A stretch of 34,099 bases of DNA, from contig JAAYBR010000100.1 in NCBI GenBank assembly GCA_012730045.1, positions 1 to 34,099 of the forward strand. Reading direction: 5' to 3'. The DNA comes from Candidatus Hydrogenedentota bacterium. Its GTDB lineage: Bacteria; Hydrogenedentota; Hydrogenedentia; Hydrogenedentales; CAITNO01. This document shows positions 1-34,099 of this stretch, one piece after another. Made by a program: the position numbers and the translations under genes. Below the pieces are notes generated by a model. The model was not told where the DNA came from. It ran no database searches and was given only the letters and a program-made list of their open reading frames with translations. Every line of letters begins with the position of its first letter. The first letter of the stretch is position 1.

Positions 1-432
1 CGCCCCCTCTTCCTTTCTGGCACCCCGGCAGGGGTGCGGGACTCCGGGGCCAGCGGGAACCGACGCGTCCTGAACCCCTGCCGGGGTTCTTGAAGAAATG
101 GGGGGGCTGCTGTCCGGTGGTATCGCTACGCTCAACCACCGGCTAGTGTCCTGCATCCCTCCGGGATGCCCAAGACTTTCGCTTTCGGCCATTTCCACGT
201 TTGGCAGAGAAAAACCTTCGGCTTGGGGCGCGGAAGAATACGTCCACTTCATTAGCAGCGAAGCGCGGCCATCTCGTTCCCGCCAGCGCCCCGGCCGACG
301 CGGAAATCTTCTGCCCGGAAGACCTTCCCTCCCCCGCAGCCCCCGGTGAAACCGGACCAGCCCGGGGCTGGTCCGTGAAATGTGCCATATTTTCGGATTC
401 TGCCCGGGTGACCGGCACGAAAGGGTCATGCG
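1..432. other. Non-coding region with hairpins and decayed repeat pieces
   Basis: I see no convincing gene here. Positions 72-89 form a short perfect hairpin (GAACCCC-TGCC-GGGGTTC) and 21-36 hold a similar GC palindrome (CACCCC-GGCA-GGGGTG). A GCATCCC/GGGATGC hairpin lies near 152-170. Positions about 249-293 are a degraded, reverse-oriented copy of the element seen at 5198-5288 and 12537-12586 (AGCGAAGCGCGGC, then ATCTCGTTCCCGCCA). Short open frames across this stretch lack ribosome sites and overlap each other, so I treat them as chance. The last bases (AAAGG about 8 nt before 433) give a plausible ribosome site for the pseudopilin gene. Confidence 0.6.
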
Positions 433-1398
433 ATGAAGAGGCATCATCAGGGATTCACGCTTATTGAGCTGCTGGTCGTCATTGCCATCATCGGCATTCT
501 GGCGGCCATCCTCCTGCCCGCGCTGGCCCGGGCGCGCGAGGCCGCCCGCCGCGCGAGCTGCCAGAACAACCTGAAACAGTTCGGGCTGGTGTACAAGATG
601 TACGCCAACGAGGCCGGCGGCGGGAAGTTCCCGCCCATGCAGTTCGAGGCCTACTCCCTGCGCAACGCCGACATCGCCATCGGCCCCATGGTCCGGGCCA
701 TCTACCCGGAATACATGACGGACCCGTCCATCGCCCTGTGCCCGTCGGACCCGAACAGCACGCTGGAGGACATCCGCAACGATGAGACGGGGCGGCTGGA
801 CATTATGGACGACCCCGAGGCGATTGACATGAGCTACGCCTACATGGGGTGGGTGCTGGACAAATGCGGCGACGACTCCCCCCAGATTGACCTCACCTCC
901 ATCTTCAACATGATGCCGGGCCTGCCCAACAACATGATCCTGGACGACCCGACCGCCACCGGCCCCTACCAGTTCATCGCGCTGTTCACCGCCACGGTGG
1001 CCCAGGTCATCTCCGAGCGCAACAGCCTCTCCGGGGACGACCAGATCCGCGCCGCCAGTTTCCGCGTCGCCGACGACGACAAGAAGGTCCCGGCCTTTAG
1101 CGGGCAGTCCATGGGCAACGGCAGCGGGGACACGATCTACCGTCTGCGCGAGGGCATTGAGCGCTTCCTGATCACGGACGTGAACAACCCCTCCGCAAGT
1201 TCCCAGGCCCAGAGCGACATCTGGGTCATGTTCGACACCGTCTCCAAGAATGTCAAATACTTCAACCATGTGCCCGGCGGGTCCAATGTCCTCTACATGG
1301 ACGGCCATGTCGAGTTCATCCGGTACCCGGGCCGCGTGCCCGCCAACACCGGCATGGCCCTGTTCCTGGGCACGCTGCTGGACCGCACCCGGTCCTGA
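433..1398 (+). CDS. Pseudopilin with prepilin N-terminal methylation domain (DUF1559-like)
   Basis: A 321-residue pseudopilin-type protein. The N-terminus has a short basic leader, then [20 protein letters not shown], the classic class III signal: a prepilin peptidase would cut after the Gly and methylate the Phe, and E at +5 aids assembly. The first ~30 mature residues form the hydrophobic assembly helix, followed by the [18 protein letters not shown] segment typical of the planctomycete/Lentisphaerae DUF1559 group. Near the C-terminus is the [11 protein letters not shown] motif of the family; the spacing from the His is ten residues before DG rather than the usual nine. These proteins are common and multicopy in that group, and the role (type II secretion-like or pilus-like fibre) is not settled. 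ATG at 433 is preceded by AAAGG. Confidence 0.9.
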
Positions 1399-1414
1399 CG
1401 GGGGATAATGCGCA

Positions 1415-1885
1415 ATGGCTGACCGGACAAAAGTCGTGAAGGTGGTCGGGTCGCTGGTGGCCCTGAGTTTCTCCGGGTTGGTGCTCTTTGCCATGTACGG
1501 CCCCGAGGGCTGCGGCCCGTCGGAGGACGAGCTGAAGGTCGTCGCCCAGCTCAACAACCTGGAGGAGCTGATCCAGAAGGGCGGCTACGTCAAGACGATC
1601 ACCCCCATCGAGGAGCGCGACGACCACGGCGACGCCGTCTACGGTTTTCAGGCCGAGATCGAGGATGAGAAAGGCGTGCCCATCGGCCGCCTGCGCTCCA
1701 TGCGCGTCGAGGGCTTCGGCATGATGAAGCCCCGCTTCCTCTGGTACAAGCAGCCGGGCGTCCCCGAGGACTGGCCCCCGCGCGGCGAACGCCGCCGCCG
1801 CGGCGGCGGCGAGCGCCGCGACGGGGAACGCCGTGAAGGCGCGCCGCCCAACGCCCAGCAAAGCGCCCCCCCGCCCGCGCAGTAG
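1415..1885 (+). CDS. Hypothetical membrane-anchored protein with Arg/Gly-rich tail
   Basis: A 156-residue protein that I do not recognise. Residues ~10-28 form one hydrophobic segment (VGSLVALSFSGLVLFAMYG) after a short basic start, so it is probably an N-terminal membrane anchor or uncleaved signal. A charged, mixed alpha/beta-like region follows to about residue 120. The C-terminal ~35 residues are low complexity, rich in Arg, Gly and Glu and then Pro/Ala. It starts 16 nt after the pseudopilin stop and could be cotranscribed with it. The ribosome site is weak (GGGGGAT). The tail has a strongly biased GC repeat, so its exact length may vary between relatives. Confidence 0.7.
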   Translation: MADRTKVVKVVGSLVALSFSGLVLFAMYGPEGCGPSEDELKVVAQLNNLEELIQKGGYVKTITPIEERDDHGDAVYGFQAEIEDEKGVPIGRLRSMRVEGFGMMKPRFLWYKQPGVPEDWPPRGERRRRGGGERRDGERREGAPPNAQQSAPPPAQ

Positions 1886-2614
1886 GCGCAGAGGCGGATA
1901 GTTGGCGGAAACGCAAGGGAACAGGAGGGGAGGGAGGTTTCGCCCGGGCGGCCCCGGGTTCATGTCCCCCATCTCAAATCTCAAATTTGAGATTCTATGG
2001 ATGTTGGGCCGGACACAGACGCAAGCCTCTTCGTGGACTCTCTTTTCGACCTCCCACACTTCCAGGGCAATCACGCTAAAAGGCCTCTCGAGAAACGCCA
2101 GCGACCGGCATGAACGCTCCCCGGATCCGTGATTTGGTGTTTGTTGTCCCAAAGGGGTATCCGCATATTGTCCAAGCAGGCCGCCGCCCATCCCCTCAGC
2201 CCCGGGTCCGCACAACGCGCAGCGCCTTGGAGTGCGGCAGCTTGCTGCCGCCTTTCTTCGCGTGGGCTTGCCCGCGCGGGGGCACACGAAAAATGACGGG
2301 GACCGCGCGTTTCCCCGAGGCCGTCGCGGCACCCCCTGCCGCAATTTCGGCTGCCCCGTTGGGGCATGATCCTTTTGACCCGTTTACCCAGGGCAGGCCT
2401 GGCCCTTCGGGCGGCGGCCTGGCCTGGGCTATATTCGGCAACGCTTTCAGCGTTGGGGAGGTCGGATAGAGGGCAATGAACGCACTCCGCCCAGAAGGTG
2501 TTTGCGGTTTCAGTGCGATTGCCCTGCCCATTTTTCCCGGCCGGGGTGCCCGCCCCGCGGCCTTGTGGTACACTTTGCCCGTTGTTTTGAACCCCCAGAA
2601 GGAGTGTTGGCGCC
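1886..2614. other. Non-coding region rich in palindromes
   Basis: A 729-base stretch with no supported gene. It holds a perfect 18-bp palindrome at 1977-1994 (AATCTCAAATTTGAGATT), a REP-like repeat at 2217-2280, several GGCCTGGCC-type palindromes near 2395-2425 and a CAACGCT/AGCGTTG hairpin at 2439-2455. The last 60 bases probably hold the menB promoter: TGG-TACACT at 2566-2574 resembles an extended -10 box, but I see no good -35. AAGGAG about 10 nt before 2615 is the menB ribosome site. Confidence 0.55.
2217..2280 (+). repeat. REP-like palindromic repeat, copy A
   Basis: This copy has the family core GCGCAGCGCCTTGGAGTGCG, then an imperfect GGCAGC-TT-GCTGCC hairpin, CGCCTTTCTTCGCG and a second hairpin of GGGCTTGCCCGCGC type. 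The same order recurs at 14743-14826, 14921-15066, 18093-18263 and, in reverse, at 18946-19012. It lies between genes. Confidence 0.8.
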
Positions 2615-3439
2615 ATGGCGGACGCGCGGTGGGAGACGGCCCGGGACTATCAGGAAATCCGGTATGAGAAGCGGCCCGGGGTGGCGAAGATCACGATCAA
2701 CCGGCCGCACCGGCGCAACGCCTTCACGCCCCTGACGCTGGACGAGATCAGCGACGCCCTGCGCGATGCGCGGTTTGACCCGGCGGTCGGCGTGGTCCTC
2801 CTCACGGGCGAGGGGCCGCTGGCGTTCTGCTCCGGGGGCGACCAGAAGATCCGGGGCGAGGCGGGCTATGTGGACCCGCAGACGGGGGCGCACCGGCTGA
2901 ATGTGCTGGACCTGCACCGCCAGATACGGACCTGCCCCAAGCCGGTCATCGCCATGGTGGCGGGCTACTGCATCGGCGGGGGGAACATCCTGGCGATGGT
3001 CTGCGACCTGACCATCGCGGCGGACAACGCCATTTTCGGCCAGACGGGCCCCAAGGTGGGCTCCTTCGACGCGGGCTACGGCTCGGCGCACCTCGCGCGG
3101 ATGGTGGGGCAGAAGAAGGCCCGGGAAATCTGGTTCCTCTGCCGCCAGTACACCGCCGCCCAGGCGCTGGAGATGGGCATGGTGAACACCGTGGTGCCCC
3201 TGGACCGGCTGGAGGAGGAGACGCTCCAGTGGTGCTCGGAGATCCTGGAAATGTCGCCCATGGCCCTGCGGTGTATCAAGGCGGCCATGAACGCCGACGA
3301 GGACGGCCAGGCGGGGCTCATGGAGCTGGCGGGCAATGCCACCAGCCTCTTCTACATGTCCGAGGAGGGGCAGGAGGGCCGCAACGCGTTCCTCGAAAAG
3401 CGGCCGCCGAACTTCTCGAAGTTCCCGCGCAACCCCTGA
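2615..3439 (+). CDS. menB: 1,4-dihydroxy-2-naphthoyl-CoA synthase (MenB)
   Basis: A 274-residue crotonase-fold enzyme that closes the second ring of o-succinylbenzoyl-CoA to give 1,4-dihydroxy-2-naphthoyl-CoA in menaquinone synthesis. Visible motifs are FCSGGDQ (residues 71-77), the oxyanion-hole region GYCIGGGN (~118-124), [20 protein letters not shown] (~143-162) and [13 protein letters not shown]. The Gly in QTG is the residue known from bicarbonate-dependent MenB enzymes, and the SFD Asp is the catalytic acid position. The C-terminus ([19 protein letters not shown]) matches the family tail. It is the first gene of a men operon, with menA 11 nt downstream. ATG at 2615 has an AAGGAG ribosome site. 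Confidence 0.96.
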
Positions 3440-3450
3440 GGGGCCCCATC

Positions 3451-4356
3451 ATGACGGACACGGCACCCATCCGGCCGGCCGGGGCGCGCGTCTGGCTGGA
3501 CGCCGCGCGCCCGCGCACGCTGGGCGCGGCGGTGGGGCCGGTGCTGCTGGGGGCGGCGTTCGCGGTGGACGCCGGGGGCGCGCATTTTCCCTCCCTGCTG
3601 GCGGCGCTGGTCTGCGCGCTGCTCCTGCAGGTGGCCGCCAATTTCGCGAATGACTACTACGATTTCCTCAAGGGGGCCGACACGGCGGCGCGGGTGGGGC
3701 CGGTGCGCGCGACGGCCTCCGGGCTGGTGACGCCCGCCCAGATGCGCCGCGCCCTGGCGCTCACGCTGGTGGCGGCGTTTCTGCTGGGCCTGTATCTCGT
3801 CTGGCGGGGCGGCTGGCCCATCCTCGTCATCGGCGTGCTGTCCATGCTCTTCGCCGTCCTCTACACCGGCGGCCCGTATCCCCTGGGCTATCTGGGGCTG
3901 GGCGAGGTCTTCGTGTTTATCTTCTTCGGTCCCGTCGCCGTGGCGGGCACGGCCTATGTGCAGACCCTTTCCTTCGACCCGCTGGCCGCTGTCGCGGGCA
4001 TCGGCCCCGGCCTCTTCTCCGTCGCCATCCTCACGGTGAACAACCTGCGGGACCGGGACGAGGACGGCCGCACGGGCAAGCGGACCCTGGCGGTGCGTTT
4101 CGGCGCGCGCTTCGCGCGGGCGGAGTACGCGCTGTCCCTGCTGGCTGCCCTGCTCGGGGTGCCCGCCCTGCTGTGCGCGCTCCCGGGCGGGCACGGCGGC
4201 GCCTTTGCCGCCCTGCCGGTGCTGGTTCCCGCCATGTTCGCGGTTCGGACCGTCTCCAGGGAGTCCGGGCCGGCCCTCAACCGCATGCTCGGCGGCACGG
4301 GAAAACTGCTGCTGCTGTACAGCCTGCTGTTCGGCGTGGGGTGGGTGCTGTGGTGA
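3451..4356 (+). CDS. menA: 1,4-dihydroxy-2-naphthoate polyprenyltransferase (MenA)
   Basis: A 301-residue UbiA-family integral membrane prenyltransferase that attaches the polyprenyl chain to 1,4-dihydroxy-2-naphthoate, giving demethylmenaquinone. The first Asp-rich motif is NDYYDFLKGAD (residues ~67-77), which binds the Mg-diphosphate. The second is NNLRDRDEDGRTGKRTLAVRFG (split here as NNLRDRDEDG and RTGKRTLAVRFG). The rest is about eight or nine hydrophobic helices. ATG at 3451 lies 11 nt after the menB stop and fits the usual start ARPRTLGAAVGPVLLG. The stop overlaps the GTG start of menC (GTGA), so translation is probably coupled. Confidence 0.95.
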   Translation: MTDTAPIRPAGARVWLDAARPRTLGAAVGPVLLGAAFAVDAGGAHFPSLLAALVCALLLQVAANFANDYYDFLKGADTAARVGPVRATASGLVTPAQMRRALALTLVAAFLLGLYLVWRGGWPILVIGVLSMLFAVLYTGGPYPLGYLGLGEVFVFIFFGPVAVAGTAYVQTLSFDPLAAVAGIGPGLFSVAILTVNNLRDRDEDGRTGKRTLAVRFGARFARAEYALSLLAALLGVPALLCALPGGHGGAFAALPVLVPAMFAVRTVSRESGPALNRMLGGTGKLLLLYSLLFGVGWVLW

Positions 4357-5576
4357 CGCCCGGCACCACGCGGGTGTACCGCTACGACCTGCCGCTGGCC
4401 CATCCGATACGGGTGGGCGGGGAAAGGCTGACCCGCCGCCGGGGGTGGCTGCTGGAGCGCGCGGACGCCGACGGCCGCTCCGCCTGGGGAGAGGCCGCGC
4501 CGCTGCCGGGGTTCAGCCGCGAAACCTTTGACGAGGCCGGGGAGGCGTTGATCGCCCTGTGCGGGGTGTCCGACCCGCCCCCCGATGCGCCGCCCTCTGT
4601 CCGTTTCGCCCTGCATGCGGCACGGGGGGATACCACGCCGTCAGGGAACCGCCGCGTGCCGCTCTGCGCCCTGCTGCGGGGGGACGGGTTGCAGAAGCTC
4701 ACACACGCCTCCGAAGCGGCCAGAAAGGGATATCAGGCGGTCAAACTGAAAGTCGGCGGGAGAAAGGTGGGGGAGGACATCGCGTTGACGTTGAACCTGC
4801 GCAGCTTGCTGGGACCGGACGTGGCCCTGCGGCTCGACGCCAACCGGGCGTGGTCGTTGGAGGAGGCGGAGTCCTTTCTGCGGCGCATGACGGAGGAAGA
4901 TGCGCTCTATGCGCTGGCGCCGGTGGCCTTCATCGAGGAACCCCTCAAGGACTGGACGCAGCTGCCCGAACTGGCGGCGCGGACGCGGGTTCCGCTGGCG
5001 TTGGACGAGACCCTTCAGGAGGTCTTCGGCGCGCGCACCGTCTCGCGCGCGGAGGCGGAGCCGGCCTTTCGGGCGGCATCGTGCTGGGTGTGGAAGCCCA
5101 CCCTCTGCGGACCCTTTCAGACGGCCACAGAGGACTGGCTGTCTTTCGGTCCCCCCTTCAGGGGGGGGATTCGCGGAAGCGAACCGGGGGATGTTCCGGA
5201 CTCCGGGGCGTTGGCGGGAACGGGATTGCTTCGCTTCGCTCGCAATGACCTCGAAAAAACACGTCATTGCGAGCGAAGCGAAGCAATCTCATGCTCGCGA
5301 AAACGCGGCATCCCCCCTCATGGGGAGATCAAGACCGGCCTTCCGGTGGTGTCCAGCGCCGCCTATGAGTCGGGCGTGGGCATTGCGGCGATTGTTAGGG
5401 CGGCAGGGGAAGGCGTTCTCGAACCCTTGGGCATTGACACCTACGCGGCGCTGGCGGAGGACGTGCTGGCGCGGCGGCTGCCACTGGACGCGCCGGAGGC
5501 GGAAGTGGGCGGGGTGCTGGCCGCCGCCGGGGACGTGGTCCGTTCACGGCTGGAATTGGTTCATGAGCACCCCTGA
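4353..5576 (+). CDS. menC: o-succinylbenzoate synthase (MenC) with in-frame repeat insertion
   Basis: An enolase-superfamily enzyme that dehydrates SHCHC to o-succinylbenzoate. I choose the GTG at 4353, which overlaps the menA stop as GTGA; the product is 407 residues. Catalytic residues are visible: KLK (K131/K133), the metal ligands D162 (RLDANRAWS), E195 (FIEEPLKD) and D218 (ALDETL), and K248 (WKPTL). After DWLS (~residue 264) about 61 residues of repeat-derived sequence (5145-5327) interrupt the barrel before VVSSAAYESGVGIAA resumes the family pattern. Without the insert the length (~346) is normal. The frame stays open, so the gene may still be active; the insert falls in the loop after the Lys-bearing strand. 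The 3' end overlaps menE by 14 nt. Confidence 0.92.
   Translation: MTPGTTRVYRYDLPLAHPIRVGGERLTRRRGWLLERADADGRSAWGEAAPLPGFSRETFDEAGEALIALCGVSDPPPDAPPSVRFALHAARGDTTPSGNRRVPLCALLRGDGLQKLTHASEAARKGYQAVKLKVGGRKVGEDIALTLNLRSLLGPDVALRLDANRAWSLEEAESFLRRMTEEDALYALAPVAFIEEPLKDWTQLPELAARTRVPLALDETLQEVFGARTVSRAEAEPAFRAASCWVWKPTLCGPFQTATEDWLSFGPPFRGGIRGSEPGDVPDSGALAGTGLLRFARNDLEKTRHCERSEAISCSRKRGIPPHGEIKTGLPVVSSAAYESGVGIAAIVRAAGEGVLEPLGIDTYAALAEDVLARRLPLDAPEAEVGGVLAAAGDVVRSRLELVHEHP
5145..5327. repeat. Palindromic repeat element inserted in menC
   Basis: About 183 bp (61 codons) foreign to the MenC family. Its core is a perfect inverted repeat with 26-nt arms, 5224-5249 and 5263-5288, separated by 13 nt (arm start GATTGCTTCGCTTCGCTCGC). 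The outer left part includes CCCCCCTTCAGGGGGGG and GGGGCGTTGGCGGGAACG. The same core occurs near 12537-12822 and, decayed, at 249-293. Its length is a multiple of three and one frame is stop-free, so menC is not broken. An mRNA hairpin of 26 bp would form inside the coding region. Confidence 0.88.
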
Positions 5577-7122
5577 CACCCCACGCTGGGAAAACCCCTT
5601 CGCCGCGGCGGCCCACCGCTTTGGCGACACCCCCTTCGTGGAGACGCCAACGGAGACGCTGTCGTTCGCGGCATTTCACCGCCGAGCTTCTGAACTGCGC
5701 GGGGGGCTGTCCGGTCAGGGGATCGGCATGGGCGCCTGCGTGTGCCTGCCCGCCGCGCGCACCGTGGAGACCCTGCTCCTTTGGGCCGCCTGCTGGGAAT
5801 GCGGCGCGTGCGTGTGCATGGTGGATCCCGCCGCCCCGGAGGACTACACGGCGGCCCGCGCCGCCCAGGCGGGATGCACCCACCGCGTTTCCCCGTCCGG
5901 CCTTGTTCCCCTGACGTCACATGAGTCGCGATGCCATATGGGCAGGGAGGTTGCCTCTGACCAGAATGCGCCCCCCCACCCGTCATTCCCGCGAAAGCGG
6001 GAACCCATCTTGGGTCAGCAGGTTACGACATGCGTCGAAGACATGGGCCCCCGCCTTCGCGGGGGTGACGGCGAGCGAAGGGCGCCGGAGACCCCGTCCG
6101 GGGTCGGGCCCGAGACCGCGCTGGTGGTCTTTACCTCCGGCAGCAGCGGCACGCCCAAGGCCGTCTGCCACGGCGTCGAGGGTATGCGGCACGCCTCCCG
6201 CGTCACTGCCGCCGCGCTGGACCTCCACGCGGGGGACCGTTGTCTTCTGAGCCTGCCTCTCCACCATGTCTCGGGACTGTCCATGGTGCTGCGCTGTGCC
6301 GAGGCCGGCGCGGTGTGCGTGCTTCCCCCGGCGGGGGCGCCCCTGGCCGAAGCCCTGCGGAACACACAGCCCACCCATGTTTCCCTTGTGGCAACGCAGG
6401 TCGGCCGCCTGCTGGAGCAGGGTGCCGCCCCGCCCGCGTCCCTTCGCTGCGCCCTGCTGGGTGGGGGGCCGTCTTCCGCGTCCCTCATTGCCGCCGCTCT
6501 GCGGGGTGGCTACCCGGTCCGCAACAGCTACGGCATGACGGAGACTTTCGCCATGATCGCCGTTTCGCGGCCGGACGCTTCGGCGGACGAGGCGGCGGCC
6601 GCCGCTGAGGTCATCGAGCCGGGCACGGTGCGCGTGGGGGACGGCCGCATTGCCGTGCGCGGGGGGCGCCTGTTCCTGGGCTACTATCGGGACGGCGGTC
6701 TGGATCCCGCGCGGGACGCCGACGGGTTCTACCCCACCGAGGACCGGGGGATTCTGGACGGGGACCGCCTGTCCGTGCTGGGGCGGGCGGACACGGTGTT
6801 CATCAGCGGGGGGGAGAATGTGGCCCCGGAGGAGGTGGAGGCCGCCCTGCTCCGGCTGGACGGCGTGGCCGATGTTGTGGTTATCCCCGTGCCGCATCCA
6901 GACTTTGGCCGGGTGCCCGCCGCGTTCCTGCGCGTGCGGGACGGGTCCGTTCCCGAGATTTCCGCCCTGCGCGCCGCGCTGGCCGCCGCCCTGCCGAGGC
7001 ACTGCCTGCCCTGGGCGGTGTTTCCCTGGCCTGCGGACGCGCCCGCCCCTTCGGCCAAACCCAACCGGGAGTGGTGGCGGGATTGTGCGGCGCGGACAGC
7101 GGGAGAAGGACTTTCGGGCTAA
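5563..7122 (+). CDS. menE: o-succinylbenzoate-CoA ligase (MenE) with in-frame repeat insertion
   Basis: A 519-residue ANL-superfamily adenylating enzyme that activates o-succinylbenzoate to its CoA thioester. Visible motifs are the P-loop VVFTSGSSGTPKAV (~residues 186-199), HHVSGLS, NSYGMTETFAM (A5), TEDRGILDGDRLSVLGRAD (A7/A8, split as TEDRGILDGD and RLSVLGRAD), FISGGENVAPEEVE and the C-terminal catalytic Lys in SAKPNREW. Residues ~140-169 derive from a 90-bp palindromic element (5981-6070) placed in the N-terminal domain just before the P-loop. ATG at 5563 sits inside the menC end. The stop overlaps the stop of the convergent gene at 7119. MenF, MenD and MenH are not in the window. Confidence 0.93.
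   Translation: MSTPDTPRWENPFAAAAHRFGDTPFVETPTETLSFAAFHRRASELRGGLSGQGIGMGACVCLPAARTVETLLLWAACWECGACVCMVDPAAPEDYTAARAAQAGCTHRVSPSGLVPLTSHESRCHMGREVASDQNAPPHPSFPRKREPILGQQVTTCVEDMGPRLRGGDGERRAPETPSGVGPETALVVFTSGSSGTPKAVCHGVEGMRHASRVTAAALDLHAGDRCLLSLPLHHVSGLSMVLRCAEAGAVCVLPPAGAPLAEALRNTQPTHVSLVATQVGRLLEQGAAPPASLRCALLGGGPSSASLIAAALRGGYPVRNSYGMTETFAMIAVSRPDASADEAAAAAEVIEPGTVRVGDGRIAVRGGRLFLGYYRDGGLDPARDADGFYPTEDRGILDGDRLSVLGRADTVFISGGENVAPEEVEAALLRLDGVADVVVIPVPHPDFGRVPAAFLRVRDGSVPEISALRAALAAALPRHCLPWAVFPWPADAPAPSAKPNREWWRDCAARTAGEGLSG
5981..6070. repeat. Palindromic repeat element inserted in menE
   Basis: A 90-bp element with imperfect terminal inverted repeats: CGTCATTCCCGCGAAAGCGGG at the left (written here as CGTCATTCCCGCGAAA plus GCGGG) and the complement of CGTCACCCCCGCGAAGGCGGG at the right. 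Translated, it gives the familiar PSFPRKREPI and MGPRLRGGD peptides that mark this widespread dispersed element (established knowledge). It adds exactly 30 codons to menE and is a different family from the element in menC. Confidence 0.9.
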
Positions 7123-7526
7123 CCCTCCGTTGGGGCGTCCTTCGTTTCGGCGGGGGGCGCATCCTGAGCGCGGGTGCGTGCGGCGCGGGTGCGCTCGACC
7201 AGGGTGGTCATGAACGCCTCGTCCCCGAGGGTCTCGCGGAAGGCGCGGCGGGACTCTGCGAGGTGGCCGCGCGTGATGGCGAAGAATTCCCGGACAGCCT
7301 TGACGCTGGCCACCAGAAAGAAGAGAAACATCACGGCCAGCACCAGGAAGAACTTCTGCGGGTTGTCCCGGTACCGGGCCATCTGCGCGCCCAGCACCAT
7401 CACCACGGGAAAGCAGAGGAGAAGGTAGAAACTGACCGGCCGGCGCCGGTGCGCCTCGACGACACCCCGGGCGACACAGCGCCAGAAGGAGAGGGGGGGC
7501 TTGGGGGTGGGGGCTTCCTCGGTCAT
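7119..7526 (-). CDS. Hypothetical protein with two membrane segments
   Basis: A 135-residue protein that I do not assign. It has a cytosolic-looking N-terminus (PTPKPPLSFWRCVARG), two hydrophobic helices (~residues 32-50 FYLLLCFPVVMVLGAQMA and ~60-78 FFLVLAVMFLFFLVASV) and a basic/acidic C-terminal tail ending in DAPPAETKDAPTEG. A GGAGGG ribosome site precedes the ATG at 7526. It follows the FmdB-like gene by 25 nt on the same strand, so the two may be cotranscribed. Its TAG stop overlaps the menE TAA in opposite orientation (sequence CTAA at 7119-7122). Confidence 0.75.
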   Translation of the reverse strand: MTEEAPTPKPPLSFWRCVARGVVEAHRRRPVSFYLLLCFPVVMVLGAQMARYRDNPQKFFLVLAVMFLFFLVASVKAVREFFAITRGHLAESRRAFRETLGDEAFMTTLVERTRAARTRAQDAPPAETKDAPTEG

Positions 7527-7551
7527 GCCGCCCTCCGGTCGCGCGCCGGGA

Positions 7552-7779
7552 TCACAGGTCGCAGGCGCCCTGCATGGGGCAGCCGCCGTGGCCCCCGTTG
7601 CCGCCGCAGCAGCCCGCGCACGCGGGGTCCGTGGAGTTTCCGCTCAGGGCGGCGAAATGGCTCATCTGTTTTTCAAGGTCCGCCGAACCGCACACCGGAC
7701 ACTCCGGCCGCTCTGATCCGCGCACGAGAATCTCCGACTGGGCGCCGCAGGCTTTGCAGAAGAAGGCGAACAACGGCAT
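7552..7779 (-). CDS. FmdB-family zinc ribbon protein
   Basis: A 75-residue small zinc-ribbon protein. Two CxxC knuckles (C8/C11 in FCKACG and C27/C30 in CPVCGS) form the N-terminal ribbon typical of the FmdB/CxxC_CxxC_SSSS family; the family role is a regulator or chaperone-like zinc protein and remains vague. The tail is rich in Cys, Gly and His (ACAGCCGGNGGHGGC), as often seen in the family. I choose the Met at 7779 rather than 7788, because GGAGG lies 9 nt before 7779 but directly abuts 7788, and because family members start MPxxxxxC. Confidence 0.85.
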   Translation of the reverse strand: MPLFAFFCKACGAQSEILVRGSERPECPVCGSADLEKQMSHFAALSGNSTDPACAGCCGGNGGHGGCPMQGACDL

Positions 7780-7870
7780 GGGAAGCATCCTCCACGCGTT
7801 CGTTGGGAAACGTCAACCACTGGGAGAATTTTATCAGACTGGGCCGTTTTTTGCCAAGCCGGCGGACGGG

Positions 7871-8620
7871 TCAGCCTTCCCAGGTCCGCAGTTCGACGGT
7901 TCCGCCGCCGCAGAAAACGTAGGTTTTATAACGCATCCAGTCGCCCGGGTTCACGTAGAGCCCCTCGCCGCCGCCGGGCAGGGGGAACCGCTCCAGCGCC
8001 GCCGCGTGGGAATGGCCGCAGGCGACGAGACCGGCCCTGCCGGCCTCCAGCAGCGCCCGGGCGTGTTCGCGCAGCGCGCGGGCCTCCGGCCCCTCTGCCG
8101 GGTCGCCCACCCGGGTGAGGGTGCGGCTGCCGTGGCTGACCGTGCGGGCCAGGGCCATGGCCCAGTCGGGGTGAAGCAGGCGGAACGTTCCCACCACGAA
8201 GGGGTTGCGGGCGATCCGCCGGTATGCGCGGTAGGCCCGGTCCGCCGGGTTGACGCCGTCGCCGTGATACAGCAGGGCGCGCCGCCCGTCCAGGTCCATC
8301 TCCACGGAATCCGGGTGGATCTGAAACCCCACCTCGTCCCGCAGAAAGCGCCCCGCCCAGAAATCATGGTTGCCGCAGACCAGATGCAGCGCCACCCCGT
8401 CGTCGCGCAGGTCGGAGAAGGCGCGCAGGACGGTGTAATAGTCGGAAAAGCACACGTGGCGGTACTCAAACCAGAAGTCGAAGAGATCGCCCAGGCACAC
8501 GACGCGCCCGCAGCGCAGGCTGCGCAGGCTCTGGAGGAAGTGGACAAACTGGTCCCGGACGGGCCGGGCCTCCGGGCCGCTCTTGAGGTGGACGTCGGAA
8601 AAGAGGACGGTCGCGCTCAC
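7871..8620 (-). CDS. lpxH: UDP-2,3-diacylglucosamine diphosphatase-like metallophosphoesterase (LpxH-like)
   Basis: A ~249-residue calcineurin-like phosphoesterase. The ordered metal-binding motifs are all present: FSDVHL (D-x-H), CLGDLFDFW (GDxxD), CGNHDFW (GNHD), YHGDGVN and CGHSHAAALE (GHxH), followed by YVNPGDW. The GDLFDFWFEY block is typical of LpxH, which splits UDP-2,3-diacylglucosamine to lipid X in lipid A synthesis at the inner membrane. I choose the GTG at 8620, which overlaps the lepB stop as GTGA; an ATG at 8647 would overlap lepB by 31 nt. It could instead be an LpxH-like paralogue of unknown substrate, since other lipid A genes are absent here. Confidence 0.85.
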   Translation of the reverse strand: MSATVLFSDVHLKSGPEARPVRDQFVHFLQSLRSLRCGRVVCLGDLFDFWFEYRHVCFSDYYTVLRAFSDLRDDGVALHLVCGNHDFWAGRFLRDEVGFQIHPDSVEMDLDGRRALLYHGDGVNPADRAYRAYRRIARNPFVVGTFRLLHPDWAMALARTVSHGSRTLTRVGDPAEGPEARALREHARALLEAGRAGLVACGHSHAAALERFPLPGGGEGLYVNPGDWMRYKTYVFCGGGTVELRTWEG

Positions 8621-9285
8621 AGCAGGCCAAACTTGCTCAGGGGCCAAAAGCGCAGCACAGCCCGCCCGACGATCTGGTCGTCCTTCACGGCGCGGAAACT
8701 GCGGCTGTCCTTGCTGACGCTTCGGTGGTCGCCCATGACGTAGTATTCCCCCGGATGCAGCAGGCAGAGGTCGCGGTCAGGGGACTGCATTTCAACGGGG
8801 TCCAGGTATCCCGTCTCGTCCACCTGCCAGTCGTTGACCCGCACCCGGCCCTTGTCATACTCCACCTGGACCACATCGTCCAGGGCGGTCAGCTCATCCT
8901 TCCGGACGGCATTGACGCCGTTTTCGGCCTTTTTGGGGTTCAGGGCGATGACCCGCTTGACGTAGCGCTTGTTCCCGATGCCGTCGAACACGACAATGTC
9001 ACCGGGCTTGAACGGGGTGAACAGGCCCTCGAAAAGGGCCAGTTTGGAGAGTTGGTGGGGGGCCTTGAGCACCAGAATGCGTTCGCGGTCGTGAAGGTTC
9101 GGGAGCATGGAGGGGCCCTGCACCTCGTACCCCTCGATCACGAAGGTCTTGAGGCACCAGAACACCACGAGGAAGACCAGCACCATCTTCACGAACTCGT
9201 AAAGCTCGCGGCGGGCTTCCTGCTGCGGTTCCGACGTTTCCGCCGTCTCCGCCGGGGTCTCCAGGGTATTTTCCTCAAACTCCAA
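8617..9285 (-). CDS. lepB: Signal peptidase I
   Basis: A 222-residue membrane serine peptidase that removes signal peptides on the outer face of the inner membrane. One N-terminal transmembrane helix (~residues 33-50, VKMVLVFLVVFWCLKTFVI) follows an acidic cytosolic stretch. The catalytic Ser is in QGPSMLPNL (S59) and the general-base Lys in RYVKRVIALNP (K110). The C-terminal box MGDHRSVSKDSRSFRAV is the family's GDNxxxSxDSR motif with His for Asn. It lies upstream of lpxH on the same strand with a 4-nt overlap. ATG at 9285 is the natural start, although the acidic lead-in is longer than usual. Confidence 0.95.
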   Translation of the reverse strand: MEFEENTLETPAETAETSEPQQEARRELYEFVKMVLVFLVVFWCLKTFVIEGYEVQGPSMLPNLHDRERILVLKAPHQLSKLALFEGLFTPFKPGDIVVFDGIGNKRYVKRVIALNPKKAENGVNAVRKDELTALDDVVQVEYDKGRVRVNDWQVDETGYLDPVEMQSPDRDLCLLHPGEYYVMGDHRSVSKDSRSFRAVKDDQIVGRAVLRFWPLSKFGLL

Positions 9286-9399
9286 AACATCTGTCTCCGG
9301 GGGACTGCGCGGCTGCGAACGCGGGCGCGCCCCCCTTCCGCGCCGTCGTGGCGCGTCTTGCGGGAACTATACCATGCGCGCGCGGGGATGTCACGGCGG

Positions 9400-10476
9400 T
9401 CACTCCGCAGCCAGGCCGAGCCGGCGCGCCAGCTTAGAATCCGCGCGGTACCGCGGCATGATGATTTCGGTGTCGTGGGAGACGGCCTGCCGCGCCACGA
9501 AGAGGGCGGACGCGGGGTGGGCGTAGGCCATGTCCTTCAGATATTGCCACCATTCCAGATCAAGGGCGGACCGGCTGGCCAGCCGGGCCGAGATGCGCCG
9601 CGGGTTGTCGTTCTCCGCCGCCAGCTCGGCGACCTCCTCCGCCAGGGACTGGGGCGGCGCGTCGGTCTTGGCGCGCTCCAGGCGCTCCCCCTGCTCCCTG
9701 GCGAGAGCGCAGGCGGCCCGGTAACTCTCCGCGAAGGCGTCCCATTCCGGGTCCGTCTGGCGGACCCATTCCTCGAGGAAGGCCGTCTTGGCATCCAGCG
9801 GGAGGGCCGAGAGGCGCCCCGCGATCTCGACATTCTGCAGCAGGTAGTTCAGCGCCGTGTCCGCGTGGCGGTCCGGCGGCTGCACCGCCACGGCCTCCTC
9901 CGGCGTGCGGGGGTACTCCCCGTGGAGGATCAGGGCGGTCACCTGGTGGCGTGGCACGGCCGGCAGGGGCTCCGGGAAGGCGGCATAGTCGTAATCCAGC
10001 CCCACGGCGGTGCGGTAGCCGCGCACGCCGGCGGGCGTGTCGCCCGCCGCCAGCGCGGCGTCGGCCTGCGCGAGGAACTCCTCCTGCATCCGCCGCCGGA
10101 TGCGCAGCAGCTCGTAGGCCTGGGCCGCGGCGGCGTATTTTTCCAGCCGCACCGCGTTGTCCGCCAGCTGGAGCAGGGGCTCCCAGGGAAGCTGGGGCGG
10201 ACCGTTCTTCGTGAGCTGGGCGCGGACATGGGTGAGCAGCCCCGGTGCCTGTGCGGCCCGGAGGGCCTCCCGGTAGGCCGGGTCGTTTTCGTCCGGCGGC
10301 AGGAGGTAGGCATACTTGTCCGAGTGAAGGTCTTCCGTCGAGTCATCCCGCAGGGGGGAATAGGGCACGAAGAGGAAGCGGAAATTCACAATATCCCCGG
10401 CGGCGATGGCAAAGGCCAGGGCCTGGAGGATGTCGTTGTCCTGCACGGCGGCTTTTGGGGCGGGTTTCCGGGCCAT
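9400..10476 (-). CDS. Hypothetical protein, partner of J-domain-like gene
   Basis: A 358-residue soluble-looking protein with no signal peptide or membrane segment. I do not recognise a family. The N-terminal part (NDILQALAFAIAAGDIVNFRFLFVPYSPLRDD) is followed by Ala/Leu/Glu-rich helical sequence that could be TPR-like (AAAAQAYELLRIRRRMQEEFLAQADAAL, described as ~residues 120-150), and the C-terminus is helical (YLKDMAYAHPASALFVARQAV). The ATG at 10476 overlaps the stop of the upstream J-like gene by one base (TGATG), so the two are translationally coupled and probably act together. A much earlier in-frame Met would place it deep inside the neighbour, so I rejected it. Confidence 0.75.
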   Translation of the reverse strand: MARKPAPKAAVQDNDILQALAFAIAAGDIVNFRFLFVPYSPLRDDSTEDLHSDKYAYLLPPDENDPAYREALRAAQAPGLLTHVRAQLTKNGPPQLPWEPLLQLADNAVRLEKYAAAAQAYELLRIRRRMQEEFLAQADAALAAGDTPAGVRGYRTAVGLDYDYAAFPEPLPAVPRHQVTALILHGEYPRTPEEAVAVQPPDRHADTALNYLLQNVEIAGRLSALPLDAKTAFLEEWVRQTDPEWDAFAESYRAACALAREQGERLERAKTDAPPQSLAEEVAELAAENDNPRRISARLASRSALDLEWWQYLKDMAYAHPASALFVARQAVSHDTEIIMPRYRADSKLARRLGLAAE

Positions 10477-11060
10477 CAGGCATCCCCTCCCCGCAGCATT
10501 GCCCGCACAAAGTTCGCCCGCTCCGCCCAGTCGACTTCCGGGCGTGTGACGTCGTAATAGGGGAGCCGCTCGTGGATCTTGTGGTACAGCCGCTGGCGGT
10601 AGTGGCGGAGCACGCTGCTGGCGTGGCGTTCGTGGGCGGGGTCCCACCCGCTGTTCTCCACGCATTCCGCGTCCCGGCCCGCCTGGAGCATGATTTCCTC
10701 CAGATAGGTCGAGAGGAAATGCCGCAGGGCCTGGTCAAACTGCCTGCGGCCGCCGTCGGCGGCCGAGGCGTCGCCGGCCGCCTGCTGCCAGGCCTCCTCC
10801 AGGGACATGACCTCCTCCCGGTCGGCGAGGTACTTCGCGGCCAAGTCGTTGTCCCGCAGGATGTAGAAGGCGGCGTTGAGCTGCGCGATCTGGAGGAGGT
10901 ACTGGTTGCGCCGGTCCTCGGTCATGACCTGGCCGGTGATCTCCGCCAGCAGGTCTTTGATCTTTTTGCGGTAGTTCCTGCGCACGTCGGCGGGCTTGAA
11001 ATCCGGGGGCAATCCCAGGATTTCGAGATAATCCACATATCCAGAATCGGACTCAGGCAT
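10476..11060 (-). CDS. J-domain-like protein lacking HPD
   Basis: A 194-residue protein. Residues ~8-75 look like a degenerate DnaJ domain: DYLEILGLPPDFKPADVRRN matches helix I and the lead into helix II, YRKKIKDLL continues helix II, and AAFYILRDNDLAAKYL resembles helix III-IV. The His-Pro-Asp tripeptide needed to stimulate Hsp70 ATPase is absent, so it is better viewed as a J-like scaffold than a true co-chaperone. The rest is helical and charged, with no membrane segment. It is coupled to the 358-residue downstream gene. The function is unknown. Confidence 0.75.
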   Translation of the reverse strand: MPESDSGYVDYLEILGLPPDFKPADVRRNYRKKIKDLLAEITGQVMTEDRRNQYLLQIAQLNAAFYILRDNDLAAKYLADREEVMSLEEAWQQAAGDASAADGGRRQFDQALRHFLSTYLEEIMLQAGRDAECVENSGWDPAHERHASSVLRHYRQRLYHKIHERLPYYDVTRPEVDWAERANFVRAMLRGGDA

Positions 11061-11120
11061 AGATCGGTCGCTCCGTAAACCCGCATTCTACCCCCCCTGC
11101 GGGCCGATGGGCAACTCCGG

Positions 11121-12395
11121 TCAGGGCTTCGGGCTCTCCTCGATGAACTTCAGGGCGGCCTCTATGTACAAGTCGCCGGTCTTCTCGCCCAGACTCGTTT
11201 CGCTGATGTATTCGTAGCGGTCGAAGCTCATCCAGTCCACGCTGGTCAGCATGTAGCCGATGGCGTCGTTGGTGAGGCCGAACAGGAAGGCGTTGCGGGC
11301 GGGCATGTGGCGCTTGACATGGTAACCGATGTTCGGCAGGGCCTCGCCCGGAATGGTGAGCACCTGCGCGGTGCCGATGTTCACCAGGTTCACCCGTGTG
11401 GTGAAGTCGTCGCCGGGCAGGTTGTAGCCCAGGGGCGACATGCTGATGACCGCCTTGAGCAGGGGGGAGTCCATCGGGAAGGACACGGGCCGCGCGGCGC
11501 AGTACAGGTTGGGGTTCTCCTGGACCGGGGCCTCCGCCACGATGCGCAGGGCCTCGTCGGCCATGAGATTGCCGATGCGGATGCACTCCTCCCAGGTCTG
11601 GATGTCCTTGCCGCCGTTGTCGTCGCGGCAGTCCGCGGTGACCATGCCGCCCTGGGCACCGTTCATGAAGATGCCCATGCCCCCGGTCTTCTCCGCGATC
11701 CGGTCATAAAGCGGGCCGCAGAGGTCGGGGGACAGGATGCCCTGGTCGTTGCCGATGACCTCCGGGTGGGTGGCGTAGTTCACCAGGGTGGCGATGGTTT
11801 TTCCCTTGTCGTCGCCGTCGGCGGCCACGGCCTGGATCACGCCGCAGCGGGGGTCGTAGAGCTCGGGCGCGTAGTAGTTGTAGGCGATCTTGCCCTTGGC
11901 GCGGTCCACGGCGATCTTCAGCGTGGCCGGCCGCAGGGTGTCCACGGCCTCGTTAATGGCCTCCGCCATCAGGTCGCAGACCCGGTTCAGGTAGTTCAGG
12001 TCGGCCCCGTGCTGGCCGTTCATGTCGGGGAACCCGTAGGCGTCGGGCGCGCTGTGCGTGTGGGTCGCCCCGATGAGGATGTTCTCCGGCGGGATGCCCT
12101 TGACCTTCGCGCGGGTCTTGTCGCCCAGCACGGCGGGCCAGCCCAGGTTGTCCACGCTGACAATGGCGACGCGCGTGCCGCCCTTCTCAAACACCAGGGC
12201 ACGGGTGGTCAGTTCGCCCTTCTTCACGGTGGCGGGGTTGGGCTTGCCCACCCCCCCCGACACCGGCAGCAACGGGTCGGGCGTGATAACGCGGAAGGCG
12301 GCCCCGGCCTTGAAGGTGTCCTGGGCGGCGGCGAATCCACAGAGCGGGAGGGCGGCGAGCAGCATGGCGGCGGCAATCCCCGTGAAGGATTTCAT
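11121..12395 (-). CDS. Exported neutral/alkaline ceramidase-like protein
   Basis: A 424-residue exported protein. Residues 1-25 form a Sec signal peptide (MKSFTGIAAAMLLAALPLCG, then FAAAQ). The body resembles the N-terminal domain of neutral/alkaline non-lysosomal ceramidases: AAFRVITPDPLLPVSGG, a GATHTHSAPDAYG zinc-ligand loop, NYATHPEVIG with a further His, and FMNGAQGGMVTAD where true ceramidases have the GDxSPN segment with the nucleophilic Ser. That Ser is not evident here, so amide hydrolysis is uncertain. Such proteins are multicopy in planctomycete-like genomes and their substrates are unknown. The start at 12395 puts the signal peptide at the N-terminus. The upstream region is a repeat array. 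Confidence 0.82.
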   Translation of the reverse strand: MKSFTGIAAAMLLAALPLCGFAAAQDTFKAGAAFRVITPDPLLPVSGGVGKPNPATVKKGELTTRALVFEKGGTRVAIVSVDNLGWPAVLGDKTRAKVKGIPPENILIGATHTHSAPDAYGFPDMNGQHGADLNYLNRVCDLMAEAINEAVDTLRPATLKIAVDRAKGKIAYNYYAPELYDPRCGVIQAVAADGDDKGKTIATLVNYATHPEVIGNDQGILSPDLCGPLYDRIAEKTGGMGIFMNGAQGGMVTADCRDDNGGKDIQTWEECIRIGNLMADEALRIVAEAPVQENPNLYCAARPVSFPMDSPLLKAVISMSPLGYNLPGDDFTTRVNLVNIGTAQVLTIPGEALPNIGYHVKRHMPARNAFLFGLTNDAIGYMLTSVDWMSFDRYEYISETSLGEKTGDLYIEAALKFIEESPKP

Positions 12396-12560
12396 TTTTG
12401 GTAGACTCCGTTTGCCGCCGAAACATGCGGCGGCGAGGTTGTGGGCAATCTTACCGCAGTTGGACACCGCGCGCGGCGCGGGGGTTTCACTATAAGATGC
12501 CGCAGAGCGGAGAGATTCTGGCAAGGGATTGCCGTCGTGTCCGGGCGTTGGCGGGAACGA

Positions 12561-12822
12561 GATTGCCGCGCTTCGCTCGCAATGACCGGAAAAAACAGCT
12601 TTGCTGCAATGACCGCGCCAAATGGCGTCACTGCAATGACCGCAGAAAATGGCGTCAGTGCAATGACTGCGCCAAATGGCGTCAGTGCAATGACCGCGCA
12701 AAATGGCGTCACTGCAATGACCGCGGAAAATGGCGTCAGTGCCATGATGGCGGAAAATGGCTTTACTGCCATGACCGCATAAGCGCGCGTCATTGCGAAC
12801 GAGCGAAGCGAGGGAAGCAATC
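12561..12822. repeat. Palindromic element with expanded internal loop
   Basis: The left arm 12561-12586 (GATTGCCGCGCTTCGCTCGC, then AATGAC) and the right arm 12789-12822 (GTCATTGCGAACGAGCGAAG and onward) are imperfect inverted repeats of the same family as the element inside menC (5224-5288). There the loop is 13 nt; here about 200 nt of 27-bp tandem units fill it. The outer left flank GGGCGTTGGCGGGAACGAGA also matches the menC copy. Confidence 0.85.
12606..12794. repeat. 27-bp tandem repeat, seven units
   Basis: Seven consecutive 27-nt units begin at 12606, 12633, 12660, 12687, 12714, 12741 and 12768. The consensus starts GCAATGACCGC, continues AAAATGGC and ends GTCA(C/G)T. The last two units are more diverged. 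Each unit is itself a weak inverted repeat (GCAATGAC against GTCACTGC), as if the tip of the parent palindrome had been duplicated. Confidence 0.92.
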
Positions 12823-12902
12823 TCGTGCCCGGCATGACGCCGACTTGCAGGTTTGTTTCATGTGACTCAGGTTCGTGCCTGGGACAACCATAAAGGAGCG
12901 CA

Positions 12903-14726
12903 ATGGTGATCCTTGCGGTGGAAGGCGGTGGCACGGCCACCCGGGCGGGACTGTACGGGGGGGCGACGCTGCTGGCGGAGGGGACGGGCGGTCCGGCGAA
13001 TCCGGTGGCCTACGGCCTGTCGCGGACTGTGGACACCCTGGTGGAGCTGGCGGAGCGGCTGCTGCCGGAGGGTGCCGCTCCGGACTGTGTCTGTCTGGCC
13101 CTTGCGGGGGCGGCGGAGCCGTTGCTGCGGGCCGCCCTGGCGCGCGGGACGGCGCAGCGGCTGGGCGCGGGGAGGGTCGTGGCCACCACGGACCTGCACC
13201 CGCTGCTGTTCGCCAATGCCGGGAAGGGTGCGGGGATTCTGACCATCGCGGGCACGGGGTCTTCCGTGCTGGGGAAGGACGCCTTCGGCTGCACCGCCCG
13301 GGCGGGCGGGCGGGGGGCGCTTTTCAGCGACGACGGCAGCGCCTACCGGCTGGCCGTGGAGGGCCTGCGCGCGGCGGCCGCGATGGCCGACGGTCTGGGG
13401 CCGGAAACCCCGCTGCTGGAAATGCTGATGGAGGGGGCGGGGGCGGCGTCTCTGGAGGGGCTTGTCGCCTGGTCTGCCCGCGCTGACAAGCGCGCGGTCG
13501 CGGCGCTGGCCCCCTTGGTCACAGCGGCTGCGGAGGAGGGGGACTATGTCGCCGCAGGCTGCCTGGAGGAGCAGGCCCGCAGGCTGGCGGGGCAGACCGC
13601 CGTGGTGGCGCGGCGTCTCGGGCTGGAGGACGGCTACCGCGTGTTCATGCACGGCGGGCTCCTGCTCAACGCGCCCCGGTACGCGGAGGCGTTCCGGCAG
13701 TGCTTGGACATGTACAGCGAGGCCCAGTTCATGACCTGCGCCCTGACAGGCCATGCCGCCGTGGCGGCGTGGGCGGAAACACTGGACCGGGTGCCGGAAT
13801 GGGCGTCGGAGTGGCGCGGGGACGCCCCCGGGACGCGTCATCCGGAGCTGCCGCCCACAGAGCGGCGCGCCGACAGCGGGCCGTTCCTCGACGCGCTGGA
13901 CGCGGCGGGCATCGTGGACCTCATGATCCGTCGGGAGGCGGACACCTGCGCAGCGGTGGCGGCGTGTGCGTCTGAAATCGCCCGGGTGGTGGGCCTGGCC
14001 GGACGCGTGCTGGAGGGCGGGGGCCGTATCTTCTACATCGGGGCGGGCACCAGCGGGCGCCTCGGCGTGCTGGACGCCTCGGAGTGTCCGCCGACCTTCG
14101 GTGTGTCCCCGGACCGGGTTATCGGCATCATCGCGGGGGGTGACACGGCCCTGCGGAACAGCCTGGAGGGGGAGGAGGACCGTCCCGAGCACGGCGGCCG
14201 CGACTTGGCGGCGCACAGCGCCGGCCCCGGCGATCTCGTGGTGGGCATTGCGGCGTCCGGTGCCACGCCCTACGTGGCGGGGGCCCTGGAGCACGCCCGG
14301 GCGGCGGGCGCGCCCACCGTGCTCGTCTGCTGCGTGCCCCGCCCGGCGATTGCGGCGGACACCGTGATCGCCCTGGACACGGGACCAGAGGTCCTCGCCG
14401 GGTCCACCCGCCTGCGCGCGGGCACGGCCACCAAAATGGTCCTCAACATGATCAGCACGGGGGGGATGACCCTGGCCGGATACGTTTGCCGGGGCCTCAT
14501 GGTGGAGATGAGGCCGACCAACGCCAAACTGCGCCGCCGGGCCGCGCGGATCGTCGCCGAACTCGGCGGATGCCCTGAGGCGGACGCTGCGCACCTCTTG
14601 GAAAGCGCCGGATGGCACATCCCCACGGCGGTGGTGATGGCCGTCCTGAAAGTGCCGTCGGAAGAGGCGCGACGGCGGTTGCAGGCCGCCGGAGGCCGCC
14701 TGCGCGGGATATTGGGCGAAACCTGA
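12903..14726 (+). CDS. murQ: Fused amino-sugar kinase / N-acetylmuramic acid 6-phosphate etherase
   Basis: A 607-residue two-domain enzyme. Residues 1 to ~292 are a BadF/BadG/NagK-type ASKHA kinase with phosphate loops VEGGGTATRAG and IAGTGSSVLG and an adenosine-side FMHGGLLLN. Residues ~320-607 are a MurQ etherase of the SIS fold: IFYIGAGTSGRLGVLDASEC (residues ~376-395) followed by PPTFG, the catalytic Glu in ASEC, the second Glu in EGEED, then GIAASGATPYV and EMRPTNAK. MurQ removes the lactyl ether of MurNAc-6-phosphate to give GlcNAc-6-phosphate. The kinase half could supply MurNAc-6-P (as MurK does in clostridia) or phosphorylate GlcNAc. With anmK 4.5 kb away this suggests cell-wall recycling. 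The ATG at 12903 has an AAAGGAG site at short spacing; GTG at 12906 is possible. Confidence 0.92.
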   Translation: MVILAVEGGGTATRAGLYGGATLLAEGTGGPANPVAYGLSRTVDTLVELAERLLPEGAAPDCVCLALAGAAEPLLRAALARGTAQRLGAGRVVATTDLHPLLFANAGKGAGILTIAGTGSSVLGKDAFGCTARAGGRGALFSDDGSAYRLAVEGLRAAAAMADGLGPETPLLEMLMEGAGAASLEGLVAWSARADKRAVAALAPLVTAAAEEGDYVAAGCLEEQARRLAGQTAVVARRLGLEDGYRVFMHGGLLLNAPRYAEAFRQCLDMYSEAQFMTCALTGHAAVAAWAETLDRVPEWASEWRGDAPGTRHPELPPTERRADSGPFLDALDAAGIVDLMIRREADTCAAVAACASEIARVVGLAGRVLEGGGRIFYIGAGTSGRLGVLDASECPPTFGVSPDRVIGIIAGGDTALRNSLEGEEDRPEHGGRDLAAHSAGPGDLVVGIAASGATPYVAGALEHARAAGAPTVLVCCVPRPAIAADTVIALDTGPEVLAGSTRLRAGTATKMVLNMISTGGMTLAGYVCRGLMVEMRPTNAKLRRRAARIVAELGGCPEADAAHLLESAGWHIPTAVVMAVLKVPSEEARRRLQAAGGRLRGILGET

Positions 14727-14742
14727 CCGTCCTGCGTTCTGC

Positions 14743-14826
14743 GAGCCTGGGTGCGGCAGAGCGCGCAGCGCCTTGGAGTGCGGCGGCTTGCCGCCGCCTT
14801 TCTTCCCGCAAGCTCAGCTTGCGGGT
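14743..14826 (+). repeat. REP-like palindromic repeat, copy B
   Basis: This copy begins GCCTGGGTGCGGCAGAGC, then the core GCGCAGCGCCTTGGAGTGCG, the GGCGGC-TT-GCCGCC hairpin, CGCCTTTCTT and a terminal CCCGCAAGCT-C-AGCTTGCGGG hairpin. It is in the same orientation as copies A, C (right half) and D (right half). Confidence 0.88.
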
Positions 14827-14920
14827 GTCCTCTCCATCCACCAGCACACGAGCGTCTTCATGCAGGGCGTTCCCCCATGAGGCCGCGAAGTGCTTCAGGA
14901 GTCCCGCAGACAGGACGCTC

Positions 14921-15066
14921 GCGCGGGCAAGCCTACGCACTCCAAGGCGCGCGCCGCGCGCGGGAGGACCGCCGTAGCTTTTGTTGGCCTGGGCGTTGCA
15001 GTGCGCGCAGCGCCTTGGAGTGCGGCGGCTTGCCGCCGCCTTTCTTCCCGCAGGCTCGCCTGCGGG
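14921..15066. repeat. REP-like inverted pair (REPIN-like), copy C
   Basis: Two repeat halves face each other. The left, reversed half contains GCACTCCAAGGCGCGCGC. A spacer of GGGAGGACCGCCGTAGCTTT type follows. The right half has GCGCAGCGCCTTGGAGTGCG, the GGCGGC-TT-GCCGCC hairpin and a CCCGCAGGC-TC-GCCTGCGGG hairpin. The same paired arrangement and spacer occur at 18093-18263. Confidence 0.88.
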
Positions 15067-15325
15067 CGATGTACGCAGAAAAACGTGGGCCGTTTTCCTT
15101 TCCCAAGGTCCTGGCGGAGCTTCGAGTTGAAGTCGAAAGGCCAATCACCATAGACTAGCCGCAGCTTGGTGTCGCGTTTTCAGTCAGAGCGCGAACATGG
15201 CGTGCATTGAAATCATTGGAGAACCTATACGCAGTAGCAGACAGCAATAACGAAAATAGACCTTAGGCGTTTGGTCTTGGGTGGTTCCCGACAAATCTTC
15301 CACTTCGCGTAATCCGCGAAAAAAG

Positions 15326-15387
15326 GCACGAACCACACAGGCACTGGACGCTCCCCTTTGGGAGCGTCGTCAGGCTTGTGTTCGTGC
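15326..15387. other. 62-nt strong inverted repeat (stem-loop)
   Basis: The centre is a perfect 9-bp stem with a 4-nt loop (GACGCTCCC-CTTT-GGGAGCGTC, 15347-15368). The outer arms GCACGAACCACACAGGC and GCTTGTGTTCGTGC extend the pairing to the full length with few bulges. No T-run follows, so it is not a standard terminator. It lies about 200 nt upstream of the PASTA-WD40 gene and could be a leader structure, a small RNA or a remnant of a mobile repeat. Confidence 0.6.
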
Positions 15388-15585
15388 AGGGTGTGGAAGC
15401 CCCGTTGGGAACGCAGGTAGGCGGCGTTCCTTTTTTGTTGACTCCTTGCCTACCCGCCCACGACAGCCGGAAGAACACATACGACGGCGCGGCAGTCTGG
15501 AACATGCCGCAGGCGGACAGAGGGCGATTGAGGCGGACACCCGGCAGGGGATACCGCTTCGGACAACAGGCAAGGAGAAAAGGTC

Positions 15586-17970
15586 ATGGTGCGGTTCAAT
15601 TGGTTCATGCAGGGATGGCTCGGAAATGTAAACCGGAAAACACGGACGGCCGGGCTGTTCTTGATTGTCTGCTGGGTCCTCGCCCTTTCCGGATGTCCGA
15701 AGACTGTTCTTGTGACGGTTCCCGATCTGGCGGGCATGACGCGGGCCGAGAGCGAAGCCCTTCTCGGGCGGCTTCAGTTTTCCGTCGGGGAGGTCACGGA
15801 GGCTTACAGCCCCTCGGCGCCGGCGGGAAGTGTGATCGGACAAAGTCCGGCAGCCGGGGAACGCGTAGCTCGGGGAGCCTCGGTAAGCATGGTCCTTTCA
15901 AAGGGGCCGGAGCCGCCCTCCACGGAGGCCGTGACTGTTCCCGATCTCCGGGGAATGACCGAGGCGGAAGGCATGTCTTCCATCCAGGCTCTTGGTTTGG
16001 TCGTGGGCACTGTGGGACACCAGTACGATAGCGGCGTTCCCGCAGGACATGTCCTTGAGCAGTTGCCGGCCGCCGGATCACGCGTGGCCCCCGGAGCGAA
16101 GGTGTCCTTCGTGTTGTCCCGTGGACCGCGTCTCGTCCCCGATCTCTTGGGGAGGGACCAGTACTCCGCCGCAATGGCCCTAAGGGACGCGGACCTCGCG
16201 TGGGGAAATGTCACCTATGAGCACAGCGAAACGATCCCCGTGGGCCGCGTGTGCGGACAGAGTCCCGCGCCAGGAACCCCCATTTCCGTGATGGCGTATG
16301 TGAACATCGTAATTTCCAACGGCATCATGCCGGTGCCCGTCCCCAATGTGGTCGGCATGACCCAGGATGCGGCGACAGAAGCGATTGTCGCCGCTGGACT
16401 TGTCCTCGGAGGAGTGGATGGACAATTCAATGCCACCATTCCCGCTGGCACGGTGATGAGCCAAAATCCGACGGCGGGCACGAACAAAGTTCCAGGATCC
16501 CCTGTCAGCCTCGTTGTCTCCCTTGGGCTTCCCCGGGTGCCGAATGTGGTCGGCCTGACCCGTCTGTTGGCGGAGGCGGCCATTCTGCGGGCGAGTCTGG
16601 CCGTGGGGGAGGTGACGGAGCAGCACGATGAGACCGTGCCTGCGGGCATAGTCATGGACCAGTATCCCGAGCCCGGAACGGTCAGCAATCCGGGAAGACA
16701 GGTGCGCCTGATGGTGTCGGCGGGGCCGGAACCGGTCCCGGTGCCCTATGTGGTGGGGATCCCCCAGGCGCAGGCGGAAGCCGCCATTGCGGCCGCGCGG
16801 CTGGCTGTTGGAAGCGTCTCCGTGCAGTTCAGCGTCTCCGTGCCGGAGGGCAGCGTGATCAGCCAGGACCCCGTCGGCGGCACGGAGGTTGCCCCGGGAA
16901 CCGAAGTGCATCTGGTCGTTTGCGGAAAGCCCACCATTCCAAACGTGGTCGGAAAGCGCGCCATAACCGATATTCAGGCAAGATTTTCCTCTGACACGAG
17001 AGCGCCCGCCGCTTTCTCACCGGACGGCCAAGTGGTAATCACCAATACCGCGGGAAACGCCGCGAAACTGTGGAACGTAACCTCCAGACAGGCACTGTTT
17101 ACCCTGTCCCATGCGGAACCGGTCACCTCTGTGGCCTTCTCCCCCCAGGGAGACCGGGTGATCACCGGCAGCGAAGACTGGAAAGCCAAGATTTGGGACG
17201 TGCAGACCGGCGCCCTGCTGAAGACGCTGGTGGGGCATACCGGAAAAGTCCTGGCGGTGGCGTTCAGCCCTGACGGCACAACGGTGCTTACCGGATCGGA
17301 GGACAAAACCGCCCGCGTTTGGAACGCATCCACAGGGGGAATCGTGCAGACTTTTGCGGATCATGACCGCGGCGTAAGTTCTGTGGATTACGCGCCAAAC
17401 GGGGCCACGGTATATACCGCCTGCGGAAAAGTCTATGCTTGGAGCGTCGCCTCGGGAGTGGGCAGCGAGATGCAATCCTATGGTTACACCGTGGATTGTT
17501 CCCCAGACGGACGCTGGTTGTTGGTTTCCGGTGTCTCTCTCGGCCCTTCCGATGTGTTGGATTTGCAGACAGGAGCCGTGACCCAAGAAATTGACATGGT
17601 GGAGGCGCGCTTTTCGCCGAACGGGAAAGAGATATACGGCGACGGTAGGTTCAGCGGCGGAATTCTCTTGGACGTCTCCACAGGCTTCACGTTGCAGAGA
17701 TACCCTCTCCCTGTGCTGTGCGTGTCTTCAGATGGGAAAAGCGTCCTCTGTGAGGCTATGTTTACTGATGGTGTTCGGATATTCATATCGAACAAACTTG
17801 CCGCCGCACAGGAGACGCTCCTACGCTCAGGATTGTTTCCTGGATCTGTCACCTCCCAGCTTCACGATAGCATTCCCAGAGGACATGTGGTACATCAGAG
17901 CCCGTTGGCCGGAGGTCCGGCAGAGGTCGGGAGCACGGTGGACCTGATCCTGTCCGGGGTCACGGAATGA
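15586..17970 (+). CDS. PASTA-repeat lipoprotein with nested WD40 beta-propeller
   Basis: A 794-residue lipoprotein. The signal peptide ends in LALSGC with the lipidated Cys at 37. Six complete PASTA modules follow (starts ~44, 116, 182, 251, 318 and 385), each with a VPDL/VPNVVG opening and a SQxPxxGxxVxxGxxV-type end. A seventh begins at IPNVVGKRA (450-458), is broken by a WD40 domain (~460-738) and resumes at AAQETLLRSGLFPGSV to the end. Seven WD blades are visible, with repeated AFSPDG and W(N/D)V starts. PASTA modules bind peptidoglycan or beta-lactam-like ligands in kinases and PBPs; here no kinase or transpeptidase domain is present, so a wall-anchored scaffold is my inference. AAGGAG precedes the ATG. 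Codon use is less GC3-biased than in neighbours. Confidence 0.9.
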   Translation: MVRFNWFMQGWLGNVNRKTRTAGLFLIVCWVLALSGCPKTVLVTVPDLAGMTRAESEALLGRLQFSVGEVTEAYSPSAPAGSVIGQSPAAGERVARGASVSMVLSKGPEPPSTEAVTVPDLRGMTEAEGMSSIQALGLVVGTVGHQYDSGVPAGHVLEQLPAAGSRVAPGAKVSFVLSRGPRLVPDLLGRDQYSAAMALRDADLAWGNVTYEHSETIPVGRVCGQSPAPGTPISVMAYVNIVISNGIMPVPVPNVVGMTQDAATEAIVAAGLVLGGVDGQFNATIPAGTVMSQNPTAGTNKVPGSPVSLVVSLGLPRVPNVVGLTRLLAEAAILRASLAVGEVTEQHDETVPAGIVMDQYPEPGTVSNPGRQVRLMVSAGPEPVPVPYVVGIPQAQAEAAIAAARLAVGSVSVQFSVSVPEGSVISQDPVGGTEVAPGTEVHLVVCGKPTIPNVVGKRAITDIQARFSSDTRAPAAFSPDGQVVITNTAGNAAKLWNVTSRQALFTLSHAEPVTSVAFSPQGDRVITGSEDWKAKIWDVQTGALLKTLVGHTGKVLAVAFSPDGTTVLTGSEDKTARVWNASTGGIVQTFADHDRGVSSVDYAPNGATVYTACGKVYAWSVASGVGSEMQSYGYTVDCSPDGRWLLVSGVSLGPSDVLDLQTGAVTQEIDMVEARFSPNGKEIYGDGRFSGGILLDVSTGFTLQRYPLPVLCVSSDGKSVLCEAMFTDGVRIFISNKLAAAQETLLRSGLFPGSVTSQLHDSIPRGHVVHQSPLAGGPAEVGSTVDLILSGVTE

Positions 17971-18347
17971 CCGTGTACTGATTCCCCAACAACGAGGACC
18001 GATCCAAGCCTCCGGGATGTTGGCACCATGAGGGCCAGCCTTCCGGGGGCATTGTTTTCTTCCGATAAGGCACGGGGGACGTCCTGCCGCCCGCGTGCAA
18101 GCCCGCGCGAAGGAAGGCGCAGGCAAGCCTACGCACTCCAAGGCGCGCGTTGCGCGCGGGAGGACCGTCGCAGCTTTTGTTCGCCTGGGTGCGGCAGAGC
18201 GCGCAGCGCCTTGGAGTGCGGCGGCTTGCCGCCGCCTTTCTTCCCGCAGGCTCGCCTGAGGGTTCTTCTCCACCTCAGCCGACATGCCCGCCTGAAGAAG
18301 TGGTATCCTCTCACGGAACCGTGAAACTTGTCGGGAGCCCTGCGGAC
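17971..18347. other. Intergenic region with a REP-like pair
   Basis: A 377-base gap between the PASTA-WD40 gene and the RAYT gene. Its main content is the paired repeat at 18093-18263. I see no gene. The stretch 18264-18347 leads directly into the transposase start at 18348. Confidence 0.6.
18093..18263. repeat. REP-like inverted pair (REPIN-like), copy D
   Basis: The left reversed half (GCAAGCCTACGCACTCCAAG) is followed by the GGGAGGACCG..GCAGCTTTTG spacer, GCCTGGGTGCGGCAGAGCGC and the right half with the GGCGGC-TT-GCCGCC hairpin and a CCCGCAGGC-TC-GCCTG end. It sits 85 bp upstream of the RAYT gene. Confidence 0.9.
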
Positions 18348-18842
18348 ATGTCGTCCTCCGACAGACCAAGCGAACCCTTGCCGGACAAGCCGGGCTGGTG
18401 GCATCACGCCCCCATCCACCGGTTTGAACCGGGGGGTGTTTACATGATCACGGCCGGCACGCTGCACAAGCGGCCGCTGTTCACCGGGGACACCCGGCTT
18501 TCCCTTCTTGAGGACACGCTCCTTGGGGTGTTCCGCGAACACGGTTGGCAACCCCAGGCCTGGGCTGTTTTTCCAAACCACTATCACTGCGTGGCTCTGG
18601 CTCCTGCCGGAGATGGAGGGCTGCCCCTGCGCGATGCTGTGAGGTGTGTGCATTCCCTGTCCGCACGGGAGCTGAACCGGCTGGACAGCGCGCCCGGACG
18701 CAGGGTCTGGTTTCAGTACTGGGACACGCGGCTGACCTATGAGAAGAGCTACTATGCGAGAATCAATTACACGCAGAACAACCCGGTGAAGCACGGGCTT
18801 GTGGCGTGCGCGGAACAGTACGCCCACTGTTCCGCAGCGTGA
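18348..18842 (+). CDS. REP-associated tyrosine transposase (RAYT), C-terminus cut by TGA
   Basis: A 164-residue Y1/HUH transposase of the IS200-like RAYT type. The HUH metal site is NHYHC (H78, H80) and the likely nucleophile is Y141 in NYTQNNPVKHGLV. The family usually continues ...CSAAWF.. for about 30 more residues. Here a TGA (18840-18842) stands where a TGG (Trp) is expected, and the same frame continues as FSQNADDVFRRKVATFGYGR to a second TGA at 18927-18929. The core is complete, but the conserved C-terminal tail is lost unless TGA is read through. It is flanked by REP-like repeats in opposite orientation, consistent with RAYT-mediated REP spread. The start at 18348 excludes repeat-derived upstream codons. 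Confidence 0.85.
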   Translation: MSSSDRPSEPLPDKPGWWHHAPIHRFEPGGVYMITAGTLHKRPLFTGDTRLSLLEDTLLGVFREHGWQPQAWAVFPNHYHCVALAPAGDGGLPLRDAVRCVHSLSARELNRLDSAPGRRVWFQYWDTRLTYEKSYYARINYTQNNPVKHGLVACAEQYAHCSAA

Positions 18843-18945
18843 TTCTCCCAGAATGCCGACGACGTGTTCCGGCGCAAAGTGGCGACGTTTGGTTATGGGC
18901 GGGTGAGCGTGGCAGACGATTTTGACTGAGGGGCATGTCGTGAGG

Positions 18946-19012
18946 GCCGCGCGGGCAAGCCCGCGCGAAGAAAGGCGGCGGCAAGCCACCGCACTCCAAG
19001 GCGCTGCGGCGG
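18946..19012 (-). repeat. REP-like palindromic repeat, copy E (reverse)
   Basis: The sequence GCGCGGGCAAGCCCGCGCG, AAGAAAGGCGGCGGCAAGCC and GCACTCCAAGGCGCTGCG is the reverse complement of the family core. It starts 17 bp after the extended RAYT reading frame ends, so the transposase lies between copies D and E. Confidence 0.88.
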
Positions 19013-19259
19013 TTTTCTCCTGTTTTGCGGTCCTTTCCGCTCCCGGTAGGCCTTGTTTCGGGTGTTTCATGGCCTCGAAGCTTGATTTTCTTAAAGAAAA
19101 ATGTTTACAAATGTGCGGAATTGGGTATAATGAAAAAAAAGAAACGCGTCGTATGCGCCGGGTGAGAGGATTGTCCCGTCGTGCCGGGTTGCCGCAGGCG
19201 GGGGTTTGGGCGCCATGGGGCAGGAGGAGACGCGGAGCGAAGCGAGAAAGGTGCAGGCC
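19013..19259. other. AT-richer anmK upstream region
   Basis: A 247-base stretch of clearly lower GC than the rest of the window, with A-runs around 19095-19142. It holds a good sigma-70-like promoter (19104-19131) and a leader of about 120 nt before the chosen anmK start. I see no gene. Confidence 0.6.
19104..19131 (+). promoter_or_regulatory. Predicted sigma-70-type promoter of anmK
   Basis: TTTACA (19104-19109) and a perfect TATAAT (19126-19131) with a 16-nt spacer lie in an AT-rich stretch. Transcription would begin near 19138 and read into anmK and probably the Trm112-like gene. Confidence 0.62.
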
Positions 19260-20420
19260 ATGAATTTGGAAGAGATCCGCAACAAGCGGGCGCGGTTCGG
19301 CATCGGCCTGATGTCGGGCACGTCCTGCGACGGGGTGAGCGCGGCGCTGGTGCGCATCAAGGGCACGGGCCCCGGGCTGGCGATCAAGATGCTGGCGCAC
19401 CAGACTTTTGCCTACGAGCCGGAACTGCGGACGCGGCTGCTGGGGGAGCACCTTTCGGCGAAGGAAATCTGCCTGCTCAATTTTGAGCTGGGCGAGCGGA
19501 TGGCGGAGGCGACGGGCACGATGATGGACATCGCCGCGGACGAGCAGGTGCAGGTGGACTTTGTCGCGATTCACGGCCACACTGCGGCCCACTATCCGCC
19601 GGGATCCTCCGGGGACCATTACGGCACGCTGCAGATCGGGGAGCCCGCCGTGATCGCCCACCGGTGCGGCCTGCCCGTGGTGTCCGACTTCCGCGTGCGC
19701 GACATGGCGGCGGGGGGGCAGGGGGCGCCGCTGGTGCCGTACGCCGACTGGCTGCTTTTCCGGCGCGAGGACCGGACGATGGTCTGCCTGAACATTGGCG
19801 GCATCTCGAACCTGACGGTGGTGACGCCGGAGTTCAACGACATCATCGCGTTCGACACGGGCCCGGGCAACATGATCATTGACGGGGCGGTGCGCCTGCT
19901 CTCGCGCGGCACGCGCATGTACGACGAGAACGGCGAGGCGGCGCAGCGGGGGAAGGTGGTGGACGAGTTTCTGGAGTACCTGCTGAGCGACGCCTATTTC
20001 ACCAAGGACCCGCCCAAGAGCACGGGGCGCGAGCGCTTCGGCGTGGACGTGTACCTGCGCGACGCGCTGGCCAACCGGCGCGACCACTCCTATGAGGACC
20101 TGGTGGCGACGGTGACCGAGGCGGTGGTGCAGAGCATTGCGGACGCCGTCAAGCGCTTTGTCGCCCCGAAGCACGAGGTCTCGCACATGATCGTGGGGGG
20201 CGGCGGCGCCATGAACAACGCGATCATGCTCGGCCTGCGCCGGGCGATGCCGGACATCAAGATTTTCGTGAGCGACCGCATCGGCATCTCCTATGACGCC
20301 CGCGAGCCCATCGCCTTTGCTATACTTGGGAACGAGACGCTTTGCGGAACCCCCGCGAACGTCCCCCAGGCCACCGGGGCCAAGGAGCGGGTCTTGCTGG
20401 GAAAGATCACGCCGGTCTGA
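19260..20420 (+). CDS. anmK: Anhydro-N-acetylmuramic acid kinase (AnmK)
   Basis: A 386-residue ASKHA kinase that opens the 1,6-anhydro ring of anhydroMurNAc and phosphorylates it to MurNAc-6-P, which MurQ then uses. Motifs are GLMSGTSCDGVSAALV at the N-terminus (phosphate-1), GTLQIGEPAVIA, VSDFRVRDMAAGGQGAPLVP, NIGGISNLT and FDTGPGNMIIDG. The C-terminus has a GGGGAMNN loop. I choose the ATG at 19260, preceded by AGAAAGG; ATGs at 19206 and 19215 would add a charged, non-conserved extension. The next gene starts 24 nt later. With the kinase-MurQ fusion it forms a complete route from anhydroMurNAc to GlcNAc-6-P. Confidence 0.95.
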   Translation: MNLEEIRNKRARFGIGLMSGTSCDGVSAALVRIKGTGPGLAIKMLAHQTFAYEPELRTRLLGEHLSAKEICLLNFELGERMAEATGTMMDIAADEQVQVDFVAIHGHTAAHYPPGSSGDHYGTLQIGEPAVIAHRCGLPVVSDFRVRDMAAGGQGAPLVPYADWLLFRREDRTMVCLNIGGISNLTVVTPEFNDIIAFDTGPGNMIIDGAVRLLSRGTRMYDENGEAAQRGKVVDEFLEYLLSDAYFTKDPPKSTGRERFGVDVYLRDALANRRDHSYEDLVATVTEAVVQSIADAVKRFVAPKHEVSHMIVGGGGAMNNAIMLGLRRAMPDIKIFVSDRIGISYDAREPIAFAILGNETLCGTPANVPQATGAKERVLLGKITPV

Positions 20421-20444
20421 GCCCCGGGGAGACAAGGAAGACCG

Positions 20445-20705
20445 ATGATCAGCCCCGAGTTGCTTGAGATTCTGGTGTGCCCCGAGAACCAAACCCCCGT
20501 GTCCCTTGCGGACGCGGCGCTGGTCCGGAAGGTGAACAGCGCCATCGCCGCCGGGAAGATGGCCAACCGCGCCGGGGAGATCGTCAGCGAGCCGGTGGAC
20601 GGCGGGCTGGTCCGTGAGGACCGCGCCTGGCTCTATCCCGTGCGCGAGGACATTCCCGTGATGCTGGTGGACGAGGCGCTTCCGCTGGAGGGGCTGCTCC
20701 CCTGA
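20445..20705 (+). CDS. Trm112-like protein (UPF0434-like)
   Basis: An 86-residue protein with the start ISPELLEILVCPENQTPVSL and the end AWLYPVREDIPVMLVDEA, both typical of bacterial Trm112p-like (YcaR) proteins. Only one Cys is present in the usual CPxC position (CPEN), so zinc binding may be lost, as in many bacterial members. Eukaryotic Trm112 activates methyltransferases; the bacterial role is poorly known. An AAGGAAG ribosome site precedes the ATG, 24 nt after anmK. Confidence 0.88.
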   Translation: MISPELLEILVCPENQTPVSLADAALVRKVNSAIAAGKMANRAGEIVSEPVDGGLVREDRAWLYPVREDIPVMLVDEALPLEGLLP

Positions 20706-20775
20706 CCCGGCGCCGCCGTCCGGCGGGCCGCGCGGTTTCCTTTCACGCAACCAACCCCTTTTTGGAGAGACAAGC

Positions 20776-21573
20776 ATGCGCATTTGCATGGCCGGCGCCT
20801 GCGGCCGCATGGGCCGCCGGATTCTCGAGTTCGCCGTCGAGGCGGGCGACATGGAGATCGCGGGGGCCTTTGACCTTCCGCAGAACAGCGGGACCGAACT
20901 CACGGTGGGCCTCGAGTGCGGCCGTCCGCAGAAGGTGGTGGTCGGCGCCGACAGCGCCGCCGAGATCGCCCGGGCGCAGGTGGTGATTGACTTCACCCTG
21001 GCGTCCGCGTGCGTCGGCAATGTCCGCCTCGCCGCGGCGGCGGGTGTGGCCGCGGTCGTGGGCACCACGGGCCTCGACGCCGCGCAGCAGGCCGAACTGC
21101 GCGCGCTGTCCGCCGACATTCCCGTGGTCTACGCGCCGAACATGAGCGTCGGCGTGAATCTGCTGTTCAAGGTGGCCGGCGAGGTTGCCCGCATTTTGGG
21201 TCCGTCCTACGACGTGGAGATTGTCGAGGTCCACCACAACCAGAAGAAGGACAGTCCCAGCGGGACGGCGGTCCGCCTGGCCGAGCGGGTCGCCGAGGCC
21301 CTCGGACTGGACTATGAGACGGCTGCGGTCCACGGACGCGGGGGGCTTGTCGGCGCGCGCCCGTCGGGCCAGATCGGCATGCACGCCGTGCGCGGCGGCG
21401 ACGTCGTCGGCGAGCACACGGTCTCCTTCATCAGCCGGGGGGAGCGGGTCGAGCTGACGCACAAGGCGCACAGCCGGGACAATTTCGCGCGCGGGGCGCT
21501 GGTGGCGGCGCGGTTCGCCGCGGCGGCGGCCCCCGGCCTCTATGACATGCAGGACGTGCTCGGCCTCGAGTGA
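20776..21573 (+). CDS. dapB: 4-hydroxy-tetrahydrodipicolinate reductase (DapB)
   Basis: A 265-residue enzyme that reduces HTPA to tetrahydrodipicolinate on the route to meso-DAP and lysine. The N-terminal Rossmann motif is GACGRMGRR. The signature VEVHHNQKKDSPSGTA carries catalytic His153 and Lys157. VVGTTGL and NMSVGVNLLF are the usual nucleotide-side and hinge segments, and the C-terminal half has the FISRGERVELTHKAHSRDNF block. GGAGAG precedes the ATG at 20776. It could be cotranscribed with anmK, since the gap is only 70 nt. Its stop lies 7 nt from the stop of the convergent gene. Confidence 0.96.
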   Translation: MRICMAGACGRMGRRILEFAVEAGDMEIAGAFDLPQNSGTELTVGLECGRPQKVVVGADSAAEIARAQVVIDFTLASACVGNVRLAAAAGVAAVVGTTGLDAAQQAELRALSADIPVVYAPNMSVGVNLLFKVAGEVARILGPSYDVEIVEVHHNQKKDSPSGTAVRLAERVAEALGLDYETAAVHGRGGLVGARPSGQIGMHAVRGGDVVGEHTVSFISRGERVELTHKAHSRDNFARGALVAARFAAAAAPGLYDMQDVLGLE

Positions 21574-21580
21574 CCCGCCG

Positions 21581-22744
21581 TCACCCGCCGTCAGAGGCGG
21601 GGCCGATGGTGATTTCGCGCCCCACGGCGCGGCGCACCTCCAGGGCCGCGCCGCCGGCGGGGGGGTGGTGCACGTAGTCTGCCAGGGCCGCCATGGTGCC
21701 GCCGTATTCCAGGGCGATCCTGCCCAGCGACGGGGCGTCCAGCAGCGTTTCCGCCCCGGTGACCCCCGGCGCGGCGCCCAGGAGCGCCGCCACGGCAGCG
21801 GTGAGCCCGGCGACATTGTCCGTCTCCACCGTGACGATCACCCGGTCGCGGTTCTGCCGCGCCAGCATGGCGAGGGTCACCGAAACCGCCGTGTCCCCCA
21901 CAAGCCGGGCGGCGGCGTCACTGAGCACCTGGCTCCCCGCCGCTTCGGGGTCCAGCCCCTGGACAACGCCCTCGGCGGTGAAAACATCGCACATCTTTCC
22001 GTCGGTGCCGGAGAAGACGCGCAGCAGCACCGTGCCGCGGTGCCGGTACACGTTGGACCCGTCGGTGGTGGGCTCGCGGGTGACGGAGGCCTCCCCCAGC
22101 AGCAGGACGTCGTGCAGGTTCTCGCGGGCGAAGCGCGCGCCGGTCTCGAGTCCCCCGGCGACCACCGCCGCCAGCTCTTCCGGGGTGCGGCGGGGCTGCA
22201 GCGCCTCCACGCCCTTCACGGTGAAGTTGAACTTCTCCAGACCCTCGCGCAGGGCCGCCGCCGCGGGGCCCCCCTCCGTGACGGGGGGGGTGCCGGGCTC
22301 GGGTGTTTCCGCGAGCAGCACCAGCACGGTCGGGCGGCGGGGCAGCCGGGGCAGCATGACCGCCGCGATGTCCTGGCGCAGGGGCTTTTCCGCGAGGTGC
22401 GCGTCAATTTCCACGTGGGTCTGCCCGTCCGGCGTGGTGTCGCAGCGCAGGAGGTCGTGCCGGGGCACATAGGCGGACGCCTGCCGCAGCATCATGCGGA
22501 AGGGCGCCAGGTCCTCCGTGTTGGCCATGGTTTTCACGGCCTCCGTGAGGGCCTGCTGCTGCGCGTCCTCCACGGCGAGCCGGCGGGCGGCGGTGCCCGT
22601 GCCCCGGGCCGACCCGGTCATGCGCACGGTGAAGGAGTCCTCCTCCGCCGCGGGGCAGGGGAGGGCGGCCGCCACCGCGAGGAAAAGCGCGACCCGGACC
22701 GCGCCGCGCGCGGGTCCGGGCCAAAGCCTTTCGCTGGGGGCCAT
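21581..22744 (-). CDS. Exported protein with FlgT-N-like region, function unknown
   Basis: A 387-residue protein. The N-terminus has a basic start and a hydrophobic stretch (VRVALFLAVAAALPCPAA) that reads as a signal peptide with cleavage near residue 33. The next ~85 residues (SARGTGTAARRLAVEDAQQQ, ALTEAVKTMA, then a beta-rich part ending in VEIDAHLAEKPL) resemble the N-terminal domain of FlgT and related exported proteins, but the match is by eye only. The remainder has alternating helices and strands (VLVLLAETPEP, DVLLLGEASV, VLLRVFSG, VIVTVETDNV). No flagellar genes are near. It is the last gene of a minus-strand trio, starting 7 nt after the peptidase stop. Confidence 0.7.
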   Translation of the reverse strand: MAPSERLWPGPARGAVRVALFLAVAAALPCPAAEEDSFTVRMTGSARGTGTAARRLAVEDAQQQALTEAVKTMANTEDLAPFRMMLRQASAYVPRHDLLRCDTTPDGQTHVEIDAHLAEKPLRQDIAAVMLPRLPRRPTVLVLLAETPEPGTPPVTEGGPAAAALREGLEKFNFTVKGVEALQPRRTPEELAAVVAGGLETGARFARENLHDVLLLGEASVTREPTTDGSNVYRHRGTVLLRVFSGTDGKMCDVFTAEGVVQGLDPEAAGSQVLSDAAARLVGDTAVSVTLAMLARQNRDRVIVTVETDNVAGLTAAVAALLGAAPGVTGAETLLDAPSLGRIALEYGGTMAALADYVHHPPAGGAALEVRRAVGREITIGPASDGG

Positions 22745-22751
22745 CGCGGGG

Positions 22752-23444
22752 TCAGTCCCGCCCGCGGGCGATGATCAGGATGCGCAGCAGGTTGAGCACG
22801 GCGGCGGCGGCGGCGGCGACATAGGTCATCGCCGCGGCGCCGAGCACTTTCCTCACCCCGAGCATCTCGTCGTCCGTGAGGTACCCCCCGGCGGCCAGGG
22901 CTTTCACCGCGCGGCGGCTCGCGTCAAACTCCACGGGGAGGGTGACGATGGTGAAGGCCACCGCGGCGCTGAAGAGGTAGATGCCCAGCTGCAGGAGGAA
23001 CCCGAAGCCGCTGTCGCTGAAGATGAGCCCCGCGAAGATCAGGGGGAACGCCAGGGTGGACCCGATGCTGGACACGGGGTACATGAAATGGCGCAGCTTC
23101 ATGGGCGCATAGCCCTGGGCGTCCTGGATGGCGTGGCCCACCTCGTGCGCGGCGATGCCGAGCGCGGCAATGGAGGCGCCCGCGCCCACGCCCTGCGAGA
23201 GGTTGACCCGCTTGGCCGCGGGGTCGTAGTGGTCGGTCATTTCCCCGGGCACCATGCCCAGGGAGACATTGCGCACGCCGGCGTTCTCCAGGATGACGGC
23301 GGCCACATCGGCGCCGGTCATCCCCGAGCGCGTGGCGATCTGCGAGTACTTTCCGTAGGCGTGCCTCACCCGCGCCTGCGCCCACAGGGCGAAGATCATC
23401 GCGGGGATCATCAGCAAGTCCGCCGGATGGAACATGTGGAACAT
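22752..23444 (-). CDS. Membrane zinc metallopeptidase (YugP-like, Zn_peptidase_2)
   Basis: A 230-residue integral membrane peptidase. The HEVGH zinc motif is at residues 100-104, and the typical family block VPGEMTDHYDPAAKRVNLSQ precedes it. Hydrophobic helices lie at the N-terminus (LLMIPAMIFALWAQ), in the middle (STLAFPLIFAGLIF and FLLQLGIYLFSAAVAFTIVT) and at the C-terminus, where ALAAGGYLTDDEM and the VLGAAAMTYVAAA segment match the family. The substrate is unknown. The ATG lies one base after the bactofilin stop (TGA-G-ATG), and its AAGGAG site lies within the bactofilin end. Confidence 0.9.
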   Translation of the reverse strand: MFHMFHPADLLMIPAMIFALWAQARVRHAYGKYSQIATRSGMTGADVAAVILENAGVRNVSLGMVPGEMTDHYDPAAKRVNLSQGVGAGASIAALGIAAHEVGHAIQDAQGYAPMKLRHFMYPVSSIGSTLAFPLIFAGLIFSDSGFGFLLQLGIYLFSAAVAFTIVTLPVEFDASRRAVKALAAGGYLTDDEMLGVRKVLGAAAMTYVAAAAAAVLNLLRILIIARGRD

Positions 23445-23445
23445 C

Positions 23446-24123
23446 TCAGACTCCTTGTTTGTCCGCCGTCCCGGCCGCAGCCTCTTTGGGCGTGCCCAGC
23501 ATGCTGCACTGGCCGTTCAGCGCCGCGCCTTCTTCCATCACCAGAACGCCCGCCCGCACATCGCCGTTGACAACGCACCCGGTCCCCAGCCGCAGCCTTC
23601 CGGCCACGGACACGCCGCCGGTGACGCATCCAAGGATGTCCACGCTGCCGCCTGCGTATATGTCCGCGTTGATCCGGCCCGTCGCGCCGACGGCGAGGTT
23701 CCCGGAGCATTTCACCGGGCCTTCCACCGTGCCGTCCACATGGCCCGACCCCGCGGACACGGCGCCTGTCAACGAGGCGGACTTGAACAGCGTCAGCTCC
23801 CCTTTCAGGGTGATGTCGCCTTCGACGCGCCCCGCGATCTCCGCGTCGCCCGCCGTTTCCAGCGATCCGCTGACCACCGCGCCCACCGGGATAACCATCC
23901 GGGCGTGTGCGGCATTCCGGCCCCGGCGGGCGCCCGGGTCCGAAGGACGCGGATGCGCCTCCTGCGGGGTCTGCCGGAGCGGCGCGGTGTTCCGCGCCCC
24001 GCCCCGGCCCTCCTGGACCGCGCGGTCAAACCAGCCCGCAATCCTTCCAAAGACGCCCGGCTTCCTGTCGGGTCCGCCGTTGCCGTTTCCCGGCGCCTGG
24101 GGGGTCTGCTCTTCGCTGGACAT
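23446..24123 (-). CDS. Bactofilin-family polymer-forming protein
   Basis: A 225-residue protein. The N-terminal ~75 residues are disordered-looking and Gly/Pro/Arg rich. From ~80 to 205 runs the bactofilin beta-helix: VIPVGAVVSGSLETAGDAEI, AGRVEGDITLKGELTL, and repeats such as GHVDGTVEGPVKCSGNLAVG and GRINADIYAGGSVDILGCVT with short Gly-turns. Bactofilins polymerise without nucleotide and scaffold wall enzymes or stalks. It is first in a minus-strand operon with a membrane peptidase (an arrangement in line with bactofilin-peptidase pairs elsewhere) and an exported protein. I choose ATG 24123; a longer frame exists upstream but lacks conserved content. Confidence 0.88.
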   Translation of the reverse strand: MSSEEQTPQAPGNGNGGPDRKPGVFGRIAGWFDRAVQEGRGGARNTAPLRQTPQEAHPRPSDPGARRGRNAAHARMVIPVGAVVSGSLETAGDAEIAGRVEGDITLKGELTLFKSASLTGAVSAGSGHVDGTVEGPVKCSGNLAVGATGRINADIYAGGSVDILGCVTGGVSVAGRLRLGTGCVVNGDVRAGVLVMEEGAALNGQCSMLGTPKEAAAGTADKQGV

Positions 24124-24337
24124 GGATTCAGCCCTCAATGGGTGCGCGCCGCTTCGTCCGGGCCGCCGCATGGGGCACCCCCCATGCGGGCCGTTGCGGC
24201 TTGTCTGCCCGCAAGTGTAGCCATTTCGGCGCGGTGTTATCAAAAGCCCCGGCGCGCCCGGGCGGAATGGAACGTTCTCCGGCCGGTGTTGAATAAAACA
24301 TGTGCTGAAGAGGACGCAACAAAGAAGGAGCGGAAAC

Positions 24338-24955
24338 ATGCGAAGAAAATACAGGGTGGTTGTCCCGCTGGTGGTGTGCGCGCTTGCCGGCGGAGCGGTT
24401 GTGCTGGGAGCCCTGCACGGCGGGGTGGTGCTGGCCGCCGTGGAGATTGGCCAGGCGGTGCCCGGTTTTGAGCTGCCCGATGTGAACGGCAAAACGCGGA
24501 AACTGGCTGATTTCGAGGGGAAAATCGTGGTACTGGAGTTCTGTTCGATAGAGTGCCCGTTCTCGCGCGGAGCGGATCCGCACCTTTCCGCCCTGGCGCA
24601 GCGCTACGCGCCCCAGGGGGTGGTGGTGATAGGCATTGACTCCCACAAGAGCACCACCCCGGAGCAGATACGGAAGTATGCGCGGGAGAAGGGGAAGACG
24701 TATCCCATTCTCAAGGACGCGGGAAACGCCTACGCGGACGTGCTCGGCGCCAAGGTGACCCCTGAGGTGTTTGTCCTGGGCAAGGACGGCAAACTGGCGT
24801 ATCACGGTGCCTTTGACGACCGGAAGGCCCCTGAAGAGAAGGGGGAAACCCCGTATGTGGAGAATGCCGTCAAGGCACTGCTTGAGGGCAGGCCTGTGGA
24901 GCCCGCCACCGTCAAGGCGTGGGGCTGCGGCATCAAGCGGGTGGAGAAACCCTGA
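24338..24955 (+). CDS. PRX-like redoxin (thioredoxin fold)
   Basis: A 205-residue exported or membrane-anchored redoxin. Residues ~7-33 form a signal anchor (VVVPLVVCALAGGAVVLGAL). The fold starts GQAVPGFELPDVNGKTRKLA, followed by the site EFCSIECPFSRG (C69 and C73), VVVIGIDSHKS, TPEVFVLGKDGKLAYHGAFD and the C-terminal WGCGIKR. The CPF Cys and the late GCxxK motif match the PRX_like1 group, which is thought to reduce peroxides or thiols outside the cytosol. AAGGAG lies 7 nt before the ATG. The next gene starts 2 nt after its stop, so both are one unit. Confidence 0.87.
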   Translation: MRRKYRVVVPLVVCALAGGAVVLGALHGGVVLAAVEIGQAVPGFELPDVNGKTRKLADFEGKIVVLEFCSIECPFSRGADPHLSALAQRYAPQGVVVIGIDSHKSTTPEQIRKYAREKGKTYPILKDAGNAYADVLGAKVTPEVFVLGKDGKLAYHGAFDDRKAPEEKGETPYVENAVKALLEGRPVEPATVKAWGCGIKRVEKP

Positions 24956-24957
24956 CG

Positions 24958-25530
24958 GTGTCTGAAAAACGGTCCAACGGTGCGGGGCGCGGAATGCCTG
25001 CCGGTATTCCGCGCCTCCCCCTGTCTCTGGCGGCCTGCGTTCTGCTGTCCGCCTGCGGCGTGCAGAATACCCCTCCCGCCATGCAGTCTCCCCCGGCTGC
25101 GATGGAGAAGGCCGTTGTCTCCCCCATTTCCGGCGATGGCATCGTCCGGTGGCTGAAGGAAACCCGGGGAAAGGCGGCTGTGGTGAACCTTTGGGCCACC
25201 TGGTGCCCCCCCTGCGTGGCCGAGATGCCGGAGCTCAACGACTTTCACAAAACGGCGGACCCCGCCCGGGTGGCCCTGCTGGCGGTCTCCGTGGACGACT
25301 CCTCCCGGTTGGCTTCCACCGTGGTTCCTTTTGTGGAAAAGCACGGAATCGTCTTTCCGGTCCGTGTGCTGGAGGACACCTCCCCGGACGCGTTGGGAGC
25401 CGCGCTGGGCATTGACTTCTCGGGGGCTGTGCCGGTCACGCTGCTGTATTCCGCAACGGGAGAGCTGGTGAAGATGTGGGACGGTGAGGTGACGGCGCGG
25501 GAACTGCGGGAGGCGCTGGGAGGCGCGTAA
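24958..25530 (+). CDS. TlpA-like thioredoxin lipoprotein
   Basis: A 190-residue lipoprotein with a TlpA/ResA-type redoxin domain. The lipobox is LLSAC with Cys33. The active site is WATWCPPCVAEMP (C83-C86), followed by VALLAVSVDD, the cis-Pro region GAVPVTLLYSATGELV and a C-terminal helix. The function is thiol reduction in the envelope, for example of apocytochromes or the PRX-like neighbour. I choose the GTG at 24958, just after the upstream stop; an ATG at 24994 would give a shorter signal with fewer basic residues and is the alternative. Confidence 0.88.
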   Translation: MSEKRSNGAGRGMPAGIPRLPLSLAACVLLSACGVQNTPPAMQSPPAAMEKAVVSPISGDGIVRWLKETRGKAAVVNLWATWCPPCVAEMPELNDFHKTADPARVALLAVSVDDSSRLASTVVPFVEKHGIVFPVRVLEDTSPDALGAALGIDFSGAVPVTLLYSATGELVKMWDGEVTARELREALGGA

Positions 25531-25596
25531 CGGCGGTTTTTGTCGCTATTTGACCGTCGTCTCCCGCTGAGGAAGGGCGGTTTCCGAAATTAACCC

Positions 25597-25625
25597 TTGA
25601 CATGGCGCACCGTTTGAAGTAATCT
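25597..25625 (+). promoter_or_regulatory. Predicted promoter of the small ORF at 25692
   Basis: A perfect TTGACA (25597-25602) and TAATCT (25620-25625) with a 17-nt spacer. The -10 is weak (3 of 6 to consensus), but the region is AT-rich and lies 67 nt before a GTG with a GGAGGG site. No terminator is evident after the TlpA-like gene. Confidence 0.4.
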
Positions 25626-25691
25626 ATTTACAAATCCGCCGTTTGTGCGGTTTTCAAGTGAACGTTCAAAGGAACTTTGGAGGGTCTTCTC

Positions 25692-25886
25692 GTGAGACAT
25701 GTGACGGCTGTTACCCGGCGAAGGAACGTGGCCAAGGCGACGGCGCTTGAGGACACCATTTGCGCGGTGAGCGCGGTTATCAGCGCGCTGCTCGGTTTCT
25801 TCGGCGGGAGTTCGCCCCTGCTGCTGTTCGTTGAGGACAAGTGCGCCATTCCGACGCCGGGCACCGGGTCGGACACGGCCAGCTAG
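25692..25886 (+). CDS. Small hypothetical protein with one hydrophobic segment
   Basis: A 64-residue ORF starting at GTG. GGAGGG lies 7 nt upstream and a TTGACA promoter before that. The N-terminus is basic (VRHVTAVTRRRNVAKATALE), then a hydrophobic segment ICAVSAVISALLGFFGG, then PLLLFVEDKCAIPTPGTGSD to the end. It has two Cys. The layout (basic head, hydrophobic stretch, short tail) suits a small membrane or exported peptide. I recognise no family. It stands alone between the redoxin pair and the LRR lipoprotein. Confidence 0.55.
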   Translation: MRHVTAVTRRRNVAKATALEDTICAVSAVISALLGFFGGSSPLLLFVEDKCAIPTPGTGSDTAS

Positions 25887-26058
25887 GGGTACGAAAACAG
25901 GCAGGGATGCCGTTTTTCGCGGCTTGAAAGCGGGACCGTCCCGTTTCTGCTGGTGAAACTTGGAAAAAGAGTGTACTATCTAGTCTGCGAGGCCGGAGGC
26001 GGTCCCCGGGATGGGCTGCCGCGCCGGGTGGACAGAAACTCAAGGTGAGCGTATGGAA

Positions 26059-26694
26059 ATGTCAACGGCGAGTCGTAAGGTTCTGACCGCGTGCGTGGCG
26101 CTCTTTGTGCTGGCGGCTGTGACCGGGTGTGATGTGATCAGCCCCGTCTACATGCCCGACAAGGCGCTGTCCAAGGTGGTGCGCGCCGCAGTGGGCAAGC
26201 CGCTGGGGGTGGTGACGCGCGCGGACATGGCCAAGCTCAAGGAACTCCAGGCTGCCGGGATGGGCGTTGTTGACCTGCAGGGGCTCCAATACTGCGAGTC
26301 GCTGTCCGTGCTCAATCTGAGCGGCAACGCCGTGGTGAGTCTGGCCCCTCTGGCGGGCCTGCGGAATCTTGCCCGGGTGAACCTCAGCGACAACCAGCTG
26401 GGCAGCGTTGAGGCGCTGTCCGGGTGGTTCTATCTCGAGGAGCTTCAACTCTACGGCGAGCAGAACCTGATCTGGGACTGGCGTCCGCTGCTGGCGAACG
26501 TGCAGGCCGGCGGGCTGGGCGCGGGGAACATCCTCGTGCTGCCCACGGCGACCACGCTGGACTCGAACAGCAACCCCCTTCCCGGATTTGCCGAGGCGCA
26601 GAAAGCCCTGATTGAGCAGGATGTCAAGGTTACCTACGGCGCCCCGGGCGAGACGACGGATGGCACGACGGACGAAACGCAGACCGGGTCCTGA
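26059..26694 (+). CDS. Leucine-rich-repeat lipoprotein
   Basis: A 211-residue lipoprotein. The lipobox is AVTGC with Cys24. After an N-terminal cap (YMPDKALSKVVRAAVGK and ADMAKLKELQAAG), about four internalin-like LRRs follow: GVVDLQGLQYCESLSVLNLS, GNAVVSLAPLAGLRNLARVN, LSDNQLGSVEALSGWFYLEE and LQLYGEQNLIWDWRPLLANV. The C-terminal tail is Thr/Asp/Glu rich. LRR proteins act in binding; the partner is unknown. I choose ATG 26059 because AAGGTGAG then has a 9-nt spacing; ATG 26053 would have 3. TACTAT at 25974-25979 may be the -10 box, with a poor -35. VWA lipoproteins follow on the same strand. Confidence 0.85.
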   Translation: MSTASRKVLTACVALFVLAAVTGCDVISPVYMPDKALSKVVRAAVGKPLGVVTRADMAKLKELQAAGMGVVDLQGLQYCESLSVLNLSGNAVVSLAPLAGLRNLARVNLSDNQLGSVEALSGWFYLEELQLYGEQNLIWDWRPLLANVQAGGLGAGNILVLPTATTLDSNSNPLPGFAEAQKALIEQDVKVTYGAPGETTDGTTDETQTGS

Positions 26695-26787
26695 CGGCAT
26701 GCCGGGTGTTTCCTGGAGAGTCCCGAGGGCGGGTCGTTGCAAGCGGCGGATGCCGGCGGGCGGCGTCAACTTTTAAGGTGTAGCACA

Positions 26788-29700
26788 ATGAGCATGGCCA
26801 TGCCTCGGTGGTGCGCGGTTGTCTTTGTGGGGGCCGCGCTGCTGGCGCTCGGGGGGTGCGGGAACAATGTGGACCTCAAGGTGGAACCCGGGGCGCTCGC
26901 CTTTGGCACCGACCGGTCCGAGGTCTTCTTCACCCTGCTGAATGACGGCGTCTTTGCCGCGGAGTGGACGCTGGAGGAGGTGGTCCGGGAGAGCCAGGAG
27001 GCCGAATGGCAGCCGGCCGACGTGGCCTGGTTTGCGGCGGACAGCGCCGGGGGCAGGCTCAGGCGGGACGAGTCGGCGCGGGTTTCCCTGACCGCGAACC
27101 GGGCACTGGTCGGCGCCGGCACCTACAGCAACACCGGCGTGCGGATCACCTCGGGCAAGTTTGTCCAGGTGCTGCCCGTGTCCATCATCGTCGAGGCGTC
27201 CCTTCGGGTGTTGCCCGCGCGGATCGCCCTGACCCCCGGCAGCACGGGGGCGCGTTTCACGGTTTTCAACGTCGGCAACCAGCAGCTCTCGTGGTCTTTG
27301 ATGTATTTGGGGTCCAGCACGGTTCCTGGGGATGCCGTGGCCCTGCCATCGGACATCGTGGCCACCCCGGCCGCGGGGGACATCAGCGCGGGCGATCTGG
27401 CCCAGGTCGAAATCGCCTGGACAACGGAACGCGCCGACTTTAACCTGCTGGTGGACTCCGCCGGCGGGCAGGCCGTGGTGCGCATCGTGTTCGGAGAGCC
27501 GCTGCCGGGGCTGGAAGTCACGCCGGAAGTGCTGACGCTGTACTATGACCCGTCCGGGGAGGGGGAGCAGCCCGCCTCCAAACTCACCATTGAAAACACC
27601 GGCACGGTCGCCCGCAGCTGGACCATTTCGGCGGCGGACCTGATGAACCCCGCCGCCGCGCCCGCCATCGCCGCCGCGCCCAACCAGGGGGCGACGCTTC
27701 CCGGGGAGACGCAGGAAGTCACGGTGCGGGTCACGGACCCCGAGCTGATCCTGTCCGGATCGGGCAACTACGAGCTCCAGATGCGTTCCGGCGAGGAGGG
27801 GTTCCTTGCCGTTCCGCTGGTGCTTGAGATCGTGTCCCTTCCCGACATCGCCGTTTCCGATCCGCCGAACCCGGAGTCGGGGCGGCCGGAAGTGACGTTC
27901 ATGGACGTTTTGGACTTCGGCCGGGAACAGGTGGTGGGCGAGTTCTGGGTGGCCAACATCGGGCCGGTCGGGTCCGACCTTTTCTTCAAAGTCGTGTCCG
28001 ACGATGACACGTCCGCCGCGCCGCTGATCACGAGCATCACGCCGCGGCAGGGGGACACCAACCAGCGCCCCGGGACGGATTTCTTCCGGGACAACACGTC
28101 CAACACGCTCATAGACGGCACCCCCGTTTATGTGACGGTGGACCGCTCCGTGATGACGGAGGACGTGGAGTACCGGAAGGTCACGGTGGAGGCGTGGAAC
28201 CAGGACTACACCCAGCGGCTGGACTCGGTGGAGCCCTATGAGCTTTCCGTGCGTGTGGAACGCCCGCCACTTACCGTGGAGGGCGCCACCAACCGGAGCC
28301 GTCCGCCGTTCCTCAACCGCTTTGTGTTCCTGCTCCGCGACACGACGAGCCGGGTCATCCCCACCCGCACGCCGGAGGACCTCGCGCGGCTCAGCTTCGA
28401 TGTCGCGGAGGATGGTGTCTACATTGACTGGAACGAGGCCACCAAGAGCATCACGGGGCCGGAGAGCCTGCGCACCAACATGGTCCTGATGCTGGACTAC
28501 ACCGGGAGCATGTATTACGCCGGAACGACCGACCCGGCCAACCCGCTCGCGCCCGGCGAGGCGATCGCGCAGGTCAAGACGGCGGCCCTTCGGTTCATTG
28601 ACGACCTGCCCCCGGGCACCCGCCTGGCCATCATGTACCACAGCGACCGGCAGCAGCAGGACCGGTTCATCTTCCCGTTCAGCACGGACAAGACGGCTCT
28701 GAAGAACGCCCTGGCGGCGTTTCATCTCTCCCCGGCGCTGCACGGCACGTCCACCGTGTGGGACGCGGTGGAGGAGGCCGTGCTGCGGGTGGCCCTCGAG
28801 GATCCCGGCGATGTGCTGGCCTTCGACGATGCGGACGTGCGCGCCGTGGTTTTCCTTACCGACGGGCGCGACAATTCCTCGCTGTCCGACGCGTCCTCCG
28901 TGTCCACCCTGGCACAGGATCTGCGCGTGCGCCTGTATCCCGTCTCCTACGCCCCCAGTTCACCCGTGGAGACCACGGACATGATTGTTGCGGCCGGGGA
29001 GACCGGCGGGCACCACTATGGCGGCGGCAACGTGCGCGCCTTGAACGCGCTGCTTGGGAACCAGCGTTCCCTCACTCTGGACCCGGCGGAGAGCACCTCC
29101 GCAGACCAGGTGGCCTTCCTCGTGTCGAACACGGGCACCGCCAATCTTTCCTGGAGCGCCGCCCAGGCGGAAACGAAACCCTGGATCGTGTCGCTCACCC
29201 CCGAGGCGGGCATTGTCCCCCCCGGCGGGAGCACCCGTGTGACCGTGACGGTGAATCCGGCCCTCGCGGGCGCGCCGCCGCTGAACAGCGTTCGGGGCGC
29301 GCTGAACGTGGACTCCAACGACGGCGCCGCCACGGTCGAGGTGCTGATGACCCTGACCGAGGACAATTCGGCGCTGCGGGGCCTCACCGCCGCACTGATG
29401 GACGAGCCCGGAACCATACTGGGCGAGCTTCGGAACCAGGTTGTCCTCGCCTATGTCAGCCCGCGCCAAGCCCCCGGAACGTACACCATCCGGGTGAAGT
29501 ATGAGCAGCCCAACGGCGAGTCTGTCACGGGCTTCTTCGAGAAGGACGGCGTCTTCACATCCGGCGATGTGCGCGCCGGGCAGCTCTCCCTGACCACGGC
29601 GGGCATTGTGGAGGACCTGGACGCGGCGGACCTGGCGTCCGCAGTCCGGGCGGAGGCCTATCTGCGCGCCGACTACGTGCCGCGCGGCGTCAGCCAGTTC

Positions 29701-30579
29701 CGATTCCGCTTCCTTCCGTCGTTCCCGGTGGATGCGCCGGCCGCCGCGCGTGCGGCCTTTGCCGCGACGGCGGTGCTGGACGCCGACCTCGCGCCCGGCG
29801 GGCTGCTCGCCTCGGGCAGCCAGACCTCGTCCTGGCGCCTGGTCCGGGAGCGCGACCAGATTTACACCCTGCTGACTGAGCAGGAGAACTGCCTGCCCTA
29901 TGCGTCCTTCGGCAACCTGCTCCGCATCCGGATCACGGGCATAAAGGGGTATGTGGACGCCTGCGAGGCGGCCGGCGTTGAGCCGCGCATCCTCCTGGGC
30001 ATGCGCGCGGAAAACCAGATTTACGTCCGTCCCGCCGGGCCGGGAAGGCCCAGCGAGAGCATCTACTTCCTGTATCCAACGGGTCCGCTGTCGCCCAGCC
30101 GGCCGCTGGAGATCGGGGGATACTCCGACACCGCCTCGCCCGCGCGCACCATGCTTGACCTGTTCTCCACGTATCTGGATCCCGAAGCGCCGAACGCCTG
30201 GGACATGGACGAGGACGGACTGCCCGACTTTCAGGATCCGGCGATTGACGACGACGGTTTGCCCGGCCCGCTGACGTTCCCGGCGCAGCTTGACTTGACG
30301 CTGGCTCCGGCGACGGTAAGCCTGATCAACGGGCGGCTGGACACGTTCTCCTGGACTGCGGAGCTCGTGCCGGAGGCCCCTGTGGCGGCGCTGCTGGAGG
30401 GCCGCTTCACCCTGGACTTCTCGGGGGCTGCGACGAGTGTGGCGCCCGGAGAGTCCACGTCGTTCACCGTGGATGTGGACCGGACAGGGCTGCCCAGCGG
30501 CCTTTATGAGGCCACGCTGCTGATCCAGACCGATGTCTTCCAGACGGAGCAGGTGAGGGTCGTTTTCCGCATCTCCTGA
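26788..30579 (+). CDS. Large VWA lipoprotein with Ig-like (BACON/ASH-type) repeats
   Basis: A 1263-residue lipoprotein. The lipobox is LALGGC with Cys24. Four Ig-like modules, each with a (L/V)xVxPxxLxFG-type strand, precede the VWA; a NRFVFLLRD segment then leads into it (~565-760). The MIDAS-like site is DYTGSM, with the later T and D in GTSTVWD and FLTDGRD. A further Ig-like module (LTLDPAESTSADQVAFLVSN), a domain with NQVVLAYVSPRQAPGTYTIR, a DMDEDGLPDFQDPAIDDDG Ca-type loop (~1139-1156) and a final Ig-like module follow. The MIDAS suggests divalent-metal-dependent adhesion or binding. AAGGTG lies about 8 nt before the ATG at 26788. Its neighbour at 30626 has the same architecture. Confidence 0.9.
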   Translation: MSMAMPRWCAVVFVGAALLALGGCGNNVDLKVEPGALAFGTDRSEVFFTLLNDGVFAAEWTLEEVVRESQEAEWQPADVAWFAADSAGGRLRRDESARVSLTANRALVGAGTYSNTGVRITSGKFVQVLPVSIIVEASLRVLPARIALTPGSTGARFTVFNVGNQQLSWSLMYLGSSTVPGDAVALPSDIVATPAAGDISAGDLAQVEIAWTTERADFNLLVDSAGGQAVVRIVFGEPLPGLEVTPEVLTLYYDPSGEGEQPASKLTIENTGTVARSWTISAADLMNPAAAPAIAAAPNQGATLPGETQEVTVRVTDPELILSGSGNYELQMRSGEEGFLAVPLVLEIVSLPDIAVSDPPNPESGRPEVTFMDVLDFGREQVVGEFWVANIGPVGSDLFFKVVSDDDTSAAPLITSITPRQGDTNQRPGTDFFRDNTSNTLIDGTPVYVTVDRSVMTEDVEYRKVTVEAWNQDYTQRLDSVEPYELSVRVERPPLTVEGATNRSRPPFLNRFVFLLRDTTSRVIPTRTPEDLARLSFDVAEDGVYIDWNEATKSITGPESLRTNMVLMLDYTGSMYYAGTTDPANPLAPGEAIAQVKTAALRFIDDLPPGTRLAIMYHSDRQQQDRFIFPFSTDKTALKNALAAFHLSPALHGTSTVWDAVEEAVLRVALEDPGDVLAFDDADVRAVVFLTDGRDNSSLSDASSVSTLAQDLRVRLYPVSYAPSSPVETTDMIVAAGETGGHHYGGGNVRALNALLGNQRSLTLDPAESTSADQVAFLVSNTGTANLSWSAAQAETKPWIVSLTPEAGIVPPGGSTRVTVTVNPALAGAPPLNSVRGALNVDSNDGAATVEVLMTLTEDNSALRGLTAALMDEPGTILGELRNQVVLAYVSPRQAPGTYTIRVKYEQPNGESVTGFFEKDGVFTSGDVRAGQLSLTTAGIVEDLDAADLASAVRAEAYLRADYVPRGVSQFRFRFLPSFPVDAPAAARAAFAATAVLDADLAPGGLLASGSQTSSWRLVRERDQIYTLLTEQENCLPYASFGNLLRIRITGIKGYVDACEAAGVEPRILLGMRAENQIYVRPAGPGRPSESIYFLYPTGPLSPSRPLEIGGYSDTASPARTMLDLFSTYLDPEAPNAWDMDEDGLPDFQDPAIDDDGLPGPLTFPAQLDLTLAPATVSLINGRLDTFSWTAELVPEAPVAALLEGRFTLDFSGAATSVAPGESTSFTVDVDRTGLPSGLYEATLLIQTDVFQTEQVRVVFRIS

Positions 30580-30625
30580 CAATAGACCGCCCGGCGGCCC
30601 CGGCCGCGGGATAAGGACGCCGCAT

Positions 30626-33600
30626 ATGTTTAGAGCAACGCGTTGCATGATCATGGTGGGCTTGGCGGCCGCCGCCGCACTGGGCGCCGGCTGCACATGG
30701 CGCCCGGTTCTGAGCGTCACCCCCGTGACGGTGGCCCTGGGCAACGGAGTTAGCGACGGCACCTTCCGCGTGGCCAACACGGGCGGCGGCGCCCTGCGGG
30801 TCACGGTGTCCGAAGACCTTCCCTGGGTCGCGCTGCGCGCCCCCTCGGGCGAGACCGTCTCCCCCTACACGGCCACCGTGCGCCAGGACGTGCTGGTGCT
30901 TCAGGTGGTTCTTGTCGAAGACGGGATTCCCGAAGGTGAACTGGAGGTCCGCGGGGAAATCCGCATCAGTTCCAACGCCGGCGAGGAGACCGTGATTGTT
31001 TCCGCGCGCCGCGAGACGGAGGCGGTGCTCAATGTGACGCCCGAAACCCTCGATTTTGGCCTCAACGCCCTGGAGCAGACCGTCACGGTGACCAACCGGG
31101 GATCGGCGGCGTTGAACTGGACCCTGGGCATCCCCGCCAACCAGGTCTGGCTAGGCGCCACGCCGGTGGCGGGCACCCTGGCGTTCGGAGAGCGCGCGGA
31201 GGTCACTGTCCGGGTGAACCGGGGCAATCTGGCCGCCAGCGCGGAACCCTACAGCGCCCCCCTGCAATTCGTTTCGAACGGCGGCAACGCCCAGGTGACG
31301 GCCACCATGCAGGTGCCCACCTTCTCGGTGTCCCCGCCCGCGCTCGACTTTGGCGCCCTCAGCGAGAACACCACGCGCACGCAGGGGATTGTCGTGCAGA
31401 ACCGCAGCGCGGGTCCGATTCCCCTGCAGATCAGCGCGGTCACCACCGACGGGGCCGGCTGGCTCGCCGTGGGGGACACGGCGCCCGTGCTGCCCGCCTC
31501 AACATCCCTCCAGGTGCCGGTGTCGGCGTCCAGCGCGGGCCTGCAGCCCGGAACCTACACCGGCACAATCCGGGTGGCCGCCCCCTCTCTTGACTTCTCG
31601 CTTGAGATTGCGGTCTCCGCCCTGGTGCAGGCTTTCCGGCTGGCCCCCGTCTCCGTGGATTTCGGCACCATCACCGAGCCCGCCACCCGGACGGTCACGG
31701 TGGAGAATCTGGGCCAGTCCCCGCTGGACTGGTCCGCCTCGATTCCCCCAGTGGCTGCCGGATGGCTTGCGGCAGACCCGGCCTCCGGGACGGTGCCCGG
31801 AGCGGGCACCGTCACCCTCACGCTGACCGCGACCCCCGGCGCCGTGGCTTCCGGCAGTTACACCGCGGCGGTGTCGGTGGATGTCGCGGGGGTGGTGACG
31901 CAGGTCGCCGCCGCAATGACGCGGCCCAAGCCCGCGGAACTGAAGGTTTCCCCCAGTGAGGTGGACTTCGGGGTGTCGGGCACCGAGGTCACCGTCGGGA
32001 TATGGAACGAGGGCATAGGCACCATCACTTGGGGGATTGACACCACGGCCTTCCCCGCGTGGCTGAGCCTGGCGCCCGTGGACGGCGCCGGACAGGCGGG
32101 GGGCACGGTGTCTGGAGACCTGACCGACACGGTGACCCTCCGGGTGGACCGCACCCTGGCCCCCGAGGGGCAGGACATTTTCGAGCACGCCTTCCAGGTG
32201 ACCGCGGCGGGCGACTCCACCACGGCGGTCCCCGTGGTCGTCCGCGCCTCGGCGCCGAAGCTTCCCGAGTTTGCCGTCGTGGGTGAGGGCGTGGATGTGA
32301 ACAACATCCCGTTCCTGCTGTTCGACATTCAGGAGACGACGCAGACCTTTGTCATCCAGAACACGGGCTACGGGCGGCTTTCGTGGCGGGTGGACGAGAA
32401 CCAGACCATTCCCAACTGGGTCACCTCCATCTCGCCGCTCCAGGGGGAAGTGGAGCCCGGGCGGCAGGCAACCATCACGGTCACCGTCAACCGGGAGGGC
32501 CTCCCGCGGACCGGCGCCGTGTACGCCCTGCAGCTCGCGTCGAACGACCCGGCGCGGCCCCTCGCGCTGCTTGAGCTTCAGGTGAGGGTCCCCTACACCA
32601 TCACGATTGGCGTCAAGCCCGAGTCCATTGCGTTTGGCCGCTTTGCGAACACGGCCATCGTCGAGGTGTGCAACCAGGGCGATCCGGGCGAATACCTGAA
32701 CTTCCAGATCGTCTCCAACCAGCCAGACTGGCTTTTCGTGGACCCGGGTTTTGGACGCAGTCTGGGGAGTCCCGCGGGCATTCCCAAGGACTGGCGCCCC
32801 ATCAGCGTGGCCATTGACCGCTCCAAAATACCCGGCACCGGCGCCTCGGCCAAGCTCACCGTCTCGGCGACCGAAGTGCCCACGGACGCCATTCCCCCGG
32901 AGCCGGTGGAAATCACGGTTTCGGTGGACCTGGCCCCGCTGACGATACAGGGCGCGGTGCCCACGCTGCGTTGCCCGTCTCTGATCCGGGCCAATTTCCT
33001 GCTGCGCGACTCGGCCTACACCATTTTTCCGAAGCTTCTCGACGATCCAGCAGACGCGCTGTTCCACTACGACCTTGCCAATGTGGACGCGGTGGTCCTT
33101 GAGGACTCGCTTCCCCTGGACCTGGACGAGACAGAGGTCTACGTCCGCAAGAATGAGGGGCTCCGGTTCACGGTTCTCATCATGATGGACTTTTCGGGCA
33201 GCATGAAGGCCGCCGCAGAGAAGCTCGTGGAGGACGGAGACCTTCCCGGGGGCCTTGCCGATCCCCTGCTCGAGCTGTACCGGCGGACCATCGGCCCGCT
33301 TATCGCGGCGTTGCCGGGCCACTACCGGGTGGCCCTGGGCGTCTTCAGCGAGCGCGACCAGTCCCAGCCGCTGCGCCTGATCTACGGCGCGGACGCCGCC
33401 AACCCGGGGCTGGCCAACGAGCCGTTTGTCAAGAACAAGGATGTGCTGCAGTACCGGCTGGACACGATCACCGTGGTGGACAACGGGGCGACGGCGCTGC
33501 TGCCGGCGATCACTTCGGCGGCCTCCACCCTGTTCCTGCTCGACAGCGACGAGATTCTGGTGCCCTTTGACGCGTCCGAGGAATATGTTGCGGTCGCCGT

Positions 33601-34099
33601 GACGGACGGACGGCGCACGACGCCCCCCGGGGAGACGGGTCCCGTGGGCGATTTTCTTGAGGGCACCCGGGTGCGGCTCATGCCGATCGGCTGGGGCACG
33701 GACGTCCAGGCCAACCCGCTCATTGAACTGGCCTCGCAGTCCGGCGGCCATTACTACGCCGCAGAAAGCCGGATGACCGAAACGGGCGAGAAGCGGCCCA
33801 CCCTTTCCGGACTGCTTAAGCGCTGCGGTGTCGAGGCCGGCTTCGAGACCCAGTCGCTTCCCCGTGACCTCCAGGCCCACTTCTCCTTCGGCTACGTGTC
33901 CCTGAACGAGGCGGCGTCGGTTCTTCTGGATGCGCGGATAACGTCCTACGACAAGAACCCCGAGGTCACGGGGGACTACTTTGTGGAGCAGGTGCCCACG
34001 GGCACCTACGCCAACGACGTCCGGCTTGGCCAGATCGGCATGAAGAGCGAGGGCATTTCCGGCGGCTCCGCCGTGGTGCGCCTCTATGCCGACTACATG
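30626..34099 (+). CDS. Second large VWA lipoprotein, runs off the window
   Basis: The frame stays open to the last base (at least 1158 residues) and is a paralogue of the gene before it, 46 nt away with AAGGA as ribosome site. The lipobox is ALGAGC (Cys ~21). About seven Ig-like modules of PxxLxFG type follow in the first ~800 residues, such as LNVTPETLDFGLNALEQTVT and FSVSPPALDFG. The RANFLLRDSAYTIFPK segment then precedes the VWA, with a complete MIDAS: DFSGSM at D855, a later T in NGATALLP and AVTDGRR. After it comes FSFGYVSLNEAASVLLDARI and a C-terminal part cut by the window edge. I expect a Ca-loop beyond the edge by analogy, which I cannot see. Confidence 0.88.
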   Translation, partial: MFRATRCMIMVGLAAAAALGAGCTWRPVLSVTPVTVALGNGVSDGTFRVANTGGGALRVTVSEDLPWVALRAPSGETVSPYTATVRQDVLVLQVVLVEDGIPEGELEVRGEIRISSNAGEETVIVSARRETEAVLNVTPETLDFGLNALEQTVTVTNRGSAALNWTLGIPANQVWLGATPVAGTLAFGERAEVTVRVNRGNLAASAEPYSAPLQFVSNGGNAQVTATMQVPTFSVSPPALDFGALSENTTRTQGIVVQNRSAGPIPLQISAVTTDGAGWLAVGDTAPVLPASTSLQVPVSASSAGLQPGTYTGTIRVAAPSLDFSLEIAVSALVQAFRLAPVSVDFGTITEPATRTVTVENLGQSPLDWSASIPPVAAGWLAADPASGTVPGAGTVTLTLTATPGAVASGSYTAAVSVDVAGVVTQVAAAMTRPKPAELKVSPSEVDFGVSGTEVTVGIWNEGIGTITWGIDTTAFPAWLSLAPVDGAGQAGGTVSGDLTDTVTLRVDRTLAPEGQDIFEHAFQVTAAGDSTTAVPVVVRASAPKLPEFAVVGEGVDVNNIPFLLFDIQETTQTFVIQNTGYGRLSWRVDENQTIPNWVTSISPLQGEVEPGRQATITVTVNREGLPRTGAVYALQLASNDPARPLALLELQVRVPYTITIGVKPESIAFGRFANTAIVEVCNQGDPGEYLNFQIVSNQPDWLFVDPGFGRSLGSPAGIPKDWRPISVAIDRSKIPGTGASAKLTVSATEVPTDAIPPEPVEITVSVDLAPLTIQGAVPTLRCPSLIRANFLLRDSAYTIFPKLLDDPADALFHYDLANVDAVVLEDSLPLDLDETEVYVRKNEGLRFTVLIMMDFSGSMKAAAEKLVEDGDLPGGLADPLLELYRRTIGPLIAALPGHYRVALGVFSERDQSQPLRLIYGADAANPGLANEPFVKNKDVLQYRLDTITVVDNGATALLPAITSAASTLFLLDSDEILVPFDASEEYVAVAVTDGRRTTPPGETGPVGDFLEGTRVRLMPIGWGTDVQANPLIELASQSGGHYYAAESRMTETGEKRPTLSGLLKRCGVEAGFETQSLPRDLQAHFSFGYVSLNEAASVLLDARITSYDKNPEVTGDYFVEQVPTGTYANDVRLGQIGMKSEGISGGSAVVRLYADYM

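Follow-up and report, generated by a model that had tools for sequence, protein, structure and literature searches.

Organization of the gene and its product

The open reading frame at positions 15586-17970 on the + strand of the window, i.e. the whole stretch of 34,099 nucleotides that was analysed, comprises 794 codons and encodes a protein of 794 aa, with the coordinates as given in the original prediction. Its ATG start codon is preceded by AGGAGA. By inspection of the translation, the N-terminal hydrophobic signal ends in LALSGC, with Cys37 as the predicted lipidated residue, so that signal peptide, lipobox and cysteine, which together define a bacterial lipoprotein, are all found here, in line with the lipoprotein signal that had been proposed. 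The features of the gene are as follows:

15586..15696, + strand: signal peptide with lipobox LALSGC, residues 1-37 (translation, by inspection)
15718..15909, + strand: PASTA module 1, residues 45-108 (self-HMM; Pfam PF03793)
15937..16128, + strand: PASTA module 2, residues 118-181 (Pfam and self-HMM)
16135..16326, + strand: PASTA module 3, residues 184-247 (Pfam and self-HMM)
16339..16527, + strand: PASTA module 4, residues 252-314 (Pfam and self-HMM)
16537..16728, + strand: PASTA module 5, residues 318-381 (Pfam and self-HMM)
16741..16929, + strand: PASTA module 6, residues 386-448 (Pfam and self-HMM; block pLDDT 81-98 in model 2)
16936..16962, + strand: putative strand 1 of PASTA module 7, with the sequence IPNVVGKRA, at residues 451-459 (DSSP bridge; profile positions 1-9)
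16963..17796, + strand: putatively nested seven-bladed WD40 propeller, residues 460-737 (Pfam, motifs, model 2, Foldseek)
17797..17967, + strand: second part of PASTA module 7, with the helix and the strands after it, residues 738-794 (DSSP of model 2; profile positions 10-62)

Signal peptide, PASTA and WD40 account for the entire protein and leave no space for a kinase, which agrees with the earlier description of PASTA modules and a propeller with no enzyme domain. The protein scores 267.9 bits with the Stk1/PknB kinase model NF033483, below the equivalog cut-off of 450. Three other kinase-less PASTA strings (L031, L141 and L131) exceed this cut-off with 507, 505 and 586 bits, respectively, so that automatic annotation may label them as kinases.

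The seventh PASTA module is split in sequence

The PASTA family PF03793 matches the protein in seven stretches with a total of 305 bits, compared with a Pfam cut-off of 23.2 (E 6e-93). A profile built from the PASTA modules of the protein itself (self-HMM) gave six full PASTA matches, followed by four WD40 matches (residues 476-627) and a partial PASTA match of 70 bits at residues 739-791, which covers profile positions 10-62 only and retains the motif HVVHQSPLAGG; a second half of module 7 located behind the propeller had indeed been predicted here. The missing profile positions 1-9 correspond to IPNVVGKRA at residues 451-459, on the other side of the propeller, where the start of module 7 had been anticipated, albeit one residue too early (450-458). 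This start lies 65 residues past the start of module 6, similar to the spacing of the other modules (66-73 residues), and the profile coverage of the first half ends at position 9 while that of the second starts at position 10, so that the two are exactly complementary, with 278-279 residues between them.

The complementarity was assessed with an independent PASTA HMM trained on 476 modules, all from other proteins. The joined halves of module 7 reached 65.5 bits, compared with 50.9 bits for the C-terminal half alone, a gain of 14.6 bits, and 69-88 bits for the intact modules 1-6. When random 9-mers of the propeller were placed before the second half instead, the 200 controls did not exceed 57.2 bits, with gains of at most 6.3, and the contiguous stretch 730-794 yielded 52.2 bits, indicating on the basis of sequence that the first strand of module 7 precedes the propeller. 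Judged by these scores, the split of module 7 around the propeller is more than chance.

In a plain tandem arrangement, by contrast, the last PASTA module would be an independent fold in which VRIFIS (730-735) serves as strand 1, and IPNVVGKRA would be the vestige of a deleted module. Such an order is usual in the Hydrogenedentes family, the segment VRIFISNKLAAAQETLLRSGL is as long as an intact PASTA start, and some MAFFT settings align the first strands of other modules at VRIFISNKLAAAQETLLRSGL. However, VRIFISNKL adds almost nothing to the score of the second half (52.2 versus 50.9 bits), whereas IPNVVGKRA adds 14.6 bits, and tandem relatives retain both the last propeller strand and the first PASTA strand (...TAKLWAI-TVPVPYLI...). 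Together with the model and the relative from another genus described below, this makes a tandem arrangement quite unlikely.

A predicted seven-bladed WD40 propeller between the two halves

The WD40 family of Pfam matches the protein with 105.5 bits, compared with a cut-off of 27 (E 8e-31), and three of the blades pass the cut-off alone. A blade motif, S/A-P/S-D/Q/N-G, occurs seven times (residues 478, 519, 561, 603, 639, 677 and 714) with a spacing of 36-42 residues. The later blades have degenerate sequences, and are supported by this periodicity and by the structure model.

Two AlphaFold2 runs were performed on residues 384-794, with alignments of relatives collected from genomes. Model 2 has a mean pLDDT of 90.0 and a pTM of 0.77, with pLDDT values mostly between 86 and 98 over the propeller blades. 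In this model, residues 475-734 contain 27 propeller strands, and one more at 460-463, immediately behind the first strand of PASTA module 7, brings the total to 28, or four for each of seven blades. Blade 7 probably receives its outer strand from the N-terminal side, as is usual for WD40 propellers; according to the model, residues 460-463 would provide this putative closing strand, which lies within a block with a pLDDT of 62. The best match of the propeller in the PDB, as identified by Foldseek, is 5yzv_B, a prokaryotic seven-bladed WD40 domain (TMt 0.82). Seven motifs, 28 modelled strands and this structural match thus agree with the seven blades that had been counted between the halves of module 7.

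Structure models of the junctions

Since module 6 is intact and was included in both models, it serves as an internal control for module 7. In module 6, a helix (394-403) is followed by strands at 407-414, 423-428 and 440-446, and the second half of module 7 matches this pattern in model 2 with a helix at 737-747 and strands at 751-759, 768-772 and 784-791 (H354-364, E368-376, E385-389 and E401-408 in the DSSP output), all within blocks with a pLDDT of 76-88. Furthermore, DSSP assigns an isolated bridge just before the VP/IP motif in both modules (residue 385 for module 6, residue 450 for module 7). Because the secondary structure of module 7 mirrors that of module 6, we infer that residues 451-456 pack against 739-791 as one PASTA fold. 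The first strands of other modules were never set before the propeller by MAFFT, so that no alignment row backs this contact, and the alignment used for the models would, if at all, favour the tandem reading. Against the latter, residues 729/730-734 form a strand of five to six residues in both models, which resembles strand 3 of the other blades and differs from the first strand of the intact module 6, where only isolated bridges are seen, and blade 7 would lose its third strand without 730-734. Complementary halves, the gain in score upon joining them and the modelled strand pattern therefore all argue for the nesting of the propeller in module 7 that was originally predicted.

The junctions are the least confident parts of the models, with block pLDDT values of 62-76 in model 2 (62 for residues 454-473) and below 50 at residues 456-462 and 466-469 in model 1. 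The value of 62 in model 2 would be expected if the insertion were degenerate, such that module 7 is unfolded, its halves are relics and the propeller sits on flexible junctions. The degenerate sequence of the later blades and a G+C content of 0.53 in blades 5-7, compared with 0.65 in PASTA modules 1-6, would also fit with such decay. However, the reading frame is open through both PASTA/propeller junctions, the second half has kept HVVHQSPLAGG and its 70-bit match to the self-HMM, and its helix and strands are predicted with the pLDDT of 76-88 mentioned above, so that a degenerate module 7 is considered unlikely.

Relatives and a probable second nested case

Matches were obtained in all 40 genomes searched, many of them being long PASTA strings. 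Among the fetched loci of the Hydrogenedentes family, 25 distinct proteins carry both PASTA and WD40 domains, and these stem from five genomes (G000, G002, G007, G012 and G015) in three genera. The combination of a PASTA string and a propeller in the absence of an enzyme had originally been regarded as unusual, a view that does not hold in light of these 25 proteins. Nearly all of them are plain tandems, with the propeller preceding the PASTA modules in 20 of the 25 and the PASTA modules coming first in the rest. In only two, the 794-aa protein and L131 of G012 (Candidatus Hydrogenedentes MAG bin-0815, CAIJOU010000183), is the propeller preceded by an isolated first strand of a PASTA module. 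Thus, the pairing of PASTA with WD40 is ordinary in the Hydrogenedentes family, while nesting is rare and found in only one other genus.

L131, which belongs to this other genus, has a lipobox (LTGC) and twelve PASTA modules, followed by a lone TVPDLTGLK and then by WD40 blades. Its contig ends inside the propeller, before any second PASTA half, and the remainder of the gene was sought, but not found. Within the family, the propellers of the two proteins are mutual best matches outside their own genomes, and they are sisters in a tree of 93 propellers with a support of 100/97, where the bootstrap is not fully settled; the propeller closest to this pair in the tree, G035 L222, shows no nesting. 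The simplest reading is a single insertion that predates the split of the two genera. Retention of a lone first strand in a second genus speaks against a tandem with a vestigial IPNVVGKRA, and likewise against a degenerate insertion. A fusion of two genes by misassembly or binning could be suspected since the assembly is fragmented (155 contigs), but the join is in frame and at complementary profile positions, and the first junction and a sister propeller recur in a genome of another genus that was assembled independently, making such an artefact extremely improbable.

A search for the junction in 68 genomes of the order revealed no nested relative outside the family, the first scan of genome contigs with the whole protein as query returned no relative, and no locus in plasmid records covers 80% of the 794-aa protein. 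In the tree, the WD40 propellers of L211 (JAKPRU010000654, labelled Omnitrophota) fall among those of Hydrogenedentes, with which they are 56% identical, reflecting either transfer or a binning error.

Comparison with known systems

The tandem WD40-PASTA proteins of Hydrogenedentes (e.g. G000:C136, G015:C513 and G012:C62) have the same domain types as the 794-aa protein and N-termini resembling signal peptides, and those scanned are also devoid of an enzyme domain. By contrast, their seven or 14 blades are located before or after the PASTA string, never within a module, and many end with an EF-hand-like pair and a Cys-cluster/transmembrane/Arg tail and lack a lipobox. L131 shares the lipobox, the PASTA string, the lone first strand and the sister propeller with the 794-aa protein, but has twelve PASTA modules instead of six complete ones. 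The PASTA kinases PknB, PrkC and StkP, as well as penicillin-binding proteins with PASTA domains such as PBP2x, have the PASTA family in common with the 794-aa protein, and the kinases also share the extracytoplasmic string of modules, whereas the 794-aa protein has a propeller and no kinase or transpeptidase domain. The WD40 domain of the PkwA kinase (5yzv) and the prokaryotic WD40 protein 2ymu rank among the top matches of the propeller in structure and sequence and, going by their entries, lie outside any PASTA fold. We found no account of a PASTA module with a nested propeller in the literature (open-licence full texts), which does not in itself prove novelty.

Proposed architecture and role

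WD40 propellers typically serve as platforms for protein binding. We consider it probable, with some reservation, that the 794-aa protein is an exported lipoprotein with a peptidoglycan-binding PASTA stalk and a rigid terminal binding propeller that is held by two crossings. Following export, the protein would be anchored by a lipid at Cys37, and its PASTA stalk would bind to, or run along, peptidoglycan. The complete seven-bladed propeller would be inserted into the loop between strand 1 and helix 1 of the terminal PASTA module. Because the first strand of the propeller is the outer one of the last blade, the two ends of the propeller would adjoin each other, so that a loop can accommodate it while the host fold stays closed. 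Two crossings in place of one flexible linker may keep the propeller rigid and fix its direction at the end of the stalk. There, close to the cell wall, it would most likely act as a platform to which proteins, or other partners, bind.

Binding of muropeptides by PASTA has been established for PknB and PrkC, and PASTA strings are extended (PMC3601408). On account of this known role of PASTA, the suggestion that the protein may be a wall-anchored sensor or scaffold is plausible by analogy. Of three PASTA modules in PrkC, just one binds the muropeptide (PMC3601408), and binding of peptidoglycan is therefore not to be assumed for a PASTA string.

A more general idea, put forward only tentatively and with more doubt than confidence, is that the strand-1/helix-1 loop of PASTA accepts whole domains, and that Hydrogenedentes use it to mount rigid heads on peptidoglycan-bound stalks. 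If so, the nested propeller lipoproteins would be a maintained example of a new mode of receptor display on the bacterial wall. Provided that the nesting itself is correct, the small PASTA fold can accommodate a whole domain between strand 1 and the helix, offering a natural template for placing a rigid binding domain on a wall-binding stalk. In L034 (G000:C138, ORF 2-4894), the PASTA module at residues ~630-714 contains ~22 extra residues in the loop between the first strand and the helix, the same loop as that of the nested propeller, indicating that this loop tolerates insertions. The relatives also point to an expanded and uncharacterised set of putatively exported PASTA and PASTA+WD40 proteins in Hydrogenedentes, which are known almost only from metagenomes.

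Neighbourhood and further observations

The nearest annotated upstream gene (12903-14726 of the window) encodes an N-acetylglucosamine-kinase-like (BadF/BadG) domain fused to an N-acetylmuramic acid 6-phosphate etherase. It ends ~860 bases upstream, with repeats in between, and might hint at a cell-wall context for the 794-aa protein. Further downstream, at 26737-30579 and from 30626 to the end of the window at 34099, lie two ORFs of very large size that encode BACON/HYDIN-like Ig domains, with an LRR protein next to them (26011-26694).

About 35 PASTA proteins (e.g. L135:1055-5041, L003:1-3684 and L031:2546-6982) share a conserved C-terminal tail, often placed after an EF-hand-like pair, in which a Cys cluster is followed by ~12 residues, a K/R-rich segment, a transmembrane stretch (GDLFLAGLxLxxL) and an Arg-rich end. 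A profile of the tail found 1-26 copies per genome in 17 of 17 genomes of the family. No NCBIfam model matched the tail convincingly, and it looks like an unnamed C-terminal sorting signal. The 794-aa protein does not carry this tail and has a lipobox instead.

A recent mobile insertion was also considered and rejected: the shift in G+C is mild, and by eye the joints show no sequence resembling a target duplication. Separately, an intergenic repeat with GCACTCCAAGGCGC occurs in the window at 2222-2235, 14768-14781, 14937-14950, 15010-15023, 18133-18146, 18206-18219 and 18991-19004, often as inverted pairs. The genome contains 68 exact copies of GCACTCCAAGGCGC, compared with none of the reversed control, and the repeat is best described as a REP-like element.

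Follow-up and report, generated by a model that had tools for sequence, protein, structure and literature searches.

A RAYT gene between inverted REP repeats was found in the window, a stretch of 34,099 nucleotides that is part of contig C100 of a Candidatus Hydrogenedentota genome (4.46 Mb, 155 contigs). Our preferred reading, to which we give a probability of roughly 80%, is a REPtron, or RAYT/REP system. Its transposase, an HUH/Y1 single-strand enzyme, most likely recognises, on single-stranded DNA, a REP hairpin preceded by a TTGGA[GC]T foot, cuts beside this footed hairpin and copies or moves REP doublets (REPINs) with the same two ends as the RAYT cassette. The driver would be a paralogue on contig C12, and a separate MITE would have taken up one REP and carried it to further sites. 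Such a system is ordinary in kind and unusual in its foot and spread.

The RAYT gene and the REPs of the window

The open frame at 18348..18842 on the + strand encodes 164 amino acids (ATG start assumed) and matches the NCBIfam family NF047646 REP_Tyr_transpos (E 4.7e-25, 88.2 bits, cut-off 80); in Pfam it had no match at E up to 10. By sequence, the PDB entry closest to it is that of E. coli TnpA-REP (4er8; E 1.8e-9, or 2.2e-10 with a profile). The protein carries the HUH motif N77-H78-Y79-H80 and Tyr141, which is predicted to be catalytic; H78, H80 and Y141 are invariant in all 12 aligned RAYTs, the tyrosine standing in a Y...NP context. Counted on the PDB alignment, Y141 falls on Y115 of E. 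coli TnpA-REP, which we take to be the catalytic tyrosine of that enzyme. The AlphaFold model (mean pLDDT 71.8) is confident for about residues 31-130 and poor in its C-terminal part. Foldseek returned 4er8 as the first match to it (5e-8), and VIA Z scores reached 11.5-14.1 to IS608/ISDra2-type transposases (IS608 TnpA 14.1) and 9.6 to 4er8.

The frame is broken by an in-frame TGA at 18840-18842, where each of the 11 remaining RAYTs in the alignment has Trp. Homology extends to 18926, within a segment at 18843..18929 (+) that adds 28 residues before a stop, and the window RAYT is C-terminally truncated. For E. coli TnpA-REP, PMC8266576 reports that activity suffers when 34 or 21 residues are removed from the C-terminus and rises when 13 are removed. 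In-frame stops occur in four of the 80 RAYT loci described below. One other RAYT (L182) has its stop at the very same conserved Trp column, which makes 2 of 82 RAYTs, too few cases to carry meaning.

The core GCGCAGCGCCTTGGAGTGCG, with up to 3 mismatches, occurs five times in the window (2217+, 14763+, 15005+, 18201+ and 18990-) against 0.01 copies expected from shuffles. Two of these REPs bracket the gene with their feet pointing outward, one upstream at 18210..18236 (+; core 18201-18220) and an inverted one downstream at 18974..19000 (-; core 18990-19009). A second upstream REP, detected by the hairpin pattern at 18116..18142 (-), forms a heads-in pair with the one at 18210-18236. Another heads-in pair consists of 14920..14946 (-; hairpin pattern, 2 mismatches) and 15014..15040 (+; core 15005; hairpin pattern). 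The remaining copies lie at 14772..14798 (+; core at 14763), between the ORFs at 12903-14726 and 15586-17970, and at 2226..2252 (+; core 2217-2236; hairpin pattern), inside a MITE. The initial annotation, a RAYT flanked by REP-like repeats, is borne out by the NF047646 match and the inverted REPs on both sides. The repeat placed 85 bp upstream ends at 18256, about 90 bp ahead of the ATG at 18348, and the one placed just downstream in opposite orientation corresponds to the inverted core at 18990. Further copies listed at 2217, 14743 and 14921 are real, that at 14743 being the + REP with its core at 14763. The paired, inverted arrangement with a conserved spacer, proposed for two of the copies, was recovered as two 146-nt stretches (14921-15066 and 18117-18262) that are 92% identical. 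Single-strand folding of the window REPs was hardly beyond shuffles (z -0.48 and -1.03), which we attribute to the GC-rich region; folding energy did not discriminate in three of the four stretches tested, and the upstream REP on contig C12 gave z -2.15.

Inverted arms of 55-72 nt lie on both sides of the window RAYT. Together with the HUH/Y1 fold, they would also suit a TIRtron, with long terminal repeats unrelated to REPs, or a plain insertion sequence of the IS200/IS605 type, in place of a REPtron. We hold this to be very unlikely: RAYT copies are few (two cognate ones in this genome and 1-2 per relative) against tens of repeats, and the part held in common is the footed hairpin, long inverted arms being missing in many relatives.

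The window has other features as well. A second interspersed inverted repeat family of the GTCATTGCGAGCGAAGCGAAGCAATC type, unrelated to REPs, occurs at 249-291, 5206-5308 and 12541-12595, and a seven-copy 27-bp tandem array at 12552-12821 adjoins a repeat of this type. The protein encoded at 15586-17970 unusually combines seven PASTA repeats with WD40 repeats behind them.

REP copies and doublets across the genome

Searching the genome for CTTGGAGTGCGSNNGCNNGCNNNNGCC with up to 2 mismatches gave 90 copies, 76 of them exact, and none for the reversed control. Genes were predicted with a home-made codon-model caller; although 81% of the bases were called coding, 72 of the 84 readable copies lie outside predicted genes, and two of the 12 apparently intragenic ones stem from a wrong antisense call across the RAYT itself. 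Doublets closer than 200 bp include 47 of the 90 copies (15 heads-out, 10 heads-in and 1 direct). Heads-out doublets have a spacing of mostly 112-125, and the readable ones measure 124-150 bp from foot to foot, with a mode of 143. Of the 14 heads-out doublets that could be read in the fetched loci, 13 have an A-type tail at one end and a B-type tail at the other. From their sequences, the doublets look like RAYT cassettes with the gene replaced by about 90 bp, which is the usual REPIN picture. The RAYT/REP identity and the REPIN-like pairing that had been proposed are supported, as are the abundance of the repeats across the genome and their extragenic location. A search for REPIN movement yielded no clean empty/filled site, including among 12 pairs of related RAYT loci. 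Many REPs are found less than about 300 bp from a contig end (e.g., C40:61, C43:37, C129:200, C139:139, C145:204), and such repeats may break the assembly.

A second REP subfamily of this genome has the stem-loop GCGGCGGCAACGACGCCGC and the same foot (e.g., C1:51879 and C50:3479). It is the type that flanks the RAYTs of one relative, G015; no RAYT with second-subfamily flanks was found in the genome studied here. Its only two cognate RAYTs, in the window and on contig C12, both lie between inverted REPs of the first type.

The C12 paralogue (C12:280-855) is intact, with a complete open frame, and is 70% identical to the window RAYT. A dN/dS of 0.15 between the two, at a dS of 1.47 that is near saturation, indicates that both copies were long under purifying selection and that the break in the window copy is probably recent. 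The cassettes differ in their ends, which are B-type upstream and A-type downstream at C12 and A/A in the window. Because the window RAYT has a TGA at an invariant Trp, the C12 paralogue is the likelier driver, and the A/B composition of the genome's heads-out doublets, like that of the C12 cassette, also indicates C12 and not the window copy as their source. The intact driver in this genome is thus probably the C12 paralogue. The suggestion that the window RAYT probably mobilises the repeats around it is less well supported, given the truncation, the intact paralogue and the A/A flanks.

A MITE that carries a REP

The REP at 2226-2252 lies within the REP-bearing form of a MITE (2063..2526) that measures 464 bp and has 19-bp terminal inverted repeats. 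Of the 23 loci that have an exact 20-mer core, 19 (2217 among them) show arms of this MITE, whose length is about 465 bp. Target duplications of 10-12 bp were found at five copies (L013, L017, L023, L109 and L255) and, with one mismatch, at L014; in the window copy they are degraded. In five copies of the MITE that were examined, the REP is lacking and a different middle section of about 175 bp stands in its place, which indicates that the MITE gained its REP-bearing segment by replacement. Judged by their arms, many of the "exact" core copies are attributable to MITE transposition and not to the RAYT. This further weakens the suggestion that the window RAYT mobilises the repeats, and the exact 20-mer count was rejected as a gauge of RAYT activity.

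These observations, together with REP-rich relatives that have no RAYT, could be taken to mean that the repeats spread mainly by the MITE and recombination and that the RAYT merely sits among them. We consider this unlikely, since about 60 of the 87 REP contexts in the genome are outside the MITE (flanks judged by eye), the foot flanks the RAYT at 76 of 80 loci of other genomes, and the A/B doublets replicate the cassette ends.

Distribution within Hydrogenedentota

In a sample of 67 other genomes of the phylum, 11 have a cognate RAYT, counting a broken one (G041) and leaving out a distant match (G026). At least five strict footed hairpins occur in 9 of these 11 relatives versus 14 of the 56 without a cognate RAYT (one-sided Mann-Whitney p 0.0012, Fisher p 0.0006, both uncorrected for kinship); two of the 11 have no REP by the strict pattern. 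Repeat number thus tracks the presence of the RAYT only in part, and the refuting condition set beforehand, similar repeat abundance in relatives that lack a RAYT, has a mixed outcome. A closer look at 14 genomes that bear REPs but lack a cognate RAYT turned up nothing beyond distant Y1 transposases and, in G057, a single RAYT fragment accompanied by footed hairpins. Among the 30 loci fetched from them, 26 had neither word nor hairpin and three had the bare word without a palindrome, G057 being the one with footed hairpins; no footed hairpins were found beside the distant Y1 transposases of these genomes. The RAYTs missing from REP-rich relatives may be losses or gaps in fragmented assemblies. 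The gene downstream of the window RAYT is present in all eight relatives tested, with no matching RAYT cassette beside it; the same-genus genome is uninformative for synteny because its contig begins at that gene.

One foot and diverging stems across phyla

A genome scan with a 12-row RAYT alignment gave 386 relatives, and the best 80, from about 17 phylum-level groups, were examined. These loci were picked by protein alone, and five of the 80 coincide with alignment rows. The foot word TGGA[GC]TGC lies within 450 bp of the gene at 76 of the 80 loci and on both sides at 67; its density is 4.29/kb within 450 bp of the RAYT versus 0.20/kb farther off. The control word GT[AG]GTGC occurs at 12 of the 80 loci and is no denser near the RAYT (0.20/kb) than farther away (0.29/kb), so the GT[AG]G foot of canonical REPs is not the one found here. 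An unbiased 8-mer count likewise returned TGGAGTGC as the commonest flanking word (72 of 80 loci). The exact word TGGA[GC]TGC is absent at L154, where 15 bp were available downstream, and at L157, L187 and L191; a longer foot word with one mismatch allowed is absent only at L154 and L187. A stem follows directly behind the foot in 254 of 298 cases, compared with 1.8% of shuffles. Footed hairpins are present at 73 loci, and 49 of these have one on the + strand upstream of the gene and one on the - strand downstream. Within the stems, the first two pairs, G-C and C-G, hardly vary, and positions 3-8 show several pair types with the pairing kept.

TTT follows 184 of the 254 stems. Hairpins with such a T-rich tail, extragenic as they are, might be host elements (terminators, nucleoid sites or mRNA-stability sites) beside which the RAYT inserts. 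That explanation appears highly implausible to us, as one foot, with differing stems, stands beside one transposase clade across phyla and is absent beside other Y1 transposases that the same genomes carry, and as the doublets have near-fixed spacing and fixed end types. The REPtron reading also agrees with the similarity of RAYTs and their REPs, which were correlated over the 73 hairpin loci (Mantel r 0.283, a value reached by none of 1000 permutations) and in RAYT pairs below 50% identity (r 0.125, reached by 11 of 1000). From such patterns we infer that the RAYT binds the foot, cleaves and mobilises the repeats. The base tracts ahead of the foot and behind the stem were examined for co-variation that might mark a shared cleavage site; none emerged at the locus level (p 0.52). 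The RAYT tree mixes phyla and places Hydrogenedentota RAYTs in several positions; with low support for 44 of its 84 inner branches, horizontal transfer is suggested only.

Comparison with known systems

The REPtrons of gammaproteobacteria, as represented by E. coli TnpA-REP (PMC2817692, PMC8266576), share with the present system an HUH/Y1 gene between inverted REPs, a foot plus hairpin, many extragenic doublet copies and the co-variation of RAYT and REP. They differ in their GT[AG]G foot; here the foot is TTGGA[GC]T and the motif NHYH. According to PMC8266576, three of the residues with which E. coli TnpA-REP contacts the foot are relatively conserved across groups; Q95 and R104 are two of these three. 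In our alignment with that enzyme, Q95 falls on F/Y/H, with uncertain gap placement nearby, and R104 on T/S; these residue changes would fit a changed foot.

Further feet and classes have been described. Nunvar 2010 reported GT(A/G)G heads (PMC2817692), and Quentin 2018 assigned GT[AG]G to class 2 genes with canonical REPs, a CnGA foot to class 3, and structures called "atypical" to subclass 2.6 (PMC6006769). Subclass 2.8, with eight cyanobacterial members, is described there by NHYH, W[YH], YIHYNP and a proline-rich N-terminus; judged by this description, it shares with our RAYTs the NHYH motif, a W[YH]-like motif and Y...NP, and is set apart by its GT[AG]G REPs. Class 3 TnpA-Y1 likewise has a non-GTAG foot, with hundreds of copies in Solibacter, but the foot is CnGA and the signature Y----Q, as opposed to Y...N[PA] here. 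Di Nocera 2013 reported GTAG and CGTC tags as well as TIRtrons (PMC3733652). TIRtrons (TIRYT) also combine a RAYT-like gene with inverted repeat flanks, one group being from Acidobacteria; their TIRs are described as unrelated to REPs, some with GGGGWSAS, unlike the genome-wide footed hairpin described here. The passages seen of these three papers do not contain the TTGGAGT foot, and literature searches for the foot and for REPtron or RAYT papers, covering mainly the text of openly readable papers, gave no further mention.

The RAYT clade and its tag seem to belong to a known class of bacterial mini-transposons, as a branch that has received little description. We think it somewhat more probable than otherwise that they form a distinct REPtron class, spread over about 17 phylum-level groups largely outside Proteobacteria, in which the near-invariant TTGGA[GC]T foot would act as a non-GTAG recognition code while the hairpins diverge, and whose cassettes may cross phyla. 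Work on RAYT/REP systems rests on GTAG-footed, mostly gammaproteobacterial examples, and a clade that strongly conserves another foot offers a natural experiment on how the foot is read and the cut site chosen. The REP hitchhiking on an unrelated MITE cautions against reading repeat counts as RAYT activity. Finally, footed REPs explain abundant intergenic palindromes in uncultured phyla and may also break short-read assemblies.
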